A stretch of 52,861 nucleotides of DNA from Planctomycetota bacterium. GTDB lineage: Bacteria; Planctomycetota; Phycisphaerae; Sedimentisphaerales; Anaerobacaceae. Shown in pieces: positions 1 through 52,861 of the stretch. The stretch is from NCBI GenBank assembly GCA_020351025.1, contig CP070728.1, forward strand, positions 1,554,321 to 1,607,181, given 5' to 3'. The notes below the pieces were generated by a model, which ran no database searches, had not been told where the DNA came from, and saw nothing but the letters and a program-made list of their open reading frames with translations. The position numbers and the translations under genes are program-made. Each line of letters opens with the position of its first letter. Positions within the stretch are counted from its first letter, which is position 1.

Positions 1-1259
1 GCTTCAATCATTGCCCAAACACTTCCACCAAAACCTGCTCCAAAAGAAGAAGCCGCTGCTGCACCTATCTGCCGAGCACAATTTGCAAGAAATACCGTTT
101 GAGGCACCTGATTGCCGAGCAGTGTTTCAGCAAGCTGCTGTGAACGGTCAACCTCTCTGCCGAACCTCGCTAAATCTCCCTTGTTTAGTGCATCGCCGGC
201 TACCGGCACAACTTCTTCACTTTCAAAAAGAAATTGCTCAAAACGATTTACAAGCTCAGTTGAAGTAAACCGCCTGTCGTTTGAGCCCTGAAGGATTTTT
301 CGAAATCGCTCTGCCGCATTAGCGTCGCTTTTTATCGCATCAGCCAGATGTTTATCTTCTCGACGGGTTGCCTTATTCCATATCTCTATCGCGCAACTAC
401 AGAGCCCTGAAGCACGATTGAATTTGGCCATTGCCGCACCGGTTTTTTCTGCAATGACTCCACTTGAGGCAACGGCAAAGAGGTATTTCGATGGAAATTT
501 CAATAGACGTTCGAACTTTACAGGACAGTATGAATATTGGCTTAGAAAATCGGGTTGACAACAAAGCATCGCTGTATGGTCCTCGCTGCTTCCTAATGTG
601 CCCACGCCTTTATCGCCTGTAAGCGTTCCAAAGTTTTGGCCATTCTCTATCGTGCCCAGGTATGAGGCCAGATCTTCGGGAGTATCGATGTTACTGGAGT
701 ATTCTTTTCGAGATGATATATTGTTAATTGATGAGAGAACCAAGAAAAAGCCGACAATCATAGCGCTTGAGCTGCTCATTCCGCCGGCAATAGGCAGGTC
801 ACTAAGAAAAGCGATGTCGGCTCCCCTGAGCCTGCCGGGGAAATTTTTCACCAGCCTCTTAGCAACAGTCATCGGATAGTTTGACCAGTGTCCCATCGGT
901 GGTTGAATATACTCAGCAAATGGGAAATTTATCTTGTCATTGTCAGAGACGTTGAAGATTCGAATGGTTGCATCGTTTCGCCGGCTTGCCACAATGCAGA
1001 AACCTCTGTCCACTGCAGCAATGATGCTGCGTCCGCCGGCATAATCGGTGTGTTTTCCGAGCACTTCAATCCGGCCTGGAATAAAAAAAGCTTTTGCGGG
1101 TGTCTCTCCATCGAGTCCCAAATGCCGGAGTGACCTTGCACAAGAGATGAATAGTTCCACTTTCTTTTCTACTGCCGAAGCATCCAGTCCGGCAGAAGCC
1201 AAACGAGCCTTCAGGCCGTTACACTCACAAATCGTCTGGAGGTTCAGTAATTTGCTCAT
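1..1259 (-). CDS. GHMP-family sugar kinase, galactokinase-like (C-terminus off the left edge)
   Basis: Likely phosphorylates a sugar at C1 with ATP in the cytoplasm. The frame is open from the ATG at 1259 to the window edge, about 419 codons, so only the very end is missing. The galactokinase signature is near residues 62-76 (RIEVLGKHTDYAGG), the glycine/serine-rich GHMP ATP-binding loop near 155-167 (LPIAGGMSSSSAM), and a C-terminal GHMP motif 3 (GAGFGGSVWAMI) just before the edge. The ATG overlaps the TGA of the upstream nucleotidyltransferase gene by four bases (ATGA), which indicates translational coupling. The pair would make a sugar-1-phosphate and then an NDP-sugar. The substrate cannot be told; galactose, fucose or heptose are possible, because family members with this signature have diverged. 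Family assignment is secure, substrate is not. Confidence 0.88.
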   Translation of the reverse strand, partial: MSKLLNLQTICECNGLKARLASAGLDASAVEKKVELFISCARSLRHLGLDGETPAKAFFIPGRIEVLGKHTDYAGGRSIIAAVDRGFCIVASRRNDATIRIFNVSDNDKINFPFAEYIQPPMGHWSNYPMTVAKRLVKNFPGRLRGADIAFLSDLPIAGGMSSSSAMIVGFFLVLSSINNISSRKEYSSNIDTPEDLASYLGTIENGQNFGTLTGDKGVGTLGSSEDHTAMLCCQPDFLSQYSYCPVKFERLLKFPSKYLFAVASSGVIAEKTGAAMAKFNRASGLCSCAIEIWNKATRREDKHLADAIKSDANAAERFRKILQGSNDRRFTSTELVNRFEQFLFESEEVVPVAGDALNKGDLARFGREVDRSQQLAETLLGNQVPQTVFLANCARQIGAAAASSFGAGFGGSVWAMIE

Positions 1260-2062
1260 AGCGATATTTTTTTGTTTGCAAGCCTGCCTGCAATCGGTCC
1301 AATGTCACTGCGGGATGTAAGGTCCAAAACGGCAGCCTTTATAAAAACCGTCCGGTACTTTTCACCAAGGAATTTTATGCAATATAACACAGCATCGGGC
1401 AGTTCAAGTTCACCTCTTACGGAGGGAGAAATAGCCCTGCAAGCCTTGAATATTGTAGGGTTCATACGCCAGCAGTTCATACTAACACAAACTGGTTTTG
1501 GCACACTGACCAAGATTTTCTCGCCCGGTTTTTCTATAATATTTGTCAGAAATCCTTCGTTGTCGGTTTGAATAACGGCGAACCTTAGAATCCGTTCTTT
1601 TTCGATGTTGCTTCCGGCAATTAAACTATCGCGTTCAAAGCCGATTAATCCGGGACCATCCAGTTTTTTCAGGGCCTGCAAAGCCTCTGCGGGATAATGA
1701 TTATCAGCATTAATTACGATAAATGTATCATCGCCAACAAAGTCCTCAGCTGCCACGACGGCATCAGCAGTCCCCAGAGGTTTTTCCTGTATTGCGAATT
1801 CGATACTGATGCGTCTGCACTTTAGAGATTGATAATATTCTCTGATATTATTGTGCTCAGGCCCTATAACAAGGCAAATGCGGCAATAGCCTGCATCGGC
1901 AAGCTCGTTGATGACATAATCAACAAAAGGGCGTTTAAAAGGCATCATTGCCTTAAAGCCGCTTTCGGCGACTAAAACCTGCGCTTGTGTAAGATTCAAC
2001 GAACTGTTACACTCACGCATTCTTTTGCCCAAACCCCGAGCGAGTATAACAGCTTTATCCAT
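1256..2062 (-). CDS. Sugar-phosphate nucleotidyltransferase (NTP_transferase family)
   Basis: A 268-residue protein of the nucleotidyltransferase fold that joins a sugar-1-phosphate to a nucleoside triphosphate. The N-terminus carries the nucleotide-binding signature (ILARGLGKRM, residues 6-15), followed by a lysine/glycine segment (EKPLGTADAV) and a metal-binding-type aspartate in VINADNHYP. The length fits a bare catalytic domain without the left-handed beta-helix of GlmU-type enzymes. The start at 2062 has a weak AGGG about eight bases upstream. It is the first gene of a two-gene minus-strand unit with the coupled GHMP kinase, so the expected role is activation of the kinase's product. Divergently arranged symporter and URO-D-fold genes suggest a sugar-uptake neighbourhood. 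The base transferred and the sugar are unknown. Confidence 0.87.
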   Translation of the reverse strand: MDKAVILARGLGKRMRECNSSLNLTQAQVLVAESGFKAMMPFKRPFVDYVINELADAGYCRICLVIGPEHNNIREYYQSLKCRRISIEFAIQEKPLGTADAVVAAEDFVGDDTFIVINADNHYPAEALQALKKLDGPGLIGFERDSLIAGSNIEKERILRFAVIQTDNEGFLTNIIEKPGEKILVSVPKPVCVSMNCWRMNPTIFKACRAISPSVRGELELPDAVLYCIKFLGEKYRTVFIKAAVLDLTSRSDIGPIAGRLANKKISL

Positions 2063-2593
2063 ATTCGATACCCTATTGCCCGTTTGAAGCTAACTAAGTT
2101 AAACCCATTGAGTTCGCTTACATTGAACTCGTCAATAATGATTAAAAGGCTATGGAATTATAAATATGGTCATCATAAGCGACAAGGGTTATTACAAAAA
2201 AGCAAAAATAAGTAGCTATAACGCAAGAGAATATCGCAGTTTACAATTCGTAGCTGTAACTTGCCTGACATAGAGGACGTGAGAGGTTCAACTACTCCAA
2301 CGAAGTAACATAAAGCCTTATTAATCAACAAGTTATAGAGACTTTTTGCTTATTATAATTAATGTGTTATGATGTTAGACTAACTAATATTAATCCTTAC
2401 GATTTATCACATATATAAAAAGAGACAAAATGCATAACTTTGCAAATCAGATAAAAGTAAACCTTCAAACCTTATTATTATGTTTAACCACCGGGTTACG
2501 GGAATTTTAGTTGTCCGGATTTCTTTATTGCTCTTCTTTGGACAAAAACGATTTTTTAAAAATCAGTAAGATAAAAGCGAGTGGAAGACAAGA
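2063..2593. other. Divergent intergenic region between the nucleotidyltransferase and the first symporter
   Basis: No gene is seen in this AT-rich stretch. A possible plus-strand promoter is TTGCTT at 2346-2351 and TATGAT at 2368-2373 with a 16-base spacer, which is a weak match. The right part (2491-2566) is a decayed copy of a symporter gene end, listed separately. The region should hold the promoters for both flanking transcripts. Confidence 0.4.
2491..2566 (+). pseudogene. Fossil 3' end of a sodium:solute symporter gene
   Basis: Bases 2491-2566 match 7376-7451, the last codons and downstream flank of the second symporter gene, at 65 of 76 positions without gaps. In the matching frame the fossil reads TGILVVRISLLLFFG, corresponding to TGILVVQIALLFFFG at the C-terminus of the intact protein. 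The stop codon has become CAA. Similarity fades upstream of 2491. I infer that a third symporter copy once lay here and was deleted, leaving its tail directly before the first intact symporter gene. Confidence 0.75.
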
Positions 2594-4144
2594 ATGGATT
2601 TACATTCAATAGGAGTTGAAAGTAATTTCAGCGCACTGGATTGGTGTATAGTTATTGGCTACCTGATTGTCATCGTAGGCATCGGAGTATATATAAAACG
2701 ATACGTTGCTAACGTAACAGATTTTATAGTAGCCGGCCGAGGTCTGAAGACATTCCTGGCAATTGCAACGATGATAGGGACTGAATTGGGGCTGGTTACG
2801 GTGATGTACTCGGCACAGAAAGGCTTTACAGGTGGATTTGCCGCTTTTCATATAGCTCTGGCGGCTGCTATTGTAACTTTAGTTGTCGGCCTGACGGGCT
2901 TTATCGTGGTGCCGCTTCGACGTATGAAGGTGATGACCATCCCTGAATTTTATGAAAGGCGTTTCGGTCGAGGTGTTCGGATTTTAGGCGGAACGATACT
3001 GGCAGCCTCCGGCATTTTAAATATGGGAATGTTTCTTAAGGCGGGCTCACTTTTCGTTACCGGAATTACAGGAATGACGTCCGAGGTCCAGCTTAAGGTC
3101 ATAATGACCGTCCTGCTGGGGATGGTATTACTTTATACAGCCTTGGGGGGGATGGTTTCCGTTGTGGTACTCGACTATATCCAGTTTGTGGTTTTGTCTT
3201 TCAGCCTATTAACTGCGAGTATAATGTCCATCAAGTATCTGGGGTGGTCGAACATTATCGAGAGCGTATGCCGGCTGCAAGGCGAGGCGGGTTTTAACCC
3301 GTTTGATGCCGAGGGTTTTGGCACTTCTTATGTGATATGGATGTTCTTTTTAGGCCTGGTTAGTTGTGCAGTGTGGCAAACTTCAGTAATACGCGCATGT
3401 TCAGCAGAAAATGTCAGGATTGTCAAAAAGATTTATACACTCGCTTCGATAGGTTTTCTGATTCGATTTCTTATACCATACTTTTTCGGGATTTGTGCAC
3501 TTGTGTACATCTCACAGACGCCGTCGCTAATAAACATTTTTCTTCCGGAGAACAGCCCGGCAGATTCTCAGGTAACATTGATGGCTATGCCGGTTTTTTT
3601 AGGTCAAATTCTTCCTGCAGGATTTGTCGGGATTATTTCTGCAGGTATGCTGGCGGCATTTATGTCTACGCACGATAGTTACCTTTTATGCTGGAGTTCG
3701 GTACTTACACAGGATGTTGTTGCGCCATGGTTTAAAAAAGGTCTGTCCTCCAAGACCCGATTGCTGCTGGCGCGAATTTTTATAGTAGCTATCGGCCTAT
3801 TTATCCTGATATGGGGATTATGGTATCCGCTGGGACAGGATTTGTGGGATTATATGGCGATTAGCGGAGCTGTTTACTTTACCGGGGCAGTTTCCTTATT
3901 GGTTTTTGGGCTGTACTGGAAAAGAGCAAGTAAGGTGGGGGCATATCTGGCATTACTTTGTGGTTTTGGTTCATTGTTAGGATTAAAACCGGTACAAAAT
4001 TTAACGGGCATCAATGTTTCCAGCGCAATTGTCGGATTGATTGTCATATTCCTGGCAATGTTGCTCATGCTCGTCGGTTCGCTGATATTTCCAGATAAAA
4101 AAGCAGTAAGAGCAAAGGCGTTACCGTTTGAAGAAGGGAGCTAA
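2594..4144 (+). CDS. Sodium:solute symporter (SSS) family transporter 1
   Basis: A 516-residue, very hydrophobic protein with about 13 predicted membrane segments, the size and pattern of SSS carriers that import sugars, amino acids or other organic solutes with sodium. Family marks include the early glycine-rich helix (VIGYLIVIVGIGVYIKRY), the FIVAGRG segment after helix 1 and the MTIPEFYERRFG segment, which corresponds to the conserved 'PEFLekRy' loop. The start has GGAAG about ten bases upstream. It heads a unit with a small membrane companion (two bases downstream of its stop) and the first URO-D-fold protein, so uptake and processing of one compound are probably linked. Substrate is unknown. 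It is only distantly similar to the second symporter at 5787. Confidence 0.92.
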   Translation: MDLHSIGVESNFSALDWCIVIGYLIVIVGIGVYIKRYVANVTDFIVAGRGLKTFLAIATMIGTELGLVTVMYSAQKGFTGGFAAFHIALAAAIVTLVVGLTGFIVVPLRRMKVMTIPEFYERRFGRGVRILGGTILAASGILNMGMFLKAGSLFVTGITGMTSEVQLKVIMTVLLGMVLLYTALGGMVSVVVLDYIQFVVLSFSLLTASIMSIKYLGWSNIIESVCRLQGEAGFNPFDAEGFGTSYVIWMFFLGLVSCAVWQTSVIRACSAENVRIVKKIYTLASIGFLIRFLIPYFFGICALVYISQTPSLINIFLPENSPADSQVTLMAMPVFLGQILPAGFVGIISAGMLAAFMSTHDSYLLCWSSVLTQDVVAPWFKKGLSSKTRLLLARIFIVAIGLFILIWGLWYPLGQDLWDYMAISGAVYFTGAVSLLVFGLYWKRASKVGAYLALLCGFGSLLGLKPVQNLTGINVSSAIVGLIVIFLAMLLMLVGSLIFPDKKAVRAKALPFEEGS

Positions 4145-4146
4145 AT

Positions 4147-4356
4147 ATGAATTTCTGGATTAATTTCTGGACGTTTTTTTTATTTGCAAGTCTTGTTATT
4201 TTTGCCGGCCTTGCCGTGGTCGTTACAATCGGCGGTTTTTTCAATATCCGGTCATTGTTCAAAACTCTTACAAAACACTCTGTCTGTCAGGACGAGAGCA
4301 CATCCAAAAAGACGATAATTCCGGTTAAAGCAAAGAAAGATATAATCAATGAATAG
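4147..4356 (+). CDS. Small membrane protein beside the symporter
   Basis: A 69-residue protein with one long hydrophobic stretch (residues about 5-35) and a lysine-rich C-terminal tail. I do not recognise a named family with certainty. Its ATG comes two bases after the symporter stop, and its end overlaps the next gene by eight bases (4349-4356), so it is very probably translated as part of the same transcript. Small accessory subunits encoded right after SSS transporters are known, and that is the most natural reading: a symporter companion or assembly factor. A role independent of transport cannot be excluded. Confidence 0.68.
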   Translation: MNFWINFWTFFLFASLVIFAGLAVVVTIGGFFNIRSLFKTLTKHSVCQDESTSKKTIIPVKAKKDIINE

Positions 4357-5518
4357 GCGTGAAAGGTTGATGGCAACTTTGCGTGGCGAACCGGTCGACA
4401 GAGCCGCTGTTAATTTCTATGAAATTGGCGGACTTTCCACCGACCCATCCGACCCGGATGAGTTCAACATTTATAATGACCGGTCCTGGCAGCCATTGCT
4501 GCAATTAGCCGAAGAACAAACGGATTTGATTCGGATGCGAAGCCCGGTTAGAACTCGCTCTTACGAATTATGGGCCTCGCCCGAGGAATCCGATGCAGGT
4601 AGCCGCAAGGAGTTCTTCAAAACAGAAGAATATATGGAAGACCAGTGCCGCTTCATACGAACGACTTTGAAAATCGGCGGCAGGACTATGACATCACTGA
4701 GACGGCGTAGTATGGATGTTGACACTACATGGGTAATAGAACCGCTGCTAAAGACCACAGAGGACTTAGAGGCTTACCTGGAATTGCCTGATGAGGTCTT
4801 TGCCGAGGAATTTGATGTAACCAGCCTGACAGAAGAGGACCAAAGGCTCAAAGACAGGGGGATTGTGATGGTAGATACGGAAGATGCAATATGTGCTGCG
4901 GCATCTCTTTTCAGTATGGAGGACTTTACTGTTTTAGCATTAACTGAGCAGAAGCTTTTTCACCGATTGCTTGAAAAACACACACGCTATATACAAAGAA
5001 GAACTGAAATGATAGCGGAGGAATTTCCTGGCCATTTGTGGCGTATATACGGGGCGGAGTATGCGAGTGAACCTTATCTGCCTCCGTATCTTTTCAAAGA
5101 GTATGTCGTTCGTTATACCGGACCGATGGTGGAGGTTATTCAAAAAGGCGGGGGTTTCGTACGAATTCACTGCCATGGCAGGATTAGTGCCATTATTGAT
5201 TACATTGTCGAGATGGGTGCTGACGCTATTGACCCTGTAGAACCGCCCCCACAGGGGGATGTAGAGCTTGTGGATATGCGCCGCAAATACGGCAGGGAGC
5301 TGGTTCTTTTTGGCAATCTTGAAATCGCAGATATAGAAAATATGGAGCCTGCTGAATTTGAAAAAGTAGTTAAAAAGTGTTTGGAAGATGGAACGAGTGG
5401 CAAGGGGAAAGGCTTTGTCCTCATGCCAACAGCAAGTCCAATCGGACGCAAAATCACATCCAGGACAATGGCAAATTACGAAACAATGGTACGGCTGGCT
5501 ACGAGCTTTAGGTTCTGA
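4349..5518 (+). CDS. Uroporphyrinogen-decarboxylase-fold protein 1 (URO-D/MtaA-like)
   Basis: A 389-residue member of the URO-D superfamily, which includes haem-pathway decarboxylases and zinc-dependent corrinoid:thiol methyltransferases such as MtaA and CmuA. The opening MNRRERLMATLRGEPVDR is the family's usual N-terminus. Further marks are RIHCHG near residue 273, where MtaA-type enzymes bind zinc, the following 'GADAIDPVEPP' segment and LFGNLE. The zinc-ligand cysteine expected late in MtaA is not evident at GNLE, so methyltransfer is uncertain. It is not HemE: it lacks the HemE N-terminal arginine motif and the context is transport. It overlaps the small membrane protein gene by eight bases. 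Products of such paralogues beside symporters in planctomycetes are uncharacterised. Confidence 0.88.
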   Translation: MNRRERLMATLRGEPVDRAAVNFYEIGGLSTDPSDPDEFNIYNDRSWQPLLQLAEEQTDLIRMRSPVRTRSYELWASPEESDAGSRKEFFKTEEYMEDQCRFIRTTLKIGGRTMTSLRRRSMDVDTTWVIEPLLKTTEDLEAYLELPDEVFAEEFDVTSLTEEDQRLKDRGIVMVDTEDAICAAASLFSMEDFTVLALTEQKLFHRLLEKHTRYIQRRTEMIAEEFPGHLWRIYGAEYASEPYLPPYLFKEYVVRYTGPMVEVIQKGGGFVRIHCHGRISAIIDYIVEMGADAIDPVEPPPQGDVELVDMRRKYGRELVLFGNLEIADIENMEPAEFEKVVKKCLEDGTSGKGKGFVLMPTASPIGRKITSRTMANYETMVRLATSFRF

Positions 5519-5554
5519 GATAATTTTGCTCTTCAAAAAGAGGATGTTTTTGTA

Positions 5555-5647
5555 ATGAAACATACATTAGTTGTTACAGCAGGCGGATTGGCAACGCGTT
5601 ATGGCAAGTTAAAACAATATAACGCTTATTTTATATGTACTGAATAG
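5555..5647 (+). pseudogene. Remnant N-terminus of a nucleotidyltransferase
   Basis: Thirty codons starting at an ATG preceded by AGAGGA read MKHTLVVTAGGLATRYGKLK and then run into a stop. This closely resembles the N-terminal nucleotide-binding loop of a sugar nucleotidyltransferase group (pattern MK-TLV-LAAGMGSRYGGLKQ, from memory). Everything after the first strand and loop is gone, and no downstream continuation is seen in any frame before the next gene at 5787. I read it as a truncated relic. The retained ribosome-binding site means a 30-residue peptide might still be made. It supports the idea that this locus once had an additional NDP-sugar step. Confidence 0.65.
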
Positions 5648-5786
5648 CGAGTAAAAAGATAGAAAGGTTCGTTGTATATTATAATTCAATTCGCTATCAT
5701 AAACCTCAAACAAAGCTGCATTTTATGATTCAGTGCATTTGCATAAAAGAATGAAACGTAAAATTTCAACAATTAGGAAAAAGTAA

Positions 5787-7430
5787 ATGCCATCCGACCT
5801 CATTATTATTGGGATGTATTTAGCATTAATGATTACTGCGGGAATTTTCTTCAGCAGAAATATAAAAAATACCGCAGACTATTTTCTAGCTGCGCGCTCA
5901 GCACCGTGGTTCTGGATTATGGGCGCGGTATGGGCAACAAACATAGGGTTTCTTCACGGTTATCTGGCCCATGGCGGTGCAGCGTATGAATGGGGGTTGA
6001 TTCAAGCTAATTTTGAATGGTTTCAAGGGCCTTTTGCCTACATTTTGACCGGCTTGTTCTTTGTCGCATTTTATTGGCGTGCAGGGATATTTACAGTACC
6101 ACAGTTCTTAGAAAGAAGATACGGCGCCGGGATAAGAGTTATTTACTGTCTTGCCTGGTTAGTTATCTTTGTTGTTACCGTAGCAGCAGAGCTGTACTTA
6201 GGAGGCCTGTTTCTCAAGAGGCTCTTAGGCATACCATTCTGGCCGACGGTTCTTGTTTTAATCGGCGTGGTGGGCACTTATACACTTTTAGGCGGCCTTG
6301 GAGCAGCCATAATGATGGAATTTGTCCAGTTTGCAATTATGATGTTAGGTACAATCCCGTTGCTGTTCATCCTGCTGAATATGACCGGCGGATTTGAAGG
6401 AATAAAGGATGTGCTTCTGAACCAATGGCAGGTTAGTGACCAGTATTTCAGCGTTTTGCCCGATATACACCATCCTTATGGCCCGGGTCCCTGGGTAATT
6501 ATGGCCCTTTGTTTTGTAGTCTCAATAGGCTGGTGCGCCGGACATCAGTCAATGGTGCAAAGAAATTTAGGAGCACGGTCATTGTACGACGCGAAGCTCG
6601 GCTACGTTGTTGCCAGCATCCCTAAGACGTTAGGTGCGTTTCTATACATAGTTCCTATGCTCGCTGCTCCCATAATCTTTGCTCAGCGTGGCATATTTGT
6701 AGAGAAAGCTGATGCTGCCTACGGCAAGCTCATTCTGAATTTGCTGCCTGTGGGGATGTTAGGCTTATTCATTGCAGGGTTGGTATCTGCAGGCTTATCC
6801 AGTATTGGCAGCGTATTGAACTCATCATCTACCATGATAGTTAAGGATATTTACGAACGGTTTCTGGTAAAAGGAAAATCAGACCACCATTATTTTATTG
6901 CAGGACGAATAGCGACATTTGGGATTATAGTTGTGTCATTACTACTTGTACCGGTGGTATTAAAAGTATACCTGATTATGTGGCTGGAGCAGACTCTGCT
7001 TGCTATGTTATTAGGCCCGTTTACGGCAGTTTTGATGTTAGGAATCTTCTGGCGACGAACTAATACACCCGGCAGTTTAATTGGTTTCTTAGTTGGCGGA
7101 GCTTTCGCCATATTCATGCAACGAGGATTAAAAGTAGATATATTTGTGCTTATAGGCTGGTGGTCCTTTGTAGTTACGTTCGTAGTTACAGTTATCGCAA
7201 CTTTACTTACAAAACCGCCGAAAGAGGAAAAAGTTGAAGGAATAACCTGGGAAAGCGATTTTCGTTCACGAGTTGGTGCAATAGCTGAACTGCGTGCGGA
7301 AAATAATGGAACTAAAATAACCCGAATGCCGGATATAAAAATCACAATGCCGCCCTGGTATCTTAATCTTAAATACTGGGCTACGGGAATTTTAGTTGTC
7401 CAGATTGCTTTGTTGTTCTTTTTTGGATGA
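5787..7430 (+). CDS. Sodium:solute symporter (SSS) family transporter 2
   Basis: A 547-residue polytopic membrane protein of the SSS family, somewhat longer than the first symporter because of a hydrophilic C-terminal extension (about residues 470-525) followed by one more membrane helix. Family features are the N-terminal helix with 'NIKNTADYFLAARS', 'FTVPQFLERRYGAGIR' in the PEF-type loop and long hydrophobic helices throughout. AGGAAAAAG lies just upstream of the start. The next two genes downstream encode URO-D-fold proteins (gaps of 61 and 25 bases), so the three probably form one transcript. The substrate is unknown. The 3' end of this gene is the source-like match for the fossil at 2491-2566. 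Confidence 0.92.
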   Translation: MPSDLIIIGMYLALMITAGIFFSRNIKNTADYFLAARSAPWFWIMGAVWATNIGFLHGYLAHGGAAYEWGLIQANFEWFQGPFAYILTGLFFVAFYWRAGIFTVPQFLERRYGAGIRVIYCLAWLVIFVVTVAAELYLGGLFLKRLLGIPFWPTVLVLIGVVGTYTLLGGLGAAIMMEFVQFAIMMLGTIPLLFILLNMTGGFEGIKDVLLNQWQVSDQYFSVLPDIHHPYGPGPWVIMALCFVVSIGWCAGHQSMVQRNLGARSLYDAKLGYVVASIPKTLGAFLYIVPMLAAPIIFAQRGIFVEKADAAYGKLILNLLPVGMLGLFIAGLVSAGLSSIGSVLNSSSTMIVKDIYERFLVKGKSDHHYFIAGRIATFGIIVVSLLLVPVVLKVYLIMWLEQTLLAMLLGPFTAVLMLGIFWRRTNTPGSLIGFLVGGAFAIFMQRGLKVDIFVLIGWWSFVVTFVVTVIATLLTKPPKEEKVEGITWESDFRSRVGAIAELRAENNGTKITRMPDIKITMPPWYLNLKYWATGILVVQIALLFFFG

Positions 7431-7491
7431 AAATGATTTCTTAAAAATCAGAGGGATAGAAACCGGCGTAGGATAAAAAGGCCGAAAAAAA

Positions 7492-8598
7492 ATGACGCTC
7501 AGTCACAGAGAAAGAGTTATGACAGCTCTGGACCGTAAAGAGCCTGACCGCTGTCCGATGCAGATAAGCTTTACGCCGGAGTTCGCATTAAGGTTGCGTA
7601 AAGACATCGGACAGACAAACGTTTCTCCACATAATCCACATGGCGGCGGTAATACCTATGAACTGGAGCGGTTTTTAGGTGAGGATATGCTTTTAAGCTC
7701 TGTCGGGTGGGCAAATTCCTATTACATGGTCGATTGCCAAGCCGGTGAAGGATATATGGACGAGTGGGGCGTTGAATGGAAGGCTGTTGAGTATGATACA
7801 AAATTCGGCAAAGGAAAATATACGGAAATCGTGGGTCATCCATTAGCTGAGGATTCGGCAATAGAGAGTTATAAGCCACCTGACCCGAACAGGCCGGAAT
7901 TGTATTCGGACTCAGAGCGCGTCATAAGAGAATATAAGGATGAATACTGGACTGTTGGTGTAATTGCTACCACAATATGGGAAACCGCCTGGGCCTTGCG
8001 AGGTTTTGAGCGTATGCTGATGGACCTTGTACTTAATCCTGACTTGGCCAACCAAATTTTTGATATACCGTACAATTATCATCTAACAGCTGCTAAAAAG
8101 CTTGTAGAGATGGGCGTTGATATGATATGGGCCGGAGATGATGTGGGCACTCAGAAAAACATGCTGATAGCCCCACAGATGTGGCGACAATTTTTCAAAC
8201 CGAGAATGGCTGACTTTTTCGATACACTGAGAGAAATAAATCCAGATGTCAAAATCGCCTACCACTCGGATGGAAATATCTATCCGATAATCCCGGATTT
8301 GATTGAAATTGGCTTGGATATCCTAAACCCGATTCAACCTGCATGTATGGACCCGGCAAAGGTCAAAAAGGATTTTGGCGACAAACTGTGCTTTTGGGGT
8401 ACTATGGACGAGCAACATACACTGCCATTTGGGACACCGGCGGATATTGAAAAGGAAGTCATAAAACGTGTAAGAACAATCGGCAAGAATGGAGGGTTGA
8501 TAATCGGCCCAACACATCATGTACAGCTTGACACGCCGTTGGAAAATTTCTGGGCTATGGTGAACACGATAAAAGAAACACCATACAGCACCACATAA
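7492..8598 (+). CDS. Uroporphyrinogen-decarboxylase-fold protein 2
   Basis: A 368-residue URO-D superfamily protein. The opening MTLSHRERVMTALDRKEPDR matches the family N-terminus. KIAYHSDGNIYPIIPDLIEI near residue 260 is the conserved 'HSDG' strand-loop of the barrel, followed by GLDILNPIQP and a late glycine-rich segment (GGLIIGPTHHVQLDTP). At the position of the zinc cysteine of MtaA-like enzymes it has WGTMDEQ, so classic thiol methyltransfer is not supported by visible ligands. It is strongly diverged from the URO-D-fold proteins at 4349 and 8624, which argues for different substrates or a multi-subunit role rather than recent duplication. It lies between symporter 2 and URO-D protein 3 on the same strand. 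Confidence 0.88.
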   Translation: MTLSHRERVMTALDRKEPDRCPMQISFTPEFALRLRKDIGQTNVSPHNPHGGGNTYELERFLGEDMLLSSVGWANSYYMVDCQAGEGYMDEWGVEWKAVEYDTKFGKGKYTEIVGHPLAEDSAIESYKPPDPNRPELYSDSERVIREYKDEYWTVGVIATTIWETAWALRGFERMLMDLVLNPDLANQIFDIPYNYHLTAAKKLVEMGVDMIWAGDDVGTQKNMLIAPQMWRQFFKPRMADFFDTLREINPDVKIAYHSDGNIYPIIPDLIEIGLDILNPIQPACMDPAKVKKDFGDKLCFWGTMDEQHTLPFGTPADIEKEVIKRVRTIGKNGGLIIGPTHHVQLDTPLENFWAMVNTIKETPYSTT

Positions 8599-8623
8599 AA
8601 TCAATCCGGAAAAAGACAAGGCA

Positions 8624-9787
8624 ATGACTAATTACGAAAGATTTGTGAAAACGATTAACTGGGAACAGTCTGACAGGATATTAACCTACGATTTTGTAGA
8701 TAACAAAGAATTACTTGCAAAATATGGAGGTTACGATGAATCAAAGAAGTATTCCTTCGAACAGTTAGTTGAAATAAATGCCAAGTCTTTCAAAGGGATG
8801 GGGCTTAATGTGACACGCTTTATATATGACCCTGCAAATCACTGGATGGGCTCAAAAATTGAGAACTGGATACGTTTTTTGGGAGTAAATCCCAATGACT
8901 GGGAAGTATCTCAGAAGGGCGGAACTGCCTGGATTTCGAAAAGACCTTTTTCAAATCTAAAAGAGCTTGAAAAAAACATGCCTAATCCACCAAAACTCGA
9001 AGAGGTGAAAGAGTGGTATGTACCGCCTATTAAATACATAAAAGAAGTTTTTGATGATTATAACATCGTTTTCATTGGAGCGGTCGATGGCCCTTTAGAG
9101 GACTCTTACATATATACTGATACGGAGCTTTTTATGACAGCGATTTACGATGCTCCGGAACTTGTTTCCGAGATTATGGATTGTACCGCCAAATTTTCGG
9201 CCTATATCGCACAGTTTTTCGCTGAGAATGCAACGGTACCTCTTGTGTTTATGGGCGAGGACATTGCATGTTGTACAGGGCCAATGTTCAGCCCAAAGTT
9301 TATAACCGAATACGCCCTTCCCAGATGGAGATGGATTATGGACCCAATTAAAAAGAAGGGTTTTAAGTCCCTGTTTCACACCGATGGAAGATATGGCGAG
9401 CTTTTGCCAATAATATTTGACGAATTTGGAGCTGACGGTCTTAATCCTATAGAGAGAAATGAATGCAATGACATTTTTGAAATAAGAAAACAGTATCCTG
9501 ATAAACTACTTTTCGGAAATGTCTGCTGTGCAGTTACCCTACCCCATGGTAACATCTATGATGTTGAAGATGAAACACTGGAACTGATAGAAAAGATTGG
9601 TCCACAGGGTGGCATATTGATAGGTTCTTCCAGCGAAGTTCATGACCTGGTCCCTGTTGAAAATGCCCTGACAATGTATAGAACGGTTCATGAATATGGA
9701 ACATATCCGATCGATGTAGAGAGAATTCGAAAGCAAAGGAACGATATTAAAGATAAATTAAAAATAAGAAAAGGACAATTTCCTTAG
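8624..9787 (+). CDS. Uroporphyrinogen-decarboxylase-fold protein 3
   Basis: A 387-residue URO-D superfamily protein, last of the array. It starts MTNYERFVKTINWEQSDRIL, carries KSLFHTDGRYGELLPIIFDE near residue 245 (the HTDG barrel motif), then GADGLNPIERNEC and GNVCCAVTLPHG. The cysteine pair at the latter site sits where MtaA/MtbA-type proteins place a zinc-ligand cysteine, so of the three URO-D-fold proteins here this one is the best candidate for metal-dependent methyl transfer. A glycine-rich segment (GPQGGILIGSSSEVHD) and a basic tail follow. No corrinoid-binding protein gene is nearby, so a partner would have to be encoded elsewhere. Function is inferred only at fold level. Confidence 0.88.
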   Translation: MTNYERFVKTINWEQSDRILTYDFVDNKELLAKYGGYDESKKYSFEQLVEINAKSFKGMGLNVTRFIYDPANHWMGSKIENWIRFLGVNPNDWEVSQKGGTAWISKRPFSNLKELEKNMPNPPKLEEVKEWYVPPIKYIKEVFDDYNIVFIGAVDGPLEDSYIYTDTELFMTAIYDAPELVSEIMDCTAKFSAYIAQFFAENATVPLVFMGEDIACCTGPMFSPKFITEYALPRWRWIMDPIKKKGFKSLFHTDGRYGELLPIIFDEFGADGLNPIERNECNDIFEIRKQYPDKLLFGNVCCAVTLPHGNIYDVEDETLELIEKIGPQGGILIGSSSEVHDLVPVENALTMYRTVHEYGTYPIDVERIRKQRNDIKDKLKIRKGQFP

Positions 9788-10339
9788 TCTGCCTGTTATC
9801 ACATTAGAAGAATTATCAATAAAAGCCAAGAAGCAACTCGATGGTCTGCTAAAGCTCGCCAAAACTCAGATTTTCCTCGTCAAAATTCAGATGTGTTCTA
9901 ACATTCATTGACTTTAAATTACTACCTGGACATACACGCAGCTATTGGCAGCTTTGTGCCTGCATATATAATATTGCTCATTGTATCGGTTATATCGATA
10001 TCGAAGAGAAATTATCTCGTTGACAATGAAAAAAATATTAAAATTTAGTGACATCAATTTCAGACTGAATTGCCAACCGTCCCATAAAAAGCCTCTCGGT
10101 TTTCTAAAAGTTACAAACCATTTCATCATCCTATAAAGCTATCTGCAATCTCGAAGAAACCGGCATTTTTGCTCCCAGCGCTTTCTATAGTATACTTTAT
10201 ATACAGAGTATTTCAAGGTTTAGGAAGCCACCACGCTGTACCCTGAGATTCTTCTTAGATATTACATGTTTGCAATTTATCGAAAGAAACTTATTTATGC
10301 TAAGAACCTATCAAGTAGCAATGGATTGAGGGTAACTGA
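9788..10339. other. Intergenic region before the pilus cluster
   Basis: No supportable gene. A possible pilus-operon promoter is TTGCTC at 10169-10174 and TATACT at 10191-10196 with a 16-base spacer (the -10 is good, the -35 poor). Near 9858-9898 two imperfect direct copies of an 18-base phrase occur (CGCCAAAACTCAGATTTT, then CGTCAAAATTCAGATGTG). Their role is unknown. Confidence 0.4.
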
Positions 10340-12115
10340 ATGAAACCCGCACAACGTACCTCTAATACCCCTACTCCCGGAACACGAACTGATTTTCTAT
10401 TTGGTGAGCTGCTCGTATCCAAAGGGCTTTTAACCCGCGGGGAATTAGTTGAAGCTTTAAACGAACAGCGTGAGCAGGGTGGCCGGCTCGGCGAGGTACT
10501 GCTTCGACTAAAAATGCTAAGTGATGAGGATGTCACACTCGCTCTGGCTGAACACCTTTCAATGGAGTATATGCGCCTCGATGACGTTACCAGAATAGAC
10601 ATGAATGTCGCCCGAATGCTGCCTGAAGGTATCTCAAAGCGGTTTTGCCTCGTAGCTATTAGCGAGATAGATAACAAAGTTATCGTGGCGATGGCTGACC
10701 CGCTTAATGTTATCGCTATCGATACAATAACCCTAAAAATAAAACGCCAGATTAAGGTTGTAATCAGTTCACCGCAGGAAATTCGCCAGGCAATAGAGGT
10801 GATTTATCACGGTTCTGATGTCGAAGAACAACGGCTTCGCGACTTAGTAGAGCTTGAGGATGGCGAAGAAGAAAAGGTTGAAGTTATAGAGGAAACTTCA
10901 GAAGCAGATATAGAAAGTGAAGTAGCTGCTACCAAAGCACCTGTAATTCGCTTTGTTGACTTGCTGCTAAGCCAAGCGGTCAAAAGCAGAGCAAGCGATA
11001 TTCATATTGAACCGCAGGAAAAATCGATGATGATTCGTATGCGAATTGACGGGGTGCTTCGGGATATGGTCCCACCAGCCAGAAAAATGCAGGCTGCCAT
11101 AGTTGCCAGAGTCAAGATTCTCTCAGAGATGGATATTGCCGAGCGCAGATTGCCGCAAGACGGCCGATTGAAAGTGAGAATGTCCGGCAGAGACATAGAC
11201 GTGCGCGTCTCGGTGATTCCAACAATATATGGTGAAAAGGTGGTGATGCGAATACTTGATGTAGCGGCGGTAAACCATGATGTTGACCAACTTGGCTTTG
11301 GACCCAAACTTCTTGAAGAGTTTAAGACTATATTGTCATTACCTCATGGCATCATAGTTGTAACCGGACCAACCGGCAGCGGTAAAAGTACCACATTGTA
11401 CTCGGCACTAAATTATGTAAAGGATCCGACGAAAAATATTACTACGGTTGAAGACCCGGTGGAATATCGGCTTGCAGGGATTAACCAGATTCAAATCAAA
11501 CCAGAAATCAAGCTAAATTTTGCAACATGTTTGCGTGCAATTTTGAGACAGGACCCTGACATAATTCTAATAGGTGAAATCAGAGACAAGGAGACGGTTG
11601 AGATCGCGATAAAGGCATCTTTGACCGGCCATCTGGTTTTAAGCACGTTTCACACCAATGATGCCCCCAGCGCCATAAGCAGATTTATCTATATGGGTAT
11701 CGAACCGTATTTGTTAGCTTCAACGCTCAATTTAGTGCTCGCTCAGCGACTGATAAGAAAAATCTGCGAACACTGCAAAGAACCTGTTGACCTCAGTGAA
11801 AAAGTCCTCAAACGATTGAATATCAGCGCTGAGCAACAGAAAAAAGACGCTGTCTTTTACCACGGCCGAGGGTGCAACGCCTGCGGTGGCTCAGGTTATT
11901 TGGGTCGATTACCTGTATTTGAGTTTTTGGTTATGGATAATGATGTACGGGAAAAGCTCATAACAGGTGCTAATGAGTCCCAAATAAGAGCAATGGCACG
12001 CCAAAAAGGTTATGGGGGACTACTCGAAAGCGCCGTAAGTAAGATGTTACAGGGCTTAACTACCGCCGAAGAGGTCCTTAGGGTAACATTTGCGGAAGAT
12101 GTAAAATCAGAATAA
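10340..12115 (+). CDS. pilB: Type IV pilus / type II secretion assembly ATPase PilB (GspE)
   Basis: Hexameric cytoplasmic motor that drives polymerisation of pilin. The 591-residue protein has an N-terminal MshEN-type domain (LFGELLVSKGLLTRGELVEA) and a C-terminal secretion ATPase domain: Walker A GPTGSGKSTT near residue 342, Asp and His boxes, and Walker B DPDIILIGEIRD near 404. A four-cysteine zinc site (CEHC near 475, CNACGGSG near 512) marks it as an extension ATPase of the PilB/GspE class and separates it from the retraction ATPase PilT, which is not encoded here. It is the first gene of the pilus cluster and is followed by pilC after 176 bases. Which name applies, PilB or GspE, depends on whether the machine makes a long pilus or a secretion pseudopilus. 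Confidence 0.95.
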   Translation: MKPAQRTSNTPTPGTRTDFLFGELLVSKGLLTRGELVEALNEQREQGGRLGEVLLRLKMLSDEDVTLALAEHLSMEYMRLDDVTRIDMNVARMLPEGISKRFCLVAISEIDNKVIVAMADPLNVIAIDTITLKIKRQIKVVISSPQEIRQAIEVIYHGSDVEEQRLRDLVELEDGEEEKVEVIEETSEADIESEVAATKAPVIRFVDLLLSQAVKSRASDIHIEPQEKSMMIRMRIDGVLRDMVPPARKMQAAIVARVKILSEMDIAERRLPQDGRLKVRMSGRDIDVRVSVIPTIYGEKVVMRILDVAAVNHDVDQLGFGPKLLEEFKTILSLPHGIIVVTGPTGSGKSTTLYSALNYVKDPTKNITTVEDPVEYRLAGINQIQIKPEIKLNFATCLRAILRQDPDIILIGEIRDKETVEIAIKASLTGHLVLSTFHTNDAPSAISRFIYMGIEPYLLASTLNLVLAQRLIRKICEHCKEPVDLSEKVLKRLNISAEQQKKDAVFYHGRGCNACGGSGYLGRLPVFEFLVMDNDVREKLITGANESQIRAMARQKGYGGLLESAVSKMLQGLTTAEEVLRVTFAEDVKSE

Positions 12116-12291
12116 CACGTGTTGGCTCTTCCGGAGGGGAACTTATAACAAAATAGTAAAGGCTTAGTTATTTCTGTATGCGGATTTTAACTAAACTTAA
12201 GGTACTTGGACGCCGATGTTATATTGCTGCGGAAAGTGCAAATAAAAAAAGCCGCTAAATAGCAACCAACACCAAGGAGAAGGTGTAATAA

Positions 12292-13500
12292 ATGAAAAGC
12301 TACAAGTATATCGCCCGGGATTCATCAGGCCACCGAAAAGAGGGCTTAAGAGAGGCATTAGCATCAAATGATGTACTTGCCTGGCTTCGCGAGCAGGCTC
12401 TTATACCCATATCTGTCAATGAGATGTCCCTCGACATTAAACAAAGTCAACGTAAGACTCATCGAAAACACATCAAATCAGCGGACATGTCAACACTTTG
12501 CTGGCAATTGACCACAATGGTGGAAGGAGGCATTCCAATCACCACAGCTTTAGAGACCATCTCCGAAGACATAGAAAATTTACGGCTCCAGCAAGTTCTC
12601 CAACAAATTGTGGACAAAATGCATAAAGGCGTGTCTTTCTCAGACAGTATTTCGGAGTATCCTAAAATTTTTAATCGGCTCTCTTGTGCGATGTTATTAG
12701 CTGGTGAAACGGGCGGTAATCTCCCGGAAGCCCTGCGCAGACTTGCGGAGTATTTTGACGGTCGGGATAAATTAGCCAAAAAGGTTAAAGGGGCGATGGC
12801 CTACCCTATCTTCGTCTTAAGCTTTATAGTGCTAATAGTCGCGTTCATAATGGGTTTTATCATTCCGAGATTTAGAACTATATTTGACCAATTTGGCGGA
12901 AAGCTGCCTGCTTTTACCCAAGCATTTATGAGCTTCTATGATGGGCTTAAAAACAACCTCGTCTATATTATCGGCTTTATCTTCATATTAGTGGTTTTCT
13001 GTATGCTGTCTTATTCCAAAAGCAAGAAAGGTCATTACATATTTTCCAAAATCGCACTTTCTTTGCCTTTGCTGGGTAAGATATTCAGTCAAGCCTTCAT
13101 CACGACGTTCTGCAGAACGATGGCTACGTTAGTTGGTGCCGGCGTTTCTGTGCTTGAGGTGCTTGATATTCTCGTTGGAATGACCAATAACGATATTATA
13201 AAAGACGCGATAATACAAACCAGAGAGCATATTGTCGGGGGTGCAAACATCTCTTTCAGTATGGCCTCAGCAGGCTTTTTCCCCAATATGGTCGTCAAAA
13301 TGATACAAGTCGGTGAAGAAAGCGGCTCACTGCCAAAAGTACTTGAAAGAACCAGCAATTATTATGAGCGAAAGGTCGACTCTACCATAACCACTGTGAT
13401 AAGCCTGCTTGAGCCACTAATGATTGTAACGGTTGGAGCAATTGTGTTGGTGGTAGTTCTGGCATTATATCTACCGATTTTCTCAATGAAAGCCGGGTAA
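12292..13500 (+). CDS. pilC: Pilus/secretion inner-membrane platform protein PilC (GspF)
   Basis: The 402-residue platform protein that the assembly ATPase acts on. It has two tandem T2SSF domains (about residues 65-195 and 270-395) and three strongly hydrophobic segments at about 165-190, 220-245 and 372-396, the standard architecture. The N-terminus (SYKYIARDSSGHRKEG) is the usual short beta domain. The start has AAGGAGAAGG eight to ten bases upstream. It follows pilB and precedes the major pilin, an order seen in many Gram-negative pilus and pseudopilus operons. The cell therefore has an inner-membrane machine of conventional composition. Confidence 0.95.
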   Translation: MKSYKYIARDSSGHRKEGLREALASNDVLAWLREQALIPISVNEMSLDIKQSQRKTHRKHIKSADMSTLCWQLTTMVEGGIPITTALETISEDIENLRLQQVLQQIVDKMHKGVSFSDSISEYPKIFNRLSCAMLLAGETGGNLPEALRRLAEYFDGRDKLAKKVKGAMAYPIFVLSFIVLIVAFIMGFIIPRFRTIFDQFGGKLPAFTQAFMSFYDGLKNNLVYIIGFIFILVVFCMLSYSKSKKGHYIFSKIALSLPLLGKIFSQAFITTFCRTMATLVGAGVSVLEVLDILVGMTNNDIIKDAIIQTREHIVGGANISFSMASAGFFPNMVVKMIQVGEESGSLPKVLERTSNYYERKVDSTITTVISLLEPLMIVTVGAIVLVVVLALYLPIFSMKAG

Positions 13501-13606
13501 TCCAAAAGCCTAAAAAAAATAAAAACTCGTATAGTAGCCAATGGATTTGGCCGACTGGTAGTCAAGAGCGAAGTAATTTGAAAACATTTTTTAGGAGAGA
13601 TTTAAG

Positions 13607-14017
13607 ATGAAGAGTAGAAAAGGCTTCACACTGATCGAGCTGATGGTAGTTGTTCTTATCGTCGGCATCTTAGCAGCAGTGGCGATTCCGATTATGCGAG
13701 GCCGAATTGACTCGGCTAAGTGGTCGGAAGGCAAAGCTGGTGCCGGCTCAATCCGCACAGCTGCCAGGGCTTTCTGCGCTGAGAAGGGCCCGACCTGGAC
13801 CGGTGTCTGGGCTAATGTCACCCTGGCAGACATTGGCTTTGCAGCTGGGGACCTGACCGGCAAGTACTTTGATGATGACGACTATGGCATTGCATTTAGT
13901 GCCTACGATACCTACCTGATTACCGTTACTGCCGGTAACCTGGGTACTCCTGCTGAAGCACCTTCAGTACCCGCCGTCGTGACACTTGACCAGACCGGTA
14001 CTTTCACCCCTCCATAA
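13607..14017 (+). CDS. Type IV pilin / major pseudopilin (PilA/GspG-like)
   Basis: A 136-residue prepilin. After a short basic leader (MKSRKG) comes [20 protein letters not shown]: the prepilin peptidase cuts after the glycine, and the glutamate at mature position 5 and the hydrophobic assembly helix are present. The rest is a small globular domain rich in Ala, Gly, Thr and Asp (FDDDDYG near residue 85), with a single cysteine. It has a strong ribosome-binding site (AGGAGA). Its place directly after pilC and its short length fit the main structural subunit. A large hairpin follows at 14162-14196. No prepilin peptidase gene lies in this window. It could be the major pseudopilin of a secretion system instead of a pilus subunit. 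Confidence 0.93.
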
Positions 14018-14058
14018 TTAGCGGGTGAAAGTAAACTGTATTGCATTTTATTGCCCAC

Positions 14059-14196
14059 CCCGGTTTTCTTCTTACCGGGAGTCTAAAAAGGCTGTGTAAG
14101 GTGCAGGAAGGTACAAGAAAGAATATATTCACGTACCTTTGGTTTTTCAATGGTGGAAGTAATGGTGGCTATGACCAGCGTGGCCATAGCCACCAT
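14059..14196 (+). terminator. Hairpins between the major pilin and minor pilin genes (attenuator or processing site)
   Basis: Two inverted repeats follow the pilin stop. The first pairs CCCGGT (14059-14064) with ACCGGG (14074-14079). The second is a perfect 12-base arm pair, ATGGTGGCTATG (14162-14173) with CATAGCCACCAT (14185-14196), and its loop can form a further CCA/TGG stem. Neither has a U-tract after it, so this is not a plain intrinsic terminator. A stable RNA end that protects pilin mRNA, or partial attenuation giving more pilin than minor pilins, is the likely purpose. I found no real gene in 14018-14278. Confidence 0.55.
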
Positions 14197-14278
14197 AAAC
14201 ACCTCGGGCTAAGAATAATGTTTAGGGGGGGCATACATATCCCCATTGCCCCAAAGTTAGTGAGGGGAGATGATAACT

Positions 14279-14758
14279 ATGACTGTTAAACGACTCAAAT
14301 CAGCCGGCGGATTTACTTTAGTTGAGGTAATGACAGCAATTGTCATCCTGTCTGTGGCGGTCATCGGGGCTTCTGGATATAGATATTATGCTGCATTGGA
14401 TGCTCGAAAAGCTGCAATGCACACTACCGCCTCACGAATCGGGCTGCTGCTCTCCGAAAGCTGGCGGGGCGTCAACGGCATCGACACCTACGACCCGGTA
14501 GCTCAATTCGCTTCAGAATTAGCCATCAACGAAAACCCCGATTTCTCCGAGTATGGATACAAAGACGAAAACTTTACCCTACTAGGAAACTACAAAGTTT
14601 CGATGAATGATACCAATTACTGTGCTATTCTATCATGGAGGGACATCACTACCGGATTGAGGGCCTTGAATATCGTCGTAGTCTGGCCGCTACAAAATGA
14701 TGACCTACAGAACTATGCGTTCAGGCGATTTGAGCTCACAACGTACACGACAAATTAG
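14279..14758 (+). CDS. Minor pilin, PilV/GspI-like
   Basis: A 159-residue prepilin-type protein: short basic leader, then GGFTLVEVMTAIVILSVAVI with the cleavage glycine and Glu5. The remainder contains a helix and a beta-rich region (NYCAILSWRDITTGLR), typical of PilV/GspI minor pilins that form the tip complex. The start is set at the second ATG (14279): GAGGGGA at 14262-14268 is about ten bases from it but only two from the ATG at 14270. It lies between the major pilin and the PilW-like gene. The assignment as PilV-like rests on order and length rather than on a diagnostic motif. Confidence 0.85.
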   Translation: MTVKRLKSAGGFTLVEVMTAIVILSVAVIGASGYRYYAALDARKAAMHTTASRIGLLLSESWRGVNGIDTYDPVAQFASELAINENPDFSEYGYKDENFTLLGNYKVSMNDTNYCAILSWRDITTGLRALNIVVVWPLQNDDLQNYAFRRFELTTYTTN

Positions 14759-14785
14759 AATATGCAGGAGGGGGAACAGTAGACT

Positions 14786-15295
14786 ATGTCAAAAAAGAAA
14801 CCTACATTTCGACAGGGTTTTACGCTTATAGAACTAATGTTAGCCACAGTACTCGCGGCTATCATTACATTGGGTCTTAGCATTATACTGGCTGACAGTC
14901 AGCGCGGATGGCATAGGATGTACAATCGTATATACTCCGATGTAGTCACCGACTCTTATTCTGCAAGGAGAATATTTGACCACGTGCTGCGTAGGGCAAG
15001 TGGGGAAAAGTACTTTTTGGGTGATTATGGCGAGTGGATTGAGGTCTATTATTATGGAGATGCAACTTCCGTTTCCGTCGATCGCTACGCACGTTTCTTC
15101 TGTGACGAAAACAACCAATTAAATGTTGAGTACGGTAGCCTCAATCCCACGAAGACACTGGCCGTCCAGACTATTTGTGGAAATGTCTCCAGCTGCATGT
15201 TTAAGGCGACCAACCGCTCTGCCCAAATGATACTTACCCTTGACGACGAAACGCAAAGTGCTACTGTTGTCTCGTCCTCTTTTATGCACAATTGA
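14786..15295 (+). CDS. Minor pilin, PilW/GspJ-like
   Basis: A 169-residue prepilin-type protein with leader MSKKKPTFRQG and hydrophobic helix FTLIELMLATVLAAIITLGL, including Glu5. The body is beta-rich with several aromatic residues (DYGEWIEVYYYGDA) and two or three cysteines that could pair. PilW/GspJ proteins are larger minor pilins of the tip complex, and this order (PilV, PilW, PilX) matches fimU-pilVWX type clusters. It has a purine-rich ribosome-binding site (GGAGGGGG) and is followed after 31 bases by the first PilX-like gene. The exact subclass is inferred from context. Confidence 0.85.
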   Translation: MSKKKPTFRQGFTLIELMLATVLAAIITLGLSIILADSQRGWHRMYNRIYSDVVTDSYSARRIFDHVLRRASGEKYFLGDYGEWIEVYYYGDATSVSVDRYARFFCDENNQLNVEYGSLNPTKTLAVQTICGNVSSCMFKATNRSAQMILTLDDETQSATVVSSSFMHN

Positions 15296-15326
15296 TAACA
15301 TCACTTTTCTTTTTAGGGAGATAAAG

Positions 15327-16538
15327 ATGAATACAAGGCAGTCGCCACAATCAGAAAGAAAAGGTGCTGTTATGGCCTTGGTCTTGCTCGCAATCATGAT
15401 ATTAGCCATAGCCGGTATTGGATTACTGGAGCTCGGCCTCCGCAGTCGTACCATGGCGGCAAGAACTGCCACGGAAATCGAAGCCCGTTGTGCTGCTGAT
15501 GCCGGTCTGGTAAAGGCAGTTTTTGAAATGAACGAGAAGTTGAAGGTCACACCATGGGATGACAGCATCCTGCCTGAGGCAACAGATGAAGTGCTGCCAA
15601 ACTGTGGTGCAACTTTCAGCTATACAGCTACAGGAGACCTGTACAATGGTTATAACATTGAAGCTATTGGAAAATCAGGCTGGGCCTTAAAAAAAGCTAA
15701 TTGCACCCTGGAATTACGAGGACTATTCGAGGCAGCTATCTTCGCTAATACGACTATAAGTCTAAAAGAAGGGACCATAGTAGACTGGTACAATTATGAC
15801 GAGAACGAAAAAAAACTACAAGTCGGTACTAACAGCATCGAATGGGGCAGCATTGACCTGAAAAACAATGTATTCATAAATGGTGACGTTATTGTTGGTT
15901 CTGGCGGGGACCCGGACGTTGTCATCGACGCCTCTTGGGTCACTATCACCGGTGATACTTACGCCATGACTGAAATATATCAGTTGCCCTCAATAGAAGT
16001 ACCGGAATACCTCGAGCTTCTGCCATCTAACAAAACTATAAATGATACCAACACAATAACCACTTCTGGAAAATATGATGGCATTAACCTTGGGCCCGGC
16101 AAGATAATTACAATTGACGGACCGGTTGCCCTTAATATTACCGGCGATATAATTTTCAAGAATTCATCTCAGTTACAGATAGTCGACGCAGAGACAAACC
16201 CTAACGCCTCTCTGACTTTGTATGTAGGGGGAAATATTGATTGTAGATACGGAAGCGCTCTTAACAACCTAACCAAAGACCCCAAGAAACTAAAAGTGTA
16301 TGGACTTGATAGCTGTCTCGATATGGATTTTAAGAACAGCACCGATTTCTACGGGGCCATTTACGCCCCTAAGGCAGATGTAACTTTCTATAATTCCAGT
16401 GATGCGTATGGCGCCGTCATAGCCGATAGTTTTGAGCAACTAAATACTGCTACCTTTCACTACGATGCGTCCCTGCGAGATGTAAATATAGATGAAGAGG
16501 CTGTGCGTTTCATAATAAAACAGTGGAGCGAGGAGTAA
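15327..16538 (+). CDS. PilX-like minor pilin with a beta-rich C-terminal domain, copy 1
   Basis: A 403-residue protein. The N-terminus (SERKGAVMALVLLAIMILAI, then a segment rich in Ala/Arg and 'ARCAADAGLVKAVFEMN') is the PilX N-terminal pattern. It lacks the classic FTLIE motif. The long C-terminal part is beta-rich, Asn/Asp/Thr-rich and repetitive, and ends with a 'LKVYGLDSC...FYGAIYAPKADVTFYN' block that I associate with the DUF7305 family, likely a small beta-helix. The start is placed at 15327 because AGGGAG lies seven bases upstream; an in-frame ATG at 15240 would overlap the preceding gene. It is paralogous over its whole length to the next gene. Exposure at the pilus tip or cell surface as an adhesive domain is an inference. 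Confidence 0.84.
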   Translation: MNTRQSPQSERKGAVMALVLLAIMILAIAGIGLLELGLRSRTMAARTATEIEARCAADAGLVKAVFEMNEKLKVTPWDDSILPEATDEVLPNCGATFSYTATGDLYNGYNIEAIGKSGWALKKANCTLELRGLFEAAIFANTTISLKEGTIVDWYNYDENEKKLQVGTNSIEWGSIDLKNNVFINGDVIVGSGGDPDVVIDASWVTITGDTYAMTEIYQLPSIEVPEYLELLPSNKTINDTNTITTSGKYDGINLGPGKIITIDGPVALNITGDIIFKNSSQLQIVDAETNPNASLTLYVGGNIDCRYGSALNNLTKDPKKLKVYGLDSCLDMDFKNSTDFYGAIYAPKADVTFYNSSDAYGAVIADSFEQLNTATFHYDASLRDVNIDEEAVRFIIKQWSEE

Positions 16539-16627
16539 GTAAACAAATGCAGCCTTCAGACAACTACCTTCTGGGTTACTGGTATGCATAAATTAATAAC
16601 AAAATATCTTGTAAGGGTGAGGTCAAA

Positions 16628-17842
16628 ATGAATAAGCCAATACAATCAAAAAGAAAAGGCTCTGCGTTAGCTCTGGTCATGATTGTACTTATAGTAATGC
16701 TTGCAATGGGTGTGGGCTTGTTGAGTCTCGGCCAGAGCAGCCGTATACGAGCGGCACGAACCGGTTCAGATATTGTAGCCCGCTGCGCCGCCGATGCCGG
16801 ACTGACTAAGTGTATCTTTGAAATGAACAATAAATTGAAAGACGGGAACGAACCTTGGACCGACAGTAACCTACCACATGCAATAAATGAGACACTGGCA
16901 AATTGCGACGCAACGTTTACCTACTCAGTCATAACAGACGACGACAACGTTTATAACATTGAGTCTATTGGAAGCTCCGGTATGGCAAAAAGAAAGGTTA
17001 ACTGCTCTTTGAAATTAGAGGGTTTATTTGAGTACGCAATCTTCGTGCAGGATAACCTAACTCTGCAGAACGGCACTACCGTGGACATGCGTAATGCCGA
17101 CCCCGAAGACCCGGTTCTGAAAATCGGCACCAACAGCATCGAGGAGGCGGTTATTTTCGCGAAAGATGGCGTAACTATAGATGGCGACGTAGTTGTGGGT
17201 TATGGCGGAGATCCGGAAGTTGTTATCGACTCCGTGAAAGAGGTGACCATTACAGGTGATGCTTATGCTGCTCCAGTGGAAGAAGTGTTGCCATCAGTAA
17301 AGGTCCCGGCCTGGCTGGGGGCGCTGCCATCCCAGGGTACTTTGAGCGGCGATACAACAATTACCACTTCCGCAAAATATGATTCCATTAACCTTAACAA
17401 CGGTGAAATACTTACAATTAATGGGGCGGTTAGCATTTATGTTACTGGCAACGTAACCATTGATAATTCCGCCCAGATACTTATAGCCGACGCAAATACG
17501 AATCCTGACGCTTCTTTGACAATGTTTCTAAAGGGAAACCTTGCAAGCCAAAACAAAGGTGTAATTAACAACTCAAGCCTGGACCCCAGGAAACTAAAAG
17601 TATATGGGCTCGATACTTGTCAGGACATCGCTTTTAAGACACAAAGCGTTTTTTATGGAGAAATTTATGCCCCGTATGCAGATGTCCGCGTGTATAACTA
17701 TGTTGAATTTTACGGGTCAGTCATAGCCGGTAGCTTTCTTCAGGATGTATATGCTAACTTTCACTACGATGCGTTACTGCGACAAGCACGGATAAATGAT
17801 ATCGGTGCACACTTCGTAATAAAGCAGTGGAGTGAAGACTAA
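16628..17842 (+). CDS. PilX-like minor pilin with a beta-rich C-terminal domain, copy 2
   Basis: A 404-residue paralogue of the preceding protein: the same PilX-type N-terminus (QSKRKGSALALVMIVLIVML, 'ARCAADAGLTKCIFEMN'), the same ladder-like Asn/Asp-rich middle, and the same terminal block (LKVYGLDTCQDIAFKTQSVF, then YGEIYAPYADV). Both end with an almost identical segment (the 'HYDA-LR' to 'IKQWSE' region). The tandem pair is an old duplication, since the middles have drifted while the ends are conserved. GGGTGAGG precedes the start. A 349-base gap then separates this gene from pilM, so the minor pilins may form their own transcript. Distinct binding specificities of the two C-terminal domains are possible but not shown. 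Confidence 0.84.
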   Translation: MNKPIQSKRKGSALALVMIVLIVMLAMGVGLLSLGQSSRIRAARTGSDIVARCAADAGLTKCIFEMNNKLKDGNEPWTDSNLPHAINETLANCDATFTYSVITDDDNVYNIESIGSSGMAKRKVNCSLKLEGLFEYAIFVQDNLTLQNGTTVDMRNADPEDPVLKIGTNSIEEAVIFAKDGVTIDGDVVVGYGGDPEVVIDSVKEVTITGDAYAAPVEEVLPSVKVPAWLGALPSQGTLSGDTTITTSAKYDSINLNNGEILTINGAVSIYVTGNVTIDNSAQILIADANTNPDASLTMFLKGNLASQNKGVINNSSLDPRKLKVYGLDTCQDIAFKTQSVFYGEIYAPYADVRVYNYVEFYGSVIAGSFLQDVYANFHYDALLRQARINDIGAHFVIKQWSED

Positions 17843-18191
17843 CTTAACGAATTCTTCAAAGCAATTAGAAGACCAATCACCAGTGCAGATTTCGATTCTA
17901 CCAACAGCAATGATTTCAACGCTTGCCCTGGTAATAATCCCTAACTTGCTCCTTGTTCTTGTTCGGTCCCCGCCCGATAACTAAAAAAGACCGTCCTTAA
18001 ATTACCATCGAACCTAACTATTCTAAAAATTTCGCTTCAGCCGCCTCTCGTCAAATGCTCAAAATCCTTTTCTGCAAGCACAAATCACAATATTTATAGG
18101 ACCTTGTATCTTCTAAACACGCACATTAATTGAACACAACATATTGCCACTTCTAAGTAAAACACACCCTTTTTCAGGCCGATGAAAGGGT
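17843..18191. other. Gap between the minor pilin genes and pilM
   Basis: No gene is seen. Its right end holds an inverted repeat, ACCCTTT (18166-18172) with AAAGGGT (18185-18191), immediately before the ATG at 18192. The pairing would cover the only purine-rich stretch in front of that start codon, so it may gate translation of pilM or mark an upstream transcript end. No clear promoter was found. Confidence 0.35.
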
Positions 18192-19346
18192 ATGCATTTA
18201 GGACCGGACTATAATCATATTGCGAAAACGGTAAAAGCATTTATACGAAATCCCAGAATAGGGATAGGTTCGGTCAAAGGGTTTATGACCTTGGACTGGA
18301 AACGACTGCTTAATCGTCAGGAAATACAAGTCCTCGGCCTTGACATTGGCTCCTCCACAATAAAAATGGTCGAACTCAGCAAAGACCGCTCTCAGTGGTC
18401 AGTTACTGCAGCCGGCATAGTCGACATTGCTGATGGAACAGAAAACAACAATACCAGCAAAGAAATAAACACTATCAGCGCAATCAGCGAATGCCTTCGG
18501 TCAAGCGGGTCTCAAACGCAACTGGTCGTTTGCGGCGTATCCGGCCCAGAAGTGGCGGTGCGCTGTTTTAAGTTCCCTATGTTGCCGCGTGATGAGATAG
18601 AAGGGGCAGTTATGCTTGAAGCCGCACAGGTCTGCCCATTTAACGTTACCGATGGTGTCGTTGATTACCAAGTGATACCAAACGGTGAAAATAATGTCCG
18701 CGGTGTTTTAGTGGCAGCAACAAATAAGCTGATAGAAAGCAAAAGGCACCTTGCCAAGGAAGCTTCTCTTAACAGCATTTTGATGGACGTGGACGGATTG
18801 GCACTTTTGAATTGCTTATCCGAATGCGAGCAAACCAAGGCTAATCGGACAACTACAGCTATTTTGAATGTTGGCAGCTCCTATACAAATTTGGCAATTA
18901 TAGGCGACGATTCTTTACCTTTTATTCGTGATATGACCTATGCCGGTAATGACGTTGTTAAAGAGATTGCAACGGCAAATAGTACTCGCCCGGAAATTAT
19001 AAGCAGAATTCTTAAAGGCCATGAAAATTCAAGTGGTGTTAAATTCGATATCGGCGAAAGTTTAGCTAAGGCCTGCCGGAAGTTAATCGTTGATGTGACC
19101 GACACGTTGCGCTATTACGCAGCTCAGGAAAAATCCGCAGCTGTTGAAAAGGTATTTGTCTGTGGCGGTTTTGCTCTGGTCAAAGGATTCGTAGAACTAT
19201 TGGATAATCACCTTCCCACCAAAGCCGTGTTGTGGAACCCATTTGACAAAATACGCTGCGACGCAGGACAAAACTGTCGAGATATGTTGCAAAAAAATGG
19301 CCCTTTAATGGCCGTAGCAACCGGCCTTGCTATGAGGTCGATCTGA
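18192..19346 (+). CDS. pilM: Pilus assembly actin-like ATPase PilM
   Basis: A cytoplasmic actin-fold protein that binds the N-terminus of PilN and links the motor to the alignment subcomplex. The actin-type phosphate 1 loop is LGLDIGSSTIKMVEL, and a second phosphate loop is seen in AILNVGSSYTNLAII; 'VFVCGGFALVKGF' matches the adenosine motif. The 384-residue length from 18192 includes 31 residues before an alternative ATG at 18285, and family members usually start only a few residues before the first phosphate loop, so 18285 is plausible. The ATG at 18192 has AAAGGG almost touching it, which is poor spacing. pilN starts one base after the pilM stop codon, so the two are tightly coupled. Confidence 0.92.
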   Translation: MHLGPDYNHIAKTVKAFIRNPRIGIGSVKGFMTLDWKRLLNRQEIQVLGLDIGSSTIKMVELSKDRSQWSVTAAGIVDIADGTENNNTSKEINTISAISECLRSSGSQTQLVVCGVSGPEVAVRCFKFPMLPRDEIEGAVMLEAAQVCPFNVTDGVVDYQVIPNGENNVRGVLVAATNKLIESKRHLAKEASLNSILMDVDGLALLNCLSECEQTKANRTTTAILNVGSSYTNLAIIGDDSLPFIRDMTYAGNDVVKEIATANSTRPEIISRILKGHENSSGVKFDIGESLAKACRKLIVDVTDTLRYYAAQEKSAAVEKVFVCGGFALVKGFVELLDNHLPTKAVLWNPFDKIRCDAGQNCRDMLQKNGPLMAVATGLAMRSI

Positions 19347-19347
19347 T

Positions 19348-19989
19348 ATGTTTACGATAGATTTGCTAAAAGGACACGGTATTCCAGTAAAAGGTAGACC
19401 CGAGGGTACTGTCATTACTGTGGCAAGCTTTGCAGTACCCATCATTATTGCAATAGTAATGTTCGGCTTTTATCTGAGTAATAAAATCGTCATATCAGTA
19501 CAAAAGCAGGAAATAGCCAATTACGAAGCAAACATGGGCAAGCTGTCGGCTGCCATAAAGCTCCAGGAATCATTCGAGAAAGAGACAAGTATAATAAATA
19601 ATTGCTTATCAGAAGTTTCGTCCTCTATCAACAGACACACTCAATGGTCGCAGATCTTGGTAATACTGGCAGAAACTATGCCGGATTCGCTGGTTTTAAC
19701 CGGACTTAAGGTAAAACAGGATTCCGTTAGAAAAAAAGTTCCTCAAAAAAACGACCCTAAGAAAATGGTTGACATCAGTGTCCCTGTAAGAACCTTGCAA
19801 ATGAGCGTTAGCGGAAACCCAAGATTTAACTGCGACAAAGCAATCAGGGACTTTAAGGACGGTCTTCGCCTCTCAGATATGCTTGGACCAAAGCTTGAGA
19901 ACATCAAAGTTTCACAGAAAGCTGAGACGCTCAAGGACAAGGACGTCATCTCTTACGAGATAAATTGTATCTTCAAGCCGGTGTTATAA
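19348..19989 (+). CDS. pilN: Pilus assembly protein PilN (GspL C-terminal-like)
   Basis: A 213-residue bitopic inner-membrane protein: a short cytoplasmic N-terminus (MFTIDLLKGHGIPVKGRPEG) of the kind that binds PilM, one membrane helix at about residues 23-45, a coiled-coil region (VQKQEIANYEANMGKLSAAI), and a periplasmic ferredoxin-like domain. It has the usual PilN length and position, one base after pilM and eleven before pilO. Together PilN and PilO form the periplasmic alignment ring that connects platform and secretin. Assignment rests on topology and gene order, because sequence conservation in this family is low. Confidence 0.88.
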   Translation: MFTIDLLKGHGIPVKGRPEGTVITVASFAVPIIIAIVMFGFYLSNKIVISVQKQEIANYEANMGKLSAAIKLQESFEKETSIINNCLSEVSSSINRHTQWSQILVILAETMPDSLVLTGLKVKQDSVRKKVPQKNDPKKMVDISVPVRTLQMSVSGNPRFNCDKAIRDFKDGLRLSDMLGPKLENIKVSQKAETLKDKDVISYEINCIFKPVL

Positions 19990-19999
19990 TAGGTGTTTT

Positions 20000-20569
20000 A
20001 TGAAACCAGTTTATAAAAAATATCTTACGAGAGTTGCCCTAATTTGGGCAGGTAGCTTTATCTTGCTCTGCTGCATTTATATATTTGTGTTAGCACCACA
20101 GAAAAAGACCAAAAATCAAATCGGAAAGCAGCTCGCTCTGAAGAAACAAATATATAACTCAGCATTAGAGATATCTAAAGTGGAAACTAAAATTAAGCTA
20201 AAGGAGCAGCTTGAAACTTTGCAAAACAAATTAGTAGATTTCGTTATCGAACCTGAAAATTCTGCTGATTTGATATTTGACATAAGTCAAATTGCCAATG
20301 AGAAAAAGGTTGATTCGTTCAGTATCAAACCCAGAGAAAAACACAGAAGCTCGGATTTACTTGACTGCGAGCATATAAGCGAGAATTGCATCGATATCAG
20401 CTTTAAGGGCAATTACAATCAATTCGCTACTTTACTAAACAGCTTAGAGAGGCATCGGCCGGTTATCTTTGTAGATGATTTCGTAATCACTCGCTCACAG
20501 GAAAGTTACTCAGACCATCAGGTGAATATGAGCCTGAGCGTTTTCGCCAAGCAACGGCAGGATAGTTAA
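20000..20569 (+). CDS. pilO: Pilus assembly protein PilO (GspM-like)
   Basis: A 189-residue bitopic protein with one membrane helix (about residues 13-33, ending FVLAPQKKTK), a coiled coil (about 45-80), and a periplasmic ferredoxin-like domain containing 'FKGNYNQFATLLNSLERHRP', a typical PilO phrase. It follows pilN at eleven bases and is followed by parA after 45 bases. The start has a weak ribosome-binding site (AGGTG). It forms the heterodimer with PilN and should contact the PilP-like protein encoded at 21429. Confidence 0.88.
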   Translation: MKPVYKKYLTRVALIWAGSFILLCCIYIFVLAPQKKTKNQIGKQLALKKQIYNSALEISKVETKIKLKEQLETLQNKLVDFVIEPENSADLIFDISQIANEKKVDSFSIKPREKHRSSDLLDCEHISENCIDISFKGNYNQFATLLNSLERHRPVIFVDDFVITRSQESYSDHQVNMSLSVFAKQRQDS

Positions 20570-20614
20570 AGAAACACAAGAAATGAATTCAAAGCACTAA
20601 TCTGTGGTAAAAAA

Positions 20615-21442
20615 ATGAGGATAATTGCGATAACAAATCAAAAAGGTGGGTGTGGCAAAACAACTACCGCAGTTAACCTTGCAGCAGCCCTTGCCGAAAA
20701 AGGCAAGAAAGTGCTAATAGTTGACTTCGATCCGCAGGGCCACACCACCCTGGGATTTGGTTACAATCCTGAAACGTTGGATAAAACCATTCATCATGCT
20801 CTTACCAATCCGCAAATTCCAATCACAAAAGTTATACTTAGCACCAATACCGAAGGGCTTAATCTGGCACCAAGCAACGTATTGCTTTCAGGTGCTGAGA
20901 TTGAACTGTCCGGATTAATCGGAAAAGAAGCAATCCTAAGCGAGAAACTCAGAATCGTAAAAGACCAGTATGATATATGTGTCATCGACTGCCCGCCATC
21001 AGCAGGTTTGTTGACTCTCAACGCTCTCGTTGCCAGCACCGATGTCATCGTGCCCGTTCAAGTAAATTACTATGCAATGGAGGGTCTCAAACAGCTGTTC
21101 GAAACTGCGAACGTTATCAGAGCCCACTTCCACCCTTGTAGCGTAAGAATTCTGGGCTTACTTTTGACTTTCGTCGAAGATAGAACCATCTTCTGCAGAC
21201 AGATTCAGCAGCAAATGCGGGAGTTTTTCGGCGATATGGTCTTTCAGACTGTTATTCACAGAACCGTAAGGCTGGCTGAAGCTCCCAGTGCGGGTGAGTC
21301 CATTATGATGTATGCCACTGAAAGCAAAGCCGCCGCTGAATACAGGGCCTTAGCAGATGAGGTACTAAATAGCAGACCATCGACAGAAAAAACAAGGGAT
21401 GAGGAAGCGATGGCTGAGGAGATAAGCAATGTCGAAACATAA
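20615..21442 (+). CDS. ParA/Soj-family ATPase inside the pilus cluster
   Basis: A 275-residue P-loop ATPase of the ParA/MinD class. The deviant Walker A is NQKGGCGKTTT at residues 7-17, with DFDPQGHTT (Walker A') and VIDCPPSAG (Walker B) following, and the C-terminal region (TVRLAEAPSAGESI) is characteristic of Soj-type chromosomal ParA proteins. No parB or parS-like sequence is adjacent. It lies between pilO and the PilP-like gene, overlapping the latter by 14 bases, so it is translated with the pilus genes. That suggests it positions the assembly machine on the membrane or at a pole rather than segregating DNA, in the manner of other dedicated ParA-like positioners (TadZ/CpaE, ParC). The C-terminus has an acidic tail that could bind a partner. 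Confidence 0.9.
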   Translation: MRIIAITNQKGGCGKTTTAVNLAAALAEKGKKVLIVDFDPQGHTTLGFGYNPETLDKTIHHALTNPQIPITKVILSTNTEGLNLAPSNVLLSGAEIELSGLIGKEAILSEKLRIVKDQYDICVIDCPPSAGLLTLNALVASTDVIVPVQVNYYAMEGLKQLFETANVIRAHFHPCSVRILGLLLTFVEDRTIFCRQIQQQMREFFGDMVFQTVIHRTVRLAEAPSAGESIMMYATESKAAAEYRALADEVLNSRPSTEKTRDEEAMAEEISNVET

Positions 21443-22166
21443 GGTAGGGCTGCACAAGAAAGTCACAGCGATCTTTGGGAATGTGACGATCGCAAAAGAC
21501 AGCGACGCACAACAGCCCTCTGATGCGCCTATACCACAGCGCCCTGCCCCGATACCACCTGCTCCAAGCCACATGAGTCCTACAAAGCCGAAACCTAAAG
21601 AGCCCGTACAACCACCCCCGCCACCAAAAGCCACCCCCGCTAAACAACCGAAAGCTGATGTAGCCGTAGAAATTGCAAAGCAAATCCCTTGGCAGCAAAC
21701 CTTGGAGAAGATAAAAAGCAAGCTCTTTGTACCAAAGCCAGGTGTTAGCACTACAAGACAGAAAAAAATGGCGATATTGTTTCCAGTTCTCTCTATCGTC
21801 TTGATTTTTGTGCTCTTTCGAGTCCTTAGCACACCCTCGCGCGGGACAAATCAGCCTCAGGGATTTGAGCCGACAAATTTGGCTGCAGGGTCTAATAACA
21901 AGATTGATTGGCAAATTCCAGACCCCTATCCCATGAGACTTCGCGACCCTATGCAACTCGGCTCCGTAACAATTGCGCAAACCGAAACCGGCAAACTTAC
22001 AGTCAGAGGTATTGTCTATAGCGAGGATAATCCAAGCGCAGTCATTGATGACCAGATAGTACACGAAGGAGATAAAATATTGGACGCAACCATTGTAAAA
22101 ATAAACACAAATAGCGTCGAGTTTGAAATAAACGGCAAAAGATGGACCCAAAAAGTTCAGCGATAA
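21429..22166 (+). CDS. PilP/GspC-like inner-membrane connector
   Basis: A 245-residue protein: a basic N-terminus, a proline-rich linker (about residues 33-75), a single membrane helix (about 114-132), then a periplasmic part ending in a compact beta domain (about 188-243, beginning LTVRGIVYSEDNPSAVID). That domain has the pattern of PilP and GspC homology regions, which bind the secretin N-domains. The long proline-rich cytoplasmic region is unlike typical lipoprotein PilP, so it is a GspC-like arrangement with an extended cytoplasmic arm, perhaps for ParA. The gene overlaps parA by 14 bases and precedes the secretin. The same C-terminal domain recurs in the membrane protein at 31427-32638 (29 of 52 positions identical). 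Confidence 0.8.
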   Translation: MSKHKVGLHKKVTAIFGNVTIAKDSDAQQPSDAPIPQRPAPIPPAPSHMSPTKPKPKEPVQPPPPPKATPAKQPKADVAVEIAKQIPWQQTLEKIKSKLFVPKPGVSTTRQKKMAILFPVLSIVLIFVLFRVLSTPSRGTNQPQGFEPTNLAAGSNNKIDWQIPDPYPMRLRDPMQLGSVTIAQTETGKLTVRGIVYSEDNPSAVIDDQIVHEGDKILDATIVKINTNSVEFEINGKRWTQKVQR

Positions 22167-22232
22167 AAAAGTACCCGGCATGCCAGCATATAAAGAGCAT
22201 TGCCAAAGGGTAAATTCAAGAAAGGAACTACT

Positions 22233-23672
22233 ATGAAAAGCTATAGGAAATCCAGAGTAATAAAATCCTTGGCGATTCTTGTATTTGTCATAGCGGTCTG
22301 CGCTATCACTGCCGCCGAGAACGACGATGAGCCTTTAGATAAAAAGGAGGTTTTGACAACACTTGAGCAGCGAATGCTAAAAAGAATAAGTATCGATTTC
22401 AGAAACACACCCATTGATGATGTCATAAGGATTATGGCCGAGCAAGCCGACGTAGATATCGTCAAAAGTCCCAAGGTTATAGGCAACGTGACTGCTACTC
22501 TCACAGATGTCCCCCTGGAAGAGGCACTAAACAATATCCTTACCTCGCATGGCTACGGGTATGTAGTGGACGAAAACATGATAAGAATAGCGCCAATTGA
22601 GGAAATTGCTCAAAAGGCAGAAATGCTTATCAGCAGAATCTATCGAATTACTTACGCAGATGTTATAGAGATCGAATCGGCGCTTAAAAAATTCATCTCG
22701 GCTCGCGGTTCATTATCCTCCAACCCCGGCACCAGTAATATAATCGTTACCGACGCCGAGAGCAAAATCAAAGCAATAGATACTTTCATCGAAGAAATTG
22801 ATCGCATAACACCCCAGATATTGGTCGAGGCAAGAATCTACGACATAACCAGCAAAGACAAACTCGACCTTGGCGTCGTATGGGAGGCAGGCCAACGCAC
22901 AGGATATGGAGATAGTGGAACAACAGACGTCGGCACAAATCCCACCGATGAAATTAGCCCCTTTATCACAGGCGTCTTTAGTGGTGCGACCGCCAAAACC
23001 TCAGGCACAACAGGCATTTTACGCTTTGGTTGGCTCAATCCAAACCTTGATATAGACGTCCTGTTGAAAGCTCAGCAGAACAAAATCGATGCTAAACTCC
23101 TTGCCAATCCGAGGGTATTAGTGCTTGATAATGAAAAGGCCCAAATCAAGATTATCTCCGAAATACCCTACCAGGAGCTTACCGAATCATCCCAGGGCGG
23201 CACGATAGGAACAACCAGCTTTAAAGAGGTCGGCGTTGAACTTGAGGTCACCCCCCATCTCACCCGTGATGAAATGATTAGATTAGACCTGAAGCCGGTA
23301 TTTAGTGTCAAAGTAGATGATGTAACTTTCACCAGCGCGGGTCTGACTTATCCTCAGCCGGTTGTTGACAAGCGTACAGCTGATACTATATTATTAGTCA
23401 AGAACGGCCAAACCGTTGTCCTGGGCGGCCTGCGAAAGAAAGAGGTTGGCCAGCAGACCAATAAAGTACCTTTGCTTGGTGATTTACCACTGGTTGGTAT
23501 ACTATTTAGATTTGAAGGCGAAGATACAGTTAACAGCGAGCTGGTCGTCTTCATAACTCCCTGGATTATCGAACAGCCCGTTATGTCGGAGATAGAGCAG
23601 CAGCAGTTTGAAGTAACAGAGTTTAGAGGACCAAGGGTTACTCATACCAGAGCTGATAAATTTAATGAATGA
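22233..23672 (+). CDS. pilQ: Secretin PilQ (GspD family)
   Basis: Outer-membrane channel through which the pilus or pseudopilus passes. The 479-residue protein has a signal peptide (about residues 1-27, ending CAITAAEN), an N-domain (ISIDFRNTPIDDVIRIMAEQ) and a KH-like secretin N domain, and the C-terminal secretin barrel with the hallmark VPLLGDLPLVGILF and a closing 'ELVVFITPWII'. The start is placed at 22233 because AAGGA is at good distance; an in-frame TTG at 22200 lacks one. No AMIN domains are present, so it is shorter than proteobacterial PilQ. It is the last gene of the cluster and faces the minus-strand mscS gene. Confidence 0.94.
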   Translation: MKSYRKSRVIKSLAILVFVIAVCAITAAENDDEPLDKKEVLTTLEQRMLKRISIDFRNTPIDDVIRIMAEQADVDIVKSPKVIGNVTATLTDVPLEEALNNILTSHGYGYVVDENMIRIAPIEEIAQKAEMLISRIYRITYADVIEIESALKKFISARGSLSSNPGTSNIIVTDAESKIKAIDTFIEEIDRITPQILVEARIYDITSKDKLDLGVVWEAGQRTGYGDSGTTDVGTNPTDEISPFITGVFSGATAKTSGTTGILRFGWLNPNLDIDVLLKAQQNKIDAKLLANPRVLVLDNEKAQIKIISEIPYQELTESSQGGTIGTTSFKEVGVELEVTPHLTRDEMIRLDLKPVFSVKVDDVTFTSAGLTYPQPVVDKRTADTILLVKNGQTVVLGGLRKKEVGQQTNKVPLLGDLPLVGILFRFEGEDTVNSELVVFITPWIIEQPVMSEIEQQQFEVTEFRGPRVTHTRADKFNE

Positions 23673-23753
23673 CCCCGCTGGTTCTCACCATAGCTCTTTA
23701 TAATCAGCTCTGTAATGACACAGTAACAAGGCCAAACCTGACCATCTGGCGTG

Positions 23754-24890
23754 TTAGTCTTTCTTTACATAAAGCGTCTGGCTGGGAAAGGCAAATTCGA
23801 TTTGTTCGGCCTCAAACCTCTTCATAATTTCCAGGTTCACCCGCTCATTGACTTCGTGGTAGACCCAATAATCTGGCGGCTTTACCCAATAGCTCATATA
23901 AATGTTTAACGACCAATCATTAAAGTCGCTGAAATATACCCGTGGCGGTTTCTGGGGGTCGGTATTTACCTCCGGCACGTTTGTCAAAACCTCCTTGATA
24001 ATCTCGACCGCTCGTTTGGCCTTGCTATGCCCTGATCCGTAGGTTATCGTGATATTCGACGTTCTGCGGATAAACGGACGCCTGCCTACATTTTCCACAA
24101 TCGAATTTGCAATTACACTATTGGGTACTGTTACGAGATGACCATGCAGGGTGCGTACTCGCGTGCTTCTAAAACCAACATCTTCCACTGGACCAAAATG
24201 CTCACCAATTTTCACAAGCTCATCAATCTGAAATGGCCTGTCTGCAAAAATCGTGATTGAACCAAAGAAATTTGCTATCGTATCCTTGGCCGCAAGCGCA
24301 ATTGCAACGCCACCTACACCTGCACTTAATAAAATCGTTCTAATCTCAGCCTCTAAAATGCCATCTGCTATCCACAAAACTGCTATTATTGCAATGGTTA
24401 TCCGCAGCGACTTGCGTATTACCGGCACAAGCATATCGTCCAGTTTTGTCTTTGTCTTGCCGGTCCAAAGCTGCAAGTAATATTCAATAATATCTACCAG
24501 CCGGTATAATGCATAAGCGAATGCGATAGCCGCAACCGCCTGAGCGATTTTTATCCAGTATATTCCAATCGATGGGTTGATGCCTGCGTCCCCGAAGACC
24601 AAAAGCGCCCTGCACACGAACAATCCCAATGCAAATACAGCTACCGATATTGGTTTCGATAAACAGTTGAGAAACAGTGTCACAACGTTAATACCGCGCT
24701 TCTTTTCCCTACGGTCAGCCACGCTTGTGATGAAATACTGGGCTATTCGTCCCGCCGCCACGGCTACTAAAACCACCAGCAAAACAACCACAAAACGCCA
24801 AATCGCATTTCCCTTGATAATTTCATAGTTGATGGTATTTGCCAACCAATCGCCCGAACCTAACAATCTGCTTAATGCCAACCCCGTCAT
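23754..24890 (-). CDS. MscS-family mechanosensitive ion channel
   Basis: A 378-residue inner-membrane protein that opens under membrane tension to release solutes on hypo-osmotic shock. It has about five membrane segments. The last is the pore-lining helix (GVGGVAIALAAKDTIANFFG), followed directly by the MscS beta domain (FQIDELVKIGEHFGPVEDVG, 'TVPNSVIANSIVENV') and an alpha/beta C-terminal domain. The extra N-terminal helices place it with the YnaI/YbdG-type subgroup, longer than the 286-residue E. coli MscS. GGGAG stands just upstream of the start. It converges on pilQ across an 81-base gap and is divergent from the DUF4139 gene. Confidence in family is high. Confidence 0.94.
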   Translation of the reverse strand: MTGLALSRLLGSGDWLANTINYEIIKGNAIWRFVVVLLVVLVAVAAGRIAQYFITSVADRREKKRGINVVTLFLNCLSKPISVAVFALGLFVCRALLVFGDAGINPSIGIYWIKIAQAVAAIAFAYALYRLVDIIEYYLQLWTGKTKTKLDDMLVPVIRKSLRITIAIIAVLWIADGILEAEIRTILLSAGVGGVAIALAAKDTIANFFGSITIFADRPFQIDELVKIGEHFGPVEDVGFRSTRVRTLHGHLVTVPNSVIANSIVENVGRRPFIRRTSNITITYGSGHSKAKRAVEIIKEVLTNVPEVNTDPQKPPRVYFSDFNDWSLNIYMSYWVKPPDYWVYHEVNERVNLEIMKRFEAEQIEFAFPSQTLYVKKD

Positions 24891-24996
24891 ATCTTATCTC
24901 CCTAACCAAAAATAATGTGGTTCTTATCAAACCAACTCTGTCTTTTATATCCTATTACCGGTTGCCTTTCCAGTAGAACTACCATTTTTTGTGTAA

Positions 24997-25015
24997 GTTT
25001 TGCTTTACGCAAAAC
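24997..25015. promoter_or_regulatory. Short perfect inverted repeat upstream of the DUF4139 gene
   Basis: GTTTTGC (24997-25003) and GCAAAAC (25009-25015) pair perfectly across a five-base loop, in the divergent gap between mscS and the DUF4139 gene. No U-tract follows on either strand, so it looks more like a protein-binding site than a terminator. Nothing shows what binds it. Confidence 0.3.
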
Positions 25016-25075
25016 CAATACTATGCGACAATATCTTTCTGAAACATCTAAGGTCAGGACTTAAGGGCAAACAAA

Positions 25076-26494
25076 ATGAAAAAACAAATAACTTTTTTTG
25101 TGCTAGTCTGCACAGTACTCTGCTCAGTCGGTTTCGCCAAACAACACCAACAAGAGGGAGTTGCCTTAACAATCTATAATGACAATTTCGCCGTCGTGAG
25201 AGAGTCGAGGCAAATGTCATTTGAGCAGGGCCTCAATGAAGTAAAGTTTACCGACGTCGCCTCAGCAATTGACCCAACAAGCGTAAACTTCCAATGCCTC
25301 TCGACACCCGGCGTAGTGTCAATTCTCGAACAAAACTACGAATATGACCTTGTCAACACAAGCAGTTTACTCAAACGCTACATAGATAAAAACATAACTA
25401 TTATCCTAAAAGGCAGCGGTGCCGATACAGGCAAGGAACTGACAGGTCAGCTTTTGGCTGCACTGAATGACAATTTAATAATTAAAAGCGAAAGTAACAA
25501 TATCGAAATTTTAGACAAAAACAGCATAGAAGAAATTTCCTTGAAAGAACTGCCTGATGATTTGGTTACTAAGCCCACACTGGTCTGGATTGCAAATGCA
25601 AAAGAAAAAGGTAACCAGCTTTGTCAAGTAACCTATACCACAGGGCAAATAAACTGGCACGCTGACTATTCCGCGCTGCTGAATCCTGATGAAACGAAAA
25701 TCGATTTTAGCGGCTGGGTGACGATTGATAACAAAAGCGGCGCAACCTACAAAAATTCAACTATCAAACTCATTGCCGGCGACGTCAGAAGAATAATTGA
25801 GCCTCAGTGGCGAAGAAGAGAGCAGCTCTATGAATTAGGAGAAGCAGGGGCGAGGGAAGGAGGCTTTGAAGAAAAACCTTTCATGGAATATCATCTTTAC
25901 ACTCTCGCTCGAAAAAGCACCATAAACAACAATCAGGTCAAGCAGATTGAGTTTATCAGCCCGGCTCAGGGTGTTCCCGTGAAAAAGCTGTTTATCTATG
26001 AACGAGGCCAACAACAAATATATGGCCGTGGCTCGCAAAGTGATAAGGTCCAGATAAAACTTGAATTTGAAAATACCAAAGAAAATAATCTCGGCATCGC
26101 CCTGCCGAAAGGCAAGGTTCGCGTTTTCAAAAAAGACCCTGCCGATGGAATGCTGGAGTTTGTAGGTGAAGACAAAATCGACCATACCCCCAGCAAAGAA
26201 AAGTTGCTGCTTTATATAGGAAATGCTTTTGATGTAGTCGCAGAATACACACTTCTTGATAGTAAACACGGCCGGAGAAAGCGAGTCGAGACGCATAAAA
26301 TTGAGCTTCGGAACAGAAAAGATGAAGGCATCACTGTTTTTGTCGACGAGAAATTCCCATCTTATGTCAATTGGTTTATTGACCAGTCAACTCATAAATA
26401 TAAAAAACGAGATGCCCGCACAGCCAGATTTGAAGTAAAAATAAAGGCCGATTCAGTAGCAACCATCCAGTATACTGCCACCCAGACCTGGTAA
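25076..26494 (+). CDS. DUF4139 domain-containing exported protein
   Basis: A 472-residue protein with a clear signal peptide (MKKQITFFVLVCTVLCSVGFAK), so periplasmic or secreted. The N-terminal part (VALTIYNDNFAVVRESRQMS) and the middle part (QINWHADYSALLNPDETKID, then SGWVTIDNKSGATYKNSTIK) are the usual DUF4139 pattern. The C-terminal half includes the family's beta-rich segment (GIALPKGKVRVFKKDPADGM). DUF4139 proteins resemble mucoidy inhibitor A but their biochemical function is unknown; a predicted beta-sandwich role at the cell surface is the usual guess. AAGGGC precedes the start. The downstream gene begins 44 bases later and may be cotranscribed. Confidence 0.9.
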   Translation: MKKQITFFVLVCTVLCSVGFAKQHQQEGVALTIYNDNFAVVRESRQMSFEQGLNEVKFTDVASAIDPTSVNFQCLSTPGVVSILEQNYEYDLVNTSSLLKRYIDKNITIILKGSGADTGKELTGQLLAALNDNLIIKSESNNIEILDKNSIEEISLKELPDDLVTKPTLVWIANAKEKGNQLCQVTYTTGQINWHADYSALLNPDETKIDFSGWVTIDNKSGATYKNSTIKLIAGDVRRIIEPQWRRREQLYELGEAGAREGGFEEKPFMEYHLYTLARKSTINNNQVKQIEFISPAQGVPVKKLFIYERGQQQIYGRGSQSDKVQIKLEFENTKENNLGIALPKGKVRVFKKDPADGMLEFVGEDKIDHTPSKEKLLLYIGNAFDVVAEYTLLDSKHGRRKRVETHKIELRNRKDEGITVFVDEKFPSYVNWFIDQSTHKYKKRDARTARFEVKIKADSVATIQYTATQTW

Positions 26495-26538
26495 ACTACC
26501 TTGGATGATTTGTAACCTCTCTGTTAAGGAGTAATATC

Positions 26539-26847
26539 ATAAAACGCAACTCATTAAATTTCATAGTTGATGTGATTAGCTTTGTCAATCTGCTGGGTTT
26601 GGCATTCACAGGCTTTATTATAAAGTATATTCTGCCACCCGGTACAGGTGGATGCGGGCGGCTCTGCCGGGGCGGCTGTGGGCGAGCGCATATAAAAGAT
26701 TTCTGGTCGATGACCCGACACGAATGGGGTGATATTCATTTCTATCTGGCTGTATTATTTGTCGCCCTGATGGTGGTGCATCTTGTCCTGCACTGGAACT
26801 GGATCAAAAATTACGTCAAGTCACTACTAAGCTTCTCACGAAAATAA
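26539..26847 (+). CDS. DUF4405-like small membrane protein, apparent AUA start
   Basis: About 102 residues with two hydrophobic segments and conserved histidines (RHEWGDIHF, VHLVLHWNW) that resemble haem-ligand positions of b-type cytochromes; DUF4405 proteins are thought to be cytochrome b561-like. Family members begin with a basic stretch followed by 'LNF-VD', and here that stretch (KRNSLNFIVDVISF) is encoded upstream of the first usual start codon, a GTG at 26572. The codon in the start position is ATA at 26539, seven bases after a good TAAGGAG (26525-26531). Either AUA initiates, or the ATG has mutated or been misread and a shorter GTG product is made. The glycine/cysteine-rich segment (GTGGCGRLCRGGCGR) follows the first helix. 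Confidence 0.75.
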   Translation: MKRNSLNFIVDVISFVNLLGLAFTGFIIKYILPPGTGGCGRLCRGGCGRAHIKDFWSMTRHEWGDIHFYLAVLFVALMVVHLVLHWNWIKNYVKSLLSFSRK

Positions 26848-26874
26848 ATCCGATTCAATCAAACGCAATGTGAC

Positions 26875-27510
26875 TTATTTCAATTCGACAGACCAGTAAG
26901 CATGGTCAAGGAACTGTTTCCAGCTACTGTAGCGGGGATGACCGAGGTGAATGTGGACAAGTGGATTGTGCTGCGGCTTGACTGGTTTTCGGATAAGCGT
27001 TATTCCAGCTTGTTGAGGTTTCTGGCCGCCTTTCTTCACATTGCATTTGGTGCAGGCACAAACTATATTTTCCCAAACTGATTTGCCGCCCATACTTCTT
27101 GGAATAACGTGGTCGAGTGACAACTCGCAGGTAGGATATCGCTTGCCGCAATACTGACATCTGTTCTTATCGCGGGCGAAGATATTTCTGCGGTTGAATT
27201 TGACTTCGTTCCGCGGCAGGCGGTCGTAAAATAGCAGGCGGATAATCCGCGGCACCGCAATATAAAAGTTGACTGTCGAGACCCAATCGTGCCCATCTGG
27301 CTCGAAACGACGCCTGAATTCGCTCACCTCGCACCAGCTATGGAAATCATAGTTGGAATAATTGCCCTCTTCAAGAGAGACAACCTCTGCAAGCTCGCGG
27401 AACAGCAATGAAAAAGCACGCCTGGCTCCTACGACGCGGATAGCCATATAATGCTTGTTCAGCACAAGGACATTGCAGTCCAGCCCGGATTTAGCCTCGG
27501 TAGCAAGCAT
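26875..27510 (-). CDS. HNH endonuclease
   Basis: A 211-residue protein with a C-terminal HNH nuclease module: CQYCGKRYPTCELSLDHVIP, 'SMGGKSVWENIVCACTKCN' and 'KKGG'. The two CxxC pairs form the structural zinc site and His-Asn-Asn/His the catalytic metal site. The N-terminal 110 residues (VLVLNKHYMAIRVVGARRAF) match a widespread, usually standalone bacterial HNH group found next to housekeeping genes. No methylase, transposase or phage gene is adjacent, so a restriction role is not indicated; repair or DNA processing is possible. AAGGA precedes the ATG. The gene converges on the DUF4405 gene with a 27-base gap. Confidence 0.9.
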   Translation of the reverse strand: MLATEAKSGLDCNVLVLNKHYMAIRVVGARRAFSLLFRELAEVVSLEEGNYSNYDFHSWCEVSEFRRRFEPDGHDWVSTVNFYIAVPRIIRLLFYDRLPRNEVKFNRRNIFARDKNRCQYCGKRYPTCELSLDHVIPRSMGGKSVWENIVCACTKCNVKKGGQKPQQAGITLIRKPVKPQHNPLVHIHLGHPRYSSWKQFLDHAYWSVELK

Positions 27511-27862
27511 AATTCCTTATTACCAAATTACATAACTGCTTCGCAGACGCAGATTTGTGTTCATTCAATAATTTCATATCTAAATAACAAAAAGTCCTAT
27601 AAGTTGCAAGTAAAAACCATAAATTCACCGGATAGAATCCAATATCTCGGACAAAAACATCCGAAATGACCCTTAAAGGTATGTATTATATATTTGCCAT
27701 CGGCTGCTCGCAAATCTGCAGCATCAATATACGCAGCCAAATACCACTGCTGCTATTGCTGAATCTCTAACATAAAGTTAAGCAACTGGAAATAAAAAGA
27801 ATAAGAGTTGCTTACATCCATCCCCTTAAAGCCCAAAATGAAACAGTGGGCTAAAAAACCTT
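27511..27862. other. Gap between the cold-shock and HNH genes
   Basis: No gene is seen. Two inverted repeats occur: TAAGCAACT (27779-27787) with AGTTGCTTA (27806-27814), and AGCCCA (27830-27835) with TGGGCT (27847-27852). The second begins ten bases downstream of the cold-shock gene stop on the minus strand and is followed only by a short TTT, so it is a weak terminator candidate. Confidence 0.4.
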
Positions 27863-28135
27863 TCATTCACCTTTAGCGGCTGCTTTATCTTTTTTAGCCG
27901 GCTTGCTCTGCGGTACTGCTTCGCTTTCCAAAGCTGATTTCTGAACTACATTCTCAGCTCTCAGTCCTTTTTCGCCTTCAATAATATCAAAACCAACTAT
28001 ATCACCTTCGGCAAGAGTTTTGTATCCATCGCCAGAAATATTTGAATAGTGAACAAAGATATCAGTACCATCCGGTGTACAGATAAAACCATAACCCTTT
28101 CTTGTATTAAACCACTTAACTTTTCCCTCTGTCAT
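27863..28135 (-). CDS. Cold-shock domain protein
   Basis: A 90-residue nucleic-acid chaperone. The cold-shock fold occupies residues 1-66: EGKVKWFNTRKGYGFICTPD holds RNP1 (KGYGFI), DIFVHYSNI holds RNP2 (FVHY), and the family's closing strand follows (GFDIIEGEKGLRAENV). A lysine/alanine-rich tail (KPAKKDKAAAKGE) is added, as in some other planctomycete and proteobacterial members. The start at 28135 is supported by GGAAGGAGC; an upstream in-frame extension has no ribosome-binding site. The 5' leader contains a hairpin (28171-28200) and the HU-type gene lies just upstream on the same strand. Confidence 0.95.
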   Translation of the reverse strand: MTEGKVKWFNTRKGYGFICTPDGTDIFVHYSNISGDGYKTLAEGDIVGFDIIEGEKGLRAENVVQKSALESEAVPQSKPAKKDKAAAKGE

Positions 28136-28170
28136 TGAATGCTCCTTCCAGACAACTTTGCTACAAACAA

Positions 28171-28200
28171 AACTGTTTTGCATACACCCGGCAAACAGTT
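28171..28200 (-). promoter_or_regulatory. Leader hairpin of the cold-shock gene
   Basis: AACTGTTT (28171-28178) and AAACAGTT (28193-28200) form an eight-base stem, extended by a further GC pair across a bulged base. It stands about 35 bases upstream of the cold-shock start codon in the transcript. Cold-shock mRNAs often have temperature-sensitive leaders, so this may be such an element, but this is inference from position only. Confidence 0.4.
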
Positions 28201-28264
28201 CGTGTTTGAAACTGGTTGCCTCTTGTATGAAACCGCAACCTCTGATTCAAATAAGTTATTTCGT

Positions 28265-28567
28265 TTAAGCCGATTCCTCTGCAGGAGTGGAAAGATTCTC
28301 TCTCATAAGTCGGCCCATTTTAAACTTGACCGTTCGTTTCGGAGGAACCTCAACACGCTCAAGAGTTTTAGGATTCTGCGCAATTCTTGCGGCTCTCGTT
28401 CTGGTCTCGAAAACCCCGAAGTCTCGGAACTCCAGACGGTTATTCTTACGCAATTCTGCTATTATCTCGTCGAGGAACGCCTGAGTTATACGCTTGACCA
28501 AAACTCTTTTTGCCTGCGTACGTTCAGCAATCCGATCGATAAGTTCTTTCTTTGTAACTGTTGCCAT
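28265..28567 (-). CDS. HU/IHF-family DNA-binding protein
   Basis: A 100-residue histone-like DNA-bending protein. It has the helical dimerisation part (TKKELIDRIAERTQAKRVLV), the beta arm with 'FRDFGVFETRTRAARIAQNP' (the RxxRxxRNP-type tip, here ending in the NP that intercalates DNA) and a C-terminal helix. A ten-residue acidic/serine tail (STPAEESA) is extra. ATGAGGTAG precedes the start. It acts as a dimer on the nucleoid. Position next to the cold-shock gene on the same strand suggests common control, although each has its own leader. Confidence 0.94.
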   Translation of the reverse strand: MATVTKKELIDRIAERTQAKRVLVKRITQAFLDEIIAELRKNNRLEFRDFGVFETRTRAARIAQNPKTLERVEVPPKRTVKFKMGRLMRENLSTPAEESA

Positions 28568-29343
28568 AAGCTACCTCATTTCAAGAAAGAGCGGTTGGAA
28601 AATTAAACAATGTTTACATTCGGATAATCATGCGGCAAATTTACCTTGATTACCGGACAGCTCATTACGTACCTCCGCGACGCTTCAAGCTAATAAACAA
28701 CCGTAACTGTTGTGGCCTTTCTACAATTTACATTAAATCTAAACATCCAAGTAACCGCAAAACCAGCTGTCCAAAAAATAAGCGGTTAAACATCGCAACT
28801 TACTATACAACAAAGACTTCTAAACAGCAAACAATTTTTATTCAAAAATTTTTTAGCTTTTAAAAAATCTAATCCTGCCCGAAGACCAAGCTAAAAACCC
28901 CAGTGCCATTACACCACCGCTACTACTGATAAACCCCGCTATAAATACACCCTGCATATTAAACCAGGAGAATACCAAAGCGGCAAAGCATAGCCTGCCA
29001 AACAAGGCGGTCGGCTATAAAGTCTTTGTTTTCAAGACCTTACAGCCTGAAGCACCGGTGCCGAAGCTCTAAATTGACACCTTATGCAAAATCTCCCACA
29101 GTACCATGCGATGTTTGGACCAACCTGCTCTGCTTCAAAATAAGCGCTAAAATAAATTTCAACACAAGAAGCATATTGACCAGATAAGGACTTATTGGCA
29201 TAATTCATTATTCTATATTTATTCGGCCCCTCTATGGCCGCTAATAGAATACGGCTTAAATAGTAGTCTCCTGGAACAATGTTTTGATCAAACTTCTTTG
29301 AAACGATAATCGCAGAGCCTGCTCTGCTGCAAAATCGGAATTT
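28568..29343. other. Divergent intergenic region between the HU-type gene and lepB
   Basis: No convincing gene in 776 bases. The right part carries the lepB promoter candidate listed at 29176-29204. The left part, AT-rich with a weak TTGCCG element, must hold the HU promoter. No repeats or strong hairpins were noticed in the remainder. Confidence 0.4.
29176..29204 (+). promoter_or_regulatory. Sigma-70-type promoter for lepB
   Basis: TTGACC (29176-29181) and CATAAT (29199-29204) are each five-of-six matches to the vegetative consensus and are separated by exactly 17 bases. The element is about 140 bases upstream of the lepB start, giving a leader of roughly 130 bases. Confidence 0.55.
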
Positions 29344-30981
29344 ATGTCTCTAAATAAAACCGGAAAAACCATCTCACAAAAAGCTGCTCACAAAAGAAAA
29401 GACAGAGTCGCCGAAATTACAAATACCCTTGAATGGCTGATAACGGCCTTTATGCTGGCTTTTGTCGTCCGGGCATTTGTAATGGAAGCATTTCGAATCC
29501 CCACTGGCAGTATGGCTGATACCCTTAAAGGAAACCATTTCCGCTTGCGCTGCCCACAATGCGGATATATGTACGACTATGGCTGTGACCAGCGAGAACA
29601 TGGGCTCTACCAAAATGCTATCCTCTCTAATCAAGCCAAAATACCTACTTCTCGTTGCCCAAGTTGTGGCTATTATAACTCGACCCACAGAGCTATACCC
29701 ATATCAAACGGCGACCGCATACTTGTTCTCAAGTGCTTTTATCAGCTCTTCGAGCCAAAACAGTGGGATGTAATAGTATTCAAAAATCCGCTTGACCCAC
29801 CAACGAACTACATCAAAAGATTGGTAGGCCGCCCAGGAGAAACGATGGAAATAATCGATGGCGACATCTACATTAACGGCCTAATCAGCCAAAAACCTAC
29901 TAAAGTCCAAGATGAGTTGTGGATGCCCGTATACGATAACGATTATCAGCCCGCTCGCCCAAGAGAGCCTTTTTTCAACTATCATCAATGGCAGCAACCG
30001 TTCAGAAACATCGCAGAATCAAAATGGAAAATAGACAAAGACAATCCAACCCTGTTCCACCTTAATAGCTCTGTCGATGAAATCAATTCGTTGATTTATG
30101 ACACCTCAATCGGCAACGATTTCAAGACCACTTACGCTTACGACGATGTCAAAGAATACGAGCATATGCCATACTGCAGCGACCTGATGGTGCGTTTCTA
30201 CCATCTTTCCGACAAACCAAGAGGATGTATTGGTATATCTCTAAGCAAATATCAAACCGTATACTGCGCGCGGGTCGATTTCAAAAGTGACACTGAACCT
30301 GCTGGCTTCACCGGCAATATGACCATCGCAAAAGTCGTAGACAATAAGCAAACAACCTTAGACAGTAAGCCAATCAAGCTACCTGCTATAAACAAACCTG
30401 CTCTGGTTAAATTCGCCAACGTTGACCATCATTTAATTTTTCAATATGGCAGCCAAAAATTAACGTATGATTTGGGACGTGGCCCCGAAGATGCCGGGGA
30501 AAGAAGAACAGACATCCCGCCCCAACTTAAAATTTTCGGCTCTGGAAACATAACGCTTTCACATTTAGCAATTTTCAGGGACATTTACTATACTGCAAAA
30601 AAGCCTACCCACCGCCCCGAAACTGGCAGAGCCACGGAAGGCAAGTCTTTTACTCTCAGCGAGGACGAGTTCTTCGTCCTCGGAGACAACAGTCCTAACA
30701 GTGAAGACAGCAGGTGGTGGGGTAAACAAGGCAAGAGTAATAATGGCCCACTCTACCGCCAAGGGATTGTTCCGCGAGATTACTTAGTAGGTAAAGCACT
30801 GTTTGTCTACTGGCCAAGCGGTTTTGAATTTCCCTGGCCGCAATCCTTAAAAACATTCCTATTAAAAAATAGTCAACATAACAGACTGTTACAAATGATG
30901 CACCTGATTGTCTCGTTGAGGTGGATCCCCAATATTGGCCAGATGCGCTTTATCCACGGCGGCTCCGGTGATAACATATAA
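29344..30981 (+). CDS. lepB: Signal peptidase I (LepB), enlarged with zinc ribbon and inserted domain
   Basis: The membrane serine protease (S26) that removes signal peptides. One membrane helix (about residues 30-46) precedes the catalytic serine in FRIPTGSMADTLKG (Ser56). The general-base lysine is in NYIKRLVGRPGE (Lys159), and the C-terminal box is FVLGDNSPNSEDSR (about 443). At 545 residues it is far longer than the usual 200-320. A four-cysteine ribbon (CPQC at 70, CPSC at 105) is inserted right after the catalytic serine motif, and about 250 residues between the lysine motif and the C-terminal box form a beta-rich extra domain. Catalytic residues are intact, so it should be active. The inserts may gate or recognise substrates. 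It has its own promoter candidate. Confidence 0.93.
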   Translation: MSLNKTGKTISQKAAHKRKDRVAEITNTLEWLITAFMLAFVVRAFVMEAFRIPTGSMADTLKGNHFRLRCPQCGYMYDYGCDQREHGLYQNAILSNQAKIPTSRCPSCGYYNSTHRAIPISNGDRILVLKCFYQLFEPKQWDVIVFKNPLDPPTNYIKRLVGRPGETMEIIDGDIYINGLISQKPTKVQDELWMPVYDNDYQPARPREPFFNYHQWQQPFRNIAESKWKIDKDNPTLFHLNSSVDEINSLIYDTSIGNDFKTTYAYDDVKEYEHMPYCSDLMVRFYHLSDKPRGCIGISLSKYQTVYCARVDFKSDTEPAGFTGNMTIAKVVDNKQTTLDSKPIKLPAINKPALVKFANVDHHLIFQYGSQKLTYDLGRGPEDAGERRTDIPPQLKIFGSGNITLSHLAIFRDIYYTAKKPTHRPETGRATEGKSFTLSEDEFFVLGDNSPNSEDSRWWGKQGKSNNGPLYRQGIVPRDYLVGKALFVYWPSGFEFPWPQSLKTFLLKNSQHNRLLQMMHLIVSLRWIPNIGQMRFIHGGSGDNI

Positions 30982-31426
30982 CCGGAAAACAAAGTTTAAA
31001 GCGTGAACGCTAAAACGCCAAAAGGAAATAAGGATTCCTTCTTCATATCTTTTTGGGGTAGCAACTTTTTTAGCCGGCTGCGCAGGACCACGATGGAAAT
31101 TCACCGTGTTAGGAAACACCCGGAGCCGTGGACGCGACGGTCCAAGTAATTACAAGGCTACAGAGATATAAAGGTACACCGCTGTTCCGAAAAGCCCGGT
31201 GCTTATAGCACATTGAAAGAATCAGTTCCCGTGGTGTTGTTGAGAAGGCGCAAGCCAAGACTCATATTGGCCCCCTAAGAGGGGCTGCCTCCCAGCCAAT
31301 GGCCTGTCAACTTCCTCCAAAAACGCAAGAATATCTTGGATACGCGCACCAAAATCGCCGATTATTCATTATAAGTGGGCCGTGAAATTTTGCATCCGCC
31401 AGAATCCTGAACGGAAAGGAAATTTT
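30982..31426. other. Gap after lepB with possible structured RNA
   Basis: No gene is supported in these 445 bases. Soon after lepB, AAGGAA (31022-31027) and TTCCTT (31035-31040) form a weak hairpin followed by a T-rich stretch, a possible lepB terminator. Bases 31080-31300 are denser in short helices than the other gaps and are listed separately. Confidence 0.4.
31080..31300 (+). ncRNA. Possible structured non-coding RNA
   Basis: Several short helices lie close together: GGAC/GTCC (31130-31143), GTGC/GCAC around a TTATA loop (31199-31211), GGC/GCC closing a GCAA tetraloop (31247-31256) inside TGAG/CTCA (31241-31264), and ATTGGC/GCCAAT (31266-31300) enclosing CCCC/GGGG (31272-31284). The GNRA loop and nested stems look like folded RNA. 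I could not match it to RNase P, tmRNA, 6S, SRP RNA or any riboswitch I know. The strand is assumed. Confidence 0.3.
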
Positions 31427-32638
31427 ATGGGACTTAAATCTTTTAGCTTTAGCGACGTGCTAAGCTTCGGCTGGCATGTGATGAAGGACAACTTTTTGTT
31501 CTTCGTTGGTGTGCTTCTGGTCTTATTCCTAATATCTCTGCCCGGTCAAATCCTCGATTCTATAGCAGCACATCACCCAGAAAAAATCCCGCCTTTTTTA
31601 GCATTTACATTGCTTCCTTTGACGCTCATAATCGAAATCATAGTAGGAATAGGATTTATCAAGATTACCCTCGCCTTCTGCGACGGACAGCAGCCAAAGT
31701 TCACCACTTTGTTTTATGCACAGAACTGCTTCTGGCGATATATAGGTACTGGGCTTCTTTACTGTCTGATTGTAATGAGCCCATTTATCGCGGCAGCTTT
31801 GCTTACTACCTTGTTATTTGCTACGACATATATCCCGCATTCCAATCTCTTTGTTTTCTTTGTCGCCGGTATTATAATGGTTGTTTTATCAATTAAGTTC
31901 AGCTTTTGCTTTTACTTTGTCATCGATAAAAAAATCGGCCCTATCAACGCACTAAGGGCCAGCAGCCAAACAACAATGGGAGCGAAATGGTCCTTATTTG
32001 TCTTTGGTATTTTATGTGCTTTGATAAATCTTGCAGGTGCGCTATGTTTTATTATCGGTTTATTTCTAACATTCCCAACTATTATGGTAGCTATGGCACT
32101 TGTGTACCGCCAGTTGTCCACAAAGACCCCTGAACTGGCCGAGCTTGGTATCTGCTGTCCTGATGTCCAATTTGCCCCTGAGGTCCCGTCCGCCCCTGGT
32201 TCCAAGCCTGAAAGAACTATTCCTCCCGGTCTTACTATTCGGCTTAGCTCTATGTCTGTTCCCGACCGTCAGCATGGCAGTCCTATTAGCACCGCTACTA
32301 ATATCCAGCCCGAGACAGTACGGGGAAAAAGCAACTCTTTATTGCCAGCTATTATACTCAGCGTCGTTGCGATTTTGGCAATTACCGCCTACTGTCTTTG
32401 GCCTGCGACAAAAGGAACCGTATCTACTCCCAAGAGAATGCAGGTAACCGGGATATTATATTCTGAAGATAACCCGTCTGCTATAGTCAATGGCGAAGTT
32501 GTCAAAGAAGGTGACATTATAAACGATGTGAAAGTCGTAAAAATACACAAAAAAAACGTCGAATTTGAGAGCAACGGCATAAAATGGACACAAGAAGCAC
32601 AGGAACCACCGTCACCTCAAAAACAATGCTCCAACTAA
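31427..32638 (+). CDS. Polytopic membrane protein with PilP/GspC-like C-terminal domain
   Basis: A 403-residue protein in two parts. Residues 1-230 form about six membrane helices with a pattern like DUF975-type proteins (SFSFSDVLSFGWHVMKDN at the start, and ALRASSQTTMGAKWSLFVFG). After a proline-rich linker and another helix (about 304-325) comes a compact beta domain (338-391, TGILYSEDNPSAIVNGEVV) that matches the C-terminal domain of the PilP-like protein encoded at 21429. GGAAAGGA supports the start at 31427 over an in-frame start 45 bases earlier. The domain sharing suggests a link to the pilus/secretion apparatus or its secretin. Exact role unknown. The gene stands alone between lepB and gyrA. 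Confidence 0.75.
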   Translation: MGLKSFSFSDVLSFGWHVMKDNFLFFVGVLLVLFLISLPGQILDSIAAHHPEKIPPFLAFTLLPLTLIIEIIVGIGFIKITLAFCDGQQPKFTTLFYAQNCFWRYIGTGLLYCLIVMSPFIAAALLTTLLFATTYIPHSNLFVFFVAGIIMVVLSIKFSFCFYFVIDKKIGPINALRASSQTTMGAKWSLFVFGILCALINLAGALCFIIGLFLTFPTIMVAMALVYRQLSTKTPELAELGICCPDVQFAPEVPSAPGSKPERTIPPGLTIRLSSMSVPDRQHGSPISTATNIQPETVRGKSNSLLPAIILSVVAILAITAYCLWPATKGTVSTPKRMQVTGILYSEDNPSAIVNGEVVKEGDIINDVKVVKIHKKNVEFESNGIKWTQEAQEPPSPQKQCSN

Positions 32639-32880
32639 CCATACCTTTGCCAACTTCCCCGGGAAACTTATCGATATCAAGAAAAACACATTATATAAAA
32701 GACCAAAGTAAAAAGTTTTGGGATTTATCACCCCGTTCAGCCTGTTAAATTCACTTACGAGTACAAATCTTATATGAGGCTGGGAGTATATCTCAAAAAG
32801 TGGTTAAAGGAGCCAGCAATATAACTACTTATTGCTACTTTTTTAGTGCCATTTGCTCCAAATTCCTGCCCTGCTATTTC

Positions 32881-32909
32881 TTGACTTTTCAACCAATTGT
32901 GAGTAATGT
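32881..32909 (+). promoter_or_regulatory. Candidate promoter for gyrA
   Basis: TTGACT (32881-32886) followed after 17 bases by TAATGT (32904-32909): a five-of-six -35 and a poor -10. If real, it excludes the ATG at 32906 as the gyrA start and favours the one at 32933. Confidence 0.3.
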
Positions 32910-32932
32910 ATTCGCTGGCATATTTTAATCAT

Positions 32933-35560
32933 ATGGACAGCAAAAAACCTATGAAAGAAGTCGAGAAACCAAAAGAGCACTTCGAGGATACCCGTATCCT
33001 CGATGAGCTCAAGAGTTCGTACCTCAACTACGCGATGAGCGTCATTGTTTCCCGCGCCTTGCCGGACGTCCGTGATGGGCTTAAACCTTCGCAACGGCGA
33101 ATACTGGTGGCGATGAATGATCTACATCTCGGCCCTCGCAGCAAGCACCGCAAGTGTGCCAAAATCGTCGGCGATACCAGCGGCAACTACCACCCCCACG
33201 GCGACCAAGCAACCTACGGAACGCTGGTACGCATGGGACAGGAATGGAATATGCGATATCCCCTGATTGACCCCCAAGGCAACTTCGGTAGTATCGATGC
33301 CGACCCACCGGCTGCCATGAGATATACTGAAGCCAGAATAGCCGCACCGGCTATGGAAATGCTCGATGATATTAACTACGATACTGTTGATTTCGTGCCG
33401 AACTATGATGAAACTCGCCAAGAGCCGACGGTTTTGCCCTCAAAATTCCCAAATTTGTTGGTCAATGGCTCTACCGGAATCGCCGTGGGTATGGTCACCA
33501 ACATACCACCACACAATATTGCTGAGGTCTGCGATGCCCTATTGCTAATCATCGAAGACCCTAACTGTGGATTCAAGGATATTATCAAACGACTTCCCGG
33601 TCCGGATTTTCCAACAGGCGGAATCATTTGCGGCAAAGAGGGAATTAAAGATGCCTACACCGCCGGAAAGGGCCATTTGACAGTCCGAGGCAAAGCAGAC
33701 ATCGAGACATCCAAAAAGGGCAAAGTAAGAATCTTAATAACAGAGATACCCTATATGGTTGTAAAAACCACCATCGTCTCCAAAATCGCAGATTGTGTAC
33801 ATAACGGCCAGATTGCCGAAATCGCTGACATCAGGGACGAATCAGACCGCCACGGTCTACGCATCGTCGTGGATTTAAAAAAAGACGCCGATGCTGAAAT
33901 TATATTCAATAAGCTGTACCGTTACACCCCTTTGCAAACCACATTCGCTATTGCCAATATTGCCCTGGTTAACAACAAGCCTGAAACACTGAACATCAAG
34001 CAGATGCTGCAATGTTTCATTGACCATCGAAAGACCGTTATTCGCAGGCGAAGCAGATACCTCTTAAAAAGATGCAGAAACAGAGCTCATATCTTAGAAG
34101 GTCTCATCTTGGCGGTAAGCGATATTGATGAAATCATTGAGTTGATTAAAAAATCTCCCGATACGCCAACAGCAAAGCTGAACTTGATGAAAAAGCCGCT
34201 GAAATTCGCCGTCTCGGCTACCCTTAGAGAAATTCTGCCGGAAGCTTTCGTCAGAGAAAAAAGTAAATCCGACCAGTTCCTCACAGGCCCGCAAGCTGAT
34301 GCGATTCTAACAATGCAGCTGCAAAGGTTGACAGGACTGGAGATGAAAAAACTCGCCAAAGAATACGCCGACCTTACTGAGCAGATAGAAGGATACGAAG
34401 CAATATTGGCCGGTGAGCAGGTTTTGCTCGATATTATTCGCGAAGATATCTATGAAATAAAGGAAAAGTACAGCGACAAGAGGCGAACACAAATCACCGC
34501 TAAGGTCGAGCAACTCGACATCGAAGACTTGATTGCAGAAGAGGAAGTTATCGTAACAGTCAGCCATGGCGGATATGTAAAGCGAATGCCACTTGATATA
34601 TATCACAAACAGGCCCGAGGCGGAAAAGGAATTATCGGCTCAGATACCAAAGAGGGCGATTTCATAGAACATCTCTTCTCTGCCTCTACACATGACTACC
34701 TGCTTATTTTCACTAACCGAGGCAAATGCTACTGGCTGAGGGTCTATGATGTCCCCAGCATGTCAAGACAAAGCAAAGGCAGAAATATTGCAAATCTTCT
34801 AAAGCTTGGCAACCAGAAGATAGCATCGATAATCAACGTGCATAAACTTGATGACAAAACCTCCCAAGAAACTGAACCACGCCAGCTTGTCATAGCCACT
34901 AAAAACGGCCTACTAAAAAAGACCAAACTGTCCGCCTACAGCAACCCCAGAGCTACCGGCGTCATTGCAATCAAACTTGACCCAAACGATGACGTAATCG
35001 GCGTGGCATTAACAACAGGCAAAGACCACATTATACTCGGCACGCGTGACGGGATGGCTATACACTTCGAGGAAAAGCAAGTCCGCTCAATGGGACGCGT
35101 ATCACGGGGCGTCAAGGGTATAAAACTTCGCAATAAGGACAATGTTGTTGGTATGGTGATAGCTGAGGAAGGAGCATCTCTGCTCACGGTCTGCGAGAAC
35201 GGCTACGGCAAACGAACCAGCCTCGGTGATTACCGCCCTCAAAGCAGAGGCGGTATCGGCCTGATAAACATAAAAACTACCGCCAGAAACGGGAAAGTAG
35301 TTACCCTCGAAGCGGTTCAGGACACCGATGAGCTGGTAATGATAACTGCCAAGGGGATAATTATTCGAACAGGTCTGGAACAAATCCGCTCGATTGGCAG
35401 AAACACTCAGGGCGTTCGCTTAATCAAGCTAAAGGCCGGTGACAAGCTCGTTGCTGCTGAGAAAATAGTCTGCGAGGATGTAAATTCGAAAGAAAAATCA
35501 GATACTAACAGCAGCTCTAAATCGAAGCCCAAAAAAGAAAAAAATAGCAAAAAAGCATAG
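32933..35560 (+). CDS. gyrA: DNA gyrase subunit A
   Basis: The DNA-breaking subunit of gyrase, about 875 residues. The breakage-reunion domain has SSYLNYAMSVIVSRALPDVR, 'GDTSGNYHPHGDQATYG' and the catalytic tyrosine in AAMRYTEAR (residue about 131). The C-terminal DNA-wrapping domain begins with the GyrA-box form QARGGKG, which favours gyrase over topoisomerase IV, and shows pinwheel repeats (RGVKGI, RGGIGLI, QGVRLI). A lysine/serine-rich tail closes the protein. The positions equivalent to E. coli Ser83 and Asp87 are Gln and Gly. Two upstream start codons (32906, 32933) have no clear ribosome-binding site; I chose 32933. No gyrB is adjacent. holA follows after 12 bases. Confidence 0.93.
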   Translation: MDSKKPMKEVEKPKEHFEDTRILDELKSSYLNYAMSVIVSRALPDVRDGLKPSQRRILVAMNDLHLGPRSKHRKCAKIVGDTSGNYHPHGDQATYGTLVRMGQEWNMRYPLIDPQGNFGSIDADPPAAMRYTEARIAAPAMEMLDDINYDTVDFVPNYDETRQEPTVLPSKFPNLLVNGSTGIAVGMVTNIPPHNIAEVCDALLLIIEDPNCGFKDIIKRLPGPDFPTGGIICGKEGIKDAYTAGKGHLTVRGKADIETSKKGKVRILITEIPYMVVKTTIVSKIADCVHNGQIAEIADIRDESDRHGLRIVVDLKKDADAEIIFNKLYRYTPLQTTFAIANIALVNNKPETLNIKQMLQCFIDHRKTVIRRRSRYLLKRCRNRAHILEGLILAVSDIDEIIELIKKSPDTPTAKLNLMKKPLKFAVSATLREILPEAFVREKSKSDQFLTGPQADAILTMQLQRLTGLEMKKLAKEYADLTEQIEGYEAILAGEQVLLDIIREDIYEIKEKYSDKRRTQITAKVEQLDIEDLIAEEEVIVTVSHGGYVKRMPLDIYHKQARGGKGIIGSDTKEGDFIEHLFSASTHDYLLIFTNRGKCYWLRVYDVPSMSRQSKGRNIANLLKLGNQKIASIINVHKLDDKTSQETEPRQLVIATKNGLLKKTKLSAYSNPRATGVIAIKLDPNDDVIGVALTTGKDHIILGTRDGMAIHFEEKQVRSMGRVSRGVKGIKLRNKDNVVGMVIAEEGASLLTVCENGYGKRTSLGDYRPQSRGGIGLINIKTTARNGKVVTLEAVQDTDELVMITAKGIIIRTGLEQIRSIGRNTQGVRLIKLKAGDKLVAAEKIVCEDVNSKEKSDTNSSSKSKPKKEKNSKKA

Positions 35561-35572
35561 CAGATAACTGCA

Positions 35573-36559
35573 ATGGCTGCAAGTAAACCCGAGTTCAAAA
35601 AGAAACACAAGCCAATTTATGTAATCGTCGGCAAAGAAGATACCCTCGTCAACGCCGAATGCGATAAGCTCCTTGACCAGTTACTAAAACCACAGCAAAG
35701 AACCATCGGACTTTTTAACGTCCACCCTGCCGAAGTCTCAGCCGCTGAAGTCCTTGATGAATTACGCACCCTCCCGTTCTTGACAGAAACAAGAGTCGTC
35801 CTTGTGAAAAATGCAGACGATTTCGTCTCTAAAAACCGCCAGTTGTTCGAAAAGTACTTCGATAATCCCTCGCTTACTGGGATACTTATATTGACCGTGA
35901 GCAGTTGGCCCAGCAACACCAAACTGGCTAAGAGATTGCCCAAAGTTGGCAAATTGATTAGAAGTGCACAACCCAAACGATGGCAGCTCCCGCACTATCT
36001 AATACAATACGCTAACGATGCACACGATAAAAAACTCACCGTCGATGCAGCCGAGCTTCTAATCGAGCTCATAGGAGATAACCTGCCCCAACTCTACAGC
36101 GAAATTGACAAGTTAGCTCTATTCGCACACACCGAAAAGGCCATAACACTACAACACATAGAGTCACTAATCGGCCACAATCGTTTGTTCAGTGCTTTTG
36201 CTGTAATCGATGCCATTACCGTTGGCAATCTTGCCGAGGCAGTAAGTCGCCTAAGGAAGATGTTTGCAGAGGACAGAACAGCCGATTACACCGTCGTCGG
36301 CGCTTTTGCATTTCACTTCCGAAGGCTATTTGAAGCCAAAGTTCTACTTGAAGATGACTTTGCTCCATCTGAGATTGCCAATCGGCTGCGAATATGGAGC
36401 AATAGGGATAGCTTCTTTAAACAGTTGCAAAGAATGTCTCTTGAGCAGATAGGTGCAATTTTACAGCAATTAGCCAAAATAGATTACGCCATAAAAACCG
36501 GCCAAACCAAAGCTGAAATAGCAGCCGAGCAATTCATCCTCAGACTGGCCATTGCGTAA
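35573..36559 (+). CDS. holA: DNA polymerase III subunit delta
   Basis: A 328-residue clamp-loader subunit that opens the sliding clamp. The N-terminal AAA+ like domain starts KPIYVIVGKEDTLVNAECDK and includes the strand/loop 'LPFLTETRVVLVKNADDF'. The middle has 'LIELIGDNLPQLYSEIDKLA' (the family's 'G-dl--l--EleKL' phrase), and the C-terminal helical collar has 'FAFHFRRLFEAKVLLEDDF' and 'DYAIKTGQTKAEIAAEQFIL', typical of HolA. Delta subunits diverge strongly, but these marks and the length agree. It lies 12 bases after gyrA and is probably cotranscribed, grouping two replication genes. Confidence 0.92.
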   Translation: MAASKPEFKKKHKPIYVIVGKEDTLVNAECDKLLDQLLKPQQRTIGLFNVHPAEVSAAEVLDELRTLPFLTETRVVLVKNADDFVSKNRQLFEKYFDNPSLTGILILTVSSWPSNTKLAKRLPKVGKLIRSAQPKRWQLPHYLIQYANDAHDKKLTVDAAELLIELIGDNLPQLYSEIDKLALFAHTEKAITLQHIESLIGHNRLFSAFAVIDAITVGNLAEAVSRLRKMFAEDRTADYTVVGAFAFHFRRLFEAKVLLEDDFAPSEIANRLRIWSNRDSFFKQLQRMSLEQIGAILQQLAKIDYAIKTGQTKAEIAAEQFILRLAIA

Positions 36560-36936
36560 GAGTTCCGCTTCAACTTCGCTGACATTTGCCTGAGGCATAC
36601 CAAAAAACGTTCCTGCTCACTTCTATCTGCCTTCGCTTGTCGCTTCGCAATTGACAGCGCATCGGCATCAAACATCACCAAAAGTAACAAAACCAGTACG
36701 TGGTTTGGTATCACGGATTTTATTCCGCTTAACATAATTACCCCTATGTTGAAAATGGTCGATACAACAATCCCTTAACTTAGCATTATCGCCCCCATTT
36801 GACCTGCTCGTAACGAACATCCCCCAGAGCAAATGGGCTGACACCCGCAAACTATCAGCCTCTATTTTCTACAAAAGCGTTTATCACATACCACCGCTAA
36901 TAAATCCCCCACACGATTGCCTCTGTGTTCAGTTTC
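36560..36936. other. Convergent gap between holA and the two-component operon
   Basis: No gene is supported. A minus-strand frame of 83 codons (36484-36735) with AGGGG upstream overlaps the 3' end of holA and reads like its antisense, so it was not accepted. No clear intrinsic terminator with a U-tract was found for either operon. Confidence 0.4.
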
Positions 36937-38454
36937 TCAGCACACCTCATCTGTTCCCGCTGCAGAAACTACCGCTTTCTCTACGTCCGGCTTTGGCAGG
37001 GCAAAGCAGAAATTATTCCCTCGCTCCTCCCTGCTTTCAACCCATATGTACCCGCCGTGCATCTCAACCAACTCCTTGACTATCGGCAAGCCAAGAATTG
37101 ACTCTTCTTCCTCGCTGCTCAACTGTTTTTTTATCCGGTCAAAGCGATCAAAAATCCTTTTTACCTCACCACTTTCAATGCTCGGGCCGTCGTCTTCAAC
37201 CTCCACCACAATCTCTTTACCAACATCTTTTACTCGCACGCTAATGTGTCCATTTGCTACAACAATCTTTATCGCATTACTAAGAAGATTAGTCAGTATC
37301 TGCATCATCCTATCACGGTCCGCATTGATAACAAGCTCGTAATCAGGAATAGACTGTTCCAATTCAATATGTTTTCGGGATGCAAGTGGTGATAGCATTT
37401 CCAGAACTTCCGAGATAAGCGAATTAAGGTTAAGCCTGGTCAATTTCAATTTCATCTTGTCCGCATCAAATCGTGAAATGTCAAGAAAATCACTAACAAG
37501 ACCATTAACCCTGTTGATTTTCTTCCCAGCAAATTCCAGCTTCTCCTTTAACGTGGAGTTAATTTTGCCTTGAACAGCCGTCTCAACATCGCAGGCAACA
37601 CTCCTAAAATCATCTAATAAGGCTCTTATTTGCTCTGAAACCAGAGCAGCAAGTTCACTTCGCACTTGATTTCTTGCCTTCAACTCAAGATTGGCAGTTC
37701 TAAGTTCATCCTCCACAAGAATGTGGTCTGATATGTCTCGAGACAAGCCAACAACCGCCACTTCCTTGCCGCTTGTGTCTCTGATGATTGACCTTGAAAG
37801 AGAAACCGGAAATAAGCTGCCGTCTTTTCGCTTGTGGTAAAACCCAACTTCCCAAGCGCTTTTAACAATTTGAAAGACGCCTCTCATACCCCCCCCTTGA
37901 GGCATCTCCATCCAGAGAATATTGCCATCCTTTCCTAAAACATCTTCTTCTTTATACCCATAAGTCTTACAAAACGCCTTGTTAACGAAGATAATCTTGT
38001 TCCCCATATCGGTAATATACACGCTGTCGTCGGTACACATAATAGCACCTGAAAGCAATTGTGCCTTAGCTTCCGTTTCCTTGTGCTTGATGACATTCTC
38101 AACCGTCACCGGAACCGCTTTAAGGTAGTTTCGTCCAACGTCTTTTATCAGATAGTCGTAAACGCCGGCTCTCCACGTCTTTATAGCTGTCTCTTCATCA
38201 CCGACTCCCGTAACGAGTATAACAGGGATATTCTTTACCAAATTTAAGACGTCTAGCGCTGTGCCGTCACCAAGCGAGTAGTCTGTAATTACAATATCAA
38301 ATTGCGCGGCTCCCAATATGCTCTGAGCTTCTGAAACAGAGCCGGCTATTGTGCAATCATATGGAAGATTTTCCTCTTCAACCAACCGCTTAAAGGCCAT
38401 TTGGTCCATTTTATCGTCTTCCACCAACAAAATCTTGTATCTTTTATTTGCCAT
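36937..38454 (-). CDS. Receiver-PAS-histidine-kinase-like protein lacking the phospho-accepting histidine
   Basis: About 505 residues: receiver domain (KILLVEDDKMDQM, phospho-acceptor region VITDYSLGDG, 'LVTGVGDEE'), a PAS domain (CTDDSVYITDMGNKIIFVNK), then a dimerisation and HATPase region. At the H-box position, where kinases read 'SHELRTPL', this protein has SEQIRALL, so the histidine is replaced by glutamate. The N-box (ILTNLLSNAIK) is normal but the G1 and G2 boxes are altered (DDGPSIES; ESILGLPIVK). It is likely a pseudokinase or ATP-binding scaffold reading the receiver's state. The ATG at 38454 has GGAG at good distance and starts four bases after the stop of the upstream response-regulator gene. 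It is the last gene of the operon. Confidence 0.85.
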   Translation of the reverse strand: MANKRYKILLVEDDKMDQMAFKRLVEEENLPYDCTIAGSVSEAQSILGAAQFDIVITDYSLGDGTALDVLNLVKNIPVILVTGVGDEETAIKTWRAGVYDYLIKDVGRNYLKAVPVTVENVIKHKETEAKAQLLSGAIMCTDDSVYITDMGNKIIFVNKAFCKTYGYKEEDVLGKDGNILWMEMPQGGGMRGVFQIVKSAWEVGFYHKRKDGSLFPVSLSRSIIRDTSGKEVAVVGLSRDISDHILVEDELRTANLELKARNQVRSELAALVSEQIRALLDDFRSVACDVETAVQGKINSTLKEKLEFAGKKINRVNGLVSDFLDISRFDADKMKLKLTRLNLNSLISEVLEMLSPLASRKHIELEQSIPDYELVINADRDRMMQILTNLLSNAIKIVVANGHISVRVKDVGKEIVVEVEDDGPSIESGEVKRIFDRFDRIKKQLSSEEEESILGLPIVKELVEMHGGYIWVESREERGNNFCFALPKPDVEKAVVSAAGTDEVC

Positions 38455-38458
38455 AGCC

Positions 38459-38878
38459 CTAATCTCCACTTGGTAATTCGCTCAATGTCCAGTACAAGTC
38501 AATCATCTTAATCGTCTCAACAAACTTTTTATAATCGGTTGGCTTGGCCATATAACCTGCCACACTCAACGCAAAACTGTCTATCTTATCGCTCTCCTGC
38601 TCAGATGCAGTTAAAACTACAACAGGTATCTTTTTTAATGAACGGTCAGTTTTTACAACTCTAAGAAATTCGATACCGTTCATCTTCGGCATATTCAAGT
38701 CTAACAGAATCAAACAAGGCAAATCATTGCCTTCACCTCTTAAATACTCCAATGCTTCTTCTCCATCGATTTTGCGCACCAAAGGATTCGTAAGCCTAAG
38801 CTCCTTAAGGGCCCGCTTGACCGTCATCGCATCCACACTATCATCATCAACCAGCAATATGGGCTTCGAGCTGCGCAC
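38459..38878 (-). CDS. Single-domain response regulator (CheY/Rcp1-like)
   Basis: A 139-residue receiver domain with no output domain. Acidic pocket VDDDSVD, phospho-acceptor aspartate in ILLDLNMPKMNG, threonine in VVLTASE and lysine in YMAKPTDYKKF are all present, so phosphorylation is expected. The Rcp1 type (found next to phytochrome-like kinases) fits the length and the C-terminal helix. The start is a GTG at 38878 within the end of the kinase gene (32-base overlap) with GGGAG seven bases upstream. It most likely receives phosphate from the kinase at 38847 and signals through protein contacts, perhaps to the pseudokinase encoded next. Confidence 0.9.
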   Translation of the reverse strand: MRSSKPILLVDDDSVDAMTVKRALKELRLTNPLVRKIDGEEALEYLRGEGNDLPCLILLDLNMPKMNGIEFLRVVKTDRSLKKIPVVVLTASEQESDKIDSFALSVAGYMAKPTDYKKFVETIKMIDLYWTLSELPSGD

Positions 38879-41159
38879 CTTTAAACTCCCAACTCTTCTT
38901 TGGCAATGTAAAGAAGAATGTACTTCCTTTGCCTATTTCCGACTCGACCCAAATCTTACCACCATACAACTCTACAATTTTCTTTACTACTGTAAGGCCG
39001 ACACCTGTACTCTCAAATTTATCCCGAGGCGATAACGTCTGGAACATTTTAAAAATGCTCTCAAAGTGTTTCTCTTCTATACCTTGGCCATTATCGGATA
39101 CGCTGAATTGCCAAAAGCCATCTTCCTCTATACAACCGACTTTTACCTCGCCAGCCGGCTTATCCATATATTTCACAGCGTTGCTCAGCAAATTCTCAAA
39201 CAACTGCATAATACGCGTTTTTTCACACTCTACCACAGGAAGTTCGGCTTCGACTGTAATCGAAATGTTTTCGGGCGGAGCTACCATATCAATAACTTCC
39301 AGAACAAGCTCGTTCAGATTCACCGGAACCTGTTCTTCCTTTACCCGTCCGACCCTTGAATATTTAAGAACTCCATCAATCAAATTATGCATTCGCTCCA
39401 CCCGCGACAAAAGCAAATCCATTTGCTCTTTGCCCTCCACATCAAACTTGTCCGAATAATCTGCTAACAGCCAATCGACCAAGGTCTTAATACCACGCAG
39501 CGGAGCCTTCAAGTCATGCGAAACTATATATGCAAAATCCTTTAATTCCTGATTCGCGCTTTCCACCTCCTTCAAAAGCTCGGCTTGCCTCTCCTCCGCC
39601 TGCTTACGTTCGGTAATATCACGCCCGATTGCTATTATATAGTCCTCTTTCTCCTGATGTACGAGCTTCAAACCTGTCTCCACAGGAAATGCTGTTGAAT
39701 CCTTGCGTCTATACCAGCCTTCTCTGACAATATCCCCCTTCAGTTTGAGCTCCTTTAGATACTCCTGCCACGAAGAATCATCCGATATTGTCTCTTCGAT
39801 GTCTTTAACAGCCATACCGAGCAGTTCTTCTCGCGCATATCCAAGAGTGGCACACGCCTTATCATTCACATCCAGGAAACGACCCCACTTAGGCTCCGCA
39901 ACAAAAGTGAAGTCGTTCGACCTGTCTATGAGGTTTCGAAACAGTTCTAACTTCTGACCGGTTCTTTTGCGACCTGCATGCCTGCCAAGATGCTCCGCAA
40001 TCGCATCTAACAAATCGCGCTCTTCTTCAAGAAATGGGCTTTCCTCATCTTCGCCTTTTTTCCCAAGGTAGTAAACCTCGACACCACCAGCCTTGTCTCC
40101 ATGAACCTTAATCTCGGCATACTGACTAAATTCACTCCTCTCAAAATTATCCGTTTTATACTGTACACCATCAAATGTGATTCTTACACAGCTATGCTCA
40201 GGATGCTGATATGCGTTACAAATCAGCGGAACCGTCTCCTGGAACATCTCTTCCAACGAAATTTGGGGCCGCTCAATCAGCTTGCTCAATCCATAAAGAC
40301 AATTAATCTGTCTAACATGCTGTTGTAATCTGCCCTGTGCCAACGAGCGCTCCTTAATTTCCCCTTCGAGTTTTGTGTTTGCTGACGATAATTCTGCTGT
40401 GCGCCCCTTCACTCTTGCTTCCAGTTGCTCTTTGGCCTCGACTAACTCCGAATCACGCCGCTGAATTTGCTCTAACATTTCATTCAGTGAGCTTATAAGC
40501 ATGCCAACCTCATCGTTACTTTTCTTTCGAACTCGAGTAGAATAGTCCTTCTTTTCTGAGACTGTTTTGGCAAACTTGGCCAGATTCAGAATAGGCCCGG
40601 AAATAATCCACTGAAGCCGTGACGACATAAAATAAGCCGCCAACGTAACTATCAACAACGCGGCAATGATTGTCCCTGTATTATGCATCAGCGTCGAGTA
40701 CATAGGTTGCAAATCTGACCGCAGACACACTGTCCCAATCGTCTCTCCATCGAGAACAACGCCTTCGAAAACCGTCAGTAAACCCTCCTCGAAATCAAAA
40801 TTGTAGCCGTATTTCTTAACTGCAGATGGATGGAGCTTTTTATCAGCTCCATCACCATAATAAGTTGCAAAAATCCTGTCGTCGTTGGTATAAACACAAC
40901 CGAAGACAATTGAAGATTCCACACGAAGGACTTGCAGCGTCTCCTCCGTATCTTCGGCATCTTCGAAAGCCAGAGCCGCCTCACAGTTATCTGCTACTAT
41001 TTTAGCTTGCGTTGACAGATTCTCCAGCATCCTCTCACAAAGGCTATTCCACTCCCACGTAATAAATACAAGACCCGCCAACACCAGTGATACAATGCAT
41101 GTCAGCATGATAACCAGCGTCAGCTTGTGCTTTATCGCCATATTTCCAAAAATAGACAT
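38847..41159 (-). CDS. Membrane sensor histidine kinase (CHASE8-HAMP-GAF-like-PAS-HisKA-HATPase)
   Basis: A 770-residue hybrid-free sensor kinase. Two membrane helices (about 13-35 and 163-183) flank an extracytoplasmic domain with the CHASE8 phrase 'AKIVADNCEAALAFEDAED'. HAMP (about 185-240), a coiled coil, a GAF-like region (about 290-400) and a PAS domain (about 410-520) follow. The H-box is complete (YIVSHDLKAPLRGI) as are the N-box (LFENLLSNAVKY), G1 (DNGQGI) and G2 (STGVGLTVVKKI). It should autophosphorylate and pass phosphate to the response regulator encoded in overlap downstream. The preceding YfiR-like gene ends two bases before its ATG, so the periplasmic partner and the kinase are co-translated. 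Confidence 0.93.
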   Translation of the reverse strand: MSIFGNMAIKHKLTLVIMLTCIVSLVLAGLVFITWEWNSLCERMLENLSTQAKIVADNCEAALAFEDAEDTEETLQVLRVESSIVFGCVYTNDDRIFATYYGDGADKKLHPSAVKKYGYNFDFEEGLLTVFEGVVLDGETIGTVCLRSDLQPMYSTLMHNTGTIIAALLIVTLAAYFMSSRLQWIISGPILNLAKFAKTVSEKKDYSTRVRKKSNDEVGMLISSLNEMLEQIQRRDSELVEAKEQLEARVKGRTAELSSANTKLEGEIKERSLAQGRLQQHVRQINCLYGLSKLIERPQISLEEMFQETVPLICNAYQHPEHSCVRITFDGVQYKTDNFERSEFSQYAEIKVHGDKAGGVEVYYLGKKGEDEESPFLEEERDLLDAIAEHLGRHAGRKRTGQKLELFRNLIDRSNDFTFVAEPKWGRFLDVNDKACATLGYAREELLGMAVKDIEETISDDSSWQEYLKELKLKGDIVREGWYRRKDSTAFPVETGLKLVHQEKEDYIIAIGRDITERKQAEERQAELLKEVESANQELKDFAYIVSHDLKAPLRGIKTLVDWLLADYSDKFDVEGKEQMDLLLSRVERMHNLIDGVLKYSRVGRVKEEQVPVNLNELVLEVIDMVAPPENISITVEAELPVVECEKTRIMQLFENLLSNAVKYMDKPAGEVKVGCIEEDGFWQFSVSDNGQGIEEKHFESIFKMFQTLSPRDKFESTGVGLTVVKKIVELYGGKIWVESEIGKGSTFFFTLPKKSWEFKGAQLEAHIAG

Positions 41160-41161
41160 TA

Positions 41162-41791
41162 TTAGCTCTTTGCCTCGCCTGATGATTCCTCTTCTATTAC
41201 TCGCCTGGCCAGTCGTAAAAGCTTAGACCGAATCTTTAGCTTAGCACGCTCGGCAGCGACAATATTGATTTCAAAGCGAACTTTTTCAGCCTCTGCTAAA
41301 AAATTAATAATACCGCCAGCTTCCAAAAAACCTTTCATATCCCCAACTGTTAGGACATCGTAGTTCTCAACTAAACTTATGATTTCCCCCACCCTCTTCT
41401 TCTCTGAAGTGCAAATAAACAGCAAATCACATCTTCTAAGAGCTTCAATCTTTAAGCCAAGTTCAGTTTTACTCTTCCCGACGGACTCTTTGAATTCGTC
41501 AAAACCTCCAAATCGCTTTATAACAATGCTACTGCCCCTAACTTGTTTATCCTTAAGTGATGCAAAAGCATCTCCAAACGGGTCCTTACCAATAATGCCG
41601 AAAATCATCGGCTCAGTAACATCTTCGACCTTCTTTTTAGGCCAATCCACAAACCGTGCAAAATTACACAAAAACGCAGCCTTAATTTGGTACTCCTGGC
41701 CCTCCGCAGAATCAGTCTGAGACTCTGCTGCCCGAGATACCATAACCACCGTCAGAACTAAAACTACAAAGATGTAAACTTTAATTTTCAT
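41162..41791 (-). CDS. YfiR-family (DUF4154) exported protein
   Basis: A 209-residue periplasmic protein: signal peptide MKIKVYIFVVLVLTVVMVSR with cleavage after 'RAAES', then the YfiR/DUF4154 pattern (QIKAAFLCNFARFVDWPKKK, 'IIGKDPFG', 'CDLLFICTSEKKR', 'DVLTVGDMKGFLEAGGIINF'). YfiR in Pseudomonas represses the diguanylate cyclase YfiN from the periplasm; DUF4154 proteins are frequently next to CHASE8 sensors, which is the case here. So it probably modulates the kinase at 38847. The start at 41791 is chosen for the signal peptide; an in-frame start at 41905 would add 38 non-signal residues. The ribosome-binding site is weak, so translation may depend on the small upstream frame at 41812-41967. 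Confidence 0.88.
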   Translation of the reverse strand: MKIKVYIFVVLVLTVVMVSRAAESQTDSAEGQEYQIKAAFLCNFARFVDWPKKKVEDVTEPMIFGIIGKDPFGDAFASLKDKQVRGSSIVIKRFGGFDEFKESVGKSKTELGLKIEALRRCDLLFICTSEKKRVGEIISLVENYDVLTVGDMKGFLEAGGIINFLAEAEKVRFEINIVAAERAKLKIRSKLLRLARRVIEEESSGEAKS

Positions 41792-41811
41792 TCTTGCAGA
41801 CTTCAGCTTCT

Positions 41812-41967
41812 TTAACGCTTCTCCGGGCTCAATAATATCGCCGAGTGACCGAAAGCTTTGCCGGCAGAAATTCCAAAAGTGGATACCGCTGTCCCCATGC
41901 CGCACAAAGCCAACAAGAAAATCAAAACAAACACAAATCTTCGTCTATAAGGTGGCATTTTTCTCAT
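41812..41967 (-). CDS. Possible small membrane or secreted protein upstream of the YfiR gene
   Basis: An open frame of 51 codons starts MRKMPPYRRRFVFVLIFLLA: a positively charged N-terminus and a hydrophobic stretch (about residues 11-27) as in a signal peptide or single-span membrane peptide. The remainder (FGISAGKAFGHSAILLSPEK) is short. A G-rich stretch lies about 12 bases upstream, which is a poor spacing. The stop is 20 bases before the YfiR-like start. It may be a real microprotein or a translated leader that couples to the next gene. Confidence 0.35.
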   Translation of the reverse strand: MRKMPPYRRRFVFVLIFLLALCGMGTAVSTFGISAGKAFGHSAILLSPEKR

Positions 41968-42431
41968 TCTTATAACTGCCCCCCAGATTAAGGTAACGCA
42001 TGCCCAATATCTCTAACGTAACCAAGCTGCGCCAAAACACCTAATAAGCTTCTCGCCCGCCGATTCAAAAATCTCACACATACAAGTTGCTCTAACCCAT
42101 TTGGCCATAAAGGGCTATCGGCATATCAGAAAAGCGATTTCATTAAAAATGTGTGTGTTTTTTCGAGAATATTCGGAGATTTTCACAGCACAGTTATAGG
42201 ACGTATAATGCCTGAATCCTGAAAGATATTTGCGCTTTCTGACCAAATATCACCCCTAAAAATGGCATAACTTCAAAGCTGATTTGTCGTGCCAACTATC
42301 TGGTCACAAACCACTCTGAAAACGTCCGATTTCGCTGAAATTTATCATTATTAACACAGTGTTAGCGAGGACTTGCGGGCTGGATTCAACTTCATCTTGA
42401 AGGGATGCCCCAAATGTGTTTAAAAATTAAC
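41968..42431. other. Gap upstream of the two-component operon
   Basis: No gene is seen. The minus-strand promoter of the operon should lie here. On the minus strand the phrase TTGGCACG (about 42286-42294) equals the -24 half of a sigma-54 promoter, but the -12 GC is not at the required distance, so it was not called. Confidence 0.35.
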
Positions 42432-42518
42432 GGAGAGGGCGGGATTCGAACCCGCGGTAGGGACATGCCCTACACAGCCTTTCCAAGGCTGCTCGATAAG
42501 CCACTCCGACACCTCTCC
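42432..42518 (-). tRNA. tRNA-Ser (GGA anticodon)
   Basis: An 87-base cloverleaf with seven-base acceptor arm GGAGAGG, serine-type long variable arm (TAGGGCATGTCCCTA), anticodon loop CTTGGAAAG with GGA, T-loop GTTCGAATC and discriminator G. CCA is not encoded. A T-rich stretch follows. Confidence 0.96.
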
Positions 42519-42559
42519 AAAAAATTGCCATTCCTGCGAAAGCAGGAATCTATGTCTCT

Positions 42560-43072
42560 TTAGTTCTGAGTTTTTAGCTCCGCCTTTCCATCCCGTCGTC
42601 TCTGGAAAAAATCTTGTAACTGCTCTCTGCATTCTTCTTCTAACACGCCTGAAGTAACTTCTAAACGGTGGTTCAATCGGCCATCCTGAACGATATTATA
42701 CAAACTCCTGCATGCCCCGCTCTTGGGGTCGTCACACCCGTACACCAGTCTATCCACACGCGCCAACACAAGGGCGCCCGCGCACATAGGACATGGCTCC
42801 AGCGTAACGTACATTGTACAGCCGGGCAACCGCCAAGTCTCAAGAGCAGCCGCCGCCTGCGTTAATGCAATAATCTCCGCATGCGCCGTCGGGTCTTGCA
42901 ACTGCTCACGCTGATTATACGCCTTGCCGATTATCTGTCCTTCACGAACAACCACCGCCCCTATCGGCACATCACCATTCTCCTCAGCTATCCTCGCCGC
43001 CTCAATAGCCATCCGCATAAAACGCTCGTCCGTATCCCCACCCAACACAGATTCTCTAACCTCATCGTTCAT
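42560..43072 (-). CDS. tadA: tRNA-specific adenosine deaminase TadA
   Basis: A 170-residue zinc-dependent deaminase that converts adenosine 34 of tRNA-Arg(ACG) to inosine. Zinc ligands and the catalytic glutamate are clear: TAHAEI (His64, Glu66) and EPCPMCAGA (Cys94, Cys97). The family's tRNA-contact region (GCDDPKSGACRSLYNI) and C-terminal 'LQDFFQRRR' are present. The N-terminus is about a dozen residues longer than in E. coli TadA and the ribosome-binding site is weak (GAGTGAA), so an internal start is possible. It sits between tRNA-Ser and tRNA-Glu on the same strand, so tRNAs and a tRNA-editing enzyme may share transcription. Confidence 0.95.
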   Translation of the reverse strand: MNDEVRESVLGGDTDERFMRMAIEAARIAEENGDVPIGAVVVREGQIIGKAYNQREQLQDPTAHAEIIALTQAAAALETWRLPGCTMYVTLEPCPMCAGALVLARVDRLVYGCDDPKSGACRSLYNIVQDGRLNHRLEVTSGVLEEECREQLQDFFQRRRDGKAELKTQN

Positions 43073-43124
43073 TTCACTCGAAGGAAAAATAGAAAATAGT
43101 CAATATAAAAGACTAAATTAGCAC

Positions 43125-43197
43125 TACCCCCAAGGGGAATCGAACCCCTGTCACATGGATGAGAACCATGTATCCTAGGCCGCTAGACGATGGGGGC
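43125..43197 (-). tRNA. tRNA-Glu (TTC anticodon)
   Basis: A 73-base cloverleaf with acceptor stem GCCCCCA paired to TGGGGGT (first pair G.U), anticodon loop GGTTCTCATCC with TTC, T-loop GGTTCGATTCC and discriminator A. CCA is not encoded. Confidence 0.95.
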
Positions 43198-43238
43198 AAA
43201 GTCAATTTACTATTGTCTATTTACAATTTTCGATTTAA

Positions 43239-43312
43239 TAGCGGCGGTCGGATTCGAACCGACGACCCTGGGCTTATGAATCCCATGCTCTAACCAACTG
43301 AGCTACGCCGCC
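43239..43312 (-). tRNA. tRNA-Met (CAT anticodon)
   Basis: A 74-base cloverleaf: acceptor GGCGGCG, D-arm TAGCTCAGTTGGTTAGAGC, anticodon loop TTCATAA, T-loop GGTTCGAATCC, discriminator A. The pattern is that of elongator tRNA-Met; a lysidine-modified tRNA-Ile with the same anticodon is less likely but cannot be fully excluded by eye. It is not an initiator, since the G-C run in the anticodon stem is missing. Confidence 0.93.
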
Positions 43313-43326
43313 GAAAACAACAACGC

Positions 43327-43355
43327 AATCTACAAAATCCAACCCAAAATTGCAA
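43327..43355 (-). promoter_or_regulatory. Candidate promoter for the tRNA-Met/tRNA-Glu/tadA group
   Basis: On the minus strand TTGCAA (43355-43350) and TAGATT (43332-43327) are four-of-six matches separated by 17 bases, placed about 15 bases before the tRNA-Met. Confidence 0.4.
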
Positions 43356-43479
43356 GCAAATCTGTCCCTCTTGGGCCTTAAAAACAATCCAACATTGCAA
43401 AAAAATTTAGCCCCACCTTTTAATGGGGAATATCCTTTATTACAACCCACGCGAGCCCCCCATAACAGAATGCAACGGA

Positions 43480-43884
43480 CTAATCCAGATGCTCCTTTAT
43501 CCGTCCGTAAATAAGTCTGGATTTCCGCTCATCGCCGAACATACCAACGCGAATGGACAGCTTGGTTGTGTCTTCCGCAGTAGCGCTGAGCTTTATCGTA
43601 ATCTTCTTATACTCTGAGTCACGAGCTACAACCTTTGCCGACATCGCATCTTTCGTTTTTTCGGTTACGCTTAGCTCAAGTTCCTTTATCGCCTTGCCTG
43701 TTGCCGCATAAACCACGCTGATATCTCTTGGCTCCACCGTCCGCAATTCACCCCTGACATAGGCCATCGTACCCGCCGCACCTGCTTTGATTGTAGCACA
43801 ACTCTGCGCCGTTACAGCTGTGCCGGCAAGTAACAATATCAAAAAAACCTTTGCCCTTAACATCCTAACATTCCTCTCCGCCAT
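43480..43884 (-). CDS. DUF3568-like exported protein
   Basis: A 134-residue protein with an N-terminal hydrophobic export signal (VFLILLLAGTAVTAQSC) that ends in a cysteine, so it may be a lipoprotein, although the lipobox (AQSC) is imperfect. The mature part (AAGTMAYVRGELRTVEPRDI) and the 'KITIKLSATAEDTTKLSIRV' segment match DUF3568, a small beta-rich family of unknown function. A strong site (GGAAGGAAA) precedes the ATG. The gene stands alone between the tRNA cluster and the Rho-N microprotein gene. Periplasmic or outer-membrane location is expected; function is not known. Confidence 0.85.
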   Translation of the reverse strand: MAERNVRMLRAKVFLILLLAGTAVTAQSCATIKAGAAGTMAYVRGELRTVEPRDISVVYAATGKAIKELELSVTEKTKDAMSAKVVARDSEYKKITIKLSATAEDTTKLSIRVGMFGDERKSRLIYGRIKEHLD

Positions 43885-44012
43885 AAAATTTCCTTCCTTA
43901 AAATCTGTTAAACCATAATCTCAGAGAGCATTTTACAAACCCTGCGCTACCAGCCACCTTGTTATAGAAACCCACCATCCCGAATCAAATAAGCCAATTC
44001 CCAAAAAAGGCT

Positions 44013-44201
44013 TTACAGATTAATTTTAACACAATCCTTCATAAAGCAGCAGTCGGTCTGCACGCACTGACCCTTTGATTTCCCAAAACATTGCGAGTTC
44101 CCCTCTGCCTGTTGGATAGAGTGAATCAGTTCGGTCTTTTTCATCTTGCCCGGCGTTACGCCGAGAGCCTTGGCCTTTTCCTTAAGCTCGTTTACCTTCA
44201 T
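44013..44201 (-). CDS. Rho-N/SAP-like cysteine-rich microprotein
   Basis: A 62-residue protein. Residues 1-35 (MKVNELKEKAKALGVTPGKM, then KKTELIHSIQQAEGN) form the helix-extended-helix of Rho N-terminal/SAP domains that bind nucleic acid. The rest has six cysteines (QCFGKSKGQCVQTDCCFMKD), which could bind a metal. Similar stand-alone proteins with the 'EGN-CF' joint occur in several phyla and are uncharacterised. GGGAGC precedes the ATG. It is real coding sequence in my judgement, because the family pattern is exact and a good ribosome-binding site is present. Confidence 0.88.
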   Translation of the reverse strand: MKVNELKEKAKALGVTPGKMKKTELIHSIQQAEGNSQCFGKSKGQCVQTDCCFMKDCVKINL

Positions 44202-44376
44202 CTTTGCTCCCTTTCATTTTCTTCCTTTACATCGTCTTTTTCCCCCTTTTTATCGCAGATTTTCCGCATATTTGCGCAATTATGAAACAGTTCCCGTACA
44301 TTTTTCACAGCTCCGCAAGCTAGCGCAATTTCCAGATGATAATGCAACAATTTATCGGAACAACCCCCCAATCCCG

Positions 44377-44580
44377 TTAGCCCGCAACAAATTTGTACAT
44401 AAGAATATCATCAACATAGTTACCATCTGCAATTTTGATTCCCCTAACCCGATGGCCTTCTTCAGCAAGAACGGACTGTGCATGTTCAAGTATAGCCTGC
44501 ACATCATCTGCATCAGCCGTCCGAATTATCGCCTTTTCACCGGTTTTCAACTCGTATTCTTTAGATTTTATTTTGCCCAT
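44377..44580 (-). CDS. Mini-protein derived from a GNAT acetyltransferase by internal deletion
   Basis: A 67-residue protein. Residues about 8-42 (YELKTGEKAIIRTADADDVQ, then 'AILEHAQSVLAEEG') look like the first strand and helix of a GNAT acetyltransferase, and the last 25 (HRVRGIKIADGNYVDDILMY) match the final strand region of the same family ('G-R-kaiki-g-YvDeilM-kf'). The acetyl-CoA-binding core in between, about 100 residues, is absent, and the frame is kept. It has a strong ribosome-binding site (AAGGAGAG). It cannot bind acetyl-CoA as a normal GNAT does, so it is either a domesticated microprotein or an expressed relic. Confidence 0.7.
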   Translation of the reverse strand: MGKIKSKEYELKTGEKAIIRTADADDVQAILEHAQSVLAEEGHRVRGIKIADGNYVDDILMYKFVAG

Positions 44581-44739
44581 TTGTAAACTCTCCTTTTGTC
44601 TTAGCAGTAAGTATTGTACGATATCGAAAGACTTTGAAAATCATATTTTGCTCAGATGTTCACGAAATCCAAAACGCAGGAGCAGTAAAAAATGTTCTTC
44701 TAATCCTTTAAGCAGCATCCCACCCAAAGTTTTTAATCG

Positions 44740-44768
44740 TTGACATATCTGCCTCATCGCAATATATT
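44740..44768 (+). promoter_or_regulatory. Strong sigma-70-type promoter for ppdK
   Basis: TTGACA (44740-44745) is a perfect -35, TATATT (44763-44768) a five-of-six -10, and the spacer is 17 bases. The leader to the ppdK start is about 78 bases and contains a six-base hairpin, ATATCT/AGATAT (about 44785-44802). Confidence 0.75.
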
Positions 44769-44852
44769 TCTTACTTTGTATCCCATATCTTTATCGAGAT
44801 ATGATTCAAGAGTTGCAAAATACGTACTTTAGTTAAAAGGAGATTTGTAACT

Positions 44853-47555
44853 ATGGCAGAGAAAAGAGTTTACTTCTTTGGCGGCGGCAAGGCCGAAGGT
44901 AATGCAAAAATGAAAGAGCTGCTCGGAGGAAAAGGCGCAAATCTGGCTGAAATGTCCAGACTCGCCATCCCCGTACCTGCCGGATTCACCATTACAACAG
45001 AAGTTTGCACTCACTTCATGAAAACTAAAGGGAAATACCCAAAAGGCCTTAGAGAAGACGTCAATAATTCCCTGGCAAAGGTCGAGAAAATAATGGCCAG
45101 CCGTTTCGGAGACCCAAAAAATCCGCTCCTTTTCTCCGTTCGTTCCGGTGCACGTGTTTCAATGCCTGGAATGATGGAGACCATCTTAAACATCGGCCTG
45201 ACAAAGAACACCATCCCAGGTTTGGTCAAAAAAACAGGCAATGAAAGGTTCGTCTACGACGCATACAGACGTCTTATTATGATGTATTCCGACGTCGTTA
45301 TGGAAAAAGCCGCTGGAATCGAGCCCAGGGAAGGTATGGGTATTCGGCATCAGCTTGAAAAAGAAATGCAAAAAATTAAAGATGAAAAAGGTGTTACTTT
45401 CGACACAGAACTCGATGCCAATGACCTGAAAAAATTAGTAAACATCTTCAAGAAAAAGGTCAAACAAGTCCTCAAAAAAGATTTTCCCGATAATCCTCAC
45501 GACCAGCTCTGGGGCGCCATCTCAGCGGTATTCCAGTCCTGGAACGGAAAGAGAGCTAAAGCTTATCGCAGAATCGAAGGCATTCCCGATGACTGGGGGA
45601 CGGCAGTGAACATCCAGACAATGGTTTTCGGCAACATGGGCGAAAGCAGCGCCACAGGTGTGGCGTTCACCCGAGACCCTGCTACCGGTAAGAATATATT
45701 CTATGGTGAATTTCTGGTCAATGCACAGGGAGAAGACGTTGTAGCTGGTATCCGGACACCACAGGCAATCAATTTAGTCTCGAAAACAGATGCTTCCAAA
45801 CAACTTCCGTCCCTGGAGGAATTGATGCCAAAGCTCTACAATCAGCTTGCCAGAATCCGCACCAGGCTGGAAAAGCACTACCGCGATATGCAGGATGTGG
45901 AATTTACTATTCAGGATGACAAGCTCTACATGCTCCAGACCCGTGTCGGCAAGCGAAATGGCGTAGCAGCAATAAGAATGGCAGTGGAAATGTGCGAAGA
46001 GGGCCTCATCTCCAAGAAAACAGCAATCTCAAGGGTTCGGCCGGCACAGCTCGATGAGCTTCTTCATCCGATGCTGGATCCCAAATCAGAGACAAAGGCC
46101 CAGAAACTGGCCAAAGGACTACCTGCAGGGCCGGGTGGTGGAATCGGCCAGGTCGTTTTCACTGCCGACGATGCCGAAGGCTGGGCGAAGAAGGACAAAA
46201 AGGTCATTCTCGTCCGCGATGAGACCAGCCCGGAAGACGTACATGGTATGAAAGCGGCCCAGGCCATTCTGACCGCAAAAGGCGGTATGACCAGCCATGC
46301 CGCCTTAGTCGCCAGAGGCTGGGGTAAGTGCTGCATTGTCGGTTGCGGTGACCTAAACATCAATGCCACAAAGAAAGTTTTATCCGTAAATGGTAAACAA
46401 TTAAAAGAAGGAGACTGGATTTCACTCAATGGAACAAAGGGTATAGTCTATGATGGTAAGATTAGCCTGCTCCCCGCCCAGCCGGAAAAGAACGTACACT
46501 ACAAAAAACTTATGTCCTGGGCCGACCAGCTCCGCAGGTTAAATATTCGAACCAATGCCGACACCCCGCAAGACGCCAAAGTAGCGAGAATCTTTGGGGC
46601 CGAGGGCATCGGCCTGACACGCACCGAGCATATGTTCTTCGGCCCGGACCGCATCACACCTATGCGGGAAATGATTCTTGCAGAGGACCAGGCCAGCAGA
46701 AAGAAGGCGTTAAATAAGCTGCTTCCTCTGCAGAGAAAAGATTTCATCGGCATCTTTAAGGCTATGAATGGACTGCCGGTTACTATTCGTTTGCTTGACC
46801 CGCCTCTTCACGAGTTTTTGCCTCATGATAAAAAAAGCCAGGCTGAGATGGCAAAGCAGATGGGGGTATCGGCCGAAACAATCCAGGCTAAAGTCCAGGC
46901 ATTGCATGAACTGAACCCGATGTTAGGCCATCGGGGCTGCCGTCTTGGTATCACCTACCCGGAGATTACAGCTATGCAGGTCCGCGCTATTATAGAAGCT
47001 GCCTGCATCGTAGCAAAACAGCAAGTGAAGGTCTACCCCGAGATTATGATTCCGCTTATCGGGACTAAGGCGGAACTTGAGAACCAGCGAAAAATAGCAG
47101 TTGAAATAGCTAAAGAAGTCATCAGAAAAACCAAAGTTAAGGTCCGCTATCTCGTCGGGACGATGATTGAAATACCCAGAGCTGCCATCACAGCAGACGA
47201 AATTGCAGAGGTTGCGGAATTCTTCTCATTCGGTACCAACGACCTGACCCAGATGACATTCGGCTACAGCCGTGATGATGCAGGAAAGTTTCTGCCCGAT
47301 TACCTGGCGCAGAAAATCCTTTCCGCAGAACCCTTTCAGACACTCGACCAGGAAGGCGTAGGCCAGTTGGTCGAAATGGGCATCAAACGCGGAAGGTCAA
47401 CCCGCCCCAACCTGAAAGTCGGTATCTGCGGCGAGCACGGCGGCGACCCTGCCAGCATTGAATTCTGCCATCGTGTCGGGATGAATTACGTCTCCTGCTC
47501 GCCGTTCAGGGTGCCGATTGCAAGATTGGCCGCCGCACAGGCGGCGATTAGATAG
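44853..47555 (+). CDS. ppdK: Pyruvate, phosphate dikinase
   Basis: A 900-residue enzyme that interconverts pyruvate, ATP and phosphate with phosphoenolpyruvate, AMP and pyrophosphate. The N-terminal ATP-grasp domain has LLGGKGANLAEMSRLAIPVP and 'FGDPKNPLLFSVRSGARVSM'. The swivelling domain has the phospho-histidine motif GGMTSHAALVARGWGKCC (His about 481), and the C-terminal PEP-binding barrel has 'GLTRTEHMFF', 'GTNDLTQMTFGYSRDDAGKF' and the catalytic cysteine in NYVSCSPFRVPIARL. The length is normal for PPDK (longer than PpsA). AAGGAG precedes the ATG and a near-consensus promoter lies upstream, so it should be highly expressed. In anaerobic planctomycetes it serves glycolysis/gluconeogenesis with pyrophosphate. 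Confidence 0.97.
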   Translation: MAEKRVYFFGGGKAEGNAKMKELLGGKGANLAEMSRLAIPVPAGFTITTEVCTHFMKTKGKYPKGLREDVNNSLAKVEKIMASRFGDPKNPLLFSVRSGARVSMPGMMETILNIGLTKNTIPGLVKKTGNERFVYDAYRRLIMMYSDVVMEKAAGIEPREGMGIRHQLEKEMQKIKDEKGVTFDTELDANDLKKLVNIFKKKVKQVLKKDFPDNPHDQLWGAISAVFQSWNGKRAKAYRRIEGIPDDWGTAVNIQTMVFGNMGESSATGVAFTRDPATGKNIFYGEFLVNAQGEDVVAGIRTPQAINLVSKTDASKQLPSLEELMPKLYNQLARIRTRLEKHYRDMQDVEFTIQDDKLYMLQTRVGKRNGVAAIRMAVEMCEEGLISKKTAISRVRPAQLDELLHPMLDPKSETKAQKLAKGLPAGPGGGIGQVVFTADDAEGWAKKDKKVILVRDETSPEDVHGMKAAQAILTAKGGMTSHAALVARGWGKCCIVGCGDLNINATKKVLSVNGKQLKEGDWISLNGTKGIVYDGKISLLPAQPEKNVHYKKLMSWADQLRRLNIRTNADTPQDAKVARIFGAEGIGLTRTEHMFFGPDRITPMREMILAEDQASRKKALNKLLPLQRKDFIGIFKAMNGLPVTIRLLDPPLHEFLPHDKKSQAEMAKQMGVSAETIQAKVQALHELNPMLGHRGCRLGITYPEITAMQVRAIIEAACIVAKQQVKVYPEIMIPLIGTKAELENQRKIAVEIAKEVIRKTKVKVRYLVGTMIEIPRAAITADEIAEVAEFFSFGTNDLTQMTFGYSRDDAGKFLPDYLAQKILSAEPFQTLDQEGVGQLVEMGIKRGRSTRPNLKVGICGEHGGDPASIEFCHRVGMNYVSCSPFRVPIARLAAAQAAIR

Positions 47556-47594
47556 TCGATAGTCGCTAGTAAATAGTGAAGCGTGAAGCGTATG

Positions 47595-47606
47595 TCGGAC
47601 GTCCGA
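47595..47606. promoter_or_regulatory. 12-base perfect palindrome downstream of ppdK
   Basis: TCGGACGTCCGA is self-complementary without a loop, so it is a better protein-binding site than an RNA hairpin. It stands 40 bases after ppdK and 55 before a micropeptide frame. No regulator is known for it. Confidence 0.3.
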
Positions 47607-47659
47607 TTTCGGGTACAGGTTAAGAAATAAAAGTCATTTTCAAGCAAGGAGAAACAGAT

Positions 47660-47788
47660 ATGGGCGATAAGGGGAAAAGAGATAAAGGCAAAAGAGAACA
47701 ACAGAAAAAGGCCCTGCTTAGTCCAAAGGAAAAACGAAAATTGAAAAGGGAAAAGAAGAATAAACAATTACCCGGTGGTGTTTGGTGA
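47660..47788 (+). CDS. Small highly basic peptide
   Basis: A 42-residue frame with a good ribosome-binding site (AAGGAG, eight bases before the ATG) reads MGDKGKRDKGKREQQKKALL and then a second lysine/arginine-rich half. More than a third of residues are Lys or Arg and there is no hydrophobic core. Small lysine-rich proteins of this kind occur widely near metabolic genes in environmental bacteria. It probably binds nucleic acid if it is expressed. Amino acid bias alone could also arise from the purine-rich stretch of DNA. Confidence 0.5.
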   Translation: MGDKGKRDKGKREQQKKALLSPKEKRKLKREKKNKQLPGGVW

Positions 47789-47802
47789 CCGGTCGATGGG
47801 CT

Positions 47803-47832
47803 TTGACCGGAGTTTTACAGAGACTGTATAAT
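47803..47832 (+). promoter_or_regulatory. Promoter for the DUF6868 gene
   Basis: TTGACC (47803-47808, five of six) and TATAAT (47827-47832, perfect) with an 18-base spacer. It is 36 bases upstream of the DUF6868 start codon. Confidence 0.7.
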
Positions 47833-47867
47833 CATTGTTGGATGCAGAAAGATAAAGGAGAAATATC

Positions 47868-48110
47868 ATGGATATTCAGACGTTAACAACATTCTTTATG
47901 TGGTGTACGATTCTAAACGTAGCATTGCTGCTTTTCTCATCGCTCATGTGTATCTGTGCCGGAGACTGGGCCTACCGAATACACAGCAAGTTGTTCTCCA
48001 TTTCCCGGGAAACCTTCAACATAGCCATTTACTCGTTCATCGGACTATACAAGATATTGGTCATTGTCTTCATTCTTATTCCCTACATAGCCCTGCTCAT
48101 CGTCGCATAA
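47868..48110 (+). CDS. DUF6868-like small membrane protein
   Basis: An 80-residue protein with two hydrophobic helices (about 8-30 and 52-78) joined by a short loop with 'DWAYRIHSKLFSISRETFNI', the pattern I recall for DUF6868, a small inner-membrane family of unknown function found in diverse Gram-negatives. AAGGAGAAA precedes the ATG and its own promoter lies 36 bases upstream. Nothing in the context suggests a partner. Family assignment is from memory of the motif and is fairly secure. Confidence 0.85.
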   Translation: MDIQTLTTFFMWCTILNVALLLFSSLMCICAGDWAYRIHSKLFSISRETFNIAIYSFIGLYKILVIVFILIPYIALLIVA

Positions 48111-48317
48111 ATTGTGTGCATCGCCAACACGCATGACAAAGCTTACCGGCTACAGCTCAGGGCGAGAGAGTTGCCGTTGAATTTCCTTATTCTCGGTACT
48201 TGCGTTTTTGTTTGGGCTGGGGCGTTGTATTTGTGGAAGGAATGTCGCATCTTATTTCCGGTTGACTAAATTCTGGCAAAAAGTGGTGTATATTATCATG
48301 TGGGGTTCTCGACAATT

Positions 48318-48524
48318 ATGGAGAGAGATAAGATCCCACTTGCACAATCACCCGAAGCTTGGCGACGGACTGCCATTGGCCTTAAGAGAAGTGCCGACAT
48401 TATTTGGAGACAGTGGTTTGATATCTTAAGCCGTCTTGAAGGAGGCCAAATCAAAAGGCCCATGCCCTTCTTGACTTTGCTTAAAAATGCTCATACTCGT
48501 TTTGAGGACGGCTCTGCCCATTGA
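48318..48524 (+). CDS. Hypothetical protein (68 residues), uncertain
   Basis: An open frame starting MERDKIPLAQSPEAWRRTAI encodes a charged, probably helical protein with several tryptophans (SADIIWRQWFDILSRLEGGQ). I recognise no family. No good ribosome-binding site is visible; a TTGACT/TATATT pair upstream (from 48264) is spaced 21 bases, too far for a normal promoter. Composition looks more like coding than the surrounding repeats do, but it may be spurious. Confidence 0.3.
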   Translation: MERDKIPLAQSPEAWRRTAIGLKRSADIIWRQWFDILSRLEGGQIKRPMPFLTLLKNAHTRFEDGSAH

Positions 48525-48839
48525 CCAATTAACCAATCCACTAATTCACTCATCTGCACATTAACCCATTCACACATAAATCCCGACATTAAATATCGAG
48601 CATCCAGCATTTCAATCAAATGCGCATATACCTAAAACCAAAAATCCGTTTTTTCAAAATTTTTTTATCTCTTTCCAAATAAGCACTTACAAATTTATAC
48701 CATCCGAAAAACCCCCGTTTTTCGACACAAATGCGCATGTCCGCCCTTAATTGAGGGGGCGCAGAGTCCACACGCAAAGGCCAGCAGCCCCAGCCAAATT
48801 TAACCATTATTGGATGGTCGATGACGAATGGTCAATAAC
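48525..48839. other. Gap with low-complexity sequence and an 11-base direct repeat
   Basis: No gene. CAAATGCGCAT occurs at 48617-48627 and again at 48728-48738 and contains the palindrome ATGCGCAT. Between the copies lies an eight-base hairpin with a CCCC loop (CGAAAAAC 48705-48712, GTTTTTCG 48717-48724). The left part is degenerate 'AACC-ATT' sequence of the type that also borders the next repeat. Confidence 0.4.
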
Positions 48840-48882
48840 CCATTAACCCGTTTACACGTTTACCCATTTACTCGTTTACTCG
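48840..48882 (+). repeat. Tandem 8-base repeat
   Basis: Five consecutive units CCATTAAC, CCGTTTAC, ACGTTTAC, CCATTTAC and TCGTTTAC occupy 48840-48879, then a partial TCG. The consensus is YCRTTTAC. It directly precedes the interspersed repeat at 48894. Confidence 0.75.
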
Positions 48883-48893
48883 TGCAACGTTTT

Positions 48894-49045
48894 ATGCAAA
48901 ACAAACCCAATTCCAGAAAGGTCGAAATGAACGAAAACTTATTTGCCGCAAAGGATTACGAATATGAACCACACCTTCGAAATGCAAAAAAACAAACCCA
49001 ATCAAACCCAACTTGTAGTGAGCTTGTCGAACCTATTTCAAACCC
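48894..49045 (+). repeat. Interspersed 'MQNKPN'-type repeat
   Basis: Translated in one frame this stretch reads MQNKPNSRKVEMNENLF and later NAKKQTQSNPTCSELVEPIS. I recall short intergenic sequences with these translated phrases (QNKPN, NPICSELVEP) as dispersed, degenerate repeats in Phycisphaerae genomes, frequently mis-annotated as small proteins. The sub-motif TGTAGTGAGCTTGTCGAACC (49014-49033) is the core of the second phrase. It is next to a tRNA gene. Recognition rests on memory only, and no second copy lies in this window. Confidence 0.5.
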
Positions 49046-49115
49046 GGCACCTCTGCCGCCCCGAGGAGCGCTTGTTCAGAGAATTTCTGCGGGAGAAACC
49101 AAGCAAAAACAGCCA

Positions 49116-49144
49116 TTGACGTTAATGGGCAGACCTGATAAAAT
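49116..49144 (+). promoter_or_regulatory. Promoter for tRNA-His
   Basis: TTGACG (49116-49121) and TAAAAT (49139-49144) are both five-of-six matches separated by 17 bases, 29 bases upstream of the tRNA. It lies downstream of the interspersed repeat. Confidence 0.65.
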
Positions 49145-49172
49145 TCGCTTTCGGGCGGGGGGAACAGTTATG

Positions 49173-49246
49173 GTGAAAGTAGCTCAGTTGGTTAGAGCAC
49201 TGGATTGTGGATCCAGAGGTCGCGGGTTCGAACCCCGTCTTTCACC
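49173..49246 (+). tRNA. tRNA-His (GTG anticodon)
   Basis: A 74-base cloverleaf with acceptor stem GTGAAAG/CTTTCAC, anticodon loop ATTGTGGAT with GTG, T-loop GGTTCGAACCC and discriminator C. The base before it (49172) is G, giving the extra G-1 opposite C73 that histidyl-tRNA synthetase needs. CCA is not encoded. Confidence 0.96.
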
Positions 49247-49343
49247 CTTTTATAAACTTGCCTTCAAACAGCAAAGTATGTCACAGCATAAAATGCGAAT
49301 CCCTTCGCTGTCATTAGCAATCCCTTTTAACGCCTTATCCTTA

Positions 49344-49859
49344 TCACAGCCTGTTTTAGGCCGTGCTTATCATCGTGCTGGGTTTGCTGTCGGGTTCGCA
49401 CAACATTGCAAACCCAGCGGAGAAGAGGAGAGAAAACGAGTTCCTGCCTTTAAATATCTACTATCATCACAGCAAAAGCCGTGCTTACTTACTTGCTGGG
49501 TTTGCTTAACATCGGCTGCTGCCTTGTTAAGTCTTTTCAAACCCAGCGAAGAAGGGGAGAGAACCCCTATAAATATCCTCCTCACGACTACTATTATGTC
49601 GCGCTTGTTATCGTGCCGGGTTTGTGATTGTACCCGCTCAATTCTTCAAACCCAGCCCTTCGGAGGAGAAAAAAGGTGAGAAAGCGACTCTTAATTCTCT
49701 CTGTATCTATTTTAATCACGGCAAAGCCGTGTTAGATTTCTGCCGGGCTTGGCAACGCCGCTTTTTTTAAACTTGTTTTCCGGCTATCAAGCCCAGCTTG
49801 GGGGGAGAAAACTCCTCGTGAGCATTTATATTTATCACGGTCGGATATATACGCCGTGA
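49344..49859 (-). ncRNA. Tandem array of hairpin units, probable minus-strand small RNA cluster
   Basis: Four homologous units (49344-49466, 49467-49598, 49599-49715, 49716-49834) plus a terminal hairpin (49835-49859), period 117-132 bases. Read on the minus strand each unit has a polypyrimidine tract (core TTCTCYCC), then hairpin B with arms GCTGGGTTTG and CAAACCCRGC, then hairpin A (CACGGC/GCYGTG type; lost in the third unit). Hairpin B arms on the plus-strand coordinates: 49377-49387/49408-49418, 49495-49504/49538-49547, 49615-49624/49647-49656 and 49742-49751/49788-49797. All four non-canonical pairs (49617/49654, 49744/49795, 49471/49480, 49348/49362) are A.C on the plus strand but G.U on the minus strand, so the minus strand is the RNA. 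Unit four also shows a compensatory change (49748/49791, C-G for T-A). Confidence 0.65.
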
Positions 49860-49884
49860 TCGCTCTCATTGTAACCAGCAACAT
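49732..49884 (-). CDS. Small open frame with near-perfect Shine-Dalgarno leading into the hairpin array
   Basis: Fifty codons from the ATG at 49884 read MLLVTMRAITAYISDRDKYK and then run through the terminal hairpin and unit four of the array, ending at a TAA. The sequence AGGAGGTGA, fully complementary to the 16S 3' tail, ends six bases before the ATG, the best ribosome-binding site in the window. No family is recognised and much of the coding length is repeat sequence, so the peptide itself may matter less than translation into the array. It follows the pseudo-receiver gene by 62 bases on the same strand. Confidence 0.45.
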   Translation of the reverse strand: MLLVTMRAITAYISDRDKYKCSRGVFSPQAGLDSRKTSLKKAALPSPAEI

Positions 49885-49927
49885 GCCGGCTCACCTCCTG
49901 AAATCAGCTACTTTTAATTCACCCTTT

Positions 49928-49936
49928 CTTATAGCA
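49928..49936 (-). promoter_or_regulatory. Extended -10 element before the array
   Basis: On the minus strand TGCTATAAG carries the TGn extension and a five-of-six -10 hexamer. No -35 is seen at the right distance. It lies just after the pseudo-receiver stop and about 44 bases before the small frame's ATG, so it could start an array transcript. Confidence 0.35.
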
Positions 49937-49946
49937 GCTTTTGACG

Positions 49947-50342
49947 CTATGAGCGGCAAAGTGCTTCGATAGGGATATGACCTTTGAGCCCCAGAACATT
50001 AGCAACGGTTTCTCGGAAGAACCCGTCATCGGACTCATCGGTCAGGACCGCAGAGACACCAAGGCTTCGTGCCGCAATTTCCTGAGCCTTATCGCCTGCC
50101 GTTATAAGGGCTATGGTTGAAATCCCAGGCTTAGCAGCTCTAAGAGCCTTGAGAAATCGGCCATCCTTCATGTCATCCAGGTCCCATTTGCTGATAACGC
50201 TGTCAACATCTTCATTTTTTAAAGAGCGTGCAGCCTCAATTCCCGACTGCTTTGCTACCAATCGTATTGGTAGTTCCCGCAAAATTTCATTTCGGCCATC
50301 CAAACTAACTGTTAAGACTGTTGCTTGTACGAGAACAACCAT
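49947..50342 (-). CDS. Pseudo-receiver domain protein
   Basis: A 131-residue protein with the alternating strand/helix pattern of a response-regulator receiver (VLTVSLDGRNEILREL; VDSVISKWDLDDMKDGRF; ISTIALITAGDKAQEIAARS; GVSAVLTDESDDGFFRETV). Where receivers have the phospho-acceptor aspartate (as in 'DLVLTDWNLP'), this one has SKWDL: lysine replaces it. The N-terminal acidic pair is also missing, and no C-terminal output domain follows. So it is unlikely to be phosphorylated and probably acts by binding a partner. It follows the sigma-54 activator gene on the same strand, with a terminator between, and precedes the hairpin array. Confidence 0.75.
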   Translation of the reverse strand: MVVLVQATVLTVSLDGRNEILRELPIRLVAKQSGIEAARSLKNEDVDSVISKWDLDDMKDGRFLKALRAAKPGISTIALITAGDKAQEIAARSLGVSAVLTDESDDGFFRETVANVLGLKGHIPIEALCRS

Positions 50343-50611
50343 TTAACTTCTCAAAACATATCTGCTGTTCACACACCACACCTTATCTACGATTCATCTT
50401 CAGTTGCTTACCTCGGCCACACTACACTTTTTGTTAAGCGAAGGCCGTACCAAAGTCTGTCCTCACAGGAAAAAATTTTTTAAGTGCTTGTTTTAACACT
50501 ACCTACGTATCAAAAATTTTTTGCGGTTCTTTTTACATCCTTGCCGGAGGATTAACCATTATGGTTGCTAAAAAGTGACAACTATTATGGTAAGTTTTTA
50601 TTTGAAGGCTT
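50343..50611. other. Upstream region of the pseudo-receiver gene
   Basis: No gene. It contains the 13-base palindrome AACCATTATGGTT (50554-50566) and a second half-like copy CTATTATGGTAA starting at 50582, which look like an operator. Several T-runs and A-runs occur. A minus-strand promoter for the pseudo-receiver gene is expected here, but I cannot place it with confidence. Confidence 0.4.
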
Positions 50612-50660
50612 GTTAAAAAACAATCGACCAATTCGGGCGGTGGTAACCGAATTGGTCGAT
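50612..50660 (-). terminator. Intrinsic terminator with a perfect 14-base stem
   Basis: ATCGACCAATTCGG (50623-50636) and CCGAATTGGTCGAT (50647-50660) pair perfectly across a ten-base loop. Read on the minus strand the stem is followed by TGTTTTTTAAC, the U-tract. It ends the sigma-54 activator transcript. Confidence 0.85.
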
Positions 50661-50696
50661 ACAATTAAGGGGTAAAATAAATTTATATTTTGAAAA

Positions 50697-50840
50697 ATGA
50701 GGGGGGCACTGCTTTCAGCCTCGCACTTTTATATTAACTACGATGGGTTGGTTTTGCCGGATATCAGCGTTTCATCCATAGAGCAGACCAAAAAGACGGC
50801 CATTCGTGTAAAGCTTAGTGAAGACCCTGGAGAAAATTAG
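50697..50840 (+). CDS. Possible 47-residue open frame
   Basis: ATG at 50697 opens a frame reading MRGALLSASHFYINYDGLVL and later KKTAIRVKLSEDPGEN, ending three bases before the opposing activator gene. It has a protein-like composition but no ribosome-binding site; AAGGGG is about 25 bases too far upstream. It may be a relic of a larger gene. No family recognised. Confidence 0.25.
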   Translation: MRGALLSASHFYINYDGLVLPDISVSSIEQTKKTAIRVKLSEDPGEN

Positions 50841-50843
50841 TCT

Positions 50844-51902
50844 TTAGCCGCTTGTTTTTTTCTCTGTCGCGGAAATGTTCAATTTTTCAATGAGGCGGTT
50901 TAGTTTTCGACGTTCAATTCCAAGTATTTTTGCAGCAGCGATTTTGCGCCCCCTGGTGAATTCAAGGGTCTGTGTAATAATCTTGCGCTGCACATCGTCA
51001 AGTGTAAGTAACTCGTGTCTTGGGTAAGGTGAAGGTTCAGCGATTATGACCTCGAAAGGCATGGCGGCAGGTTGAATTTCCCGGCTGGTGGTCAGAACAT
51101 AGGCACGTTCCATAGCATTAGCAACTTCACGGACATTACCGGGCCAGTTATAATTCAAAAGAAGTTCTTTTACAGCAGGGCTAAGCACCTTGGGCGGTTC
51201 GTTGTAAAAGGCTGCCTGGTTTGCGAGAAAATATTCCGCCAAAGAAAGAATATCTTCTTTGCGATGGCGAAGAGGTGGAACCTCAAGATTAACCACATTT
51301 AACCGATAATATAAATCGGCACGAAACTTGCCTTCTTCGACCAAACCTCGCAGGTCACAGTTGGTAGCACACAAAACGCGTACATCAATAGGATAAGCTT
51401 TTGTTGAGCCAAGAGGTGTTACAGCGTTCTCCTGTAGAACGCGCAACAGCTTAGCTTGCAATGCCAGCGGAATCTCACTTATTTCATCGAAGAAAATTGT
51501 GCCACCATCAGCTGCTCTGAAAAAACCCAGCGTGCTGTCAACAGCGCCGGTAAACGCGCCCCTTATGTGCCCAAACAATTGACTTTCAAACAACTGCCCA
51601 GTTAGAGTGGTGCAATCGACAGGAACAAAAACCTTATCGGCGCGCTTGCTTAGATTATGAATTTGGCGTGCAACCATCTCTTTGCCCACCCCAGTCTCGC
51701 CGGTTATTATCACCGCACACTCGCGGGCGGCAATGGCTTTAACCGCCTTGAGTATCAAAGCAAGCGCATCAGAGCGCCCGACAAATTCAACAGCGCCGCT
51801 TTGGTCCCCATCAAATATGGAAAAACCCGCCTGCACAGTTCTAAAACGCTTATTGAATACCGGCGTATCACCTCGCCTTGAACCACCGCTGTCCTGAGTC
51901 AT
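50844..51902 (-). CDS. Sigma-54-dependent transcriptional activator without receiver domain
   Basis: A 352-residue enhancer-binding protein. The AAA+ domain begins with FVGRSDALALILKAVKAIA and has Walker A GETGVGKEMV, the sigma-54 contact loop GAFTGA, Walker B GGTIFFDEIS and 'NYNWPGNVREVANAMERAYV'. A Fis-type helix-turn-helix ends the protein (TRGRKIAAAKILGIERRKLN). About 30 residues precede the AAA+ core, too short for a receiver domain, so control must come from other proteins; the pseudo-receiver encoded next is a candidate. The start at 51902 is chosen; an in-frame GTG at 51950 would add 16 residues. It needs RpoN, not encoded in this window. A strong terminator follows. Confidence 0.93.
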   Translation of the reverse strand: MTQDSGGSRRGDTPVFNKRFRTVQAGFSIFDGDQSGAVEFVGRSDALALILKAVKAIAARECAVIITGETGVGKEMVARQIHNLSKRADKVFVPVDCTTLTGQLFESQLFGHIRGAFTGAVDSTLGFFRAADGGTIFFDEISEIPLALQAKLLRVLQENAVTPLGSTKAYPIDVRVLCATNCDLRGLVEEGKFRADLYYRLNVVNLEVPPLRHRKEDILSLAEYFLANQAAFYNEPPKVLSPAVKELLLNYNWPGNVREVANAMERAYVLTTSREIQPAAMPFEVIIAEPSPYPRHELLTLDDVQRKIITQTLEFTRGRKIAAAKILGIERRKLNRLIEKLNISATEKKTSG

Positions 51903-52677
51903 TAGCCCTACAACAACTCTCTCTGCGGGTACAAGGAATATCACCCTCACACCCTAATAACAACATTTTGGGTGGTGAGATTTAACCCCAATCGGAGAGC
52001 AGGGGTAATCTCTCCCACTTCTCATAATTTAAAAAAAGCTTAATATTTTGTGATAAAAAAGTCAAGAAAAATTATCGGACGCTTATAGTTTTTTCCCTAA
52101 AAATCAAACAAATCGGAGCCCAAAGCCCCCCTAAAATTGGGAACAGAGATTGCAAGCCCTTAGTACATATTATGTTATGGTTCTTGACAAAAAACTTAAG
52201 CTCGGGCAAATACCACAAGTAGCCTATATTAACATTTTCAAGCCAAGCAATGCCAAAATCGTGTGCGAAATTGCCGATTCAGACCTCAAATTAAGCTTAT
52301 GCCGAGCGGGAATTTACTTTTTTTCAGGCTTTACGCTCAGGCTCCTCACGCCTGCAGTTCCCCCCGTAGAGATATAAAAATTAAGGCCTCTTTGCTAATG
52401 CGAGATAAAAACAAGTGTAACAAGGCCAAATTGACAAGTATATCATTCAATAGGTCAAAACGAAGCTTAAACGTGAGCGTTGCCGTCCGCATTATCAGAG
52501 TCCAAAGCGGAATTATTTACAGCAGAAATCGCTATCGAGCCATCAGCATTTTGAGCTGGGCAATTCTCCACCAATCTTTGGGACAGTTATTTTACACAGG
52601 GAAATGTACACCAGCGGGGCAGGTATGATATAATATTTTTATAAACAGAAATATCTCATTGAAATTTTAGATAAGTA
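51903..52677. other. Divergent gap between the activator and the right-edge membrane protein
   Basis: No gene is supported; short frames such as 52263-52628 have no ribosome-binding site or family pattern. An imperfect hairpin GAGATT..ACCCC/GGGGTAATCTC (51977-52012) lies upstream of the activator start. On the plus strand TGGGAACAGAGATTGCA (52138-52154) has a perfect sigma-54 -12 half and a partial -24. TGTACA (52605-52610) and TATAAT (52629-52634), 18 bases apart, may be a promoter for the right-edge gene. Confidence 0.35.
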
Positions 52678-52861
52678 ATGTTGAATTTGTCCCGAAAATC
52701 AACAAGTGCAAACCTGAGCGAACCGATTAAAAATCTTATTTTCTTTATTCTGTTCTACCTGTATCTCTGGCTCAAAATAGACCCGCGTCTTATTTATCAC
52801 GGCGGCGGAGTCATTACAAATTTTCCCGTTTTTTACCGCACCTGGGACTTTTTCCTGCAGT
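52678..52861 (+). CDS. Membrane protein, N-terminal part only (right edge)
   Basis: An open frame from ATG 52678 to the edge (61 codons) with one hydrophobic helix (NLIFFILFYLYLWLKIDPRL) and the following phrase IYHGGGVITNFPVFYRTWDF. Similar N-termini occur in large polytopic planctomycete membrane proteins (I recall DUF6057), but this is uncertain. There is no strong ribosome-binding site (TAAG) and a candidate promoter is at 52605-52634. The function cannot be told from this fragment. Confidence 0.55.
   Translation, partial: MLNLSRKSTSANLSEPIKNLIFFILFYLYLWLKIDPRLIYHGGGVITNFPVFYRTWDFFLQ

Follow-up and report, generated by a model that had tools for sequence, protein, structure and literature searches.

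On the minus strand of the window (the whole stretch of 52,861 nucleotides that was analysed), positions 50844-51950 encode a sigma-54 activator, or enhancer-binding protein, that carries Sigma54_activat (Pfam, 2e-63) and HTH_8 domains and no receiver domain. A predicted sigma-54 promoter, TGGTACGGCCTTCGCT (GG-N10-GC; 50437-50452, minus strand), matches better than all 200 shuffles and stands 110 nt before the start codon of a small gene. Between the activator gene and this promoter lie an inverted repeat, ATCGACCAATTCGG..CCGAATTGGTCGAT (50623-50660), which is a putative binding site (UAS) of the activator, and a second palindrome, AACCATTATGGTT (50554-50566), also a putative UAS; GACC-N5-GGTC palindromes are found in this interval in the window and in several relatives. 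The small gene (49947-50342, minus strand) is located upstream of an RNA array and encodes a 131-aa protein that matches Pfam Response_reg with an E-value of 5e-5, below the cut-off. Since the protein is receiver-like and has an invariant Trp at the phospho-acceptor Asp position in an alignment of 13 relatives, we call it a pseudo-receiver and not a genuine response regulator. Beyond the array, a terminator-like hairpin, GCGAAGGGATTCGC, followed by ATTTTAT (49288-49308, minus strand) is a possible 3' end, which we grade as weak because terminator-like sites are no more numerous than in shuffles. A plus-strand tRNA gene (49173-49246; Rfam tRNA, 72.6 bits) bounds the transcript on the opposite strand and is not part of it. 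Protein coding was considered for a 283-aa plus-strand ORF (48828-49679), which is regarded as spurious as it crosses both the tRNA and the array.

The array itself comprises four RNA units of ~110 nt on the minus strand (49333-49817), each with a pyrimidine tract, hairpin 1, a spacer of ~11 nt, hairpin 2, and usually an AU-rich linker (AUAAnnAUAAAU). Hairpin 1 has the form GCUGGGYUUG..CAARCCCRGC, and hairpin 2 is of the CACGGC..GCCGUG type. All four units are recognized by a covariance model, with E-values from 1e-16 to 3e-14. Unit 1, which belongs to type A, spans 49705-49817 (68.6 bits, E 3e-14), with tract GAGGAGTTTTCTCCCCCC at 49800-49817, hairpin 1 at 49742-49797, and hairpin 2 at 49717-49731. 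Unit 2 spans 49571-49676 (69.5 bits; tract TTTTTTCTCCTCCG, 49661-49674; hairpin 1, 49615-49656; hairpin 2, 49583-49603), and unit 3 spans 49456-49567 (71.9 bits; tract GTTCTCTCCCCTTCTTC, 49548-49564; hairpin 1, 49495-49547; hairpin 2, 49468-49483). Unit 4, at 49333-49438, has the best score (78.4 bits, E 1e-16), with tract GTTTTCTCTCCTCTTCTCC at 49419-49437, hairpin 1 at 49377-49418, and hairpin 2 at 49345-49365. The units share 66-83% pairwise identity and are too diverged for Tandem Repeats Finder, which did not detect the window array. On the 5' side, a cap hairpin (49820-49867, minus strand; GAGAGC..ATCACGG..CCGTGAT..GCTC) is paired in the MFE structure and is kept in relatives. The tandem array of four hairpin units put forward in the original prediction is real and lies on the minus strand, with this additional 5' hairpin and a wider family around it.

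The strand of the RNA was argued from base pairing in homologues. Both strands of the array fold far better than shuffled sequences (z-score -6.72 for minus and -6.36 for plus, with 0/100 shuffles as good on either strand), so the choice of strand cannot rest on folding energy alone; the original prediction was right that minus is the RNA strand, but not that the array folds only there. Read as minus-strand RNA, the window helices contain 60 Watson-Crick, 5 G-U, and no A-C pairs; the predicted non-canonical pairs are therefore G-U wobbles as proposed, although they number five and not four. The proposed T-A to C-G change is also present, with GGGTTTG/CAAACCC becoming GGGCTTG/CAAGCCC (49788-49797 with 49742-49751). 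When stems were found in a strand-neutral manner, treating G-U and A-C alike, the 126 units examined gave 206 G-U versus 63 A-C pairs on the minus strand, and it is this asymmetry in homologues on which the minus strand is called as the RNA. The conserved core has a fixed G/U-rich 5' arm and an A/C-rich 3' arm that drifts by A-to-G and C-to-U changes giving wobbles, as expected if the minus strand is the RNA. Two-sided changes occur at 7/16 pairs in an alignment of 28 units, versus 2.8 in shuffles. In an alignment of 124 units fitted to the covariance model, two-sided compensatory changes are seen at 16/16 pairs (269 cells versus 53 in shuffles), and 97.8% of cells are paired versus 20-43% for slid structures. 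Neither an absence of covariation nor conserved pairing on the plus strand, two of the outcomes named beforehand as counter-evidence, was found: compensatory changes on the minus strand exceed those in shuffles, and the G-U bias points to the same strand. Judged from sequence comparison, the units form a family of minus-strand RNAs that is conserved and covaries, and that keeps a C/U-rich anti-Shine-Dalgarno (anti-SD)-like tract before hairpin 1.

This family also occurs in relatives. DNA search found the array in 19/60 relatives, and a covariance model built from 28 units found units in 30/60, which bears out the expectation that homologues exist. All 23 genomes with matches in a sample of 248 genomes from the same class, and all 5 with matches to a broader model in a sample of 294 genomes from the phylum, belong to the source's own order; no units were detected outside this order in these samples, which were drawn evenly so that rare carriers can be missed. 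At the gathering threshold, Rfam returned only tRNAs and no family for the units, and matches with E up to 5 were at chance level. Likewise, neither Rfam nor the literature searched contained a planctomycete small RNA (sRNA) array or structured RNA of such kind. The number of units per array varies from 1 to 7 across relatives, and the side on which they lie relative to the small gene varies freely. The most diverged array, in G027 (L070 5630-6960), is built of a composite repeat of ~279 bp, each copy of which holds two distinct hairpin modules.

The units are closely tied to the pseudo-receiver gene and to sigma-54. The gene is present in 22/41 genomes, and units lie beside it in 22/22 of these, including two pairings (G027 and G030) seen only with local search, whereas only 3/19 genomes lacking the gene have a lone unit (Fisher 9e-9, with genomes counted as independent despite their shared ancestry). 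The gene comes first with units on its 3' side in the window and in G001, G003, G005, G013, G022, and G045, lies between units in G004, G008, G014, and G049, and follows the units in G024. In most relatives a TGGCAC-type box, as in the TGGCAC-N4-TTCGCT-type boxes, stands before the gene or the first unit. Where units precede the gene, the sigma-54 box stands ahead of the first unit, and this position before the first element even in the reversed order argues for one transcription unit. Many relatives have the activator gene too, in the same orientation and ~850-1200 nt ahead of the small gene, with 56-78% identity, and we consider its product the putative activator of the array transcript. RpoN (sigma-54) is encoded in 38/41 genomes, so that a GG-N10-GC promoter, an activator gene, and the sigma factor are all at hand; Hfq was found in 0/41 genomes. 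The predicted -24/-12 promoter near the enhancer-binding-protein gene precedes the pseudo-receiver ORF and 1-7 units, and the array apparently makes up the non-coding portion of a sigma-54 transcript that it shares with the small gene. We are highly confident that a structured RNA family is read here from the minus strand within a sigma-54 transcript. We see in it a new RNA family whose functional kind is known but whose control, by sigma-54 together with a pseudo-receiver, is new.

What the units conserve in sequence is the pyrimidine tract. The stems differ from one family to the next (GUCGGGCUUG, CUGGGUAUGACG, and GUGGGUUGUA), whereas the tract before hairpin 1 retains an anti-SD-like core, CUCC/UCCUCC, and its sequence is otherwise fixed only in its C/U and anti-SD character. 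CTCC (CUCC) is found in the tracts of 99/126 units versus 34.8 expected on shuffling, TCCTCC in 41/126 versus 4.7 expected, and CCTCC in 43/126. TTCTCYCC, which had been proposed as the seed, does not hold as a general one, as the core common to the families is CUCC/UCCUCC. Nor is the tract especially exposed: its predicted accessibility slightly exceeds that of the remaining array sequence (0.51 versus 0.44), and in the window (0.38-0.50) it is no higher than in the rest there. The suggested sponging or repression of mRNAs gained no specific target from a genome-wide complement search for GAAGAGGAGAGAA allowing <=2 mismatches, which gave 85 sites versus 61 for a reversed control. SD sequences are used by 20/33 window genes, weakly above the control of 45%. 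Because no 16S rRNA match was returned for the single-contig source assembly, which may reflect masking or an assembly gap, the source's own anti-SD, at the 16S 3' end, is not readable. In first units of type A, a nearly invariant GAGGAG immediately precedes TTTTCTCCCCCC (49812-49817 with 49800-49811 in the window, and in relatives), and pairing of type A tracts with their own SD-like GAGGAG is possible. The tracts of the diverged G027 array (L070) read UCUUCUUC, without CUCC.

Like the sigma-54 promoter, the activator gene, and the changing order of gene and units, the copies of the unit at other loci go beyond the original prediction. In a second sigma-54 layout, a promoter is followed by 1-4 units and then by a DUF438/hemerythrin gene (G003, G045, and G021; L043 4760-6255, L063 576-1769, and L107 4909-6175), where the 5' leader holds one unit in G021 and an array in each of G003 and G045. 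Single units lie behind sensor-kinase/response-regulator pairs in G009, G011, G022, and the source genome (974626), and some of those behind two-component genes are followed by terminator-like sequence. Together with the changing position of the gene relative to the units, this suggests that the RNA itself is the product. A unit also lies between a response-regulator gene and csrA in the source genome (2079374) and in G001. In the source genome (from 2079374 on, L105 5075-5476) the order is a LuxR-type response regulator, the unit, csrA, and further response-regulator genes; G001 (L106) has the same order of response regulator, units, and csrA with two units. In G001 (L062 4549-6894), a unit stands directly ahead of the start codon of each of three consecutive PEP-CTERM genes, and in G010 (L112) a unit lies just upstream of a PEP-CTERM gene, next to the same aminotransferase gene as in G001. 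No such unit was found at the readable PEP-CTERM genes of the source genome, and a PEP-CTERM regulon as the main role, which fits only G001 and G010, was rejected. Haft et al. reported a sigma-54 site ahead of PEP-CTERM genes in Proteobacteria only (PMC1569441), and for this reason we claim no link between the units and that motif.

Several known RNA systems resemble the array in part. The LuxO-Qrr system of Vibrio uses sigma-54 and an enhancer-binding protein to drive multiple sibling sRNAs, as is proposed here. However, Qrr sRNAs are separate genes and Hfq-dependent, unlike one polycistronic array with a gene in genomes where Hfq was not found (41 genomes), and no Rfam Qrr match was obtained. 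NfeR1 of the alpha-r14 family is Hfq-independent and has redundant anti-SD motifs and divergent stems, and in alpha-r14/NfeR1 the redundant CCUCCUCCC motifs repress translation (PMC10746234). The planctomycete units share with these and the cuckoo RNAs the repeated hairpins, the conserved anti-SD motif in unpaired sequence, the differing stems, and the redundancy of motifs (PMC10746234). In alpha-r14/cuckoo RNAs every hairpin has CCUCCUCCC in its unpaired region, whereas here the tract precedes hairpin 1 on the 5' side, outside the loops, and is CUCUCCUCUUC- or UCCUCCUCC-like; CCUCCUCCC itself occurs in 0/4 window tracts. The units also come from another phylum than these alphaproteobacterial RNAs, and no alpha-r14 or cuckoo sRNA model of Rfam matches them.

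In layout, a parallel already named in the original prediction is the CcaF1-CcsR1-4 operon of Rhodobacter sphaeroides, which combines a special sigma promoter, a small gene, four tandem homologous sRNAs, and a terminator, with RNase E processing (PMC10253847). The prediction of an analogous yet unrelated CcsR-like layout agrees with our results, since a special sigma promoter, a small gene, tandem homologous RNA units, and a CU-rich anti-SD-like motif are all present. The sigma factors differ (RpoHI/RpoHII there, sigma-54 here), as do the proteins: a DUF1127 RNA-binding protein there, and here a receiver-like protein with no DUF1127. Unlike in CcaF1-CcsR1-4, the order of gene and units varies. 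The units probably work like alpha-r14/CcsR RNAs, in layout and mechanism, without being members of the alpha-r14/cuckoo, Qrr, or CsrB families. The resemblance to the anti-SD RNA clusters of Alphaproteobacteria, which belong to another phylum, looks like convergence; if so, several copies of an anti-SD RNA next to a small regulatory protein would be a recurrent design. The unit family offers a concrete order-wide system of promoter, activator, partner protein, and covarying RNA in genomes without detectable Hfq.

We favour, at about an even chance, the reading that the array yields sigma-54-induced, Hfq-independent sibling sRNAs that act in trans by base pairing with ribosome-binding sites. 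It is favoured on the conserved seed, free stems, several copies, and lack of Hfq, following the logic of alpha-r14/NfeR1, and on the CcaF1-CcsR1-4 layout. Once the activator is switched on, gene and array would be transcribed together, and cleavage within the AU-rich linkers that follow hairpin 2 (AUAAnGAUAAAU) would release sibling sRNAs of ~110 nt. The two hairpins of each would serve as stabilisers, while its pyrimidine tract would pair with the purine-rich ribosome-binding sites of many mRNAs and block their translation without Hfq; the C/U-rich tag thus probably blocks translation of other genes. The copy number of units may set the dose. The co-produced pseudo-receiver probably has a role in this circuit too: it may cooperate with the receiver-less activator, or it may help to mature the RNA. 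A more daring version, which we consider a long shot, is a sigma-54-switched, Hfq-free global translation dimmer, in which the arrays would release 16S-tail mimics in a copy number that sets the dose. The receiver-fold protein, having lost its phosphorylation site, would have turned into an RNA-binding partner that matures or escorts the units.

Alternatively, the units may be a protein sponge that works like CsrB/RsmY or CrcZ: each would bind an RNA-binding protein (CsrA, the pseudo-receiver, or a protein of the cold-shock or S1 type), and the tandem copies would titrate it. CrcZ is transcribed from a sigma-54 promoter, and decoys of the CrcZ/CsrB type carry CA or GGA motifs. Multiple similar modules behind a sigma-54 promoter look like such decoy RNAs in offering many repeated sites in one RNA, the units travel with the pseudo-receiver, and one lies directly before csrA in the source genome and G001. 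Unlike those decoys, however, the units carry C/U tracts, and their RNA strand has fewer copies of GGA, the CsrA core, than expected (0.88 versus 1.41 per 100 nt), which disfavours a CsrA sponge and led us to reject a CsrA decoy; the multiple single-stranded GGA motifs of CsrB/RsmY were not found. As no other candidate protein motif is defined, and the tract differs between families in all but its C/U and anti-SD character, we regard a sponge as unlikely.

Another possibility is that the structures are leaders or trailers that steer the stability, processing, or translation of the mRNA carrying them, and are repeated owing to easy duplication. The single units that in G001 stop a short way ahead of the start codons of PEP-CTERM genes and in G010 lie just upstream of such a gene, the leaders of the DUF438/hemerythrin genes, and the units ahead of the pseudo-receiver in several genomes would fit this. 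On the other hand, in the window and in most relatives the array comes after the gene, on its 3' side, and in the window it has no close codirectional gene downstream; unit number (1-7) and side vary freely, and terminator-like sequence comes after several of the single units and arrays. As a general explanation we find cis action doubtful. The position of some units immediately before PEP-CTERM or csrA genes nevertheless suggests that they act in cis at those loci, and cis roles at the PEP-CTERM, csrA, and DUF438 loci are plausible.

That the units are merely interspersed REP/MITE-like repeats with no regulatory role, as tandem palindromic modules of variable copy number at unrelated loci might suggest, is hardly credible given their fixed strand relative to the promoter and neighbouring regulator genes instead of random orientation, a locus fixed across families, covariation with G-U bias, and only 6 unit copies in all in the 2.27-Mb source genome. 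A short tandem repeat of ACCCRTTT-like octamers lies in the intergenic region before the tRNA gene of the window (48838-48883).
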